A stretch of DNA of 64,000 nt from Lineolata rhizophorae (lineage: Eukaryota > Ascomycota > Dothideomycetes > Lineolatales > Lineolataceae), in the NCBI GenBank assembly GCA_010093515.1, contig MU001699.1:117388-181387 (forward strand), written 5' to 3'. The notes under the pieces were generated by a model. It was not told the DNA's origin. It worked only from the letters and a program-made list of their open reading frames with translations, and ran no database searches. The translations under genes and the position numbers were made by a program. Below, piece after piece: positions 1 to 64,000 of this stretch (the stretch's first letter is position 1; each line of letters starts with the position of its first letter).

Positions 1-771
1 GGACATTAGGGTCGTGACTGAAGCGGGGGGTGGGAGTGAGCGGTGAGCGAGGGCGGGCGACGACGCGTTGGAATCGCAGTTGGAGTGGAATTTACCGCTG
101 TCTCAAAGTTGGTCACGTACATGCGTTGGCGGGTGGCTTTGTAGCTACTGTGGCGGGCTGGGTTGCGGCTTCCTTGCTCTGGTCTTGGAGCTCTTCCGTC
201 GTCATGGCCTCTTCTGGCGAGGCGCGACTGCCGTCGGCGGCCATGATGCAGAAGGACCGTCGCTCGAGTTCAGTGGAAATGATCGGCGCTGGGCGATGAC
301 AGTCGGATCGCCAGGGCTATCAGTTATGGGATGGACTGATTGACCTGATTCGGTATAGAGATACAAACTGGAATCTCCACCTGTTAGGGCTGTTTAAATT
401 TTCGTTTTAGCTGGGCCTTGTTCGCACGTGTTCCTGCCAAAGCGTTCCGGTCAGAGTGCAGTGGCGTTGGTGGGCGTTGGAGCTCGGGGCCTCGCGCCGC
501 CGCCCAATGCGCGCGACGCCAAGCAAACCTTAATTCAGCCCTACCGCAATTTTTGGCAGGTAGCCAAGGACTGCGGCGGGCCAAGCTGCCAACGTCTAAC
601 ACGGCCGCCGTTCCTCCGAAAGCAATTTCCCCTCTTAGGACTATCCATGAAGCTTCTCTTCTCTGCTTCCTTTGTTAAACGTACGTGAGGCCCGCGCCGG
701 CAGCCCGGAGGGAACAAACTGCGACGGCCTGCGGTCGGCCAGCCCAAGCGTCTTCGTCGCCCACCGCCGCG
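1..771. other. Upstream flank of the helicase gene, no gene seen
   Basis: I see no convincing coding gene here. Short open frames run on both strands but none has domain-like content or splice-supported continuation. The last part is presumably promoter and 5' leader of the helicase that starts at 772. An in-frame ATG exists at 685, but the residues between 685 and 772 look like translated leader, so I use 772. Confidence 0.5.
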
Positions 772-3700
772 ATGCCTCGCAACCCGCACCCGCCGCGAAA
801 CGCCGGCGGCACCAAGAAGACACCTGCAGCCGATGAGCCCAAGGACTCGAGCAAGAAGGCCGGCGGAAGCAGCAAGGCCGGAGCGGCTGGAGCCCAGAGC
901 CAGGGCCAAGGCAAGGATGCGAAGGGCAAGGGTAAGGGCAAAGAGCAGCAGCAGCAACAACAACAACAGCAGCAGCAGGAAGAAGAGAAGCCGAAAAAAC
1001 CGGATGCTAAGACGATTATTGGTGGGGCGTCGTGGACGGGGAAGCTGCCAGTTAACATGCTCTCGGAGCACTGTCAGCGGATGAAGTGGGATAAGCCCGA
1101 GTATGTCCAGGTAAGAATAGTGAATGTTTCGTTCTAGAGTGTCGGGAGGAATTTTGGTCTTGAGCCTACTTCGAAGGTAGAATTTTCTTGACTTATCCTC
1201 GCCCCCCTTGAGTTCCGCTACTTTCTCAAGCTAGAATGGAAGCATCAAAATTGGCTATTCCCAAACTAAGTCTCTTATGCAACTTGTTTCCACCTTTATT
1301 ATGTGCACTGAAGTATTGTCCTTTTTCCTTAATTTCCGAACCGCTTGGGACGCTAGGTATCCTAGACATGTCACTTTTAGATATAGGCTTGATCTTGCCC
1401 GATGCCTATACGTGGTCCCATAACACCCCTAACTCCTTCTAGAAACGACCCTCACCCGGTCAGCGCGGCCACTGCTTCGCCGTCGTCCTCCGAGCCACCA
1501 ACCCCAAAACGCACGAGAAAACGACCCTAGCCCCCATCTTCCCGCCGCCCTCGCATGCGCACCTGGCCGTGCATCCCACGGCGCTCGAGGCGCGTCACTT
1601 CGCCGCCGCCTTCGCCCTGCACCGCATCAGCTCCATGAAGAACGTGCACATGGCCCTCCCGCCCACGTACCGCGACCTATGGCGCGGCGCCTTTGCCGAG
1701 GTCAAGACGCAGGTCACGCGCGACGGCGCCGAGTGGCTGTACGCGGCGGACCCGTTCGCGGCGCTCAGGGAGCGCGAGGAGGAGAGGGCCAAGGCAGAGA
1801 AGAGGCGTGCGGAGCTGGCGAGGGCGCGCGAGAAGGAGCGCAGTAGGGCGGAGAGCATGCCCGGCGGCGGCCTGGGCGCTGCTCTCGGGCGAGAGCACGA
1901 AGGGGGGGCCGGTGCTGGCAACCGCATGAAGGGCTGGACGCAGGCGCCCAAGGTCGAAATGGGCCGCCGGACCCGCGCCGCCGTTGAGCGCCTCGTCCGT
2001 CGCGATTCCGTGTGGAATCCGCACGGGCGGCACATACCGCCGGCGCAGCTGCCGGGCCTGGTTGACGCCATCTCTGGCCTCGGATTTCGCCGCGCCCACG
2101 TCGAGGAGGCGGCGGCAATCTGCCGTGATCGGGAGGAGGTGCTCGAATGGTTGCTGATTCATGTGCCCGAGGATGATTTGCCGAGGTGGAGTCTGCCTGA
2201 GAAGTACGTGGCGGGCGTCAGCATGGCGAGTGGGGATTTGAAGAGGGAGGCGAAGGTTAAGGAGTTGGCGGCAGGGGGTTATGCAACGGAATTATGTGAG
2301 GAGACGTTGGATGGGACCAAGGGGGATGAGGCGAAGGCGCAGGCGATGTTACAGGCGAGACTGTTAGAGGGGACGGAAGAAATGGGGCAAGATCTTGCCG
2401 AGGATCTTCAAGGGACCGGCTTAGAGGAATCCGACTGGGCCGAGGAGACCGCCTGGGAGGAAGAACAGGAGATCCTCAAGTCCATCTATGATACGCGTTA
2501 CGAGGAACCGTCTCCGACAGTGTCCCAGATCACTCTCGACGTTGTGCTGCCCGCAGACTCCAAAAACATTAAAAGCGGTACCTCGCCTATCATACTCAAA
2601 GCACGCAAACCACCGCCTTCGTCCACCGGTATCACATATCCTTCCACGCTCCCCCTCATCGCCATTCATGCTTCCTCTCTTCCGGCCTATATCCGCCTCT
2701 CTATCACCAAGCGCGCCCTTCTCCACGTTCGGTCCGACCTCCTCGGCACGCCCATGCTCTTCGCACTAACCGACTGGCTCGAATCCAACATCCCCTCTCT
2801 GGTCGATTCGCCTGACCCCTTGTCCGCCGTCGCAGCCGCAACGGGATCGCGCCCCCCCACGCTGACGCACCAGCCAGGCCACCGCCAACATCTAGTGCAG
2901 CAAACGCGCTCCGCGCCCAAGAATAACCGCGGATTACCGCCACGACAAAACAGCCCCACCTCGCTCGCCCTGCAGCGCGCCTTCGCCGCTAAGCAGGCCA
3001 ATCCGCGCTACAAGTCGATGCAGGCGCAGCGGCAGTCGCTGCCTGCGTGGGCGCAGCGCGACGCCGTCGTCGACGCCGTGGCGCGCAACGCCGTGACCAT
3101 CGTGGCGGGCGCGACCGGCTCGGGCAAGAGCACGCAGTGCGTGCAGTTCGTGCTGGACGCGCTTGTGGATGCGGGCGCCGGCGAGCGCGCCAGCATCGTG
3201 TGCACGCAGCCGCGGCGTATCAGCGCGCTGGGGCTGGCGGAGCGGGTCGCGGAGGAGCGGGCTGAGCCGCGCGTGGGCGCAGAGGTCGGGTACGCGATTA
3301 GAGGGGAGAGCAGGACGACACGGGGGAACGGCGAGGGGAGCACGAAGATACTGTTTTGCACGACAGGCGTGCTGTTGCGGCGGCTGCAGACGGCGGGAGC
3401 GGGAACGGGGCCGCAGGCGGAGGCGCAGGCGGAGAAGCGCGCACCGGAAGACGTGGCGGCGGATGCGCTCGCGGACGTGAGCCATGTCTTCGTCGACGAG
3501 GTGCATGAGCGCAGCCTTGACACGGACTTCCTCCTCGTGCTGCTTCGGGAGGTGCTGCGCGCGCAGCGCAAGAGGCGCCAAGTCGGGGAGCAAGAACTCA
3601 AGGTCGTGCTCATGAGCGCGACCATGGACGCTGAGGCATTCGAGGAGTACTTTTCCGAAGTGGGCTCTGTTGGAATGATCGAGATCGAGGGCCGCACGTT

Positions 3701-5689
3701 TCCTGTAGACGATTTCTATCTTGAGGACGTGGTCAGGATGACGGGCTTTAGAGGATCGGCGGGATTGTTGAGTATGGGTGAGGAGACTGAATACGCTGGC
3801 GAGGATGGGGATGAGTTGCAAGCAAAGGCGACGGGCGCTATGGTGAGGAGTTTGGGGCCGGGAATAAACTATGAGTTGATATGTGAGACGGTGAGGGGTA
3901 TTCATGAGGAGTTGGGAAGCAAGGATGGGGCAATTCTGGTGTTCTTGCCGGGAACAATGGAGATTGAGAGGACGGTGCAAGTATGTGTTCATGCGATCTC
4001 ATTCCGGAGTGGCGTTTTCTGCCCAGGACCACCGCTAACAGGTATATCAGATCCTCCGCTCTATTCCCAAAATCCATGCTCTTCCGCTTCACGCGTCCCT
4101 TCTCCCTCTTGAACAGCGTCGGGTCTTTCCGCCCGCCCCTCCCGGAAGACGTAAAGTTGTTGTGGCCACAAACGTCGCCGAAACCTCCATTACTATTCCC
4201 GATATTGTCGCCGTCATCGATACGGGCCGCGTTAAGGAGACATCTTTCGACCCGGTATCTCGGACTGTGCGCCTGGCCGAGACATGGGCCTCCCGCGCGG
4301 CATGCAATCAGCGCCGCGGTCGCGCCGGTCGTGTCACCAAGGGCAACTGCTATCGACTCTTCACCCACGCTATCTGGAACCGTCAGATGCCGGAGCGGCC
4401 CGAGCCCGAGATCCGCCGCGTACCGCTTGAGATGCTCTGCCTAGCGGTCAAGGCAATGGGCGTCTCCGACGTCGCTCGATTCCTGGCCGGCGCTCCCACG
4501 CCGCCGGACAGCTCCGCCGTTGGCAGCGCCCTTTCGCTGCTCGTCCGCATGGGCGCTCTCGACGGCTCTGCCGACGACCCCGGCGACCTCACCGCTCTGG
4601 GCCGCCACCTGGCTATGATCCCGGCCGACCTGCGCGTAGGCAAGTTGCTCGTCCTAGCCGCGACCCTGGGCGCTCTCGAGGCCGGTCTCACCATCGCCGC
4701 CACGCTGTCCGTCCGCTTCCCCTTCGTCGTGCCTCGCGACAAGCGCGACGCCTCGCGCGCAGCGCGAGCCGCCTTCGCGCCCAGGGGCCAGGGCGATGTC
4801 CTAGCCGACCTGCGCGCGTTCGAGGCGTGGGACTCGCTGCGGAGCGAGCGGCAGAAGGGCGCGCCAGGCGGGGGCGCCGAGGTCGCGGCCTTCTGCGAGC
4901 GCAACTTCCTCAGCCAGCACGCGCTGCGCGAGATCGCGAGCAACCGGGCGCAGTACCTTGCGACGCTGAAGGAGACGGGCTGGGTGCCGCTGGCGTACGG
5001 CACGGGGGCATTCGCGGCCGCAGCCGAGCAGCAGAAGCAGTTCTCCGCGCTGAACCGGCACACCGGCAACGACGCGGTGCTGCGCGCGCTCGTGGCCGCC
5101 TCGTTCAACCCCCAAATCGCGCGCGTGCAGCCGCCGGAGAAGAAGTTCGCGGCGTCGGCCGCCGGCGCCGTGCAGCTGGACCCGGAGGCGCGGGCCATCA
5201 AGTACTTCGACCGGACGGACGGCCGCGTCTTCGTGCACCCGGGCAGCACGCTGTTCGACCTCGGGGGGCTCGGCGGCGGCGACCGCAATCGGTTCGTCGC
5301 GTTTTACGGAAAGTGGGCGACTAGCAAGGTGTTTTTAAGGGAGTTGACGCGTGAGTTTGACCCCCTTCTATGCAGCGTGTGGGACTCTCTCTCTCTCTAT
5401 GAACGTAACGTATGCTGACGATTGTTGCGGTGTGTTAGCTTTCAACTCGTACACCCTACTTCTGTTCGCTGGGCCCATCGCGCTCGACACGCTCGGCCGC
5501 GGCCTCGTCGTGGACGACTGGCTGCGCCTGCGCGGATGGGCGCGCATCGGCGTGCTCGTGTCGCGGCTGCGCGCTATGCTGGACGATTTGCTCGCGCAGA
5601 AAATCGTCGATCCCGCGCTGGACTTGGCGGGCAGCGACGTCGTAGAAGTTGTGAGGCGGTTAGTGGAGCTGGATGGCATGGACAATTAG
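772..5689 (+). CDS. DEAH-box ATP-dependent RNA helicase with UBA and RWD domains (DHX57 / yeast YLR419W type)
   Basis: Four exons (772-1110, 1443-3980, 4051-5350, 5439-5689) give 1475 residues, and all joins keep frame. The N-terminus is basic and low-complexity with an 11-glutamine run (946-978). A UBA-like helix bundle lies near residues 315-361 and an RWD domain near 445-575 (EEEQEILKSIYD). The helicase core follows: Walker A GATGSGKST near 670, DEVH at about 798, SAT at about 837, motif V TNVAETSITIPD just after 997, and motif VI QRRGRAGR at 1046-1053. HA2 and OB-fold regions complete the protein. The UBA-RWD-DEAH order is that of the DHX57/YLR419W branch. The family unwinds or remodels RNA using ATP; a role in ribosome or mRNA metabolism is inference. 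The box is DEVH instead of DEAH, which the family tolerates. The third intron (3981-4050) has a GCTAACA branch site. Confidence 0.93.
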
Positions 5690-6122
5690 GGGTGGGCGGG
5701 GAGTGAGATGGGCTTTAGGGTAGATAGTTACAGCTTGTGTGGTTGATGTTGAAAGACGCGGCTAAGCTGTATTTTTGATAGAGTGAGACGGCGCTTGCGC
5801 TGACAAGGGGACTGTGCAGGACTTGGATATCGGCTTGGTAAGTACTTAACTTAGTTCGGTCCCGATAGAAGTTGTGGCGGAGAACCCTGGTAGACACTAG
5901 AGTACAAACAGTCTAATTTCACTATCAACGAGAAGTCTCCTGGATGCGTAGTTCGATCTAGTAGGATAACTCCCTTCTAATTCAATGTCTACCACAGGAA
6001 AAATATATATCAGGCCGTCTTATTTCAGTAAGTACATAATCTAGACATACACTCCTAGAAAAAAAGTAAATTACAAGCGTTGAATGCCCCCATATCCACC
6101 AACACCATTTCGAATTTTTTAC

Positions 6123-6530
6123 CTAGTCACCCAACCGCCGCAACGCCTCTTCTTGAGGAGCCCACGAGAGCTGGCTTGCCGAGCACTTGCTGGTGCATTG
6201 ATGCTGGTTGCAGCTGCAAAGGTTGAGGTTCGCGCGGGGGTCAGGGCTAGGGTTAGGGTTAGAAAACGGCGGGTTGAAGTGGAGCGGAGGATTGGAACGA
6301 GTGGAAAATTGCGAGAGGCGGTTCTTGCCTTTTTTCTGCTTGGGGAAGGGGGAAGGTTGTAAGCGTGGCCCGGAGAGCTGGGGGTCTGGGTCCAAGATAC
6401 GAGTCGGAAGTGGCCGAGTGGAGCGCTTGTGGGAAGGTGTTGATGGGCGGGCTGAAGGAGGATGCCGAGGCTTTCGGAGGACGTTGGTTGTAAATTGAAT
6501 TTTTTGCCTGGAGGCGTACTTGACAGCCAT
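6123..6530 (-). CDS. Doubtful small open frame, 135 residues
   Basis: This is a single-exon frame starting with Met at 6530. It is rich in Pro, Ser, Arg and Lys, and I recognise no domain. Part of it is the translation of a CCCTAA-like run (6245-6262). It stands alone between the helicase 3' end and the gene-poor region. It could equally be non-coding DNA. Confidence 0.15.
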   Translation of the reverse strand: MAVKYASRQKIQFTTNVLRKPRHPPSARPSTPSHKRSTRPLPTRILDPDPQLSGPRLQPSPFPKQKKGKNRLSQFSTRSNPPLHFNPPFSNPNPSPDPRANLNLCSCNQHQCTSKCSASQLSWAPQEEALRRLGD

Positions 6531-7659
6531 GGACTAGCTACTGTATGTGCCTTCCATCACTATTCAAACCCGTTTCAGCATATTTAGTCGCAAGCTCAAC
6601 ATCACGAAATGTATGTAGCAGTGAACAGAGGCATATATGCAATGCGTGCCTATTGATGATCTATGCTACTATGCAAGCGCCAGCAAAACGTATCTACACA
6701 ACCAATCTGCATTGGAGACACCTCCATAACAAACCCTACAGAAGATGCCAAATGTCAACGCTCACCACACGCAATGCTCCGCCAACAAAGAAGACGAGCC
6801 TAGACAAGCAAAGGGGACGATGCTGCTATTGATAGAGATAAGGAGCAGTATTTCGACGGACCAAGGGGGTTCCGAAAACAAAAAAGGAAAAATGACTTTG
6901 CTTCAGTACGCCGATTGGTGCGAACGATGATATAAAACGTCGCAGCCCGTCAGCGCCCAGCTCCAAATGCTGAACCGAGCAACGACTCCTCGCGGGATAT
7001 GGTATAGATCTGTCCGGTATAAGTTTCGCCGTGCAAAAAAAAGGAAAACGGACAAGCAACAAATGCGACCTCCGAAGGCTCCGCAACGATGAGTCCAGCC
7101 AGCCTAGCGGGACAAATGCACACCACACCTTCTAAGAATGCTCGCTCACCCCAAAAACAAAAACACGAAAAGAAATGAACTACCACGTTGAATGCAAAAG
7201 AACCTCCTCCAACTAGGCGTCGCCGCCGCGCAGGACACACCGGTGGCAATATGCAGCCCAACGAAGAGGCAAAGCCCAAAAAAAAGACCCAAAGGGTAAA
7301 AGGCTAAAAACAACAAGAAGGCTCTCCCATGCCGTGACGTGTCCGACACGGGAACGAAAAAGCAAGCAAGCAACAAATAAGCAGCCAGCAGCCGCGCCGT
7401 GCGGCCTGTCAAAAGCAAGGAAGAGGGCCGGACGACTGAAAAGTTCCAAGACATGGCAAGGAAACCCCCCACGCACCCACCCGTAAGGCGTTAAGATCCA
7501 GCAGCGCGCGGCGAAAAGCCCTGAAAAAAAAAAAAATAGGTACGCACACACACGCGCGTCTCTCCTAGCCGCTAGCAATCGCATCCCGAGATCGCCATGC
7601 CGCCCAGCTGCCCTCGCAGCGAGCCCAGCCAAGCAGAGATGCGGCTGAAAATTTTCAAC

Positions 7660-7702
7660 CCACCCACCCACACCCACACACACACACATACTCACACGCA
7701 CG
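7660..7702. repeat. CA-rich microsatellite
   Basis: CCCA units pass into CA dinucleotides, with further CACG copies downstream. The tract lies in the gene-poor region upstream of the 3' end of the minus-strand gene at 9508-11709. Confidence 0.8.
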
Positions 7703-9507
7703 CGGCACGAACCCCACACTCGCTCCCACCGCGGCAAACGGCTCCCGTCTCCAGCCAGCCACTCGGCCGCAGCCCGCACGCCCCCTCCGCCCACACACCC
7801 ACACGCCCGGCGCGATCGGCGACTTCCGAGGCCGCCAGGCGCGTACCGAACGCCCGCCTGCAGTGCCACCCCCCGCGCTGCGGATCTCCCGCCGGGGCAG
7901 GCCAGCAGGCGACCAGGCACGGTGCGCGCGACGCCCGGGAGGCGACTTGGGGCGCGGCTTGGCTGGGGTGGACGGGCGGGTTCGGTGCGCGGAGGGCAGG
8001 GCGGTGGGCGGAGAGGGGGGAGGTGGAGACGGTGGGGATGGAGAGAGATGTCGTGGTGGGGATATGTTAGGCGGGAGTGGTGTGTCTCTGCCGCACCCAA
8101 TATGATTTCGTCTGGATTGGTAGGTAGGTGCCCCGGCGGTCACGCAGCGGAGTGGAAGCGGGTGGGACTCGGGAAGCCGTAAATCAAGGGAAGGAGGTGG
8201 TTTTTTTTGGGGGGGTTTTTTTTTTCATTTCTTCTCTCGGTTTTCTTCGTCCGCGATCTTGTTCGCTGGCTCGCCCGCTAGACCGTCCAGCCGTCTCTTT
8301 TCCGCCGGGGCCCTTTTCTCTTCATCTCTTCATTTCTTCTTCTTTTTTTTTTTTTCTGCGTGCGCTTGCACCTTCACCGCCGTCAAGTACATACGCGCTT
8401 TTGCACGAACGGCAGCGGTGTGTGTGTGTGTGGACACGTGTGATATCCCGCACGTACCGATTGCGTTGTCCCGGACTTCCCGGCCGGCTCGGGAGGCGCC
8501 GCGGGCCGTCTCGCACACATAACCCCTCGCCGTTCGGGCACCCATATCCGCGCCGCGACTCCCGTCGGCAAAAAGCGAAAAGCGGGAAAGGAAAAAAAAA
8601 AAAAGTCGGCAAAAAATGAAAAGAGGAAGAAAAATCAAAAAGTGAGAAAGCAGAGGTGCCAGGCAACACCCCCTCTGCCAGCCAGCAAGGCTACGTATGT
8701 GGAAGGGACGGCCCGCCGGCGTCCGTGACCCGGACCGCCCGTCCGATCTCGGGGCACGCGATCCGGCCTGCCGAGTTGCAACGCTTCCGTCGGCAAGGGC
8801 AGGAGAATCGCACGGGGTTGCCTCCGTTTCGAAAGCCGGACTGCGGGAGCCGAGGCAAAGTAAAAATAACCATATAACCAAAAGAAACCGGGGGGACCCA
8901 TTCCACGGTCGCAAGGCAGCTAGACGGGCAGCCCAAACGTCGCCCGTCGGCGCCGCGGGCTAGCGCCCAAAGCCGGCGCCGTTGCGACCCAAAGTAAGCA
9001 GGGGAACCATCCCGGGTCCGTCCCACGGCTTGATGCATCGTGAACCGCAACGGCCGCTCCATAGCAACTCCGGACGGCGTTTTCGCCGGGTGGGTGATTA
9101 GGTGGCCGAAGTTGGCCATGTACCTGCGTAGGCAGAACAAGGCAGGTCGGCAGCGGCGCTGCTCCGTAGGCGATGACGTCCCGTGTGTGTGCGCGCGCGC
9201 TACGTGGGTTGCGGTCGTAAGACGGGAAGGCGCGGCCCGGGCGCGCGTCTCGCCTCATCTCGTTTCATCTCGTCCGAGGACGGGCCGCGGCGACGGCGAC
9301 TGCCGTGTCCACCCGACCGGCCCCGCCGCGCGATGGGCGCACCCGGGCGCGCCTTCCCCATCGCGAACGCACCTCCGCCGTGGGCAATCTGCAACCGCCT
9401 TCCTAACTCGCACCAAGCTTCCTTCGCCCTTCGCGCGACCCCATTCCGCCCGTTTCCCTTACTCCCCCCCTCTCCTCTTTCTCCGTCCCACCCGGCCTGC
9501 CAGCCGC

Positions 9508-11709
9508 CTAGCACTCCTCGACACTGATCCCCACCCACCTCCTCGGGACCTCCTTCCTCGACGCCATCCCCCCCACGCCCGCCCCGTCGCCCAGATCCTC
9601 CCCAGCCACATCCCCCTCCACCGCCACCGCCGCACCACCACCGTTCCCGCTCCCGCTCCCGCTCCCCCCCACCTTCCGCGGCGGCAACCACACCCTCGCC
9701 CTCCCCGCCGCCTTGACGTCCAGCTTGCCGCCCCGCCGCATGTTCATCTCGAGCACGATGACGCGCAGGAAGTCCGAGTTCTCCCGCGGCTCGCGCTGGC
9801 GCACCTGCGGCAGCAGCTGCTGCTGGCTCGCCGCCTCCGCCGCCGCCGCCAGGGCCGCGATCCGGCCCGCCTCCGAGTTGGGATCCGGCCCGGCCGCCGA
9901 CGAGGAGGAGGACCGCTGCCGCCGCCGCGATGGCGCCGCCGACGCGCCGGAGCGGCCCCCGCCGTACGTCTGCATCTGGATCATGGGCGGGCCGCGCGCG
10001 CCGGGCCGGGCCGCGGCCGCCCCGCCGTCGTCCTCGTCGTGCAGCCTGCTCACGCCGTGCAGGGCGACGCCCCAGCCCTCGGGGTCGATGGGCGCGTGGA
10101 GGTGCAGGTGCTGGTGGTGTTGCTGGTGGTGTTGCTGGTGCTGGTGCTGGTGGAGATGGTGCTCCAGCTGGCCCGGGCTGGGCGGCGGCGGCGGCGGCGG
10201 GTTCAGGTAGCGGCGCAGCGCGGGTGGGGCCAGGCCGGCGAGCGGCTTGGGCCGCATCTCGGGCGCGAAGGGCGGCGGGGCGGCGCCGGCGGGGTGCTGC
10301 TGCTGCTGTTGCTGCGGACGCTGCGGACGCTGTTGCTGTTGCTGCTGCTCCTGCTGGTGCTGCGCGGGCGGCGCCGGCGACGAGAAGATGGACCGCGTGA
10401 GCAGGTCGTCGGGCGGCACCGACGGCGCCGTGAAGTTGGAGAAGGACTTGAGGCCCGACTTGAGGGCCTGCAGCGAGGCGGTGAGGTTCGACTTGAAGAA
10501 GGCGCCGGCGGCGGTCGTGCTGCGCGCCGGCACCCCGGCGGGGGCGGACAGGAAGCGGCGTGGCGGCGGAGGGTGCGCGGCCGCCGCCGTCGTCGCGACG
10601 GGCGTGGCGAGGTCCGATTCCGAGGACGACGGGCGCGAGTCGGGCCCGGCGCCGGCGAGCGAGAGCGCGAGCAGCGGGTGGTCGAGCAGGCACTCCTGCG
10701 CCGGCGGCGACGAGACGACCTTCTCCTTGCGCTCCGAGGGCTGGCGGCGCATGACGGGCACGCCGACGCTGCCGGCGGCGGCGGCAGTGGTGGCTGGCGT
10801 GCGCGGCGTGCAGTCGCCCGACACGGACACGGACCCGGCCCACGAGGACAGCGACCGGTCGTCGGGCTCGAGGCTCGGGATCGACGGGATGCTGTCGCTG
10901 CTGACGGAGCGGCCGCCCATGTACTCGCCGCCGCCGCCGCCGCCGCCGCCTCCGCGGCTCCCGTGGCGCGACTTCTCGCTGCCGCTCATGTCGACGCTGC
11001 TCGCGCTAGCGCTGTCCAACCTATCGTCGTCGTCGTCGTCGTCGTCCTCCTCATCCTCGTCCTCGTCCACCTCATCCCGCCCCTCCTCGCCCCCCTCCGC
11101 CGCGCCCGGCCGCTCCAGCAGAACATCCAACGGCGACCCGCCCGCCGCCCCCTCGTCCTCGCGGCGCCACTCCCGCACCAGCTCGTCGATCGAGATGCGC
11201 CGCCCGCCCGTGCGCACCACGCCCCCGCCTCGAACCCCCGCCCGCCTCGCGCCCGGCCCCGTCGCCGGCGGCGGAATCGCCGTCACGGCCAGCAGCGCCG
11301 CCACCGCCGGCGGCACGCCCCCGCCCCGATGCCGCGCCTCTGTCGCCGTCGCAGTCGTCGTCGTCGTCGTCGTCATCGTCGTCGCCGAGCGCGGCGGCGG
11401 CCCCGGCCGGCGGGCCCGCTGCGTCTGCGTTTGCGTCTGCGTCTGCGTCTGCGCCGCGGCGTGCTGGTGCTGGAGTTGGAGCGGGCGCTGGCGCTGCGTA
11501 TGGAGCGCACCGTCGGCGCGCGGCGGGATGACGACGGGGGCCGAGGCCGGCGCGGGGCGCGGGGCGGCCGGGGAGCGGTGTGGCTGGTGCTGGTGGTGTT
11601 GGGGCGCGGCGCTGGACCTGGGGGCGAGCTTGCGGGGCGGACGCTCGGGCGAAGGGGCGACGTCGCTGCCGGCGAGCTGGGCGTGGCGGTAGGAGCGCGG
11701 GACCATCAT
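9508..11709 (-). CDS. Conserved fungal protein of unknown function, largely disordered
   Basis: One exon of 733 residues. I chose the double-Met start (11709/11706) because upstream in-frame sequence, although open to 12165, is low-complexity leader-like. Most of the protein is compositionally biased: a TQ-repeat, poly-Thr, an Asp/Glu run of about 20 acidic residues, poly-Gly, poly-Gln and His-rich tracts. Two islands look conserved: a middle part containing FFKSNLTASLQALKSGLKSF, and a C-terminal segment containing ENSDFLRVIVLEMNMRRGGK followed by GRARVWLPPR. From memory I associate that C-terminal signature with uncharacterised filamentous-fungal proteins. No catalytic motif is visible. The reverse strand of this gene is also open over most of its length, a by-product of high GC content. 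I propose no function. Confidence 0.75.
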   Translation of the reverse strand: MMVPRSYRHAQLAGSDVAPSPERPPRKLAPRSSAAPQHHQHQPHRSPAAPRPAPASAPVVIPPRADGALHTQRQRPLQLQHQHAAAQTQTQTQTQTQRARRPGPPPRSATTMTTTTTTTATATEARHRGGGVPPAVAALLAVTAIPPPATGPGARRAGVRGGGVVRTGGRRISIDELVREWRREDEGAAGGSPLDVLLERPGAAEGGEEGRDEVDEDEDEEDDDDDDDDRLDSASASSVDMSGSEKSRHGSRGGGGGGGGGEYMGGRSVSSDSIPSIPSLEPDDRSLSSWAGSVSVSGDCTPRTPATTAAAAGSVGVPVMRRQPSERKEKVVSSPPAQECLLDHPLLALSLAGAGPDSRPSSSESDLATPVATTAAAAHPPPPRRFLSAPAGVPARSTTAAGAFFKSNLTASLQALKSGLKSFSNFTAPSVPPDDLLTRSIFSSPAPPAQHQQEQQQQQQRPQRPQQQQQQHPAGAAPPPFAPEMRPKPLAGLAPPALRRYLNPPPPPPPSPGQLEHHLHQHQHQQHHQQHHQHLHLHAPIDPEGWGVALHGVSRLHDEDDGGAAAARPGARGPPMIQMQTYGGGRSGASAAPSRRRQRSSSSSAAGPDPNSEAGRIAALAAAAEAASQQQLLPQVRQREPRENSDFLRVIVLEMNMRRGGKLDVKAAGRARVWLPPRKVGGSGSGSGNGGGAAVAVEGDVAGEDLGDGAGVGGMASRKEVPRRWVGISVEEC
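11020..11069. repeat. Trinucleotide run encoding an acidic tract
   Basis: CGT/CCT-type triplets on the plus strand, read as GAC/GAG codons on the minus strand, encode the Asp/Glu run of the 9508-11709 protein. This is a likely length-variable coding microsatellite. Confidence 0.7.
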
Positions 11710-14700
11710 GGTTGTTGGGGGTGGCGGTGGGGTTGGGGTTCCATTCAACTGGGAAGGGGGATGGAGGGGCCCTGGGTGTGTTTTGCGTGGTAGAAGGGAG
11801 AACGAAGGTCGAGGGCGGTATCGATGAGGTTCACTCTGTATGTATGTAGATAGGGCTTGTTGATAAGGTGTCAGACGAAGGATGTCGGCGTTGCAGAGAG
11901 CGGTCGGGGCGAACGCGGTTGACGCGGCGGTGGTCGGGACACGTAAAGGGAAGATGTTGGGATAAGGTTGAGACGATGCTTTGGAATGCCTACCTGGGCG
12001 GTGGCGGTGTCCACAAGTAGGTATGCCAGACGCAAGGGAGATCTTCCAGGGGGGGGGAAGGATTATAAGGCGCGGTGGGTATCGACTGGAGTGATTATGA
12101 TTTTTTTGTGCGGGTAGCAAGTACGCAGGGCATGCAGGAAGGCAGTGAGGTGGCTGTCCGCTCACAGGCCGAAGCGCGACGTTGCCGCCGTGCTCATGCA
12201 GCTGTTGCGTGGCAGGACGGGCGAATCCAGCTGTTCGAGGCAGGCCGGGGCGGACATGAAGGGAAGCAGTTTCGAGCCCGGAAGAGCTCCCCGCGTTGGT
12301 TTGTTTTCTTTTGGGCTTTTGGGGGGGCCTTTTGTCTCGAGGCTGGGGGGAAAAAAGAATAAAAAAAAAAAAGAAGAGAAGGAAGTGGTAAGGGCGCGGG
12401 AAAGGCGAAGGCGTGGGAGAGAATGTGGGTGGGAAGACGGGGAGTGAGTGAACGGCGCGGGCACACGAGTGAGGCCAGTGAACGGGGAATGGGGGCGGCG
12501 GGCGGGCGCAAGAGCGACTCCAGCCGGTCCGCCGGGGGGCGCAGGCGATTGGCTGGCCGGCCCGGCGTCAGGCATGCGCGGGTAGGGCCGCGCGGGATGA
12601 GGGCGACGAGGCGTGTGCGTGTGCGTGTGCGATAAGCACCTCCTCCTCGCCCTGCCCCCCCCGGGCCTTGTCGTGTGCGCAGCAGTCCTGGCCGCTTGCA
12701 TCAGGGCTGCATCGGGCCCGGCAGCGACAGCCCAACCGCCGGCCGTCGGCTTAGGCATACCACTATGTCGTTATTACGGCCGCGGCGTCTTCCCCAGACG
12801 AGAAGGTTGCTGTTCGCCTTGGGCCGGGGCCCTCCCCGCGTCGACGTCACGGCCGGAAGCAGCGCGCAGCTGAGAGCATCGCGTGCCCGCCAAGTCATCC
12901 GGGCTGGCTGGCCTCATGTGGTGTCGTCGCCCAGCCCACGCTGGGCCCCGTGCCGGGCTTGTTTCGCAGCAGCCCCTATCCAGGGCCGCCCGGCCCCCTC
13001 GAAAACAAAAGACGGCCCAAGCCACGCCTCTCTGCGACGCCGCTCCACGACGCACCTACGACGAGCATGCTACATACCCTACGTACCGCGCATGTGTGGG
13101 CGCGTGTGCCTGGCAGACCTGCGGGCGCCGGGCCCGGCTGCGAGCGACCCTGCATCGGCCCCGGCGCGGCGGCATCACGTAAAACAAAGCGCCCGACCGG
13201 ATTGGCCCGGCGCCCCACGGCCCCCGTCCGGCCGTCCATCCGCCCGCTGACTCGCCCGCCTGCTACGACGTAGGTGCTACGGCAAAAGGCGGGATCCCTG
13301 GAGGCGACGATGACGCGCCGGGCGGGTCCGCGCGCCCGGAAAAGGGAGAGGGCGTGGCAACCCACCGGAGCAGTCCTAGACACACGCTGTGGTGGGCGGG
13401 CGACCGACCGACGTGGCATTCCTCGCCCTTTCTGCCTACCTGGCATGTACGCATGTACCTAGTATGTTGTGCCCGCTCGGCCCGCGCCCGCGGCAATAAT
13501 CGCTCAGCACCCCCAAGGCCCCCCCCATCTCGACCGGCGGGGCGCACGGCGCGGGTGCGGCGGAGACGGCGCCAGAAACACGCAAAAAACAAAGGGCTCG
13601 CCGCGGTCCAGCCGGGGCGAGAAGGCGCTCGGCATGCCGAGCCGCCAATCACGCCGGGGGAGGGCGGCGCGGCACGGCATCGTCTCGACGCGGCGTCGCC
13701 CTCTCACGGCCCGCATGCTTATCGCCAGAACGCCGCGCCGTCTCGCCGCCGGGGTGTGTACTACCCACGTACTACGTAGGTAGGTATAGGTAGCGTGCAG
13801 CCGGAGCGATAGCCTCACCCACCATGGCTTTACATAGGTGCTTCCCCGGACTTTTCGACTGCCTGGGGCTGGGGGTGGCTGCACCCCGCAAAAGCCTCCT
13901 TTCCAGAGATCGGCCCTTCCCCCCCCAGGATATCCCGGGGTTGTGTGTGTGCGAGAGAGAGAGAGAGAGAGTGAGAGAGCCACCCCGCAACTGCATTTCT
14001 CGACGCACGCCGAATGCGGATACGTCGGGGCAGCCTGTCGTGTCCGCGGGATTGATAAGAGCACGCTCTCGCGCACGGGTTAGCTAGGCCGCGCATGCTG
14101 ACGCCCGAGGCCAACGGCGGCCCTGCTGTGTGAGGGTTTTCCCGCGCGACCGCGGAAAGCGCAGAGCGCCTACTCGTCGGACACCGCCTGAAGAGCAGGC
14201 AAGGCGCCGGTGAGCCGGCCGGCAACTGCGCACACATGCCATCTCGTATATCAGCGCTCTGTGTGTGTGTGTGCGCGCCCGCCCCGCTCTCGTGATTCTT
14301 TTACCTATTCGGCATGGAGAGGAAGCGCTTCCGTAGCGCGGCGGCAGAGCGTCGCGTCAACCGTACAGACATACATACAACCTTATCGAGAGCCGCCGGC
14401 CGACGATAGGGGGCCAAGTCCGGCTCCGTCCCGGGACGGCGTCGGCGTCGGCGCGACTTCGGGCCATCGGCCATGCCGTACGCAGCAGCCGTTGCGTATC
14501 CCTTCCATCACCGCTCTCCGGCTTGCTCTCCATTACGGCCTCTCCGGTAGGTGTTGGGTCGGCCTCGCACGCTGCGGGCAATTTCCCTCTCAAATCTTGG
14601 CCGCGCTGCCACCTATGTAGCATATACTACGTGCGTACGTAGCACACGCGATGTTACTGCCGGGCGCGCGCTTGTCGACGAAGCTCGCCGGCGGGCCAAA

Positions 14701-14972
14701 GGGCCCTGGCGCCGTAATTGCGGTTACGCATCACAAATCGCATCCGGAGCCGGAATTTTCGCTCAGGCCACGGTTACATAACCACGCGATGCGTTTATAG
14801 TGCAGGTAGGTGCGCGCGTTGCTCTTAAAGTCTGGGATACATCTCATATACCAGGTTGCCAACTCTCACTTCCACGTTGCCTGCTTCCTCCCATATCCGC
14901 TTCTTTTTTTCATTCCCCTTTTCTTTTCTTTTCTTGTCCTTTCTTTTCTCTCCTCCCCCTCCACTCACCCCC
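11710..14972. other. Gene-poor GC-rich region of about 3.3 kb
   Basis: No gene is supported. The first few hundred bases should be promoter and leader of the minus-strand gene ending at 11709. Further right the DNA is very GC-rich with scattered TACGTA/GTAGGT-type words, a GA repeat (13952-13979), short GT repeats, and homopyrimidine DNA near 14900-14970 next to the CMD1 3' end. Many overlapping frames are open on both strands, as expected from base composition. Confidence 0.5.
13952..13979. repeat. GA dinucleotide microsatellite
   Basis: The GA run is interrupted once by GT and preceded by a short GT run. It is non-coding. Confidence 0.85.
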
Positions 14973-15767
14973 TCACGCCTCCGCATGCCTCTCCACCTCC
15001 TCGAGCACAATCTGCGCGCTCGCCGTGAACGTGTGCGCGCCCAACAAGCTCGCAATCTCCAGCACCTCGGCGACCTGCTCCCTGGTCGCGCCCAGGTCGA
15101 GCGCGTTGTGCATGTGCACCTTGAGCCCCGGCGCGTACAGGTGCGTGGCCGCGCAGTCGAAGGCGCAGTACACGAGCTCCTTGTACCGCGGCTCCAGCGG
15201 GCCCGTCTGCCACGGCAGGCTCGAGTACCGCACGTACCCCTCGAAGAACTCCGGGTCCAGCGCCAGGAACTCCTCCCAGAAGCCGTGCCAGTAGCCCCGG
15301 TTGGCCACGAAGTCGGCCTTGAGCCGCGCCCGGTACGGGTCCGTCGCCGTCGCCGTCTTGTCCTCCTCCGCCGCGCCTTCCCCCGGCACCGCCTCCCCCC
15401 GCTCCCGCAGCACCTGCATCAGCAGCGGCACGCCGACGTTGCAGGCGTGGATGCCGAGCGTGCTGGTCAGCTCGAGCGTCTCGACGACCTCGGCGGGGGA
15501 GGCGCCGGCGCGCAGGGCGGCGCGGACGTGGGCGCGGACGCCGGGCACGTGCAGGTGGGTGGCGGCGGCGCACACGGCCAGGTGGACGAGCTCCTGCACC
15601 TTGGCCGGCAGGTGGCGCCGCGTCGCCGGCACCGCCCGCCACGCCACGTACGCGCCGAAGTAGGCCGGGTCGAGCTGCAGGACCGAGGCCCACGCGGGGC
15701 TCCAGACGCCGCCGAGGGATTCGAAGCGGGCTTTGAGGGCGTGTTGGTCGGCGGTTAGGGCTGTCAT
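14973..15767 (-). CDS. Two-domain carboxymuconolactone decarboxylase family protein (CMD1)
   Basis: One exon, 264 residues; the Met at 15767 is the first after an unlikely leader frame. Two tandem CMD-type helical units are visible. Unit 1 (about 50-120) contains KVQELVHLAVCAAATHLH then GVRAHVRAALRAGASPAEV. Unit 2 (about 175-255) contains YKELVYCAFDCAATHLYAPG then HMHNALDLGATREQVAEVL. The family covers PcaC-type decarboxylases and AhpD-type peroxidases. The CxxC redox pair of AhpD is absent (unit 2 has CxxxC), so peroxidase activity looks unlikely. It is transcribed divergently from HIBADH1, sharing a 564-bp spacer that carries CGGGGTAG at 16079. The substrate is unknown; decarboxylase or isomerase chemistry on a lactone or keto-acid is inference from family and neighbours. 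Confidence 0.85.
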   Translation of the reverse strand: MTALTADQHALKARFESLGGVWSPAWASVLQLDPAYFGAYVAWRAVPATRRHLPAKVQELVHLAVCAAATHLHVPGVRAHVRAALRAGASPAEVVETLELTSTLGIHACNVGVPLLMQVLRERGEAVPGEGAAEEDKTATATDPYRARLKADFVANRGYWHGFWEEFLALDPEFFEGYVRYSSLPWQTGPLEPRYKELVYCAFDCAATHLYAPGLKVHMHNALDLGATREQVAEVLEIASLLGAHTFTASAQIVLEEVERHAEA

Positions 15768-15842
15768 GGTGGGTGGGAGGGAGGGGGTAAGAAAGGTAGG
15801 CGCTGTTTTAAAGACGAGACGAGGAGAGTAGGTTGATGTTGA

Positions 15843-15868
15843 GGTAGGTAGGTAGGTAGGTAGGTAGG
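15843..15868. repeat. GGTA tetranucleotide microsatellite
   Basis: About six and a half tandem GGTA units lie 76-101 bp upstream of the CMD1 start codon, probably within its 5' leader. Confidence 0.85.
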
Positions 15869-16078
15869 TGGTTTGCAACTGATAAGTGACTCGAGTGTTC
15901 AGCGTCTATGATAGCAACATGAGAGCTTTCAAGGAGAAATTAAGTAAAACCACCCTAAGAGACTTCAATTGTTTAGCTTCTCCTATCCAAGGGCCTACAG
16001 TGGACGAATTCACTTGCCCCGCCATGCCCCACTTTCTACTGCCCCTCGCTCCCTTTTCCTTCTCCAAGGGTCCAAGTG

Positions 16079-16086
16079 CGGGGTAG
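16079..16086. promoter_or_regulatory. CGGGGTAG motif copy 1
   Basis: Exact 8-mer in the divergent CMD1/HIBADH1 promoter. With the preceding G it reads GCGGGG, which also fits the CreA/Mig1-type SYGGRG consensus. See the finding on the shared motif. Confidence 0.45.
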
Positions 16087-16331
16087 CAATAACCGACGCA
16101 AGAGGGCCCTCTTCTCCAATGCTGAGCCCGTCTTTCCGTGCTTTATTCTGGGAATGCACGGTTCCTGAGGACCTAACTTTGGTGCTGCATATACATAGCC
16201 GTAATCGCGTAGCGTGGCTTGGGACTTCTTTCTGTTGACATCAGTCTCGCATCTAGTCTTTTTGAGTGCTTAGACACACGACCGAGAAACCAACAGTGAT
16301 TTCCGCTCCATCTCGTCTTCACGTCACCAAG

Positions 16332-17537
16332 ATGACTTCGCCGGCAAAGACGGTCGCCTTCATTGGTGCGTGTGGCAACAGGGGAATTTCTTTTTCATCC
16401 CTACGCAAATTGTTATGCTCTGTTACCGCGGCGGCTAACAATGCAATTTGTAGGCCTTGGAGTCATGGGCTACCCCATGGCAGTGAATCTCCGGACCAAG
16501 ATGCCCGCGGACCAGACGCTGCTCATCTGCGACGTGAGCAAGGACGCCATCGCGAGATTCCAGGCGCAAATGGCGGGCAAAGGGGCCGTCGAAGTCGTCG
16601 GTAGCGGGTTCGATGCCGTGGCCAAGGCGGTACGTGCGATCCAAGTTTGCACTCCTTTCGTAACTCAAGCCCCTCGCCCGGGGGAATGAAAGAAATAATC
16701 CCCCCTTTGTACTGACGCGCGCCCGCGTGCCCGGCCTATTCCTCCGAAAAGAACATGGTGATCACCATGCTACCGGACTCGTCGGCCGTCAAGAAAGTCT
16801 ACCTGGACCCCAGCAACGGCATCCTAGCGGGCGCCGTCGCCGCCGCCGCCCAGGCCGCCCCGCACCACAAGATCATCATGGAGTGCGGCACCATCGAGAC
16901 GGCGACGATCCTGGAGGTGGCCAAGGCGGCCAAGGAGACGGCGGCGACGCTGGCGGCGGGCGCGGGGCTCGAATTCGTGGACGCGCCCGTGTCGGGCGGC
17001 CCGATGGGGGCGGAGAACGGCAGCCTGACGTTCATGGTAGGCGCGGACTCGGGGCCGGCGTTCGCGGCGGCGCGCGAGGTGCTGCGCACCATGGGGCTGC
17101 GCGACAGCGTGTTCCACTGCGGGCCCATCGGCGCAGGCACCGCCTTCAAGGTGATCAACAACTACCTGTCGGCCATCACGTCGCTGGCGGCGGCCGAGGC
17201 GCTCAACATCGGCGTCAAGATGGGGCTCGACCCCGGCCTGCTGACGGACGTGATCAACGTCTCCGGCGGCCAGTGCTGGGTCACGAGCAAGAGCAACCCG
17301 GTGCCCGGCGTCCAGCCCAACGTGCCGAGCTCGAGGGGGTACGAGGGCGGCTTCAGGATCGAGCTGTGCAGGAAGGTGCTGGGCATGGGGAGTCAGCTGG
17401 CCGACATGGTGGGCGCGAGGACCATCCTCGATGCGCCGACGCTGAAGGCGTTTGATGAGGCGATTGCGGACGAGAGGTATAAAGGGAAGGACGCCAGGGT
17501 GGTGTATAAGTTTTTGAACGAGAGCGAGAGGAAGTGA
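16332..17537 (+). CDS. 3-hydroxyisobutyrate dehydrogenase-type beta-hydroxyacid dehydrogenase (HIBADH1)
   Basis: Three exons (16332-16365, 16454-16629, 16752-17537) give 331 residues in frame. The N-terminal Rossmann motif FIGLGVMGYPMAVNL is interrupted after FIG by intron 1. DAPVSGGPMGAENG is the substrate-binding signature of the family, and GAGTAFKVINNYL carries the catalytic Lys and Asn. The C-terminal all-helical domain follows. The family oxidises or reduces beta-hydroxyacids and their semialdehydes with NAD(P); the substrate cannot be told from sequence. It is a paralogue of HIBADH2 (25240-26289), sharing NPVPGV, GY.GF and ARVVYKFL/SRVVYRYL segments and the position of its second intron. 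It is divergent from CMD1 and convergent with MBL1. Confidence 0.92.
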
Positions 17538-17953
17538 GTTCTTGGGCCTAGCTTGTAGGAAGCAGGGACACGATGGGTAGATAGATGGCTGGGAGTCCCG
17601 AAATTGAACTGCATGTATATAGGTTTGGATGTAGACTTATTCATCGATAGTCTTGGAGCAGTTGGTCGTCGACTTAATTTGCCTAAAGGGAACAATAGAG
17701 TGGGTTTTGGTTTGTGAACTTATTCTACGTGCTTTGTCCTACTTGCAGGAGCACAAGCTGTGTCTATTGCCGTATCGCTCATCAATGACTTCAATACAAT
17801 CATGGTGGACCACATTTTTTTTATTTTTTTTTGGCGAACCTTACACTACTCTCGCATCTTATTTGTGCTCGAACTTGGGTGTATGATCAAGACATTCACC
17901 CAATCTATCTTCCACTCCTAACTATATACAACATCAAAACATTCCAACAGATT
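17538..17953. other. 3' convergence zone between HIBADH1 and MBL1
   Basis: 416 bp between convergent stop codons. It contains a T-rich run near 17814-17832 and nothing else recognisable; presumably it holds both 3' untranslated ends. Confidence 0.5.
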
Positions 17954-18991
17954 CTACAACTTCCCCGGCCAAAATCTATCTCTATTCTTCTCCCTCCACA
18001 CCTTATCATGCGCCACTATAACCTCCATCTCCACGACTCCCGCGCCCTCCTCGACTACATCCGCGCTCCCCAACAACGACCGTATCCTCCCCACCGTATC
18101 CCTCGCCGCCTCCGTATCGACATGCACGCTCCTCAACCCCCCATGTCCATCATCATACAACGCGATGCCCTTCTCGCCCGTCAGAATCCTCGGATCATGG
18201 CAGCAGTCCCCGCCCAAGAAGACCCACTTCCGCGGCCCGGTGCGCGCCAGCAAATTGACGTGCCCGTACAGGTGCCCCGGACTATCCACGACGAAGACGC
18301 TCCCGTCGCCAAACAGGTCGACAACGGCGGGGAAGACGGCGCCGTCGCCCAGCGGGCGCCAGGCGTGCGCGGTGCGCCTGTCCGGCGGCGCCGCGCGCGC
18401 GGCGTCGTCGGCGCCGCGGCCCGGCACGGGCGGCAGCTCGCGCGTGCGCCCGGCCGGCACCTCGTCGCCGGCGAAGATGTCGCGCGGGTAGTGCGGCGGG
18501 GCGCCGTGCGCGAGCAGGTGCAGGGTGCCGGGGCCGACGACGAAGGCGGCGGCGGCGAAGTCGGCGGCCGTGCCGACGTGGTCCCAGTGGGCGTGGCTGA
18601 GCAGGACGACGTCGACGTCGGCGGCGGGGTCGAGGCCGCCGGCGCGCAGGCTGTCGCCGCAGTCGGGCGCCAGGACCGTGGGCTGCCGGTTCGCGATGTG
18701 GGCTTGCTGGGCCGGCGCGTACTGCGTGAGGTCGCGCTTGAGGCCGAGGTCGAAGACCAGGTTCGTGAGGCCGCGGGCTGGGTTGTCGAGAGGGCTGGTG
18801 CTGGAGGACGTCGTGGTGGTGGAGCAGGGGTGGCGGATGAGGAAGGAAAGGGAGGGCACGGTGGCCCGGACGGTCTTGTCGGCGTCGGATATGAAGAGGT
18901 GCTCGGGGAGGGTGAGGTGGCCGGCGTCGAGGGCGGAGATGGTCACGTAGGTTTGGTTGGGGGAGGCGGCGGGGAGGACGACCTTGGGCAT
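17954..18991 (-). CDS. Metallo-beta-lactamase-fold hydrolase, lactonase-like (MBL1)
   Basis: One exon of 345 residues. The metal site is complete: SHAHWDHVG (HxHxDH), PGHLYGH, the bridging Asp in GGDCCHD, and a last His in IVAHD. The sequence from SALDAGHLTLPEHLF to the C-terminus aligns by eye with MBL2 (26989-28303), so the two are paralogues. The pattern, with a GDCCHD-type Asp and a C-terminal AHD, resembles the AHL-lactonase/MBL hydrolase group more than true beta-lactamases. Hydrolysis of a lactone, lactam or ester is family-based inference. The gene is divergent from the alcohol dehydrogenase across 459 bp. It lacks the intron that interrupts the metal motif in MBL2. Confidence 0.9.
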   Translation of the reverse strand: MPKVVLPAASPNQTYVTISALDAGHLTLPEHLFISDADKTVRATVPSLSFLIRHPCSTTTTSSSTSPLDNPARGLTNLVFDLGLKRDLTQYAPAQQAHIANRQPTVLAPDCGDSLRAGGLDPAADVDVVLLSHAHWDHVGTAADFAAAAFVVGPGTLHLLAHGAPPHYPRDIFAGDEVPAGRTRELPPVPGRGADDAARAAPPDRRTAHAWRPLGDGAVFPAVVDLFGDGSVFVVDSPGHLYGHVNLLARTGPRKWVFLGGDCCHDPRILTGEKGIALYDDGHGGLRSVHVDTEAARDTVGRIRSLLGSADVVEEGAGVVEMEVIVAHDKVWREKNRDRFWPGKL

Positions 18992-19450
18992 TTTGGGGGT
19001 TGGAATTGGAACAATTGCCCGCTTACAGTAGGTATCTTTACTTTGACGACTGCACTTACGGTTTGGAGTGCTTTAGATATTCTCGCGATAGTATCTTGTT
19101 TTACACACATGCACTTGCAACCAACGAGTCCCGTGACGGCGCGTGGTCCATCACTTGTCCTCAGATAGCCTCGGTTGGGGAAGGCCGTTGGAGAACCCCA
19201 CCACCATGTATGTACACCAGCCCCGCATCGCGTGCCCCATTCCGACGCCCCAGCCGCGATGCCGTTATTTCCGCCGCGCCCCATTGGGCCAAGCTTGGTG
19301 TTCGCTCAGCCTTCAAGGGTCTTCCAATGCATCACTCCGGCCACTCAACAACAGAGCTCCCAATTGACTAAACCAACCAATTTCACTCCGCGAAACAAAC
19401 CTCGCACTCAACACCACCGAACCCACCTCCTCCACCGCGGCCTCTCCGCC
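18992..19450. promoter_or_regulatory. Shared promoter region of MBL1 and the alcohol dehydrogenase
   Basis: 459 bp between divergent starts. I do not find the exact CGGGGTAG word here, but GGTTGGGGAAGG (about 19171-19182) has a TTGGGG core like sites of Adr1-type two-finger factors. A similar GTTGGGGAAG lies upstream of the permease near 31148. Confidence 0.45.
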
Positions 19451-20584
19451 ATGGCTCCACCCACAATGTCAACGACAGAAATCCCCTCCACAATGCGCGC
19501 TCAATTCCTCGACTCGTACAACGCCCCCTTCGCCCTGCGCACCGCCCCCGTCCCCGCGCCCACCGACCCCCACGACCTCCTCATCAAAGTCGACGCCGCC
19601 TCCTACTGCCACACGGACGCGGTGCTCGCCGCGGGCGCCATGCCGCCGCACCCGCCGGCCTTCCCGCACGTCTGCAGCCACGAGTTCGCCGGCACCATCG
19701 TGCGCGCCGGCCCGGCCGCGCCGGCCGACCTGCAGCCCGGCGTACCCGTCGGCGTCCCCGGCCGCTCGCTGCACCCCTGCGGCACCTGCTTCGAGTGCGC
19801 GGCCAGCCCGCGCTTCGACGCCGATCCGCCCGGCTACTCGGTGGACTGCCCCAGCGCGAGCAACAACGGCATCAGCGCCCACGGCGGCTTCCGCGAGTAC
19901 GCCGTCGTGGACGCGCGGCAGGTGGCGCCGGTGCCGCCGGCGTTGAGCCCCGTCGAGACGGCGCCGCTCATGTGCGCCGGCGTCACGGTTTACGCGGCGA
20001 TCCTGAAGAGCGGGGTTAGGAAGGGGCAGAGGCTCGGCATCATGGGGTGTGGGGGCGGGCTGGGGCATTTGGGTCTGCAGTTCGCGACGAAGATGGGGCT
20101 GAGGGTCACGGGCGTGGATGCGGCGGATGGGCCGCTGGCGCTGGCGAAGGGGTTGGACACAGGGGCCGACGTAGTGGATGCGCGGAAGGAGAAGGCGGAG
20201 GAGGTGAGGAGGAGGCTTGGGAAGGAGGATGGGAAGGAGCTGTTGGGCGAGATGGGGTTGGATGCTGTCATTATTCTGCCCGAGAGCCAGCAGGCATTTG
20301 ATTATGGCGTAGACATGCTGAAGAATCATGCTAAGTGCGTAGTCGTGTCGTTTCCGCAGAAGGGGTTCCAAGTGTCAGCGTTCTCGGTGGTATTTAGGGA
20401 TATTACTGTCGTGGGAAGCTTAGTTGGGAGCAATAAGACGCTGAGAGAGATGCTGGCGTTTGCGGCGGAACACAACGTTAAGGCGGTACTGAGAACGTAC
20501 CCCCTGTCGAAACTGAATGAGTTGGTGGAAGAGTACCACAAAGGCTCCGGAGGGAAATTGGTGGTCGACATGTCGCTAGAATAA
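19451..20584 (+). CDS. Zinc-dependent medium-chain alcohol dehydrogenase
   Basis: One exon, 377 residues; the first Met of the plausible reading is at 19451. The catalytic zinc ligands are visible as CHTDAV and CSHEFAG (His-Glu retained). The structural zinc lobe has CGTCFEC followed by an unusually long loop before DCP, so the fourth Cys is displaced compared with the usual spacing. The nucleotide-binding turn is GCGGGLGHLG. The C-terminus is typical of the MDR family, near YPLSKLNELVEEYHKGSGG. The family oxidises alcohols or reduces aldehydes with NAD(P). It shares a promoter region with MBL1 and faces the C2H2 regulator tail to tail, 216 bp apart. A role as a redox step of the surrounding block is inference. 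Confidence 0.92.
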   Translation: MAPPTMSTTEIPSTMRAQFLDSYNAPFALRTAPVPAPTDPHDLLIKVDAASYCHTDAVLAAGAMPPHPPAFPHVCSHEFAGTIVRAGPAAPADLQPGVPVGVPGRSLHPCGTCFECAASPRFDADPPGYSVDCPSASNNGISAHGGFREYAVVDARQVAPVPPALSPVETAPLMCAGVTVYAAILKSGVRKGQRLGIMGCGGGLGHLGLQFATKMGLRVTGVDAADGPLALAKGLDTGADVVDARKEKAEEVRRRLGKEDGKELLGEMGLDAVIILPESQQAFDYGVDMLKNHAKCVVVSFPQKGFQVSAFSVVFRDITVVGSLVGSNKTLREMLAFAAEHNVKAVLRTYPLSKLNELVEEYHKGSGGKLVVDMSLE

Positions 20585-20800
20585 TAAGGGGCTGAAGAAA
20601 TGCATCTCAAAAATCGTTAGCGTAATGAACGTCTCGGATCGTGCTATGTACAAAGTAGTACCCAATACAGTCTCCTACATGTCAAAATGCGCCTACAGTC
20701 CGGCCTTTCGCACAACTAGTGGTATAGCCAAGCCTAGTCAGCGATATTAGAAGCCCAAATAACGAAAATGACCCCCTCCAATTAGCTCCAGAACCTACCC

Positions 20801-23529
20801 TCACCCCGCCTCCAACATATCCGCATAAATATTCAATGACGTCCCAATAACATCGACAATGGCCCACGTCTGCGCGCCCCTAAAAATTGCGCCCCAAACC
20901 CTTAGCACGCCCGCGCTCAAATGCTTCAGCGTCTCGGGGCTCTCGAGCGGCGCGTCGCACGGCACCGCGAATTCGGTCTCGTCCAGCATCGTCTTGACGA
21001 CGCCGACGATGCGCCACTCGTCGTTGGTGACGGGCAGTCCCGGGTCCGGGTTCGCGAGGGCGCCCAGCCACTTGCTGAGCAGGAAGGCGCACTCGAGCGA
21101 GCACAGCGAGTGCTGGATGCTCCAGATGAAGGCCTGCGTCTTGGCCACGAGGCGGATGCCGATCTTGACGGGGATGCTGAGCGAGTGCGCCGAGTGGAGG
21201 GCCGCGCGGACCAGCTTGGGCGTGCGGCGGATCGGCAGGCTGTCCTGGAACGCCTTTGCGATCTGCACGGGGTCGCGCGTGTCCAGCCCGCGACCGGGCC
21301 CCGTGTCCACGTTGAGCCGGATGTAGGCGAGGCGCAGCAGCGCCGTCGAGTTGAAGGCCACCGGCCCGTTGGGGTCCATGGGGTCCAGCGACGACTCCGG
21401 GTTGCGCTTCCAGCCGATCTGCCAGTTGCGCAGCGCGAGCTCGAGCTGGGCCACGTCTTCGGCCGCCAACTCGCCGTCGCCGTCGAACCGGCACCGAGCC
21501 GTTTGCCGCACAAAGAATATATGCTGGATCAGCGCGTGGATCAAGATGTAGTTGCCCAACGACGAGTTCCACTCCGTGATGTCGCGCCCGCCGCGCGAGA
21601 AGAGACGCCGCAGCGCTTCTTGGAAGCCCGCCGGCCGGTGCGCTTTGCGGCGGGCTTCGCGCCACTCGGTCGCGCTGGTAGCTTTGAATTCGGCCGAACT
21701 GGCAGGTAGGGGTAGGCTGAGCTCTGAGTTGAGGAGGAGAGGAGGAATGTTGTAGACGATGCAATGAAGGTTGAAGAAGCAGAAGACTATCAATTTGGTT
21801 CGCTTAATTGTTTCGGCGTGCAGCCAATCAGTCCAGGAGATGTCGTCGGGCATTGGCTCAGTCTGGAGTCCGTCGTCCCGCACCAGAGTGGCTAGGATGC
21901 TTTGGATGGCTAGCGCTTGTCGGAGGATCTCCTTGTGTTTTGCCCAGGTCGCCATGGCCATCAAAAGGAGCAGCGCTTGCGCTGTTTGCATTAAGTCCTC
22001 CCGTTCCGGCAAGTCCAATTCGGAAGGAAGTCCTAGCGGACCGGAGGCTGGTTGACTGTGAACCGAACCGTTCGAGGTCGGCGCGCCGGACGGCACTTCA
22101 GTTAGTCCATTCGACGCCGGCCGATCTGATTCAGTGCTTCGATGATACGCCGCCAGCCTCGAATCCCGCCGCCTGATCCTTGCCGTAGCAATGGCCTGGC
22201 TGGCGTGGAAGAGCTCGACGCCTTTATCACCTTCGAAGCAGTATTGCGCACCTACGGCAGCCATAGCGAGCAACAATTCGACAGAACAGCTTTCAATCGA
22301 CATTGTGGGTAAATGAAGGAACGGCAGATGCTCGTGGAAGCCGTTAATGTAGCCGGCAACGTATCTGGAAAGAGCCAAGCGCGAGGGAAGCTTGAAATCC
22401 GGAGACACTACGGAGGTAAACTCCACCATCTTCAAGAGGATGCCTTGTCTGTCGTCAAGCGATATATCGGATATGGTTCGACTAGGAGAAGGAGCTTGCG
22501 GTTGAGGTGGAGGAGGGGTGTCTTCCGGCTGAAGAGACGGAAGACGCGACCCGAAACATGAGAAAGTATTTTGTTCTCCAAGATTGTTTCGGCCATCGCC
22601 ATTGAAATTTGGAAAGTCCTGGTGCGAGCTGGACTGAGGGACGAAATCAGTGGCGTAAGTTAATGACTCCGGCGAAAAGAATGGCATCGGTTGTTCCGCG
22701 TTGATCAATGACGAGAAGTTATATGAAGAGAGCGGTCCATTGTCAAGGAAAGTGGCGAGGTTATTTAACGACTCTTCGAACTCCAGCCCAGGGGATCGGG
22801 TATGGCCTGCGGGCTGGATGGCATGAATGGGTTCAGCTGGAGCCTGCACAGGCTCCTCCTGCGCTAGGGGCATGTTTGGCGTAAGCTGATGAGGCTGTAC
22901 CGGAGGATCACCGTAGCCATTCTCCAGCGCGGCCCGCTCCGCGGCCATCGACAGTGTCGCGAGTAGAGAGTCATCACTATTCTGGGCATGCTCGGGGTTG
23001 GATGGTTGAGGTTGTGTGGAATCGCTGTGGAGAGGAGCGCTTCCCGGGTCGTATGGTGGCGGCGGAGCTGATGGCGGCGACATGTTTTGATCGTTTATAC
23101 CTTCTATAGTAACAGTCCGCCTTCTCTTCGTCGGTCTGTTCGACCCATCACTGCTCTGTGCCTGCGGCGCATCTTTGTTGTGTGACAGCCGCTCGTGGCG
23201 TATGAGCAGGTCTCTTTGGGTACGTCAGACGAACAGCGTCTCCAAGCTTCGAAGGGTGGCAGTGCACGCACCTTCTGGTAAACCGGTGGTCACACAGAGT
23301 GCAACAGAAGGGTTTCTCTAACGTATCTACACCGGACATTTGGTTAGCCTTCTCCAATGTTCCGCTAGCATACCGAACGAGGGCGCGTCCATATCAACAT
23401 ACGGGTCCGCTCATGGCGCTGCAGATGCTCCAGCCTGGCAAACAACCTCTGGCAGTGCTGGCATTGAAACCGTTTCCGCTTCTTGCCAGCGCTGTGGTCC
23501 GTGTCCGGGACTGCGGCGGCCTGCGACAT
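20801..23529 (-). CDS. C2H2 zinc-finger transcription factor with fungal regulatory middle domain
   Basis: Three exons (23403-23529, 23272-23326, 20801-23213) give 864 residues in frame. The two small 5' exons build two classical fingers. Finger 1 is FQCQHCQRLFARLEHLQRH plus ERTH. Finger 2 is FCCTLCDHRFTRRDLLIRH plus ERLSH. A basic stretch (KKRKR before the fingers; TKRRR after) suggests nuclear import. Residues from about 320 onward match the fungal-specific transcription factor domain (PF04082 type), with PSRLALSRYVAGYINGFHEH near its start and several hydrophobic helices. Two-finger C2H2 factors with this middle domain usually bind GGGG-type cores. Its central place in a nine-gene metabolic block suggests it is the pathway regulator, which is inference. 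A start further downstream at 23083 would delete both fingers and is wrong. Confidence 0.92.
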
Positions 23530-24154
23530 GCATGAAATAAAGGCGTGCGTGCCACGTGGGAAACCGGGGGAAAGAGGGGTTGATTGGCTCGTGCGGAATC
23601 AAGGGTGGGGGCAAGGGCATGGGAAATTGGAGTGTGAGTGCCGACGGATGCTGGCTGACAGCTCGATCGCGCGGTCGCCGGGTGAAAGAACCGTTGGAGT
23701 CGTGTCTGGGAGAAAGGAATGCGAGTTAGTGAAAAATCCGGGGATGTGGAGTTGAGATGCGGGGGTCCAAGCTCGGGTGCCGACGAATTACCGGGCGTCC
23801 GCACTATCACTCTCGGGGCTTAGTGACTCCGGGGCCCCACCCGCCGGCGCAAAGCTTGTCGCTCACGATGGATTCAATGGAGCCACCCGAAGAAGTGATC
23901 CCGCCAAGATCTCGTGAACACATATTATGATCTAGTCTTTAAAGAGCTTGTGGGGCTGTCGAAAGGCTTGAAATCACAAGCCTCCAGGCAGAGAGCTTGT
24001 GCTCTTTGAAGCTGGCGTCAACTCCAGGAGATGAAAATCCGTCTATTCTTTTCTAGAGCCCAGAACATTCTTTCCTTGCACTATGATATCCCTCCAGCAC
24101 GTATATCGCATCCGTAGACCCGAAGCAAGAAAATTCTAAGCCGCGCTTTCTCTC
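23530..24154. other. Promoter side of the C2H2 regulator and 3' side of CMD2
   Basis: 625 bp. It contains GGGG words (CCGGGGATG near 23740; CTCGGGGCTTAG near 23814; CTCCGGGG near 23827) but no exact CGGGGTAG. No coding gene is seen. Confidence 0.45.
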
Positions 24155-24601
24155 TCACTTCGCCTGCTCGCCCAACTCCCTCGGCATCTCCCCCTTCTCC
24201 GCCATCTCATTCAGCACCTTCTCGGCCGTCTTCATCGCGTCCACGCCCGCGGGGACCCCGCAATACGTGGTCGCGTGCAGGATGGCCTCCCTGATCTCGA
24301 GCTCGGACAGACCGTTGTTCCTGGCGCCGCGGACGTGCACGGCGAGCTCGGGCGCGCGGTTGAGCGCCATGAGCATGCCGATGTTGAGCAGCGACCGTTG
24401 CTGCTTGCTCAGCCCGGGCCGCGTCCAGGCGTAGCCCCAGCACCACTCCGTCACGAGCTCCTGCCCCGCGCGCGAGAACTCCGTGTTGCCGTTGGCCAGG
24501 GCCCGGTCCACGTAGGCGTCGCCGACGACGCTGCGGCGCATCTTGAGGCCTTCGTCGAAGAGCTGCTTGTGCAGGTCGTTGAACTTTGGGTCCGTCGACA
24601 T
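24155..24601 (-). CDS. PcaC-like carboxymuconolactone decarboxylase family protein (CMD2)
   Basis: One exon of 148 residues, close to the length of bacterial PcaC. Family features in order are [18 protein letters not shown], then [20 protein letters not shown], then [20 protein letters not shown], then [20 protein letters not shown]. These resemble gamma-carboxymuconolactone decarboxylase of the beta-ketoadipate pathway better than AhpD; there is no CxxC pair. Fungal protocatechuate catabolism normally uses a different route, so a PcaC-like protein here probably acts on another substrate. That is inference. Two tandem CTACCCCG words lie 322-338 bp upstream. A CCA-repeat leader directly precedes the ATG. 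Confidence 0.92.
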
Positions 24602-25239
24602 GGTGGTGGTGGTGGTGGTGGTGGCTGTTGCGGGGTTGCGGGGTTGGGCTTTTGAGATGAGATGGACGGTCTGGATGAGATGGATTCGCGAGATTGGATA
24701 TGGCTGTTACCAAAGAGGGTCGCAATTTGACTCAATTGGTGCTTGCGTTGTGTGGTGCTACAAAGGCCTGGAACTTGCAGAAGTTTGCAATATATCAGTG
24801 AGGCCCAAAGACTCGCGCCATCCAGGAGAATGTTCGGACGTTTTCGGGCCCAAGAGAAGGTCACTCGTGACATGTTGGGGCTCTCGGGGGTGAGGCCCGC
24901 CCCGGGTCCGTACCCCACATTGCTACCCCGACTACCCCGACCAACCACGTCAGGCGTGCCAAGCCTACCCTCCGCCCAATGTACGAGCTCACAACAGAAG
25001 AAATGCGCGTTGGCACAAGACTCAGTTACCCTAAAATAAAACATACAAATAACGCTCCAGGAATAGACAGCTAGGAATGAGAATTGAGTGAAAGGAGTTC
25101 CGATGATTGGACGATTCCGAGATTCGTGATGCAATGCACCTGATCGCGTGGTTCTAAGATTGATCTTTCTACGCTTCTATATCCCATTATGCTAACCAAT
25201 AATTGCAAACCTAGCCCTACACCAAACCATCTAGCCCAA
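24602..25239. promoter_or_regulatory. CMD2 promoter and HIBADH2 3' end
   Basis: 638 bp between two minus-strand genes. It carries a tandem pair of CTACCCCG (24923-24930 and 24932-24939) plus a related GTACCCCAC at 24910-24918. The right part is AT-richer and probably the HIBADH2 3' untranslated end. Confidence 0.5.
24923..24939. promoter_or_regulatory. Tandem CTACCCCG motif copies 2 and 3
   Basis: Two exact copies in direct repeat with a 9-bp period (24923-24930, 24932-24939), upstream of CMD2. Confidence 0.5.
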
Positions 25240-26289
25240 CTATAGCATACCATTTGGATGATCCTTTTGCCATTCCTCATTCCCACCCAAATACCGATAC
25301 ACGACTCTCGAATCCAAGTCCCTGCACCTCGGATCGTTCATCGCCCCCGTATACGTCTCCAGCCCCGCCCCGCCCAACACGTTCTTCGACCCCACCCTCT
25401 TCGCCATCTCGACCGCCAAATTGAAGTCCTTGCGCATCAGCTGCACCTTGAAACCCTCCCTATACCCGTTCGACGACGGGGCTTTGGCAAACACGCCCGG
25501 CACCGGATTGAACCGATCACAGATGGTATTCTGGGCGGTGCCGGCGGCGAAGACCTGCGCGAGCACGCGCGGGTCGAGCCCCGACCGCATGCCCATGTCC
25601 ATGGCCTCGGAGCACGCGATGGCGATGATGCCCGACAGGTAGTTGTTGGAGAGCTTGGCGGCAAGGCCCAGCGACGGCCCGCCACACGGAATCACCTTGC
25701 CGCCCATCAGGCTCAGCAGCGCGGTCAGCCGCGCCAGGTTGGCGTCGGTCGGGTGGCAGCCGAGGAAGAAGGCGATGGTGCCGTCGATGGCGCCCACGAC
25801 GCCGCCGCTCACTGGCGCGTCGTAGAAGGATGCCGTGGCGAAGCGTGTCGCGATGTGGTCTTTCACGGCGAGGCTGGTGGCCGTGTCGATGGTCGAACAG
25901 TCGATTAGGAGCTTGCCGTTGATGTCGGTGGCGCAGATTCCGTGCGTGGAGTCGAGGTAGACAGAGCGCACGTGCGAGCCTTCGGGCACCATGGTTATTA
26001 TGATTTCCTATGAGGCAGTCGATTGATTCATGGTCAGTTCGTTCTGTTGAATGAGTGTATTTGGGCCCACTGGGGGGCTTACCGCCTTCTGCGCGACATC
26101 CTTAGCATCACTGCCCTTTAGAATCCTGCCGGGGTACTTCTCGCAGAGCTGGTCTATCGCGGCCTGCACGACATCGAAAACGTATATTCGCGTGGTCTCG
26201 GGGAGCTTGTTCGCCAGGTGCTCCACCATGGGCCTCCCCATGGCGCCCAAGCCGACGAAGCCAACGGTCGAATAAGTGAGCAATGCCAT
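25240..26289 (-). CDS. 3-hydroxyisobutyrate dehydrogenase-type beta-hydroxyacid dehydrogenase (HIBADH2)
   Basis: Two exons (26083-26289, 25240-26007) give 324 residues in frame. The Rossmann motif is VGFVGLGAMGRPM. The substrate-binding signature is YDAPVSGGVVGAIDG. The catalytic Lys region is LAAKLSNNYL. The C-terminal helical domain includes NPVPGVFAKAPSSNGYREGF. Its single intron (26008-26082) sits just before EIIITMVP, the same place as intron 2 of HIBADH1 before NMVITMLP, which supports common origin by duplication. The start at 26289 is the first Met matching the family N-terminus. It is divergent from MBL2 with a 699-bp spacer carrying CTACCCCG. The substrate cannot be predicted. Confidence 0.92.
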
Positions 26290-26988
26290 TGCGCACACTC
26301 ACTTTTGTCTCATCCCACGATGTCGAGTTTGCGTTCGTAAGAGGCACAAAACAAAGACACAATCTTAAAAAGACTCCAATGTCAAACGCGACACAAAAAA
26401 AGGACTTGCAAGAGCCGCCTTCTACAGCCGCACGCGAGGGTCGTCGGCGACGAGCCGCGAGTTGGAGAAGGTCGATTTGGGCCGAGCCAGGGCGCCGCGG
26501 GGAGCCCTCGCGCGGGGTCCATTGTCCCGACGCCAAGTGCGCGCGCCGGACCTCTCCCGGCCCCACATTACGGGCGTCAAGCCGCCGCCAGCAGTGGCGA
26601 CACGAACGGGCTCCATCGCGTGCTTTGAGTACCTTACGTGGGGGTAAATGTCGAGTCCGCCGCTAGGCAAGTGAACGGTGTGCAACGGCCAGTGCCTTCG
26701 CTCTACCGGACTACCCCGAAGAAGCCGAATTGCCTAGTCCAGCGACTCCTGCAATTACGGAACTCCATGTCTTAGGGGGCTACTGGCTACCCATGGCTCT
26801 GGATTCCGCGGCCGAAAATAAGTTAAAGCCATGTTGACTTTGTCACTTCCAGCCGTATAGCGTGTGCCGCGAAGTCCTGCTGCAATTGACAGCAGCCGTT
26901 CACTGTTTGTTGTTTGTCGTTGTAGCTCGCCGCTCGGCGACCCTGCCCTCCGTCCCCCACAGCGAGTCATTCGGCCTCCCCCCCCACC
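26290..26988. promoter_or_regulatory. Shared promoter region of HIBADH2 and MBL2
   Basis: 699 bp between divergent starts, with one CTACCCCG (26711-26718), 422 bp from the HIBADH2 start and 271 bp from the MBL2 start. No coding gene is supported, although open frames cross it. Confidence 0.55.
26711..26718. promoter_or_regulatory. CTACCCCG motif copy 4
   Basis: Exact 8-mer in the HIBADH2/MBL2 divergent promoter, in the context CCGGACTACCCCGAAG. Confidence 0.45.
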
Positions 26989-28303
26989 ATGTCTACCATC
27001 TTCGTGAAGCAGGCCGCTCCACCCACGCCGCCCCTTGAGCGCGCCACGGCGACAGTCCACGCCCTCAACGCGGGATACCTCACCCTCCCGGAGCAACACT
27101 TCGTAGCGCCGGCGTCGGACACTGCGCGCAACACGGTGCCGTCGCTGTCTTTCCTGCTCACTCATCGTGACATCGACACGGGGAAACTGACGCGCATCGT
27201 GCTGGACCTGGGCATCCGGCGAGACGTGGACCGGTATGCGGAGCCCATCCGGCGCCATGCGGCGACGCGGCAGCCGCTGACGACGGACCCGGACGTGACG
27301 AAGAGTCTGGCGGCTGGCGGGCTGACCCCGGACGATATCGACTATGTCATCTACTCGCACGTAAGGAAGATTTCCCGTCTAATCTGAAATGTTGTGACCG
27401 TCCCTTTGTCCATGGGACCAATCCGCCCGTCTGTCTCGAAGCCATTTTCGAGGTAACAATGACGTTCAATTGCTCCCTCCTCTCTCTCTATCGCACTCCC
27501 ACCAGTTCCCTTCCAGTCCCAGCAGCACCGAAGGCAAAAAAGGCCCACCCGGCCTTCGCTTCAGTACCCCTTCGCTAACATCCTTCCGACCACCCTCCCA
27601 GGTGCACTGGGACCACGTCGGCGAGCCCCGCGACTTCCCCCGTAGCACTTTTGTCGTCGGCCACGGCGCCCTGGACCTCCTACGCGGCACCTCCTCGTCC
27701 CTGCGCGGCGGCCACTCCTTCTTCGAAGCGGACCTGCTCCCACCTCTACGCACGATCCAGCTACGCGACCCCAACAACGGCGACAGCGACGGCCCCGCCG
27801 CCACCGCCGCCACCAACGGCCTCGCCGCCAAGCTCGGCGAGCCCGACTTCGGCCAAGCCTGGGCCCCGCACCCGCACTTCGCGCTGCCGCGCGTCATGGA
27901 CCTCTTCCAGGACGGCAGCGTGTACGTCGTGGACGCGCCCGGGCACCTCCCGGGACACATCAACATCCTGGCGTGCACGTCGGCCGCCGGTCCCGGCGCT
28001 GGGCCCGCCGGCGCCGGCGCCGCGTCGTTCGTCTACCTGGCCGGCGACTCGTGCCACGACCGGCGCATCGTGCGCGGCGAGCGCGCCATCGGCGAGTGGA
28101 GCGACGCCGAGGGCCACGTGTGCTGCATCCATGCGGACCGCGCGAAGGCCGAGGAGACGATCGAGCGTATTAGGGGGCTGGAGGCGGCTGGGGTCGAGGT
28201 TATCTTCGCACATGATGTCGAGTGGGTGCAGAGCCCGGGGAACAAGGGGAGGTTTTTGTCGAGGGAGAATGGTGCGGTGGGGGGGAAAGGCGGGGAGTTG
28301 TAA
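26989..28303 (+). CDS. Metallo-beta-lactamase-fold hydrolase, lactonase-like (MBL2)
   Basis: Two exons (26989-27360, 27602-28303) give 357 residues in frame. The 241-nt intron falls inside the metal-binding motif, between SH and VHWDHVG; splicing restores HxHxDH. Further ligands are PGHLPGH, the Asp in AGDSCHD and the His in IFAHD. It is paralogous to MBL1 along its length (for example [10 protein letters not shown] against VPSLSFLIRH, and [16 protein letters not shown] against DLFGDGSVFVVDSPGH). The family hydrolyses lactones, thioesters or lactams using two metal ions; the substrate here is unknown. It is divergent from HIBADH2. The first part ([14 protein letters not shown]) lacks signal-peptide character, so a cytosolic location is likely. 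Confidence 0.92.
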
Positions 28304-29100
28304 AGAGCAGCATGGGTGTTGCTGTTTGGGTAGCTGGTAGAGCACCGTGTTTTATGGATGCTAGTGCATTTTGCGGTTTTTAGAACCGGAGAAATACCAT
28401 GTGCATTGTTGTTGTTTGGAGTTGCGGAGAGGTTTCTGTGGTTATGTTGTTCATATCTATTGCGCGTATACGTAGAAGCATTATATATTTGAGCTACGAA
28501 TTTATGAATGTTATAAATTCATGGAATTGGGTTTAACGTCATTTCGTTGAACTGGAGTTTTTTTTCTGCAAGTTCATACTTAGCATGACAGATTTTATGG
28601 TTCTTTGGTATACTTGTAGAAATATTCAGTATTTTTAAGCGCTTAGTATACAAATGCACAAACATGTTCCAAGACAACAAAATTGTGTTCTTCTGCGTCT
28701 TAAATGGTTTTTGAGATGAAGTAAAGTACCCTTCTTGAAAATGTAGCGTCGGTCTTCTAATATGCTACACACAATTTGAAGGTATCAATTAGGGGACTTA
28801 TATTGCAAATTTCCCAACCCGGTCACTTCTACAAATCTAGTTTTTATGTTGGCTTAATCATTTGAAATCCCACTACTAGTATATTCAACGTCACATGACT
28901 ATAACGCTGATAAATTGGAGTGTCAACCAACATATAGCACAATATGTTGTTCTACGAGATATGCTCTCTGGACATACAAGCGTCCACAATGTCTTCAAAC
29001 TATCAGACTCAAAAACCCGCCCACCGTGAATCGGCCACCCGCAGTTGCCACATATAGAAATGTACGTCGGTACATCCCCAGCACCCACCAACTCCGCCCA
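28304..29100. other. AT-rich spacer between MBL2 and the permease 3' end
   Basis: 797 bp between convergent genes. It is clearly AT-richer than its neighbours, with no coding potential. It may contain both 3' untranslated ends. Confidence 0.5.
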
Positions 29101-30884
29101 CTAGAAATGATACCTAAAGTCTGGCGCGCGATCCGTCCACTCATCCCGCTCCACAACCAACCCCTCCGTAATGGCCTTATCCTTCCACGCCTCCCTGCGC
29201 CTATAAATCGCCCGAACGACCCACCACCCACACCACGCGACGACCAAGCAGCCCATGCTCCACGAGTGGCCGAGGATGAAATCCGGCGCGCTCTCCGTCT
29301 GATAAATCTGGCCGGCGACGATGCCCCCGATGTTCGTCAGCGTGAGTAGGATGCCGACGCTGCCCGCGCGCTTCCCGTCGGGCGCGCAGTTCGACGACAG
29401 CCAGGTGATGTTGGTGCCGGTGCAGAGGAAGCACGCAATGGCGATGAGGTAGGTTGCGAAGTATTTGACGCCGGCCGCGAGGCCGGAGGGGCCGGCTGCG
29501 ACCAGGATGGCGTAGCCGGCGATGCCGAATGGGGCGCAGCTTATCAGGGAGATGAAGCGGTTTTTGTAGCGGTCGCAGAGGACGGCGCCGACGCCGTAGA
29601 CGATGGCGCCCCAGATGTTGACTGAAGGTGAGGTTAGTTAACTACGTGGTTGAAAGGGACCAAAAAGAACGCCTACCTGGAATGACAAGATATTGAGCCT
29701 GCACGGTTGAGTAGTGAAATCCGTCCTTGATAATGATGGGTAGGAAAGTACCAAAGCCTGACCATAACTGTTAGTAGTTCTATTGTTTTGGAAGTGGTAA
29801 TGAAATTTAACAACTTGCCGTAGAGAATAGTGACGACACAAATTTGGATGATACCGTGGACCCAAGTCTTGATATCCTTGGCGGCTCTCTTGATGTCCTG
29901 GATCGTGTAATGACCCTGGCCGCCGCTGTATGCCTCCATATGCTCGGCGCGTTGCCGCATGATGGCCTTCTCCTCAGCGTTTAGGAAATAGGCAGTCTGG
30001 TAGTTTTTGGGCACAAGATACAGACACATCCCGGCCCAAATGAGTGTGATAACACCCTCAATAATGTAGAGCCTTAAATATCTCAGCGTAATCTCTTTGA
30101 AGAAAGCAATCGATCTTGAACTTACCATCGCCAACCAGGGTAGCCACGGGTGCCATCCATGTAGAGGATCGCCCAAGCTAGAAGACCACCAAAGGCACCA
30201 GACAGCGCGGAAGCGACTAGGTCGATGACGTTAGCTAGTGATCACCTTGGAGTCCGTTGATAGCCATTGAACTTACTGAAAAGATACGAGATTCGCACTC
30301 CCAGCTCCTCGCGCTTGTACCAATTGCAAAAGAACAGGGTCATCGAAGGGAAAAGGCAGCCTTCAAAGAACCCGAGCAGGATACGGGTGACAACGAGCCC
30401 GGCGAAGTTTTGCACGAAGCCGGTGCACATGCATACAAGGCCCCATGAGAAGGTGATAAAGGGAATGACGCGATTGAACTGGAACCGCTTGACGAAAATG
30501 GACGCCGGGAACTCAGCAAGGACGTAGAAAACGTAAAAGACGGAGATGGCGGTCTAAGAGTGTCGCGCTTGTCAGCAACTTCATCTCGTCCGTTCAACTG
30601 CACTCAAAAATTCTACTGACGTTGAGTTGACCGCCCTCCAAGTCAATGTCTTCCGACATGCCCTGAGTCGCAGCAAACCCAATATTCCCTCTATCGAGGT
30701 AACTAATGAGCATTAATAGCATCATGACGGGCGCGACGAACAAGTCCAGCTTGCGCACAAGCTTGGCTTCCTTCTTCTTGAACTCGAGCTGCTCAGGCGT
30801 CTCAGGCGTGCCCTCATCCACATACTCGAACTTCTGAACATTCTGATCCGCCTGCATCTTTTCGTCTGCAACAGTGGAATCCAT
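29101..30884 (-). CDS. MFS permease, anion:cation symporter (ACS / allantoate permease) family
   Basis: Six exons (30621-30884, 30277-30553, 30126-30216, 29819-30072, 29677-29757, 29101-29621) give 495 residues; every join keeps frame. The ACS signature SYLDRGNIGFA follows transmembrane segment 1. Other family marks are RILLGFFEGCLFPS, FGGLLAWAILYMDG, the central loop with KNYQTAYFLNAEEKA, FGTFLPIIIKDGF and a C-terminal end APDFRYHF. Fungal members carry small organic acids, vitamins, ureides or nicotinate-type compounds across the plasma membrane. Exon 4 ends at a GC donor (GCAAGT), giving a GC-AG intron (29758-29818) with a TACTAAC branch site. The start at 30884 follows two poorer upstream codons. 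CTACCCCG lies 246 bp upstream. It is the probable importer for the neighbouring enzyme block (inference). Confidence 0.93.
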
Positions 30885-31129
30885 GATGGCCAGCAAATTA
30901 CTTCGTTGAATGTTCTTTCTTTTCTATCAATGGAAGTGACGAAATAGTAGGAGTCTGGATTTTCGGTTGCAGAACGAACGGAGGGCCGGAGAGAAAGGAA
31001 GTATTTGATGAAGGGGTCTTTCCTATGGATTATATGGCCAACTAGCAAGCCCAAAAGAGCGCAAACCTGATTGTTGACGGAATGTCCGTGCCCCAGACTC
31101 GTCTGATGCCTTACCCCAGCTCCTACCAA

Positions 31130-31137
31130 CTACCCCG
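31130..31137. promoter_or_regulatory. CTACCCCG motif copy 5
   Basis: Exact 8-mer 246 bp upstream of the permease start. Its complement reads CCGGGGTAG, so it also fits SYGGRG. A second GGGG word (GTTGGGGAAG) follows about 10 bp later. Confidence 0.45.
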
Positions 31138-33147
31138 GATTCCCAGAAGTTGGGGAAGTTCCTGGGAAGCTTAGACCTACGAACGCTAAGGTTAAGGGAA
31201 AGAAAGATAACCGTGGGCCTGGGGGTTCAGCTATGGGACCGGCATGCGGTCGGTCTTTGTTGGGTTCCCCGCAGTCAGACACCCGAAGGGGAGAGTGGAC
31301 ATGGGAACGATCTGCTAGGGGTTATTCCCGCGGCCTCGGCGATCTGCAACCACCAGCGCAAACGGGCAGTGATTGGCCCGCAGCCAATTAGAGTTGCCAA
31401 ACTGACCTCACTATCCGGACTGTTGCAGGACGCCCAGAGCGGGGGGCGTAGGCGTCGTTATCGATCGTTCTTGGCGCCCGCTTGAAGTTTCGGCCTCGAC
31501 CTTGAAAGGATAGAAAAAGGGATTTGTCCGGCGTGGGTGCCATTGAAATCATGTTTTAGGTGTTTATACTGAGCGCAAGTAGAAGCACGTAGATTTTTCA
31601 ATGCGCACAGATGTTAGCTAGAGTGTGGAGGAATACGCCGCACGTGGTAAGATAACCTTAAAAGGGGCCAACGGAATTCAAACCGCTGGGCCGAGCAGGC
31701 GCCAAGTATTCCATTGGTCCAAACATCCTTGTCCTTGCCCACCTCGACACGGTTTGGGCAACTTTGCCGGCATGGACGGCCCCGGACGCTTGGACTGCCC
31801 AGCGAAAAGCTTTTGGAACCAACCCTTACGCAAAGTTGCAAGGCAAGAAACGGATTGTCGCGCAAAAGTGGGATTTGGAGACGGCCGTTTTGGAGGTGGT
31901 GGCCTAAGGGTCCGTTACAGGTCGGCCGAGCGAGCCCTTGGAAGCTATGGCGCAGTGTGATCTTAGTATTTGGAGACGCTCGGACGGGCCGAAGTCAGAC
32001 CGAGTCCATTGTCTAGTTGGCGTCGCCAGGCGTGTGTGAACTTATCGTGATGGCACTTTTGGGTTGTGGCTATAGCAACCTGAAATGTGGTCGCTAATAG
32101 AACACGAATGTGCTGGCGACCTAGAAAACTTGCGATACACGTGAGTTTCATCCGCACATTGCCGCCAGGAGATTTGAAGTCTACACTATGTAATTGTTGT
32201 ACTCCACCGAAGGCGCACAACTGTAATTCAGAATAGAATCGGACTTCTATTGTTCTGCAGCGGTTCATGCGGGCTCTAGCATGATCTCGGTCTCGTAATC
32301 CAAAGTTGGAGATAGCCTAAGAAGCTCATTCGCACTTCCAGTAGTTTAGGTATGTATCGGAGACCCCGCTTCTTCGTCTGTGTGTTGCTCGTAGCTCTAG
32401 CCGGATCTCCGCAGCTCGACGGTTCTGGTCTCTAGACACCCAACTCCACGGCTCCGGGACTGGAGCGCCTGGGGGTTTGGGAGTGGGGAACGTGGCCGAG
32501 AGGTAAAGTATGCCGCCGAACACGAATCCGTCGTGGCACAGGGCAAGTGACACGAAGAGCATTTGCGCACCCCTGAAAGGCGTACTTGTCGAAGATTTTG
32601 GGCGTAGGACATAAGATTCTCTCCGAAACTTAACAGTTGTAACATATGTTTTGTCACGTACTGACCACCAAACGCCACCGTGAGTCAAGGGGGACGACTG
32701 GAGTGTACGGTTCGATTTGCCGCACGTACAGAGATCTCTTCTGTCAGTGACAGTCTAGCCCTTTGCCAACAACCTTTGCCCATGCTTTCTTAGAAATTCT
32801 GCACATGAGCATTTCCTGGACAAGGCGCTGTATACAACACACGGTCCCATATTCGCGTGTCTAAAATACAAACGATTACGCTTACACTTGCTTTTTCATT
32901 CACTATGCCTACAGCTACACCATCACCACCCTCAGATGACCCCACCTCCGCCATCGACACCTTCCTAGGCGCCACTGATCTCCATCCCACCTAACCTGGA
33001 AATATGAACTAATACCATAATTCAACAAGACACGCCGACAAAAACAGTGCCTTCAAACTCCGAATCCCAGTCACACGTGGGATTACAATAGAAAAAACAG
33101 CAGTAAAAGCACAGAACACAGATAAGAAACAAGAAGAAAACAGAAAA

Positions 33148-33217
33148 TACCACGTACAAAGAATGAGCAAGTGAATACAGAAATTACCACGTACAAAGAA
33201 TAAGCATGTAAATACAG
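33148..33217. repeat. Imperfect tandem duplication, 37-bp period
   Basis: TACCACGTACAAAGAAT begins at 33148 and again at 33185, and each copy continues with a related GAGCAAGTGAATACAG / AAGCATGTAAATACAG. It is non-coding DNA downstream of ASE1. Confidence 0.8.
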
Positions 33218-33600
33218 GAAGGAGCAGGGAAAACACTGAGAGTCGTTAGCAGCGTAAGCCCGTTAAGAATAGCCCAGCAACTAGAATAATAGAGCAGGAG
33301 CAATGGACAGACGTAGCTACGAATGGAGTATTCACAGAGGACAAGAACACTCCCCATTTTCACCCGCTCGTCTCCAACAGACAGCTATGCGCCCGACCCA
33401 GGCCAAAGGGAAGGAAATCCAAACACCTACGGACAAAGAAAGAATCATTCCGAAACAGAAAATTTCCCTCACACACCGTGACGAACACGCAAGATTGTGG
33501 CCGCCACGACTGCCCACTCCCGGCTCCTGACCTACTTCCGTTCTTCTCGTCACCTCATCACACTCCTTTTCTGCTATTTCACGCCTTTGCCAACACACTC

Positions 33601-36295
33601 CTAGTACGCCTCCATATCGTCCGTCCATCCACCATCACTTCCAACCCTCACCATTTCGCCCCCTTCCCCCTCAACAAACACCTCCCCATCCGCGCCCCTC
33701 ACACCTAACCCTACACTCCTAATCTTCTTCCCCGCTCCACTAACATTGAACCCACCGTCCGGCGTTGCGCGCTTAGCCGCCGCCCTCGCCGCACGCAACT
33801 GTGCGTAATACGCGTCGGCCTCCGGCTCCGGCTCCGCGTCCGACCCATCGTCGTACGTCTCCCAATTCTCGCTCCCGGAGACGGTGTTTGCCGTCGTGCC
33901 GGTGGTCGCCGTGCCGGCCGACGAGCCCGAGATCTGACGGGAGCCCGGGACCACGGAGCCACTGCCGCAGCTGCCGCTGCCGCTGCCGCCGTGCGACGAC
34001 GACGCTTGGTGGCCGTACGCAGACTGCGAGTGCGGGTGCTGCGCCATGGCGGAGCCGGCACGCGACGCCGGCGCCATGGGGTACTCGGAGCGCGAGAGCT
34101 GCATGCCGGAGCGGTTCGGCGCGGCCGACGACTGCATGTAGCTGTGTTGGCCGGCGCCAGCGTGCGCGTCGAAGTAGTCGCGTTCGCGGTCCTGGTACGG
34201 GTCCTCGGGCGCGACCTGCCGGACGATACCGCCGCCGCTCAGCGGGTTGTGCTCCTCGCTGCTGGCGGACGGCGGCGGGCTGAAGAAGTCCTTCATCTTC
34301 GGCGGTGGCGCCCGTCCGGGCGGCGGCGGCATCGTCTTGCTGTTGCTCGCGCCGCCCTGGTGCCCGCCGCGCATCGCCTTGCGCTCGGGCGAGTTGGAGC
34401 CGTGCGGCATGTGAGACAGCGGCACGCGGGCCGGGATCTTTGAGGGCGAGTGCGCGCCGCTGCGTGCAGCCGAGACGGTCGAGTGCGAGTGGCTCGACGA
34501 CGCGGGCAGGGGCGTCGCGCGCGATATGCCGGCCGTGGGTGTCTTGGACCTGGTAGGCGGCGGCCCGCGCATCGCGCTCGTCGCGCCCGCCCGACTGTTC
34601 TGCGGTGCTGCCTTCGCACCTGGTTTAGCGGGCGGCGGCATGGCCGACGGCGTCTTGCTGCGTGCCGGCGGCGCCTGCTTCCCCGATGCTTGCGCCGCGT
34701 ACAACTCGTCCAGGTAACGCTCCCCGTGGACAAGGAACGGGCGGCCGTACTCGTCTTCCCAGCTCTCGAGGGCACGCTGCAGGTCCTGGCCGACCTTGGG
34801 GAGCTCCTTTGCGATGCGCTTGCGCATTTTCTCCTCGCGTAGGAGACGTGTCGGGTCCCGGCGCTCGCCCTTTTTGGCGATGAGACGGGACGGGTCCGCG
34901 GCCGAGGCGGCGAGGTCGTCGCGTTCTTTGATAAGCGCGCGGTGTTTGTCAATGAGGGCAAGGACGGGGAGGCGCTGGTGCTTGAGATTCTCGAGACGGT
35001 CGATTTCGGCTTCGTGCGCAGATAGGAGAGCGTCGGAATAGACATCTGCAGAAGTATGTTAGTTTTTTGCATTCCCCAATGAGCCGCGGAATGCTAGAGC
35101 CTTACCTGAAAACGCAGGGGTAAAGTCGAGCATCTCTTCCTCGGAGAAGTACAACGTGTCCCATAACTCCTGCAACCTACACCTAGCTTCCTCGACAAAC
35201 AAATGCAAATTCTGCCTCTTTAGTTCATTCAGCCTCGCCAACTCATCCTCAAACTCGTTGATAGCTCGTAGTCCACAGCCCCTGTTACCCGCCAAAAAGG
35301 CTTTGCGGTCCGCCTCCTCCATCCCTAGCCGCTCCCAGAGCTCCTCGACCGCATTCCGCAGCTCCTTGATGCGCCGCTCGCGCCCCTTCTTTTCGTCTAC
35401 CAGCTTGTCGCGACGCTCGCGCAGGCGAGCCAGGTCATCCTTGTGCAGGCCGAGCTGCTCGGGCGCATCGCGCGCGCACTCGACGATGGTGTGGTCTGTC
35501 TGAGCCTGCGGCGTTCCGAGCTCGGCCCACAGCTTGATGACCTCGTCGGCGAGGACCCGCACCGTTTCGACCCGGCGCGTGTACTCATTGTAGACTCGCG
35601 TAAACTCGTTGTCGAGGGAGTTGACGTAGGCGGGAGAGAGATCGAAGGATGGGGAGATGGCGGCATTTGGCGAGGTGGGCGGAAGCTTCACTTGAACGAA
35701 AGATGACTCAAGGTGGGACGCGTAGGATTCGAGGGCCACAGCGAGCTCTGTTTACGCGTTAGTTGAATTCAGGACACGGAGTCAGTATGACGCATACTCT
35801 TAATCTGCTCGAAGCGCTCGCGATGTAGCTTGCTGACAATGTTATACTTCTCCCTCAGCGTCTGAATGCACCGAAGCAGCGGAATGGTGACTTTGAGCTC
35901 GTCGTCGCCAAGGCTGTACGCGTCTGACTGTTTTGTGCCGTCTAAAGAGGCTTCCATTTGCTTGATTGTCTTGATGAGACGGTTTGCCTCCTCTGTCAAC
36001 TCATGTTTCTCGCTAAGACGCGTGTCAGCCATATGCATTACAGCGCGAAAATCCAAAGGTACGATATACTCACGTTGTCACCGCTCGCAGCTGATTATGT
36101 AGTGTTTCTGAGAGCGCAGAGAAGAGCTATTGCAGACAAGAACGTCAGTGCTGACATATGGTTTCTACAGCGGGATTACCATACCTCTGCCTCGCGTGAG
36201 TCGCGCTCATGACTGGCGATGCCAATCTCGTCAAACAGCCCATGCAGCTGGCCGATGATGGTAGTGACCTGCTGGGCCAGATAACTCGTGTCCAT
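33601..36295 (-). CDS. ASE1: ASE1/PRC1/MAP65 microtubule-bundling protein
   Basis: Five exons (36185-36295, 36074-36126, 35798-36012, 35106-35747, 33601-35045) give 821 residues in frame. The N-terminus (MDTSYLAQQVTTIIGQLHGL) and the following alpha-helical, coiled-coil region (EKHELTEEANRLIKTIKQ) match MAP65/ASE1. The spectrin-like microtubule-binding part includes CRLQELWDTLYFSEEEM and EAEIDRLENLKHQRLPVL, then REEKMRKRIAKELPKV. The tail from about residue 480 is basic, Ser/Pro-rich and disordered, as in fungal ASE1. The family crosslinks antiparallel microtubules in the spindle midzone. The tail carries SKTP-type sites that could be cell-cycle regulated (inference). Confidence 0.93.
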
Positions 36296-37183
36296 CGCTG
36301 TCGCGTGCCTGCGAAAGGCCGGATTGCGCGTCGTGGCGGTTAAACGCTCATGCACTGGCGGATGGTGTGTCGACAGACGCGCGTGTTATTGATGCGTAGG
36401 TACGGGCGGTTTGTTGATGGCGCGGGGCCGCGGTGAGTAGGGATACGCGACGGGGCTATTGTGCACGAGAGCGCAGAGAGCGGGATAAAGTGGTGATCGT
36501 GTCTTGCGACCAAATCAAAACTTGGCGGCAGTTGCGCAAGCGAGGACACAGGTGTCGTGGTAGAAGTGACGATAGAGATGGGGGACGCGGTGTGGTGGTG
36601 AGGCGGGGACGGCGGATTGTGTATGTTTACGGTTGCCATTGGCAACCGTCTTGCATGAAACCGCCGGGCCCCACCGAACGCCGGCCTGCGCCGCGCGTAG
36701 CGCCACATCATCACCGCATTCGCCTTCGTTTCCGCATGTTTGCAAGTATATCCTAGTCGTATCGGAACCCAGAAATCGAAGTAAAATGACTAAATGCGAA
36801 TTGCCAAAACGTTGCATTGCTCTTCCTCCCCTAGCATGTTCCTCTAGCTTATGGTCGGTTTTTCGCATCCCAGAAGTTATGGAAGTCGTCATAGCTCCCA
36901 AAAACTATTCGATCAACGTGCGCATCGCGCCTGGTTGGATTGGAGGCATGCCACTATCCGGCCATTGCACGCGCCTAATCTCTCCAATGACCGCTTTCAC
37001 GGGTGCTGGAGCACCACTTGTCGAACAGATCTCCGGGCACCCACCACCAACTAACGAAGCAGTGGAAATAGAGAAAGACCGGACAGTGCCTCACGCTCGA
37101 ACTGCTATCAGGACTCAAGGCGCTGCTATGAAATTGTAGAAAAGGGAATGGTGCCTAATTTGCGCAAGCCTGCGATCTCCAAG
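36296..37183. other. Upstream flank of ASE1, no gene seen
   Basis: 888 bp presumed to hold the ASE1 promoter. A 168-residue plus-strand frame (36633-37139) crosses it but has no domain-like content. Confidence 0.45.
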
Positions 37184-37837
37184 CTATCGAAACTCGTATC
37201 TCCAACCCTCGTATCGCGGCACAATTACCGTACGGCCGTTCTCCCATGCATACCGAAAACGCGTTGCCGCCTCAAGCAGATGATCAAGCTTCTGGCCGTC
37301 GTGCTGCTGTGGGCAAAAGTCCCTGCGTAGGCGACCTGCTACTTTTGCTGTCCCAGCCGCTATTGCAATCATCCCTTTCGTAAGCTGTCGTTCACGTCCT
37401 CGCTGCCGCGGCAGCCCTCCTACCCCCACCATTACTACTCCCACATTCGACTCGGCCTCCGATGACCATGTCTTCACCATACTTGCCACCGCACCGTACG
37501 CCTTCAGTCTGTCAGCAGCTGCGCGCTGCTCCTTGTGTAGGCTGAGGAAGGCGAAGGATGCGGTGGGTGGAAAGGGGTGCCTGAGGGATGAAACGGCCTG
37601 ATTGATTATACGAAGCTCGCTGGAGTGGTTTTCGATGGTGTTGGCGGCGAGGCAAATTATGAAGTGATGGATGTCCGCCGCGGTGGCGGTGGCGGTGTGG
37701 ACGGTGGTAGTGCGGAAGGAGTGGGGGGTTGGATTGTCGGATGAGATGGGTCTGGAGGAGGAGGCGGCGGAGGCGGACGCATGGGAGTTGGAGGATCTGT
37801 CGGAGGGGGTGCCGGTGGAAGCGTCGAAGGCGACCAT
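37184..37837 (-). CDS. Hypothetical protein, 217 residues, uncertain
   Basis: A single-exon frame from Met 37837. It has a Ser/Thr-rich N-terminus, then a segment with HHFIICLAANTIENHSSELR and a basic C-terminus (RLRRDFCPQQHDGQKLDHLL). The composition is more protein-like than the surrounding frames, but I recognise no family. It could be a lineage-specific gene or chance. Confidence 0.35.
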   Translation of the reverse strand: MVAFDASTGTPSDRSSNSHASASAASSSRPISSDNPTPHSFRTTTVHTATATAADIHHFIICLAANTIENHSSELRIINQAVSSLRHPFPPTASFAFLSLHKEQRAAADRLKAYGAVASMVKTWSSEAESNVGVVMVGVGGLPRQRGRERQLTKGMIAIAAGTAKVAGRLRRDFCPQQHDGQKLDHLLEAATRFRYAWENGRTVIVPRYEGWRYEFR

Positions 37838-39889
37838 GGTGTCGGGTAGTCTGGAAGCGTCGGTGCGTGGATGTGGTAGGTTCTGAGTGATATTGGTGAT
37901 TTGCGCGTGAAAACGCCGATATTGACTTGGCTCAATAGCCTTTGGTACATAGTCCTTGCCAGTGTCGAGAGCGGGCTAGTTTATTTACTTGTAGTGGAAG
38001 ATTCGTACGCTGATATGTTGTTGGACTCGGAATGGGTTCTGGTTTTAGAGACGTTGTGTGTAGTCGCAGTATTTATGCTGTGTGGGAAGCGCGTGAACAT
38101 CCCATAGTTGAGCTCCTTCATACTAGCTCAAACGACCTGCCTACAATCACGCACCTAATATTAGCGGCCCTGTTCGTTGTCAGAGACGCATAGAAACTTC
38201 AGACGTTATACCACTCGGAAGTTGCTTCGGACTACTCAGTACAGTGTTACCTAGCCTTCATGTTTGATTCAACCTTCAATATATTTTTCTTGTCGCTTGA
38301 CCAACGATCCCAGGCCTTTTGTAATATCGGAGTTTAGCACCGCCTGTTCATATAGGAAGTATATGATACTAATAGATCTTGTCTAGTAGGGTACTTCTTA
38401 AAATAGGCCCGTAATTCTACGAGTCGCCCTTGTACAGCAAGACTCCCTATAACTAACTCACTATAAAGTCTTCCACAAGGTCTATTTCTAGGACTTTCCT
38501 CTTCTCGGAATCTTGTACCATCTCCAAGGCTTCCAATGTTAGTCTTAGCATCACACTCCCTTTCTCTTTCATCACAAGTTCCCCGATTCTCGCTCGAAAA
38601 ATACACCACAGCCCTCATTCTCAACCACAGCAAACGCCCCACATACTCAAACACGTGCGTTGCGGCGCTATCCTCCACCTCCGTCTAGACTAGCCACTCC
38701 CTTCTCCTCACATACTCCTCCTTCTCCCACCGTATGCGGATCCACTCAGCCGCCACGGCAAACAACGCGCACGAGAGCCGTGCCACTTCCCGCCGCACGG
38801 GCACGCCGGGAAGAATCTCGCACTAGGCAGCGGCGAAGGCGCCTGCCTCGAGGACGCTCAGGCTGGGCCGGGCTCCCAGCGCGGCATCGCCCAGCAGTGC
38901 AAGTGCCAGGGGTAACCGGGTCGGTAGTGGCAGCACAGGTTGAGGTAGGCGGCGCGCATGAGGGGCGTGCGGGTGAAGGCAGTGGACAAACGGGGCGGAC
39001 GTCTGCATCAAGCGCGGTAGCTCGTTGTGTTGAGAATGTGAACGCGGAGAAGGCGGTGCGAACGTTGCAGATGTCAAGGCCAACGGTCGACTAGGGTATG
39101 TCTTCAGCTGAAATGTAGACAGTAACAAGGGTGTAGGTATAGTTTATAGGATATTTGAGTGGCGAGGCCTGAATATAGACTAGTGCAATGGAAAGGATTG
39201 GGCGAGGAGGGTTGGTGAAATGACATGGTTGACTTTCAGGACTGATTGATTGAGATTTGGACTTGGATTGGCGATCCATAATAACGCGGAGGACGTAACG
39301 GCCGGAGCGGCCAAATCGCGATTTGGGGAATTCGGCCTCCGTCTACTGCAAAAACTCTGATATTTTGCGGAAGACGCGATTTACCTGCATTAGAAGTATT
39401 GCCAGTGACTGAAAGAAACGAGGGTAAATAATATCTTCCCGATGACAGATCCTTGCCCAGAATGCAAGGATTGTACATATTGAAAATAACAAAAGCGACG
39501 CGTGAGGACGAACACATCTTTTGTTGAAAACATCGAGCATTGCTGGAGCGGAGTGCTTCCGCCCAAGAAGTTGGCCATTCTCGAATGACGTGTAATTATT
39601 GACTTTAGGCAAGATGTAGAAGTTAAATAGAACTATCAGCGGTATTCTCGGTAAGAATGACAGGACAGGGAAAGCAGGGGATAGAGGTGTATAGTTAGAA
39701 CTTTGCGAATATTCAAGAGCAATAGTTCAAGAGCAATAAACCATCGACACGATTGCCGCCCTTATAGAGATTCTGTAGGACAGTAGAGAAGCTCGACAAA
39801 AGGGGCGACAAAGAACAAATGCGCCTACATTCTGATCAGAAAGACACCACGAAATAATGGAATTGGGTATTACATTAGCAGAGAATTGA
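37838..39889. other. AT-rich gap around a coding remnant
   Basis: Mostly AT-rich, gene-free DNA between the hypothetical frame and the transposon, apart from the GC-richer island at 38685-39100 described separately. Confidence 0.45.
38685..39128 (-). pseudogene. Possible decayed coding remnant
   Basis: A GC-richer island in AT-rich DNA. On the minus strand a frame open from 39128 to a TAG at 38823 continues, in the same frame, for 45 further codons to a stop at 38685. The part after the TAG looks protein-like (VRREVARLSCALFAVAAEWI). An overlapping frame also has protein-like stretches (AAYLNLCCHYRPGYPWHLHC). The family is not recognised. It may instead be an unspliced or mis-assembled gene end. 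Confidence 0.3.
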
Positions 39890-39891
39890 TA

Positions 39892-39938
39892 ACGTGTAGC
39901 ACCCCCTGGTCGGTCAGACCCCCTGGTCGGTCAGCTTC
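39892..39938 (+). repeat. Left terminal inverted repeat
   Basis: 47 bp, identical to the reverse complement of 41668-41714. Two tandem 17-mers occupy its centre. Confidence 0.95.
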
Positions 39939-39964
39939 CATTATCACCACCACAAATCCTCTCA

Positions 39965-41619
39965 TTACTCCATCAACTTTGAAGCAATTTCATCAGCTTG
40001 GGTATCATCATGATCCCCAGCTCTTGGAGTATCGCCCTGGCATGTCCTAGAGTTGTGTCCTTCGATACTACATTTACCACATCGTCTTCTCTTCGTGGCG
40101 ACCCCAACTACGATAGGAGCATTATCAGCCAAATCCTTCCCCTACTACTCCTCCAGCTCCTGGTTGTCAATCATTTCTTGTCCATCAAGTACACTAAGGG
40201 GCCTATCTTGCTTGATTAGCTTTCTCTTGCACTTTTTCCGTCCAGAAAGCTCCTTATTTGCCTGTCGAAGATGCTTGGCTTCGGCAGTGATCAGCACCTT
40301 CGTATGAACCTCCACTTGGATGCCTTTTCCCAGCGATTCCAATACCTCCAGGATAGGAGTTGGAGAGCTGCCCTGATGCCTGGCAATCCTCATCTTAATA
40401 AGCTCAGTCTGGCACCGAAATTCAATGGCATTCTGAGGTGTTTGAGACTGCCAAGTGGTCGGTTCGGTGGTCGGAGGTGTCGGAGTTCGGAGGTGGACAT
40501 CCAGCCTGGAAATGACACTTTCTGGATCCCATGGGACCAATCCTGAATGTCTCCATGCTGCCCTGATGTTCTTGTCCTTNNNNNNNNNNNNNNNNNNNNN
40601 NNNNNNNNNNNNNNNNNNNNNNNNNNNNNNNNNNNNNNNNNNNNNNNNNNNNNNNNNNNNNNNNNNNNNNNNNNNNNNNNNNNNNNNNNNNNNNNNNNNN
40701 NNNNNNNNNNNNNNNNNNNNNNNNNNNNNNNNNNNNNNNNNNNNNNNNNNNNNNNNNNNNNNNNNNNNNNNNNNNNNNNNNNNNNNNNNNNNNNNNNNNN
40801 NNNNNNNNNNNNNNNNNNNNNNNNNNNNNNNNNNNNNNNNNNNNNNNNNNNNNNNNNNNNNNNNNNNNNNNNNNNNNNNNNNNNNNNNNNNNNNNNNNNN
40901 NNNNNNNNNNNNNNNNNNNNNNNNNNNNNNNNNNNNNNNNNNNNNNNNNNNNNNNNNNNNNNNNNNNNNNNNNNNNNNNNNNNNNNNNNNNNNNNNNNNN
41001 NNNNNNNNNNNNNNNNNNNNNNNNNNNNNNNNNNNNNNNNNNNNNNNNNNNNNNNNNNNNNNNNNNNNNNNNNNNNNNNNNNNNNNNNNNNNNNNNNNNN
41101 NNNNNNNNNNNNNNNNNNNNNNNNNNNNNNNNNNNNNNNNNNNNNNNNNNNNNNNNNNNNNNNNNNNNNNNNNNNNNNNNNNNNNNNNNNNNNNNNNNNN
41201 NNNNNNNNNNNNNNNNNNNNNNNNNNNNNNNNNNNNNNNNNNNNNNNNNNNNNNNNNNNNNNNNNNNNNNNNNNNNNNNNNNNNNNNNNNNNNNNNNNNN
41301 NNNNNNNNNNNNNNNNNNNNNNNNNNNNNNNNNNNNNNNNNNNNNNNNNNNNNNNNNNNNNNNNNNNNNNNNNNNNNNNNNNNNNNNNNNNNNNNNNNNN
41401 NNNNNNNNNNNNNNNNNNNNNNNNCTGCTCTGTCTTGCTGAGCTTCTCATCTTTGGCTGCTCGGTCAGCTCGAGAGGGCCGTCCAGCAATCCTGCGTCGG
41501 AGGGTGTCGAAGTTCAGGCCCAGGGCTTTGGCAGCGGCCCTGACACTCGGAAAATCGCCTTTTTCGATGGATTTGATGACCAGGTTGATTCTGGCTTCTT
41601 TTAACGCGTCCTGGGACAT
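39965..41619 (-). pseudogene. pogo/Fot1-type transposase, interrupted
   Basis: It starts at Met 41619 with a psq/CENP-B-like helix-turn-helix (VRAAAKALGLNFDTLRRRIA). The centre is lost in the gap (40580-41424). After the gap the frame shows PWDPESVISRLDVHLRTPTP and a coiled-coil LRQANKELSGRKKCKRK, typical of the C-terminal half of these transposases. Two consecutive TAG codons (from 40147 downward) stop the frame. Reading on in the same frame gives a CCHC zinc knuckle (CGKCSIEGHNSRTC) and a stop at 39965. The knuckle is common at the end of related transposases, so the TAG pair probably breaks the gene. Both TAGs could come from CAG by C-to-T change. Confidence 0.8.
40580..41424. other. Assembly gap (845 N)
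   Basis: Unsequenced or unresolved bases inside the transposon. This is usual where a repeated element breaks assembly. Confidence 1.
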
Positions 41620-41667
41620 TGGTGGTGGAGGAATTGAGGTGTAAAGTTGATGGACGCGTCTAGACGC

Positions 41668-41714
41668 GAAGCTGACCGACCAGGGGGTCTGACCGACCAG
41701 GGGGTGCTACACGT
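41668..41714 (-). repeat. Right terminal inverted repeat
   Basis: 47 bp, the perfect inverse of the left end, followed by TA. Confidence 0.95.
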
Positions 41715-41716
41715 TA

Positions 41717-42502
41717 GTTAATTCTCGAATTAAAATTGCAAGCAGATGAAAAGACACTTCCAATGATGGGCGTTCTTACCGCACACGGCTAGCTAACAAC
41801 CTGTCCGGATGCACCTCGCAAGCAGACTGCACAATAGCGTATATTCGTTGCTTCACGGAGTGTCGCGCTAGCCATGCGGGATCTTCGAATTATGATGCTA
41901 AAGTTAGGCAGTGGCGATAGCCTGCAAAATATCTTAAAAATCTGGAGTTGCATGGGAGCGAAGATAGTATTATACAAAAGGCATTTCGGGAGGACGATAT
42001 GAAAACTCCTTCAAAATGCGTTTAACAATTCCACAGCCACAGCGCACAAGACGGAAAGTCACCATTCGCCTGACCGTATAGCGCATGAACTGTCTACGAA
42101 ATGCTTCTTCGTCATATTTGGAATAGGGAATACCTAGATACTTGTCGTTTTGAATCTTAGTAGTGAGCCCAGTATGACGACTTTAGGTTCTCGCTATGAG
42201 CGGACCGTTAGACGAAGCACATAAAGTTGCAGCCGTGGAAAGGGAAGAACCTATGGCAAAACTAATGCGAAGCTGCACAGCTGCACCGCTGCACAGACGG
42301 CGGGATATATCCAGAGCTGAGGAGCTGCAATTCTGCCGCATCAGAACATTTCAAGGGGCTGCCCTTACTAAGCGGCAGGCACTACACCCCGGGCGCCACT
42401 ACACCATCAAGCCACGTTATAGCAGCCGAATTCCTCCAGGCTCAAAATCCCATTCCGACTCAAATATTCGCTCTTCCTCCGTCTCCGCCAAATCTCGCCA
42501 TC
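41717..42502. other. Flank between transposon and IRC22, no gene seen
   Basis: 786 bp. The right part should be the IRC22 promoter and leader. A plus-strand frame from 42196 runs into the IRC22 exon in another frame and is not a gene. Confidence 0.45.
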
Positions 42503-43555
42503 ATGGGCTTCTTCAAGCTTTCCACGCTGGCCCTGCTAGCTCTTCAGGCTGTCAATGCCTTCGCCGCACAGGTCAGTCTGCTCCGTCCCTTGATGACATC
42601 CAGCCTTCTCCGTGCTGCGCCGCAAACCAACCACTTCCCAATTGCTCGCCCGCCCAGTCGCAACAGCAAGTTGACACAATTTGACCAATAGGTGCACTTT
42701 GAGGAAGTTCCGCTCGATGGCGATGCAGGCACCGCCGCCGAGAGCGTCGACACGCCGCAGCCCAAGGCTTTCAACGTCAACGCACGGGCAACCTTCCCGG
42801 CGAGCGAGATCTTCGGGGTGAAGCTCGTGAACGGGCAGCCGACGGAGGCGATCGTCAACTTTGAGAACGGGGAGGCGGACGCGGTGACGGTGGCTATGGT
42901 GGGCGGGTCGTTGTTCACGCCGGACGGCGCAGCCGTGGTCCGCAATCTGACGGCCCGCACCTTCAACGTCGAAATACCGGCCGGCGACAAGGTCAGCCTG
43001 CCTTACAGCTTCATCACAGACATGCACCCGCAGGACCTGCGCCTTCAAATGGCCGCCATTCTGCGCGATAGCAAGAACGAGTTCTTCACCACCAGCGTGT
43101 ACAACGAGACGGTGAGCGTCGTCGAGGCTCCGACCAGCCTCTTCGACCCGCAGATGTGAGCTCTATTTCCGCCACTGCCTCCTCCCATACACATTTTCGC
43201 GCAAATTCTGACAACATATCCGCGCGCTAGTATCTTTCTCTACCTCATCCTCGCCGGCGCCTTCGGCGGCACCTGCTACTTCATCTACCGCACGTGGCTG
43301 GCGGCGTTATTCCCGCAAAAGAGGCGCGGCGGGAAGGGCGGCGAGCGCTCGCGCACATCTTCTGCCCGCAGTAAGAAGGTCGATGCCGGTGACGCCGTCG
43401 GCGTCGCGGGCGCGGACGGTCCCGCCGTCGCTTCCGGCGCTGCCGCTAAACCTTATGACGAGAGCTGGATTCCCGCCGAGCATCTGCAGCGCCCGAAAGC
43501 GAGGCCCATGGGCAGCGGGCGGAGCGGCACGCCCAAGACGAAGGCTAGGGGTTAG
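42503..43555 (+). CDS. IRC22: Translocon-associated protein alpha-like ER membrane protein (IRC22 family)
   Basis: Three exons (42503-42571, 42692-43155, 43231-43555) give 285 residues in frame. Exon 1 is almost exactly the signal peptide (MGFFKLSTLALLALQAVNAF). Residues 24-177 form a beta-rich lumenal domain with VNGQPTEAIVNFENGEADAV and LPYSFITDMHPQDLRLQMAA. These match TRAP-alpha/IRC22. A transmembrane helix (IFLYLILAGAFGGTCYFIY) starts near residue 178, followed by a basic cytosolic tail. The protein sits beside the Sec61 channel in the ER membrane; its exact role in fungi is not well defined. The signal anchor and domain order agree with a single-pass type I protein. Confidence 0.92.
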
Positions 43556-46416
43556 TGGGTGATTGCAAAAGAGTCTCGAGATAGATGTGGCATCACGTGC
43601 ATGGACTATATTGGTGAGGTGCAACTGCATCGTGGGATTGGAAAATAGGGCTGACGTTTTGAAAGACAGAGCATGATGTTGCGGATGATTGAGTGGCGTT
43701 GTAGAGTTGTACTAAGACTGGTGGTATGTATGTGTAGAAGGCATTATGCAGGGCCGCATTTATGCTGTCTTATGTACCTGCTGATGCAAAAATTTTAGGC
43801 GGCACCGTAGTCGTTTACGTTGCTGCTTCAAATGTGCATTAGGAAAATTCATTAACATGCAGTTTAGGGTGCAACGAATCACGATATTGGGGCCTTGCTA
43901 GGATATTCTCGCGCAGCTCAACGTTGATTTCGAATAGACAACGAAAGCTAATATTAGTGAAGACATCAATGCCACAGTGAGATGGTCTTCCCGTACTATT
44001 GAACCAAAGTAACTCGTAGAAAGGAGATTCGCAAATACTTCGCATGCGTCAACGTCTAAAAGAGCTTCAATGTAGAAGCAGTAAGCTTTACAATGTCAAC
44101 ATAACGCTAGAACCAGTTTCATTTTGAGCAGAATCCAGCGCACTATATCGTCTAGTGAAAAGTTAGACCATACCTCCAACTAAATATGTACTGTTCTACC
44201 ATTCAGATTTTTAATGCGCGCTCTCACGTTATATTTACTATCCAATTCTTGGAAGCTTTCAAGGAACATAGAGCCTAGAAGCTAGTTCGATCACTTTCTG
44301 CCACAGCCTTTCGCCACGTTAGTTTTTTCTTCCTATTACGGCCAATTCATTCTAGTGCTTTATATTCACCGAGAAAGGCGTATCTTTCAAATCATAACTC
44401 ATGTACACTAAGCTGACTCTCTATAATAGCTCATGCTCGTTATCGCAACCTATCCGTGCCATCACAACTCATTGATAGCATTACAGTTCGTCCTTCCGTC
44501 ATCACTTCCCGCGCACATTCCTACTTCTTCCCCCTCCCCAACCGAGCGCTGCTCCTCCACTTCCCTCGAGAGTCGCAAGAGCTCTGTGGGCTCTTTTTGA
44601 CACCACTGGGCCATTTTTTGGTCGCCTAGTGCCTCATGAACCGGTAGGTTGCGCTTCTACATCATGGTAGCCTTGTCAAATTGGTCGCTTGCTTTGTATG
44701 CGTTACCCAACCAATGCTGCGATGCTAGTCGGCCAGGGTGACTCGTCGAGGATAGTACTGATCCGGAAAACGTGCTTTAGTATCTGTAGAGCCTTGTCTA
44801 CTTGTTTTGTATTTCCATACGCGCGAGCAAGGGTGACATAAATCTAGCTTTGCGTCAGTAGCGAAGCCAAGGGACTTCGCATCAAGACTGGGTTCAAGTT
44901 TTTTATGACCTCGAAAGGTTTGTTGTTGGTTAGGTATGCAATATAGAGCAAACACAAGGTAGAGGTCGTTTTGGCGTGGTGTTGGCCATGTGTGCTCAGA
45001 ACGAGGACATAACGGAATACGCCCGTGATAATACGCCAAAAACCGAGGGATTACTGCAGTTGCGAGTGCATCTTTAGAGCCGTGGGACTGTTGGCGGTGT
45101 CGCAAGATGGTTGTGAGAACAGCGAGGCTGGGATAAACGATAAAAATGGAGCAGGGTCGCCCCCGGTCACGCGTTTTGGTGTTCTGCCTCGCTATGCGCA
45201 GAGCAATACAATAATAAGGCGACACTGTAGAAAAAAAAAGGGCCAGGGCAGTTGGCAAGGCTGTGACGGACCGCGGGCCAGTAGATTGGCCAGGTGCAAG
45301 CCACACGGTCAAGCTTAGCGATTTTGATTCGAGGGGCTTTGCTGCAGTGATTTCTGTTGTATAGAGGGTAGGTGTGGAAACACAAATGAGCTTGCAAGTA
45401 CTGGCTGTCCAATTCTCCAGGAAGTGAGTAATTTTCTACGTACTATAGTTACCAGATGGGAGCATAAGTTCGCCCTACTGTGTAAGTCTTGGCAGCCGAC
45501 AGCCATGCCTGCACCTAGGCCATACCACTTCGCCTAGTCTCGTGGAACATTGGCCGAAATCTGTCGTTTACAAAATGGTGCAAGAAAGGGTGCAACGTGG
45601 GCAACATCATGTAATAACTTACGTCAAGTTATTGGTGGTGCTAGTTCATATTGCTGGACTAGAGATAAGGACGATGTAAAGAGCATAGGAATTGTGCGTC
45701 GCTGGTAATGAATATTTGAAAAGGTCTCTCACCGTTAAATATCTCGGACCCTCTAGTTATTTAACGTCTTTTTTATATCCTAATTCAACTTTATAATCTC
45801 TGGTCATAGCCTGTAGTTAAAACAAGGATCGGCTAGCATAGGGCTCGAACCCGCATTGCCTAGAGGCAAGAAAAACTTGACCAAAGTTCCCGTACTTTTT
45901 GATTTGTTTGGAGCTTAGTGAAAGAGAGTTGGTATAACATTCATTTCGATTCCCTAGAAGTTCCAAAGCTCTCTTAGACTTCATGAAAGTCGCTTTAACT
46001 CGTGACTGAAAGTGAGGTACAGAAGGGTCAAACGCTGGGTTGTGTCCACGAGCTCTTCGATCACTCTAGAGCTTACCCAATCTGCAAGAGATGATCGGAC
46101 TTGCCCTGGGTAGCAGCTGATCCAAACCCTTAATTAAACGTACCACGTATCTCCAGTTGGTATTCAAGTAACAAATGGGACCTAGTGCACCAAAGTCCGC
46201 TCGCCGTATAGACATCTACACGCACTCAAATACCTTCGGAGGGAAGAAAGAGAAAATCTCTGTGCCCAATATCATACACGCTGCATGACATCTAATAAAA
46301 TAGGAACAAAAAGGCAAAACAGAGCAGTATTCAAAAATAGGCAGGTGCGTCCAGGTCCTCAAGTACCCACACTGACCCAGCAAGAAAGCACAAGCCAGAA
46401 GTTACAAGCCATGTCT
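43556..46416. other. AT-rich gene-free stretch of about 2.9 kb
   Basis: I find no supported gene. Only short frames occur and codon-like structure is absent. It contains one RNA polymerase III B-box-like word (45841-45851, minus strand). The left end holds the IRC22 3' part and the right end the POT1 3' part. Confidence 0.5.
45841..45900 (-). other. tRNA-like fragment with a perfect B box
   Basis: On the minus strand GGTTCGAGCCC (45851-45841) matches the T-arm/B-box consensus GGTTCGANNCC. About 20 bases before it lies TGGTCAAGTTTT, weakly A-box-like. The spacing is too short, the T-stem pairs poorly and no acceptor stem closes, so this is not a functional tRNA. It might be a remnant of a tRNA or tRNA-derived SINE. 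Confidence 0.2.
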
Positions 46417-48793
46417 TTAAATGATTGTAGTCCCAAACATACGATGCACCCTCACCCACTCCCACTGACGGCCCGACTTCGGGTCACACCAGTCCCTAAC
46501 ACCGTACTCCGCAACGCAGCAATCAAACGGCGGGGCCAAACAGGGCTGCGGCGTCGGTGCAGCCGGCACCGTCCCTGCGTCCGCCCGCTCCGCAGCGCGC
46601 ACCTCGGCTAGATTGCCTAGCAGGCAAGACAGCTTGTCGCGCAGCTCGGCGAGCGCCTTCGGGTTGGCGCGTAGGTCGACCGCGTCCATTTTAAGGAGGC
46701 ACTCGGCGCCTTCCCGGGCGACGACGACGGCCAGCCGGTTGTCCTTGGCGTCCTTGGGGGAGTTGGGCTGGGCGTCGCCGGCCGGGCCGTCCGTGCTAGC
46801 GTCCTCGAGCACGAGCATGAAGCCCCACTCCCACTTCTTCTCGATGGCGTCCATGTCGATGGAACAGTCGTCGGCGTCGTCGGCGTCCGAGTCGTCGTTG
46901 TAGTCTTCGTCCTCGAGACTGTGCGTGAAGTCGGCTAGGTTGCGCGGGTAGTAGTCCACGACGCAGGCGCGGCAGCGGAACTTGGCGTTGATGAAGGGAA
47001 GCTTCGTCACCTTCCCGTTGTGCGGGAGAGGAAACATGCGGTCTGGATTATGGTGGATATCATGGAATGAGGTAAGGTTGACTTGCGGGTTGGCGCAGCG
47101 AATTGCGTAAGCTGGCGGAGAGGACTGGAGGGCAAGTTGCTGATCTTGGAGACTTTGTCCGGTTTCTGGTTGGAGGGGAAGAAGCGGAGACTGCTCAGAA
47201 TGGGCCTGCATTTTTCGCGCGTGGTCTTGTTGAGCAGCAAGTATTTTGTCGGCATGCAAGGCAGCGAGCCCTGGTTTTGGTTGTTTCTTCGGCTGGGCAG
47301 CCATATCAACACTAGAATGATCTGGGCGATCATCCTTTGAGTTCCTATTCTCGGTTTGCTGACGTTTGGGTTGTGGGCCGTTTTCCACTACCTCAAAACT
47401 GCTCCCAGTGTTCTCTTGCACTCTCTCTTGAGCTCTCCTTCGCTTCTTCCTCTCTGCCTTGGATAGTCTGTTTGAGGTCTGGTCACCGCTATTCTTCGAC
47501 GATCGTCTGCAACTAAAGTAGTCCTGCTTTCTGCGCAAAACATCTAGCACGAGTGGATCGTCGTGCTTCACAGTGCGGATGTCGATTTGGTCAGGGTACT
47601 TTCGATCTTGGTGCATTTTACCCTGCAGGAAGCCGACTTGTGCATAATCTACGTGTACATTGCGGAGTATTACCAGGTCACCTGCGTTGAAGCCATTGTT
47701 GCATGCCTCTGAATGAGGATGGAAGAGCGAGCAGCAAAAGGTCATCTTGCCATAAGGGCCTGGCCAGTCACTCTTGGAAGAACAGTAGCCGTACGCTTCT
47801 AAGGAGCCGTCATCGGGTTCTGGTTCTTCGTAGCCGTAAAATAGAGAATTGGTTGTGTAGTCCGTGATGTAGACCTCGGTGACCATAGTATTCGCATTTG
47901 GGTAGATTTTGACGATCTCGCCGATGATGTCGGCAAATTTGGCGTGTTCAAGGTCTTTTAGTAACTTGAAGCGACGCGAGTTGTATATGCTACGAGTGGT
48001 GGAGGCGGTATGAGGATTAGCGACTGGAGCAGCGGTGGGTGTACGGCGTGATTGGAGACTCTGGGAACTGTCGGAACGATAGGAAGTCTGATGGCGTGGC
48101 AAGACATATCCAGCTGATAGCGGCTGCGGCACACGTTGTGATGTGCTCGAAGTAGTGCCCAAAGGATGCGCTGGAGATGATGGGGAACTGTGGCTATCTT
48201 TCAAGGCGCTATGAAGGTCAATAGCGTATATTTGCTCTCCAATAGTCGGCGGCTGCGGAGTCCAAGGGGGCTTAGTATGGTCAAGAATCCTATGGGCCGC
48301 ACCATATGCATCCTTAAAAGTTGGTAACGGAATGCGGTCTTTTGGGAAGATTATCCAAGCGGTTTGGGAGGCGGATAGTGCACTTAAAATACCGTTGATT
48401 CTCTTGACCTGAAAGATCTGTTAGCACTCGCCATTCATCGTAAAGTCGCCGAAGGCATGGCAAAAGGCAGTTTACGTTAGCTCTTCGGACTGCAATCATG
48501 TCGCCGACAGACACCGTGGGAAGATGAGAAGGATTGGCCTTGAACACGCGAAACGTAATGCAACTGCCGGGTTCGTCCCGGAAGGTGATCGCGCAAGACC
48601 AATCTGGACATAGCGTTAGCGTGTGTGAAATAACTCCCTAAGGATATGAAAACGTACCGCTGCCTCTGGATTTGAATGGGGATCGAAACTCCGTCACCTG
48701 ACCCATAAGGTTGTGGAAGCCCAGGCATCCCTGGGTCAACACGTCTTGGATAGAAGTGTAGTCCGGGGGTGGGGATGGGTATGTGGTTGACAT
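46417..48793 (-). CDS. POT1: POT1 telomere single-strand-binding protein
   Basis: Three exons (48658-48793, 48476-48603, 46417-48408) give 751 residues in frame. The N-terminal OB fold begins FHNLMGQVTEFRSPFKSRG and continues across intron 1 with DWSCAITFRDEPGSCITFRV, typical of the telomere-end-binding alpha/POT1 domain. A second OB-like region (about 228-390) contains RRFKLLKDLEHAKFADIIGE and DLVILRNVHVDYAQVGFLQG. The C-terminal half has a basic KKRRRAQERVQ stretch, then a Cys-containing fold (FRCRACVVDYYP; PPFDCCVAEYGV) that may bind the shelterin partner. The family caps telomeric 3' overhangs and controls telomerase access. It is divergent from importin alpha. Confidence 0.9.
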
Positions 48794-49599
48794 GGTGAGA
48801 GGGCCGAATTCTGTCGGACTCGCCGCGTAGGACGGAAAGCGGCGCGTATGCGAAGCAGGAATAAGCAGCGTCCGGTGTCGACAAATAGGCAGCACGGGAT
48901 GAGAATTAAGCGTAGCCAGGAGATCCACAGTAGGCGAAGAGCTGTCGCTTCATGTAGCTGCCATCTGAGGCAAGCGGCCCATTGAGAAAAGCAGGGTCAA
49001 CCGGCTCCGGGCGTCGTCGGCGGACCTTAGATACCCATGGATGGGGGAGCGGAGATTCTCATATAGCCTCGCCGTGGAATAAGTGGCAGGTCCTGTCCTA
49101 TGAGAGTCGCGTGGCGGGGTGGCGCGTCCAACGCGCTCACAGCAGACACGCGATCACGGGCGGGAGCATTGACCGTCACGGCCCGGGCGTGCCTTGGCGA
49201 GCACGTGAAGCTGGGCATTGGGTGCACGGACCGCCTCGGGAACGGCTGCGGATCGCAGGGCTCCGTCTCGCGCGAGGGCGCTGACATAAGCGAGGCGCTG
49301 CGTCGCTGGGCGAAGAGAGAAGCCGGGCCCCAGTTCACCCCCAAGCCCAGCCCGCCGCGCCCGCATTATTTTGCTGCCGCTACCATCCAGCCCGAGCCCT
49401 CCACACATCCACCACTCTTCTGCCTCCCTGACCGAGCCCCGCGACCGGCCAAGCAGCCAGAGCCCCAGCTACCGCCTATTTCACTTCACCTTGCCCCTCC
49501 ACTTGTGCACTCACGCTCGTCAACGCTCCTTTCTTCTTCCACCAAACCTGCAGAGTACGCCTTCAGGTTTCCAGCCAGGGTTGTTGTCGCTCGCCCACC
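48794..49599. promoter_or_regulatory. Divergent promoter region POT1 / importin alpha
   Basis: 806 bp between opposite start codons. The half near importin alpha is GC-rich with pyrimidine-rich leader DNA. Open frames across it have no domain-like content. Confidence 0.5.
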
Positions 49600-51676
49600 A
49601 TGGCCGAACGCTACATCCCCGAGCATCGCCGCACAGGCTTCAAAGCCAAGGGCGTCTTCAAGCCGGAAGAGCTGCGCCGTCGCCGCGACGAGCAGCAAGT
49701 CGAAATCCGCAAGAGCAAGCGCGAGGAGAATCTTGCCAAGAGGAGAGGCCTTGCCAACCGTGACGGTAGCGCTCCGGGTGCTGCGCTCGGTGCCGCGCCG
49801 GACAGCGATGACGAAGGCGGAAATATCGAGACTCAGGTACGTATCGCGCCACCTTTGTTTGCTGCCGCAGTCTCTTCCCGACCCTTCGCGAAATGGGCAC
49901 GAGAGGTCTCTTGTTGTGACGGGCTTCGTCTGCCCCTCGTGCGTACAACCGCCGCCGGCGCCGGTCGCGCGGGACCACCGTTTGCTTTGGTGTTAGTGCC
50001 TTGCCCGGGTGACCGGCATCCGCCAACTCCATATCATTTGCCCATTTCGCACGAGCCATGATTTGCATTATGCACGATGCCAGCCTCTCCACTCCAAAAG
50101 TGATCTGTCGAACCGTTGCAAAAATGGTGCTGCTGGCGGAACTGGAACGGTCCGTGCTAACGCCTGCGCCACCGCGGCGACATCTAGCTTAACGAAGAGC
50201 TTCCCGAGATGGTAGCGGGCGTCTTCTCCGACAAGATTGACGACCAGATCCAAGCGACCACCAAATTCCGCAAGCTTCTTTCGAAAGAGCGCAACCCGCC
50301 CATCGAGCGTGTCATCGAGACTGGAGTTGTCAGCCGCTTCGTCGAGTTTCTTCGCTCGCCGCATACCCTTGTTCAGTTCGAGGCTGCTTGGGCCCTCACC
50401 AACATCGCCTCTGGTTCCGCCCAGCAAACTCAGGTTGTCATCGAGGCTGGTGCTGTCCCCATTTTCGTCGAGCTTTTGAGCAGCCATGAGCCGGATGTGC
50501 GGGAGCAGGCTGTCTGGGCCCTTGGCAACATTGCGGGCGACAGCCCGGCGTGCCGTGACTTCGTCTTGCAGGCTGGGGCTCTCCGCCCACTTCTCTCCCT
50601 CCTTGGAGATAGCCGCAAACTGAGCATGCTCCGCAACGCTACCTGGACTCTCAGCAACTTTTGCCGTGGAAAGACTCCCCAGCCTGATTGGCAGACTGTA
50701 AGTTCAATGGCCCTCTTTGTCCTTTATAAATATTGGGATATTGTGGTATTAATTGTGGACGTAGATCTCGCCGGCTCTTCCTGTCTTGGCCAAGCTCGTA
50801 TATTCCCTTGACGACGAGGTCCTTATTGACGCTTGCTGGGCGATCTCTTACCTCTCTGACGGGTCTAATGACAAGATTCAGGCCGTTATTGAGGCCGGCA
50901 TCCCTCGTCGTCTGGTTGAGCTTCTCATGCATGCCTCCACCTCTGTTCAGACACCCGCTCTTCGTTCTGTCGGTAATATCGTCACTGGAGACGACGTGCA
51001 GACCCAAGTCATCATTAATTGCGGTGCTTTGCCGGCTCTCTTGTCCCTCCTAAGTTCTACCAAGGATGGCATCCGTAAGGAGGCTTGCTGGACTATCTCG
51101 AACATCACCGCTGGCAATAGCAACCAGATCCAGGCTGTCATCGAGGCCAACATCATCCCTCCTCTCATCCACCTCCTCCAGAATGGTGACTTCAAGACGC
51201 GTAAGGAGGCTTGCTGGGCCATCTCTAACGCTACTTCTGGCGGTCTCCAGAAGCCCGAGCAGATCCGCTACCTCGTCCAGTGCGGCTGCATCAAGCCTCT
51301 ATGCGATTTGCTTGGCTGCCCGGATAATAAGATTATACAGGTTGCCCTCGACGGCCTCGAGAACATCCTCAAGGTTGGCGACATGGACAAAGAGTCGCAC
51401 GAGGGCGCAAGTGGCGAGTCGTTGAACCGCTACGCGCTGTTCATCGAAGAGGTCGGTGGCATGGAGAAGATCCACGACTGCCAGAACAACGCCAATGAGG
51501 AGATTTACATGAAAGCATACACCATCATCGAGAAGTACTTCTCCGACGAGGACGACCGTGAGGGCCTCAACGACCTTGCACCTCAGCAGGGCCAGGACGG
51601 CCACTTCGGCTTCGGCGCCCAGCAGCAGCAGGGTGGCTTTAGCTTCGCGAACGGCGGTGAACAGATGGACATGTGA
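49600..51676 (+). CDS. SRP1: Importin subunit alpha (karyopherin alpha)
   Basis: Three exons (49600-49836, 50188-50697, 50765-51676) give 552 residues, the normal family length. The importin-beta-binding domain is visible at residues 1-75: [16 protein letters not shown], then [20 protein letters not shown]. About ten armadillo repeats follow, with conserved Trp/Asn ladder segments such as [60 protein letters not shown] and [12 protein letters not shown]. The tail is acidic then Gly/Gln-rich. The protein binds classical nuclear localisation signals and hands cargo to importin beta. Intron 1 is long (351 nt) and separates the IBB exon from the ARM domain. Confidence 0.96.
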
Positions 51677-53219
51677 GGACTCACGTGACCAGACGCTTCT
51701 GCCCCAAAGTGGTGACGCAGCCCCCAATGCTCGGAAGCTTAGCACGGCTAGGCTGCGGGCAGTGGGCGCGATCACCGTAGGTTTCCAGATAAGGCTCTTC
51801 CAACGTGTTACTTTCAATTCAATACTGCGGCTTTATTCTTTCTCCGGTTCAGACCTTTCATCCTCCCTCTTATCACCATACCTCGAGTAAATCTCAATTC
51901 ACCATGGCTTTTATGCACAATTGATGCCCTGTCTTGTAATGGAAAGGTTAAGTAGTGCTTTCCCAACCTTTGTAGTCAAATGTCATGCGCGTCAAGACGT
52001 GCTTTGCACCGTGCTACAGAAGCACACAGCCCAGTTTTCTTCGATAGCAGTTCTGCAGATTCCCTGCCTTAGTTAAAGAGGGCAACTCTGGAGCCGTACA
52101 GCTCTATTCAGATTCATATTTCATCCATCCCCAACGCCTTCAGCAGCAACCCTCCCCGTGGCCCTCAGCCTTTCTGGTTTCTCTAAATAGCAATGAGCAT
52201 TAAAACGAACATTTAATGGTCCCACCGTCAAGCCCATGCTCTCTTGCCCACGACTTACCCTGATCCACCACCCTTCCATGCACTGCTGGTTTATTGCTGC
52301 TTTTGCGATCTACGGCCGTTCAAATTACTATTTTCTATCCCAGCCCTTCGTGCTTAACTCTTGCTTTCGAATTATTTCGAATTATTTTATTAAGTTCTTC
52401 CTTTCGTGCTCTGCTTCTGTTCTCAAGGTGTTTCTCTGGCCCTTGTTCCTTTTTTCAATCCCCAAAAGAGAAGATTCCTCGTCATGTATGAACCCAGGCA
52501 CCCATTTGCCCCTCTGTGTTTTTTCCTTTTTTTTTCTTTGCGACCGGTGCCTTCCCTCCCCTCCCCCGTCTTTCCCCGGGCTACACACACGAGCACCTTC
52601 TCAATGCCCCAGATTGGGTGTCCCTATTGTTTGCGTTTCCACTTATTACCATTTTGGCTTCTGTTGGACCCTGATGGCAGTTTCCTTTGTCCCGGGGGGT
52701 CAACCGGTTTCTGAGAGGGCGCGGAAACGGCGACGGTGATAGGAGGGGCATGAGAAGAGCGAGTTTACCTGCCTTGGCCTGCCCGGGGACCTGCGGCTGA
52801 AACTGGCGTGCTCCCACGCCTTGTCCGCTCTGTCCTGGTATTGGATGGTGTGGATGACGACTTGGCTGGTGCAGACAACGGGCTTGGGCAGGTGGTGAAA
52901 TGAAGCGGTGACGTAGATAGTGGAGGTGATGAAAATTGAGGCGAGCTCTGATTAGGAGTGCGTGCTGAGAAGTGATGCTTGAATTGGGCTTTGATGTGAT
53001 AGTGTGCTAAGTGCATTAATGAAAAGATTAGTATCCCTCCGCATCCGGCAAATGCATGTTTAATCTTATGTTTCCTAGCTCCGTTATCCGTCTAGTAATC
53101 TCTAACGCCTCGCTTTGCGAGTGCGAGCTCTATCTCGAACATCAAACCACGTCCGACACCTGCGTCTGCGTTCACCTCGTACAACAAAGCGACCCATCAA
53201 CACTACCAAACCCGCCCTG
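51677..53219. other. Region between importin alpha and UreD 3' ends, no gene seen
   Basis: 1.5 kb between convergent genes. It is pyrimidine-rich in parts (52380-52600). Short frames on both strands (for example 52236-52739 plus and 52765-53016 minus) lack domain-like content. Confidence 0.5.
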
Positions 53220-53249
53220 CTACCCCATCAAACAAACCCCCCACCCCAG

Positions 53250-53304
<55 letters not shown>

Positions 53305-54563
53305 ACCCCCTCGACCTCGCGGCCCGCCACCTTGACCCCCCCCCCCCCCCCACCCCCTCCTCCTCCTCCTGCGGCCCCTCCTGGGGAGTCGCCGGCAAGC
53401 GACGCGGACGCCGGTCCCATCCCAGCTCGCACCCGCGCCGCGGACCACACGATGCCGTCGGCGCGCTCCTGGGCGGCGCGGGCGGCGCGGAACGCGTCCA
53501 GGGGAGCGGACTTGGGCGGGGGGAAGGGCTGCGGTGCGGCTTGAGCGGGCGTCTCTGCGGCGGGGGAGGAGGAGGAAGAGGAAGAGGGGGGTGGCGGAGG
53601 CGGGGAGAAGGACCGGCCGCCGAGCCGGGGCTGGGCGGCGAATTCGGCGAGGAAGAATGTGGAGAGGGGGTCGAAGAGGGGCCCGTGTAGGAGGAGGGTC
53701 GCGGTTATGGTGTGGGGGGGGAGGTGGGTTGAGGGGTGGAGGGGTAGGGGGCGGAGGAGGAGGTTGTCGCGGAGGAGGAGGTGGCGGGGAGTGGTGGTGG
53801 TGGTGGTGGTGGGGTCGGTGGACGGTGTTGTCGTCGTTGTCGGGCAGAGCCAGATTTCGTTCTTGGAGGCGTATGATCGGAAGGCCCAGTTCTCGCCGCG
53901 CGCGACGCGCCCCGCGGACACGTAGTCGAGCACGCACAAGCTGCCCGGCTCGACATCCTCGTCTCCTCCTGCCCTTCCCTCCCGCGCCCCTTCCCCTTCT
54001 TCCCGGCTCCTACCCCCGCCGGAGCCCCAACTCCCGCACTCCACCTCAAAGACCTGCGTCTGCGCAAACGCGCTCCCCGCAAATGGCTGCGCCGGATCCG
54101 GCAGCCAGCACAACGCCGCTCCCTCCCCTATGCGCACGGTGGTGCGCTGGGCGCTTGTCCGCGTCGGGTCGCGCGCGGGGGGCGCGAACAGCTTCGTCGA
54201 GCCTTGGGTGAGGAGAATGAGGCGGGTGTGGGCGTGCAGGGTGATGGAGAGGGTGATTGTGTCGCCAGCGACGAGGCCGCCGCCGTAGGTAAGGAGGAAG
54301 AGGGTATGGATTGTGGTGCTGGTGGGGTGGCGGCGTCGGGGAGGAGTGTTGGGTTGGGATGGCGAGGGGGTAGAGGTGGAGGTAGTCGTAGCCGTGGTCG
54401 TGGTAGAAAGATTGTGGGGAGCGGGTGAGATGAGTTTGAGTGGGTATTGGTAGGTGAGGGTTTGGAAGACGGGAGTGTTGGGGGGGAGCACGCCGAGGAC
54501 GACGATGCCGTGGCCGGGGCGGGAGGAAGGATTGTTGGCGAAGGGGTTGGACATGGTGGACAT
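53220..54563 (-). CDS. ureD: Urease accessory protein UreD (UreH), C-terminus disturbed by poly-G
   Basis: One exon of 447 residues as read. UreD features are GVLPPNTPVFQTLTYQYPLK near the start, LLTYGGGLVAGDTITLSI, LLTQGSTKLFAPP, LDYVSAGRVARGENWAF, and GVKVAGREVEGVRG near the end. The family assembles with UreF and UreG on apo-urease for nickel insertion. The inserts are long Thr-, Ser- and Pro-rich linkers. The last part reads through a 53-base G run (53250-53302 on the complement) and a second 16-base run (53336-53351), giving poly-glycine where UreD proteins normally continue with a short conserved end. The true C-terminus and frame are therefore uncertain. Start Met 54563 or 54554. It is divergent from SCC3. 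Confidence 0.88.
53250..53302. repeat. 53-base poly-C run
   Basis: Uninterrupted C on the plus strand inside the 3' part of the UreD frame. A further 16-base C run lies at 53336-53351. Length is likely unreliable in the assembly and variable in nature. Confidence 0.95.
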
Positions 54564-55883
54564 TGTGGCGAGAGAGTTAGGAAGGTGAGTAGAGGAGAGA
54601 GAAATGTGTCGGGATGATGGATGAGACGTGCAGAGGACGTTGCTATTCCATGTAGACGGTGGACGGGCGGTTGATATGGTGGTGGGTGTTCACATGACTG
54701 CGCAGAAATTGGTCAATTCATGCTGAATCAGGTCGGATACAGATCCAATTGACCCAAGATACTAACACTAAATCAAGACGATCTTGGATATGCCCATAAA
54801 ATTCATGTCCTTTCCTCCGTGCGAACTCTGCGTGGTGTTGTATCACGGGTCCCGGTCGGGCGGAGCTGCAGTCGCGATGCAGTGCAAGTGCCTTCCTTGT
54901 CGCTATCAAAGCTTGCCCCGGGCGCACTAGCCACGGGCGCAGGCCTACCGAGCCGGCCTCGGGCGCAAAAGAACGCCTCTAGTGCTACGCACATGTCCGA
55001 CCAGACACTCTCCCACCTTCCCTCCGTGGCGCTTCAGTACCAATTTACCTCCATACTACGCTCTTCCTCTTCGTTTTTCACACCAACCTAGCCACCCATC
55101 CTCAGCTCCGCTCCGTCGCGTCTCTGCCCTTCGCGACAAGCTCGTCCTCCTTTACTTCTTTTCTCTTTCCCGACACGACAGCATCCTGATCTGGTTGGTT
55201 CGGCGCGACCGGCCGACCAACCAGCTGCATCGCGCCACCCCGCGCCGACTGGGCGAGCGAGCGCGCCCGACCCCCCGGTCTGTCTCTGCCCGTCGGCCAA
55301 AATAATCCATCCCCGTCGTTCGCTCATCCGCACCGCGCAACCATCCATCCGCCGACCTTCCCTGCGCAACACCCCCAGCGACGTAACGAGTCCAAGTCGG
55401 CGCGTCGAAAGCGGACACACGCGACGCGCAGCTGTGCGGCGACAGCGCGCATTTTTTACGCGGTCCCCTTTTCAGGTTGTTTCCTATTTTCAGTCGACGC
55501 GGAACGGGCGCTCTGACGCGCTTCTGCGGAAGTGCCCGTGCGGCTTCCTTCCTCGTCGGATAGCGAAGGGATCGAACCAGCGGGGCGCGACGCTCGGCGG
55601 CGCGACTCGACGTCACGCGGGGGAATTTTCGCTCCTCGCGGAAGCTGCCTTCGAGTCTACGCCACCGCTCTTGGACGCGCGGCTTCCATCGCAGACGCAG
55701 AAGGGAAACATCCTTCCTGCTGCGCCTGCCACGCTTCGCATATCAGACGCGCACGGCTCGCGTCGTCTAGCATCTAAACGACACGAGCACTCGCACACAC
55801 ACAGATAGCACCTTCCAAACCACCTACCTCGGTACCAACACGCGTCGCGCATCAACGCCACCAACTGCACAACTGCCCCCAAA
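54564..55883. promoter_or_regulatory. Divergent region UreD / SCC3
   Basis: 1.3 kb between opposite starts. The right half is GC-rich and probably the SCC3 leader; it contains several small upstream open frames. No protein family is recognised. Confidence 0.45.
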
Positions 55884-58800
55884 ATGTCCTCCGACACCGT
55901 CGCCGGTGATGCCGGCCCCCGAGCCTCCGCCGACGCTCCCGCCTCCACAGCCGATACCGCACGCCGTCGCTCCGGCCGCGTCGTACGCAAGCCGACCATG
56001 TTCGGCGCCGACGCGTCGGCCCCGGCCCCGACTTCGAGCCGCCGCCGCAGCGGCGGCGCGAACAAGCGGAAGCGTGCGCAACGGGATGACGATGACAACG
56101 AGGACGTCGGAGGAGAGGAGAGGGCGCGGGCAGATCAGGATGGCGACGTGGCGATGAGGGACGGAGAGGAGGAAGTGGATGAGGAGAGTGGTGGGGAGGA
56201 GGAGAGTGAGGACGAGGAAGATGAGGAGCCGGATGAGGAGGAGGTGAGGGAGAAGAGGAGGAGGGGCGCCGGGGGTAGGAGGGGTCGTGGTGGTGGCGCC
56301 ACGGCGACGAGAGGTAGGGGCACTGCGAAAGGGAAGAGAGGGGCGGTTGGGGCTGCTACGACAACGAGAAAGGTTTCCGGTGGGAAACCACCGGCGGCGA
56401 AGAAGACCAAAACGAATACGGCTGGAGAGACTGCGGCCACGAATGGCGATGGAACGGTGCAGTTAGCGCTCAGGCCGGCGCAGACCCGCGCGAAGAAGAT
56501 GAAGAAGGCGAAGCCGAGGGGAGATGCGCTGGAGGGAACCGAGGAGGGTAGCCTGTACGGTGAGTGTGGCATATCCGACGCGTTTCTTTCCATCTTGGCC
56601 GCCAAGTAAGTGAATAGTTCGGTTGCTGACTGTCATTGCGTGGGATGCAGCGCGCGTCTTTTCGGGCGAAAACTCCCTCGATGATGTCGCGGCGCAGTGG
56701 GTCGTGGGTTTCGAACAGGCCGAGTCGTCGGCGCTGGCGGAGCTCATCAACTTTGTGCTCAAATGCGCGGGCTGCGATCTGAAGATCGATAGTAACGACG
56801 CGGAGGATCCGGATGCGTGTCCTAACAAATTGGCGGATTTGCAGGACGAGTATCAGGCGGTAAGTTTGGCTCTGTTTTGGTCTTACGCACCGGCGTCTGA
56901 AGAGCGGTGCTAATGTGAGGATGCGCAGCAAAATGTCACCGAGTATCCCTTGATCGCAAAGGGTAGGGCGGCCACCTCGTTTAAAGACGCCCTAGTGGGC
57001 TTCTTCGATTCCCTGATCAAGTCGATTGCGGCCTCATCATTGCTATTCACCAACCCGGCTTTAATTGAGAATGTTCACACGTGGGTTAGCACTATGTCGT
57101 CGGCGGCAAACCGCCCTTTTAGGCATACGGCCACCGTTGTTTCCCTCGCCGTCGTGACATCACTGTGCGAAGTGGGCAGGGGGATTCTAGACAGCGCTGC
57201 AAAGACACTGCAGCAGAAGGAAGGAGAGCAGAAGAAGGGTCGCGTGAACAAGGGACGTGTTGGCGCACTTGAACAGAAGTCGAAGCAGACTCGAGAGCGG
57301 CAGGAACAGCTGGAAGATCTGCTTAAGGATTGGTTCGATACCGTGTTTGTGCACCGCTATCGGGACATTGACCCCAAGATCCGCGTCGAGTGCGTGGCCG
57401 CTCTCTCGGATTGGATCATGATCTACCCTGACGTCTTCTTTGACGCGAACCATCTACGCTATCTTGGCTGGGTCTTGTCGGACACGGTGCACCAGACAAG
57501 GCACGAGGTCGTAACGCAACTAAAACGGCTGTACGCCGACTCGGATAAACTAGTCGGGCTCAAGACGTTTACGGAGAAGTTCCGAGCGCGAATGGTCGAG
57601 ATGGCGACGCGGGACGCGGACTCGGCCGTGCGCGCGGCCGCCGTCGAACTCCTCGATTTGCTACGCCAGGCGGGCATGCTCGAGCCGGACGACATCGATT
57701 CCATCGGCCGCCTCATTTTCGACGCCGAACCCAAGGTCCGCCAGGCTGTCGTTGGCTTCTTCGCCGAAAACATTAACGATGTGTACGAGTCGAAGCTGGA
57801 AGAGATGGGCGGGCAGGAAGCGCTCGAGGACGTGCTGGGCCCCGTCGTCGCGCCCGAGGAACGCGAGCCGGGCGACGACTTCGCTTTCGACGCGCCACAT
57901 CTCGAGTGGGCCAAGATCAAATGCCTGGTGGAAATTCTGGAGAGCTACGATGAGGCCAACGCAGATGAAGACACCACAAGTGCTGGGGGGGCCCTGCCGA
58001 GCACTTTCGAGCGCAGCCCCGGCGGCGTCGGCATGAACTACGTGCTTATCGCGGCCGGGGTCGAGTCGCGCTTCGCGCTCGCGGCCCAGGCACTGTACGA
58101 CCACATGGCTGAGGTGCGGGACTGGGAGATGCTGGCGGGATATCTACTATACGATCACTCCGTAGCGGCCCAGAACGGTGCTGCCGCCGGCGACGACCCG
58201 GAGGCCCTGCTAAAGCAAGAATGCTGCCTCTCTGAGAAGGAGGAGATTATCCTGCTCGACGTGCTGCATGCCTCGGTAGGGATCGCGCTGACAGGACCCG
58301 AAGACGCGGCTAGCGGCGATCCACTCGCCACTACGGCGCATGGCAAGCGCCGCGCCGCTGTCTATCACCACTCGAAGAAACTCAGCAAGGCGCAACGACA
58401 GGAAGAAGCCGAGGCGCGCGAAGTTGCCGCGGCACGCCTTGCACCACTTATCCCGCGCCTGCTAGCAAAGTTCGGTGCAGTACCCGACGCCGCCTCGGCG
58501 GTGCTCCGCCTCGAGCATCTCCTCGATCTTGACGTCTTCGCCCAGCTGCGCCAGGGCTCCACCGTCTATGCCCGCTTGCTCGACGACGTGAACAAGCAGT
58601 TCCTCACCCACGGCTCGGAGCGGGTGCTTGCGGAGGCTAGCGCGGCGCTGCTACACGCCAAGAGCAACGAGGAACTGAACGAGGGCATCGAGGGTAGGAT
58701 CGCGGCGCTGTGGGACGACGTCCTGGACGCGTTGAGAAAGCTGTGCAGGGGCAAGGACGCCCAGGAGGTGGGGAAACGCGGCAGCCTGGGCGAGACCGTC

Positions 58801-60474
58801 GTGCAGGCGCTCAAGCACACCGTCGCACGCATCGAACACTTGGCTAGCATTTCAGACTGCACGGACGCGTTGGAGGCGCGGCCCCCGATGCCGGCCGTAG
58901 TGACGCCAGTCACTCAACAGCAGAAGGGCCGCAAGGGCAGGCGCCGCGCTGCTGCGGCCGCCAACCAGCCATCCGATGGCGCGTCGGGCTCCCAACCTAC
59001 GGGCCCAGCCCCGCCATGCATCGACCTTCTACTCGTGCTCGTTGCCCGCGCGGATCCCTCAGCCGCCGCCGAGGACGACACTCCGCCGGACATAGCGTCC
59101 GAGCGCGCCGCCCTCGAAGATGCCCTCGCGTTCCACGCCGCTCGCGCGGCTTTCTTCTACTTCCTGTGGCGCGTCCGCGCGCTGCAGGATACGGCTTCCT
59201 TGGCCGCCGGCTCCTCGGCGTCAGCGCTCGCGGCAATGGACCTCGACGCGCTCGCGGCGCGTCGCGACCGCTTCGTCACGCTACTGAAGGACACAGTCGG
59301 CGCGCGGAAGGGCGCTGGCGGCGTACGCGTAGGCCTCGCGGGCGTGCTGCTCGATCTAGGCGCGGGGCTGTGGGGCCTTCGCGGCGTGAAGGGGCTGCGC
59401 GGCGCGACGGAGGCAGGCGCGGAGGCCCAGGAGCAAGCGGAACGGACGCCGGAGCGGGCGAATGGGCAGAATGGCGATCCGGCCACGGTTGCGGCGGACA
59501 AGTGGGAGGAAGTGCGCGGGCTAGCTGGGCCGGTGCTAGACGCACGCGCGGCAGAACTGCTAAGGGAGGTACTTGTCTCGACGATGAAGGGGTTCGCGAG
59601 GCGGGCGGGCCGCATCGTCGAAGTGCCGATCGAGCGGGCTAGAGGCAAGAGCAAGGCGGGTCGCCGAGGAGGCGCCGCGGCGGCGGCCGAGGACGAGGAT
59701 CCGAACGCCGAGCCGGTGGATCCGGACGGGGAGCCGGAGGACTCGGACGATGCGGACGCAGATGAGTCCGAGGACGAGGAGGAAGACGACTCGGACGAGG
59801 AGAGCGAGGAGAGCGAGGACGAGGCCGAGGCTGGCGCCGAGGAAGGCGATGAAGATGATGAAGCTAGGGCAACGAGGGCGGAACGAAGGCGCCAGAAGAG
59901 GCTGCGACGCACGCTTGAGGCGGAGCGCAGGCTGTGCGAGTTGGCGGCCAAGATCGTGGTCGCGCTCCTAGCGGGGTGCGTTGAGGGCGAGGGCGGTGCT
60001 GCCGTGGCGCCGGACAAGGACGGGGTTGCCGGCGAGAAGCAGGGCCGGCTCCGGGCGCTGCTCGAGGCTAATGTGAAGCATCTAGGCGCGAATTATAAGG
60101 AGGTGGTGGCGTATCTGGATGTTGAGGGGAGGGTGGATAAGGCGGAGCGGATGGCGAGGGCGAGGAGGGCGAAGAGGGAGAAGAAGGATAAGGAGAGGGA
60201 GGTGGAGAGGGAGGAGCGGGCGAGGAGGGAGGCGAGGAGTGTGGAAGTGGGTGGGGATGAGGGAGAGGGAGAAGAGGAGGAGCAGGGTAGCGAGGGAATG
60301 GCTGACGGGAGGAGGGAAAAGGAGCTGGATGAGAGCGGGGAGGTGAGTAGGGAGGTGCTGAAGGAGAAGGGGTTGCTTGTTGAGGGGGAGGAGGGGGAGG
60401 ATGATGAAGGGATGGGAGAGGGGGAGGAGAGGGAGGAAGTGGAGGCTGAGCCGGAGACTGTGCTTGGTGATTGA
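55884..60474 (+). CDS. SCC3: Cohesin subunit SCC3 / STAG (SA) protein
   Basis: Three exons (55884-56559, 56651-56859, 56929-60474) give 1476 residues in frame. The N-terminal 225 residues are disordered and charged, with a KRKRAQRDDDDNE stretch, GRGRG-type basic runs and KKTKT/KKMKKAK nuclear signals. The STAG domain follows, spanning introns 1-2 and exon 3: NSLDDVAAQWVVGFE, then SFKDALVGFFDSLIKSI. HEAT-like helices come next, including VFVHRYRDIDPKIRVECVAA, the conserved stromalin motif. A long acidic tract (about 1216-1276) and a charged coiled-coil tail end the protein. SCC3 binds the kleisin subunit and DNA in the cohesin ring. It is longer than typical yeast SCC3, mainly from low-complexity ends. 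Confidence 0.95.
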
Positions 60475-61380
60475 GGGTGTTGTCTTTCGCCTTTTTACTT
60501 TTCTTTCCTGGATTCACGTGTGCTTCTCGGCGGGCGGGCGGGCGCCCGTTCCGATCGGTTAATGATGGTAGCTGTACTGTTGTTGTTCTTGCTGTGCTAC
60601 GATAGTCGACTTTTCCGTTTTGTTAGGCTGTGTCACTCGGGTTCTGCTCTGTTTTTGTTTTTTCTATATCAGGGTCGGCAAGTGTAATTTTCTCTTTCTG
60701 TCTTTTTCTTCTTGCAGTTTCTTTTCTTCTAAGGAAAACAAAAGGAATATTGTTTCGATGGTTCAAGGTTGTCACTGCTCTGCTAAGGATGGAGGTTTTT
60801 ACATGGGTTTCTCTTGTCTGGTTAGGGTAGAGTAATTCTCGCTGTGAGTATTTTTATGAGCAATTGCGATGCTTGCAAGTTCGCGTGTTTCAAATGGACT
60901 GTGGGTTTACGCATAGTATGCTGAGCATTGTTAGTGAAATAGTGTATTAGTGAGGATGAAATTGTTTGCTAAGGTTTGGTCTACATGTGGAGATTTTTTT
61001 GTATGAGTTAATGGGATGTGTAGTGCGGCGTACTTCGCTACTTATGTTCTGCGGTTCGACTTCATGGTTAGAATCGTCAACTTTGTTTGTCTTGGGTTCT
61101 AATTGAGCCTTGGTGTGTTAGCTAATTCTATGACCTTAATATCTCAGCTATTAAAATGCGCCACAATGTAAGTGATACATGCCGACTATATCTACTTCTC
61201 CATGACGAGCGGACTATGGCATTACTCAAGCCGCCGCAAAGACCTTATAAACGCATCGATTACAGCCCTACTTTCGACAGCTCTAACCCAAGTCCTCCAG
61301 CCACCAGACCAAACCCTCAACCAAAGCATCCATAAAAATTACAAATTCCGCCTACCGCCTACCCTGCCACCCCAAACACC
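60475..61380. other. Region between convergent SCC3 and PCD genes
   Basis: 906 bp, AT-richer, presumably 3' untranslated DNA of both genes. No coding gene is seen. Confidence 0.5.
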
Positions 61381-62143
61381 TCACTTCTCCCTCTTCGCCT
61401 CCCCACAACCACATTCCATGCCCTCTGCCGAGCTCCCCACCGCTACTGCAGGCTGCTCGACTGGAACCACCTTATCCCCCAGCTTCGCGGCCTCGGCCTC
61501 GCATAGCCGCGCCATGGCCAGATCTTTAGCCGATAGCCCGCGCGGCGCGTGCGTCGTCCAGCGTACGTGCAGCGAAGAGTACACATTTGTCCACTCGGGG
61601 TGGTGGCGCGCGGACTGGCTGTGCGCGGCGATGGTGGTCATGTAGGCCTGCATGGGGCCAAGCGTCGGTGTTAGGATACTTGGGGGCTAAGGAGGTGTGC
61701 GTATGTTGGGGCGAGGGTGAAGGAATGGAGCGAAAGAGGCAGGTGGTGACGAGGGAGGGCCGGAGTTAGCTGGGAGGCCGACATACCCAGGTGTCTTTGA
61801 AGGTTCTGAATCTAAAGTGGCGCTCGAGACCCATGCGGTCGGCGGAGAGGCGCCAGGGCGTGGTGGAGAGGAAGGCGGAGAGGTCGCGGGTTAGGGCTTC
61901 GGCGTCGGTGTTCGGGCCGAAGATAGGTGTAGAGGCTCCCGGTGGTGTTTGGGAGGTTGGCGAGGGGGAGGAGGAGTTGCTCGACATGCGGGTGGGGAGC
62001 GGACTGCGGACTGTTGCTGTCGTTGGCGGGAGGAGCGTGCGGGATGGTTGGGATAGAAGTCCCGAGCGGCGGCTTAGATGGGCCAAAGGATGGCGGGTCT
62101 GGATCTGCCCGCGTACAAGACGAGGCGCTAGAAAAGAGAGCAT
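61381..62143 (-). CDS. Pterin-4a-carbinolamine dehydratase (PCD/DCoH), possible mitochondrial leader
   Basis: Two exons (61787-62143, 61381-61647) give 207 residues in frame. The fold is visible as WRLSADRMGLERHFRFRTFK, then DTW joined across the intron to AYMTTIAAHSQSARHHPEW; HHPEW is the catalytic signature. The segment YSSLHVRWTTHAPRGLSAKD completes the family. PCD dehydrates 4a-hydroxytetrahydrobiopterin during pterin recycling. The N-terminus MLSFLAPRLVRGQIQTRHPL is Arg-rich and lacks acidic residues, like a mitochondrial presequence. A second Met at 61987 would give a shorter 155-residue cytosolic form. An in-frame upstream Met at 62173 also exists. The C-terminal tail has a CGCGE end beyond the usual domain. 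Confidence 0.9.
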
Positions 62144-62553
62144 AATGATTTTTTTTCTCTTCAAATAAGACAAGATGAGGCGATTATTCGACTTTGCAAT
62201 TCAATCGCGGAAGACTTCCGTTGGCAATTCTACATGTTGCAGGCCTTGAACAGGGACGAGTAAATTACTGCGTACTCTGCATGGAATCAGCAAAATGCAC
62301 TACACTACTGTAGGAACTCATGTATACCGCATTCAAATTTTGAGTTAAATTTTGTACTTACCGCAAATGTAAATATCGCGATTTTAAAGCTAATCGGCAG
62401 CTTGGCTTTCACACGTGCCGTTTGCCGTTGAACAGGTAGCGCTCTGTGTTGACTAAGCCAGTCTTTATCGATAAAACTAAAATGTAGCTCGGCATCCATG
62501 TTTCTCGCTTCAAAATTTCCAACTCGCGAAATTCCTCAACGCCTCAAGCAACC
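62144..62553. promoter_or_regulatory. Divergent promoter region PCD / coiled-coil protein
   Basis: 410 bp between opposite starts, AT-rich in the middle (62200-62420). No gene is seen. Confidence 0.5.
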
Positions 62554-63893
62554 ATGCCCCACAAACACACTCGCCGAAAAGGCGCTAGTGACTCAAAGTA
62601 GACAGACACTCTGAATCCCCAGTCTGATATGCACAATCTCACTAACACCCTTCTCCCAGCTTCGACCTGCCACCGTCCTCCTTCGCGCGCGCCCTCCCCG
62701 TCGGCAAAACCGCGACGAATAAGAAACCCACTGTCCCGTCGCAATCAAAAGCCGCACAAAAGAAAGAGCGAAAGCGCAAGGGTATTTACGCCAAAGACGA
62801 CACGCCGAAGGGTTTCCTACGCCTCATGAAGATGCGCTCGGCCGGCAGACTGCCTGACGGCCTCGACGACGGCAACTCAGCGAAGACGAAGAAGCGCAAG
62901 CGCGGGCAAGATGAAGATGGCGAATGCGTAGGCGGCCAGCAGAATGACTGCGAAGCTGAGGGTGAAGCCGAGGGCAAAGTCGGCGCGACAGAAGTCCCCC
63001 ATATCAGGCCTGGCGAGCGCCTGGCTGATTTCGCGGCAAGAGTCAATCAGGCGCTACCGCTGACGGGCCTGTCGCGCAAGGGGAAGCACGTCGAAGGCAT
63101 GCGGGAGAAGCAAACAAGGCACGAGAAGAGACTAAGGCGGATGCAGGCGGAGTGGCGGAAGGAAGAGGAGCGAATACGGAGGAAGGAGGAGGAGGAGCGG
63201 GAGGTGGCGGAAGAGAAGGAGGAGGAGCAGGTGGCGCAGTATGGAGGCGAGGGTGTGTTTGCGGCTGCGGGTCAAGTGAAGAAGAAGAGGGGGAAGAGAA
63301 GGGGGGCTGGGGGTTCTAGCGGTGGCGAGGGGAACGGTGTGGAAGAAGATCCATGGGCTGTGCTGAAACAGACGAGAGAGCAGCCGAAGGGATTGCATGA
63401 TGTCGTGCAGGCTCCGCCGCAGCTCAAGGTGATTCCGAAGGAGAAGTTCAAGGTGACAAATGGGGCCAAAGTGGAGGTTGATAATATACCCAATGCGGCT
63501 GGTAGTTTACGAAGGCGAGAGGAGCTAGGCCAGACGCGCAAGAGCATCATTGAGGGATATAGGAAAATGATGGGAAGTAAACGAGGAGCAGAGTGAGTAG
63601 GATTCCAAAGTAGGAGTTTCAAAAAATATATGGATCGAACTATTGGCGCGGCACGGTTTACTTTCAATGCCTAAGTTCAAGTGAGCTTCATTGGTATTGC
63701 TAGATACCGCCCCTGTCTCGCCTGTCTCGTTGAGGTTTTTATGCACATGCGTCGAGACCAACAAGCTTTCACAAGCATCAATCAGCCATTTAGCAAATAC
63801 TCTAGCGTCTAATTTTTTATTTTTTTTTTCTGTAATAGGGTTTCGGCCGTGGAGCCTAGTTCGTCGCCAACGCCAGGGACTTCCAGAAACTGA
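62554..63893 (+). CDS. Basic coiled-coil nuclear/nucleolar-type protein (CCDC137-like layout)
   Basis: Exons 62554-62597 and 62660 onward; the first join gives MPHKHTRRKGASDSN then FDLPPSSFARALPV. The protein is very basic, with KKRKRGQDED. It has a DDTPKGFLRLMKM segment, a PHIRPGERLADFAARVNQAL segment and a long Arg/Glu coiled coil (about residues 175-235). This arrangement recalls the CCDC137-type nucleolar proteins, but the match is by eye and weak. The C-terminus has two readings. One stops at 63596 (326 residues). The other splices from a GTGAGT donor at 63593 to a polypyrimidine-preceded AG at 63838 and ends at 63893 (343 residues). I list the spliced form because donor, branch-like CTAAT and T-tract are all present. 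Confidence 0.75.
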
Positions 63894-64000
63894 GGGGCCA
63901 GAAAGGCGCCGTAGAGATTATGCAGAGACGCTGTAGCAGGTTAGGTTCCATGTAACGTAATCCACCACGCAGTGACACCAACCACCTAGTGACACCGACG
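63894..64000. other. Right window edge
   Basis: 107 bp downstream of the last gene; nothing recognised. Confidence 0.4.

What the first reader, a model, noticed from the sequence alone, without database searches (positions are those of the whole stretch)
14973..30884. Nine-gene catabolic-type block with three enzyme families each present twice around a C2H2 regulator
Seen: CMD1, HIBADH1, MBL1, alcohol dehydrogenase, C2H2 regulator, CMD2, HIBADH2, MBL2 and an ACS permease are contiguous with no unrelated gene between them. HIBADH1/2 and MBL1/2 are paralogues by eye; CMD1/2 share a family but differ in form (two-domain against PcaC-like). Known: MBL-fold enzymes open lactones, CMD proteins decarboxylate lactone or keto-acid products, HIBADH and ADH do redox steps, ACS permeases import organic acids. 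Inferred: a dedicated import and ring-opening pathway, perhaps with two parallel arms for related substrates. I know of no described pathway with this exact set, but I could not search. It is the best candidate here for an undescribed system.
Basis: partly seen in the sequence, partly recalled or inferred. Interest (0 to 1): 0.88.

Follow-up and report, generated by a model that had tools for sequence, protein, structure and literature searches.

The report
Fungal lactone-catabolism regulon mirroring bacterial operons
A mangrove fungus carries nine neighbouring genes that look like one co-regulated pathway for importing and breaking down a lactone or hydroxy-acid, and many bacteria carry an operon with the same mix of enzyme families, so this is probably one undescribed degradation pathway found in two kingdoms.

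Summary
Nine genes run from CMD1 to an MFS permease (14973-30884) in Lineolata rhizophorae, with paralogous HIBADH (37%) and MBL (40%) pairs and two unlike CMDs. Three further results support one functional unit. (1) Of 76 bacterial loci found with CMD1, 59 carry MBL + HIBADH + CMD1 + CMD2; 62 carry two or more HIBADH genes and 15 the full doubled set. Acidiphilium plasmid pACRY02 shows the set as a same-strand gene run. (2) The word CTACCCCG occurs five times in the 64-kb window, every time in one of the block's promoters, in 4 of 6 promoter regions; 0.08 are expected there from its genome-wide rate, and no such confined 8-mer arose in 6000 control placements. Fungal CMD1 is nested among bacterial CMD1s, suggesting bacterial origin. 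Likely mechanism: import, lactone formation, MBL ring opening, beta-hydroxy-acid oxidation, CMD decarboxylation. Substrate, chemistry and the two-arm idea are not shown. I found no paper describing the set. Conservation of the other fungal genes could not be tested.

The parts
14973..15767 (-). CMD1, two-domain carboxymuconolactone-decarboxylase-family protein (264 aa, one exon)
   Evidence: 241 bits to PDB 2q0t; nested among bacterial CMD1s
16332..17537 (+). HIB1, beta-hydroxyacid (3-hydroxyisobutyrate-type) dehydrogenase, exons 16332-16365, 16454-16629, 16752-17537 (331 aa)
   Evidence: identical to a named L. rhizophorae protein
17954..18991 (-). MBL1, metallo-beta-lactamase-fold hydrolase (345 aa, one exon)
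   Evidence: H133, H135, D137, H138, H240, D262, H328 invariant in 33 aligned sequences; best PDB sequence matches are AHL lactonases and 4-pyridoxolactonase
19451..20584 (+). ADH, zinc alcohol dehydrogenase (377 aa, one exon)
20801..23529 (-). Regulator: two C2H2 fingers + PF04082, exons 23529-23403, 23326-23272, 23213-20801 (864 aa)
   Evidence: fingers match yeast ADR1 among many other zinc fingers (2adr, 66 bits)
24155..24601 (-). CMD2, PcaC-like single-domain CMD (148 aa)
   Evidence: TIGR02425 136.4 bits, cut-off 155.7; up to 58% identity to bacterial operon CMD2
25240..26289 (-). HIB2, beta-hydroxyacid dehydrogenase, exons 26289-26083, 26007-25240 (324 aa)
26989..28303 (+). MBL2, metallo-beta-lactamase-fold hydrolase, exons 26989-27360, 27602-28303 (357 aa)
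29101..30884 (-). MFS permease, six exons (about 495-501 aa; one acceptor site uncertain)
   Evidence: PF07690; TIGR00893 200.8 bits, cut-off 395
16079..16086 (-). CTACCCCG, CMD1/HIB1 divergent promoter
24923..24939 (+). CTACCCCGACTACCCCG, tandem copies upstream of CMD2; the 17-mer is unique in the genome
26711..26718 (+). CTACCCCG, HIB2/MBL2 divergent promoter
31130..31137 (+). CTACCCCG, upstream of the permease

Best explanation
The block is one regulon for using a lactone-forming hydroxy-acid as carbon source, equivalent in enzyme content to a bacterial operon. The permease imports the acid. ADH (SDR in bacteria) oxidises an alcohol or lactol to a lactone. MBL1/MBL2 open the lactone at a dinuclear metal site. 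HIB1/HIB2 oxidise the beta-hydroxy acid to a beta-oxo or formyl acid with NAD(P)+. CMD1/CMD2 remove CO2 or rearrange the product. The C2H2 regulator, with ADR1-like fingers, is proposed to act through CGGGGTAG sites in the block's promoters. Shown: gene content, shared promoter word, bacterial gene sets, indirect MBL1-HIB1 linkage. Inferred: substrate class, order of steps, regulator-site pairing, activity of every enzyme.
For: Bacterial loci found with CMD1: HIBADH in 68 of 76, MBL 66, CMD2 61, cupin 59, SDR 56; MBL+HIB+CMD1+CMD2 in 59; two or more HIBADH in 62; full doubled set in 15. Background: 91 PF14833 matches in 83.0 Mb of 10 of the 76 host genomes, 0.018 per 16.7 kb. Nearest HIB on the CMD1 strand in 67 of 68, MBL 63 of 66. 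Annotated runs: pACRY02 CMD2-HIB-MFS-MBL-SDR-HIB-cupin-CMD1; Sodalis pHS1. Promoter word: 5 of 5 window copies in 3.6 kb of block promoter, 665 in 30.97 Mb; 0 of 3000 shifts and 0 of 3000 random placements gave such an 8-mer. Metal ligands invariant. Linked fungal pair. An FMO-like gene family (Baeyer-Villiger type by recalled motif; one member scanned) in 6 of 76 loci fits lactone formation.
Against: Fungal HIBs (best-scoring matches 34-36%) and MBLs (MBL1 no BLAST hit to the operon MBL family, MBL2 five, the best short; profile match 97.5%, 22% identity) are not operon orthologues, so the likeness there is at family level. No cupin or NIPSNAP is in the block. The word is absent from the MBL1/ADH and regulator promoters, was first picked by eye, and its total of five in the window is only mildly unusual (5 of 100 shuffles reach it). 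In 4 of 6 fungal pairs with comparable locus tags the two genes are 7-8 tags apart. No expression or activity data. CMD-family proteins need not be decarboxylases.
Confidence: 0.6

Rival explanations
1. Two independent modules (CMD1-HIB1-MBL1-ADH and CMD2-HIB2-MBL2-permease) serve different substrates and merely abut.
For: The halves are almost mirror sets; MBL1-HIB1 relatives are linked in other fungi, while only two listed CMD1 relatives carry fungal names; the paralogues are old.
Against: The promoter word spans both halves; bacterial gene runs combine two HIBs, CMD1 and CMD2.
Confidence: 0.2
2. A detoxification or quorum-quenching locus: the MBLs destroy exogenous lactones (AHLs, plant or microbial lactones) and the rest clears products.
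For: Nearest solved MBLs by sequence are AHL lactonases.
Against: NCBIfam AHL-lactonase models score 52 bits or less against cut-offs of 375 or more; the permease and a bacterial MHS-type transporter (TIGR00883 374 bits, cut-off 443) suggest uptake of organic acids, as do Tct- and DASS-like frames recognised by eye.
Confidence: 0.1
3. A variant protocatechuate/beta-ketoadipate branch acting on an aromatic ring-cleavage lactone.
For: CMD2 is close to PcaC (136.4 bits, cut-off 155.7); some bacterial loci flank VOC- or VAO-like genes (recognised by eye) or FMO-like genes.
Against: No ring-cleavage dioxygenase or cycloisomerase in the block; beta-ketoadipate chemistry as recalled has no HIBADH step.
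Confidence: 0.1

Closest known systems
Uncharacterised bacterial operon of CMD2, two NAD(P)-dependent oxidoreductases, MFS, N-acyl homoserine lactonase family protein, SDR, cupin and CMD1 (Acidiphilium cryptum pACRY02, ACRY_RS01400-01435)
   Same: Same enzyme families, doubled HIBADH-type gene, one transporter, one regulator; its CMD1 is 50.8% identical; operon CMD2s elsewhere reach 58%
   Different: SDR where the fungus has Zn-ADH; extra cupin and NIPSNAP; one MBL, not two; GntR not C2H2; HIB and MBL related only at family level; no function known to me
Vitamin B6 (4-pyridoxolactone) degradation (pathway recalled)
   Same: Logic: SDR makes a lactone, MBL-fold lactonase opens it, an NAD-binding hydroxy/formyl-acid dehydrogenase and a decarboxylase follow
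   Different: Pyridoxolactonase model far below cut-off (25 and 36 bits against 325); no CMD in that pathway as recalled
Agrobacterium BlcABC/AttKLM gamma-butyrolactone catabolism (recalled)
   Same: MBL-fold lactonase plus dehydrogenases
   Different: AttM model 44 and 52 bits against 390; no HIBADH or CMD as recalled
Beta-ketoadipate pathway PcaC
   Same: CMD2 is PcaC-like
   Different: Below the PcaC cut-off and without the pathway's other enzymes in the block
Two-domain dualCMD proteins (2q0t; Trichomonas TvCMD1, PMC5615479, passages read)
   Same: CMD1 architecture; [quoted passage not shown]
   Different: Here the dualCMD sits in a conserved catabolic neighbourhood, which points to a role

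Membership tests
Bacterial CMD1-HIB-MBL-CMD2 operon type | CMD1 closely related to and nested among operon CMD1s | tested here: met
   up to 55% identity; clade of 10 rows (SH-aLRT 100) inside a 48-row clade (99) otherwise bacterial or unnamed; quick method, midpoint root, long-branch warnings
Bacterial CMD1-HIB-MBL-CMD2 operon type | CMD2 close to operon CMD2 | tested here: met
   58% over 127 columns; no tree made
Bacterial CMD1-HIB-MBL-CMD2 operon type | two HIBADH of the operon subfamilies | tested here: inconclusive
   two present, but best-scoring matches only 34-36% identical
Bacterial CMD1-HIB-MBL-CMD2 operon type | MBL of the operon subfamily | tested here: not met
   superfamily-level match only
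Bacterial CMD1-HIB-MBL-CMD2 operon type | cupin and SDR in the set (59 and 56 of 76 loci) | tested here: not met
   block has Zn-ADH and no cupin; the cupin matches found in the genome lie outside the block
PcaC 4-carboxymuconolactone decarboxylase | TIGR02425 equivalog score | tested here: not met
   CMD2 136.4 against 155.7; CMD1 37
3-hydroxyisobutyrate dehydrogenase (valine catabolism) | TIGR01692 equivalog score | tested here: not met
   226.8 and 228.6 against 291.6
AHL lactonase | AttM/AiiA equivalog score | tested here: not met
   52.2 bits or less against 375-390
AHL lactonase | HxHxDH plus distal H, D, H metal ligands | tested here: met
   invariant in A2 (which includes MBL2) and A3; ligand assignment recalled from AiiA
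Lactone catabolic regulon | co-induction by substrate and lactonase activity | not testable with these tools
   needs RNA-seq and enzyme assays

The most novel reading that the evidence does not exclude
An undescribed catabolic route (lactone formation, MBL ring opening, two beta-hydroxy-acid oxidations, two CMD steps) for a carbon source used by actinobacteria, proteobacteria and fungi. The fungal version combines a fungal MBL-HIB pair with at least one bacterially derived CMD, under its own C2H2 regulator and operator word.
Probability: 0.45. Interest if true: 0.78.

Novelty: new variant of a known kind. Interest (0 to 1): 0.62.

Why it matters
Two-domain CMD proteins and many HIBADH/MBL paralogues are annotated by family name only; [quoted passage not shown] A gene set recurring in 59 of 76 bacterial loci and mirrored in a fungal regulon gives them a shared, testable pathway context. 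Finding the substrate would name enzymes in many genomes at once, and would show whether a fungal catabolic cluster was assembled partly from bacterial genes.

Tried and rejected
Viral-contig scan with the MBL alignment A2 for fungal DNA context: no relative. The third PF02627 gene (C17) lies in a fetched 10-kb stretch (L094) in which tblastn at 1e-3 found no block protein. The idea of a second full copy on contig C1 was rejected: MBL3 and HIB3 lie 9 kb apart, with P450-, FAD-monooxygenase- and MFS-like frames (recognised by eye) and no CMD match. First neighbour calling by longest ORF looked wrong-stranded in GC-rich loci and was replaced by codon-position scoring and HMM counts on all frames; those HMMs were built from the same loci, so the counts are not independent of the clustering. 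First promoter-word controls were flawed: 29 of 3000 circular shifts hit, the five printed all being shifts near zero, and 24 of 3000 random placements hit, but segments could overlap and be counted twice. The mended controls (shifts of at least 1000 bases; non-overlapping placement; distinct positions) gave 0 of 3000 each. Fusarium benzoxazolinone FDB clusters, nicotinate hxn and ascorbate or tropate catabolism were considered from memory only and not tested. Literature: 10 searches, eight aimed at the set, one at the organism (62), one at gene transfer (67); several returned no or one paper, and searches listed 20 of 97 and 12 of 18 papers. PMC5371717, PMC5716253, PMC5615479, PMC13101518 and PMC6307125 were seen as passages, PMC11898892 as outline and abstract; all others only in listings. 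PMC11898892 argues that interkingdom transfer in Pezizomycotina is rare, which lowers confidence in the CMD1 transfer reading.
Full report
OBSERVATION. I rebuilt the nine genes with introns: CMD1 14973-15767(-), HIB1 16332-17537(+), MBL1 17954-18991(-), ADH 19451-20584(+), regulator 20801-23529(-), CMD2 24155-24601(-), HIB2 25240-26289(-), MBL2 26989-28303(+), permease 29101-30884(-). Pfam confirms every family. HIB1/HIB2 are 37% identical, MBL1/MBL2 40%; CMD1 and CMD2 are not detectably similar by BLAST. The pairs are old: HIB1 has fungal relatives at 75% and MBL1 relatives at 67%, far above the within-block values. The genome is Lineolata rhizophorae by a 100% named match to HIB1. Of ten flanking frames scanned, eight have Pfam matches, to a DHX29-like helicase, ASE1 (two frames), a POT1-like protein, an Arm-repeat importin-alpha-like protein (two frames), UreD and SCC3; two have none.

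CLUSTERING WITHIN THE GENOME. Of three genes with PF02627 matches in 31 Mb, two are here; of six PF14833 matches, two; of three places with MBL1-like sequence, two. The third MBL place lies 9 kb from a HIBADH on contig C1, among P450-, FAD-monooxygenase- and MFS-like frames and with no CMD match.

SHARED PROMOTER WORD. CTACCCCG occurs five times in the window, each time in a block promoter interval: CMD1/HIB1, two tandem copies upstream of CMD2, HIB2/MBL2, and upstream of the permease. I noticed it by eye; a count of all 8-mers then showed it to be the only one present in at least four of the six promoter regions, and it is absent from the 45,420 outside bases counted. In controls with the same six segment lengths, no 8-mer was so confined in 3000 shifts of at least 1000 bases or in 3000 non-overlapping random placements; an earlier, flawed version gave 29 of 3000 shifts and 24 of 3000 placements. 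Shuffling the whole window gave five or more copies in 5 of 100 shuffles, so the total is only mildly unusual; the location is the striking part. Genome-wide there are 665 copies in 30.97 Mb, so 0.08 are expected in 3.6 kb and five were seen (my arithmetic: about 2e-8 for one word, about 1e-3 after allowing for all 8-mers). The tandem 17-mer is unique in the genome; ATTGCTACCCCG occurs four times, twice in the block. The word is missing from the MBL1/ADH and regulator promoters. The regulator's fingers match yeast ADR1 among many other zinc fingers (2adr, 66 bits); ADR1 prefers G-rich sites (recalled), so CGGGGTAG as its operator is plausible but untested.

BACTERIAL COUNTERPART. One search found 1399 CMD1 relatives and listed 120; of the seven listed rows with an organism name five are bacterial and two fungal. 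One scan of GTDB genomes with a 24-sequence CMD1 alignment gave 76 loci. With HMMs built from the neighbours in those loci, present at E 1e-15 or better: HIBADH 68 of 76 (two or more in 62), MBL 66 (two or more in 17), CMD2 61, cupin 59, SDR 56, GntR 50, MHS-type MFS 30, Zn-ADH 17, ALDH 10; MBL+HIB+CMD1+CMD2 in 59; both MBL and HIB doubled with CMD1 and CMD2 in 15. A separate tblastn at 1e-8 with the fungal proteins gave HIB 68 and CMD2 61 of 76, and no MBL. Some loci are cut by contig ends, so absences are upper bounds. The loci were chosen by CMD1, so the figures measure association with CMD1 only. In ten of the 76 host genomes, chosen by me, PF14833 gives 91 matches in 83.0 Mb and PF02627 127, that is 0.018 and 0.026 per 16.7 kb, operon copies included; the tool warns that counts of large families are lower bounds. 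The association is still far beyond chance. The nearest HIB is on the CMD1 strand in 67 of 68 loci, MBL in 63 of 66, CMD2 in 54 of 61, GntR in 34 of 50. Annotated examples: Acidiphilium cryptum pACRY02 has CMD2, HIB, MFS, N-acyl homoserine lactonase family, SDR, HIB, cupin, CMD1, NIPSNAP on one strand, five of the seven junctions from CMD2 to CMD1 overlapping, with GntR divergent beside them; Sodalis pHS1 has MBL, NIPSNAP, HIB, ALDH, CMD2, MFS, HIB, cupin, CMD1, GntR on one strand and a second MBL on the other; Mycobacterium sp. AT1 (L042, my ORF calls) has MBL, GntR, MFS, MBL, SDR, HIB, CMD2, HIB, CMD1. Two further plasmid regions were opened: one Paraburkholderia record had no annotation, the other showed HIB, NIPSNAP, HIB, ALDH, CMD2, MFS, HIB, cupin and the CMD1 match without an MBL in the stretch held.

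HOW CLOSE IS THE FUNGAL SET. CMD1 reaches 55% and CMD2 58% to operon members. The best-scoring matches of HIB1 and HIB2 are 34-36% identical; MBL1 has no BLAST hit at 1e-5 to the operon MBL family and MBL2 five, the best over 63 columns; profile comparison gives 97.5% probability at 22% identity. One further ORF beside CMD1 in Pseudonocardia thermophila (L035) matches MBL1 at 28% over 296 columns. In a tree of 156 CMD1 sequences (120 listed hits plus 36 of 54 locus ORFs that passed a length filter) the window's CMD1 falls with the two named fungal proteins and seven unnamed ones in one clade (10 rows, SH-aLRT 100), inside a 48-row clade (99) otherwise of bacterial or unnamed rows. The method was the quick one, the root is a midpoint, and long-branch warnings apply to P0001, P0002, P0073 and P0116 among others. 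This suggests a bacterial origin of fungal CMD1; a recent survey argues such transfers are rare in Pezizomycotina (PMC11898892, abstract read).

MECHANISM. MBL1 and MBL2 keep the full metal-ligand set, and the best sequence matches of the MBL1 profile among solved structures are lactonases. An FMO-like gene family occurs in 6 of 76 bacterial loci; one member was scanned (FMO-like) and carries a Baeyer-Villiger fingerprint (motif recalled). Transporters for organic acids occur there (MHS type; Tct-like frames in L058, recognised by eye). I therefore favour uptake of an acid, oxidation to a lactone, ring opening, beta-hydroxy-acid oxidation and decarboxylation. The substrate is unknown. Two arms or two consecutive rounds fit equally. 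Structure prediction was asked for five times and never ran.

NOVELTY. Eight full-text searches aimed at the set found no description of it; two papers that hold both CMD and Baeyer-Villiger terms were looked at in passages, and those passages describe other pathways. The library lacks most subscription papers. It is a catabolic gene cluster, a known kind, with an enzyme set I found unreported, seen in two kingdoms.

Noticed in passing
G000:C1:2138143-2147787 (L092, L093): A third MBL-like place and a third HIBADH 9 kb apart near a contig end, among P450-, FAD-monooxygenase- and MFS-like frames; possibly a related but different catabolic cluster.
   Followed up: partly
G004 (host genome of L023, Pseudonocardia kujensis): CMD and HIBADH matches lie within about 1 kb of each other at four separate places, suggesting several paralogous operons.
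   Followed up: no
L006, L010, L011, L013, L022, L073: A family of FMO/Baeyer-Villiger-like genes near CMD1 (one member scanned); a DUF6282 gene was identified in L010.
   Followed up: partly
L035 10430-11206: Relative of the fungal MBLs (28% to MBL1 over 296 columns) beside CMD1 in Pseudonocardia thermophila.
   Followed up: no
Bacterial loci, e.g. L005 5450-5848: Operon cupin scores 123 bits to the (R)-mandelonitrile lyase model, cut-off 140; its role beside CMD genes is unexplained.
   Followed up: no
NZ_CP099998.1 282815-283480: A 40% CMD1 relative on a plasmid record of Natronosalvus halobius.
   Followed up: no
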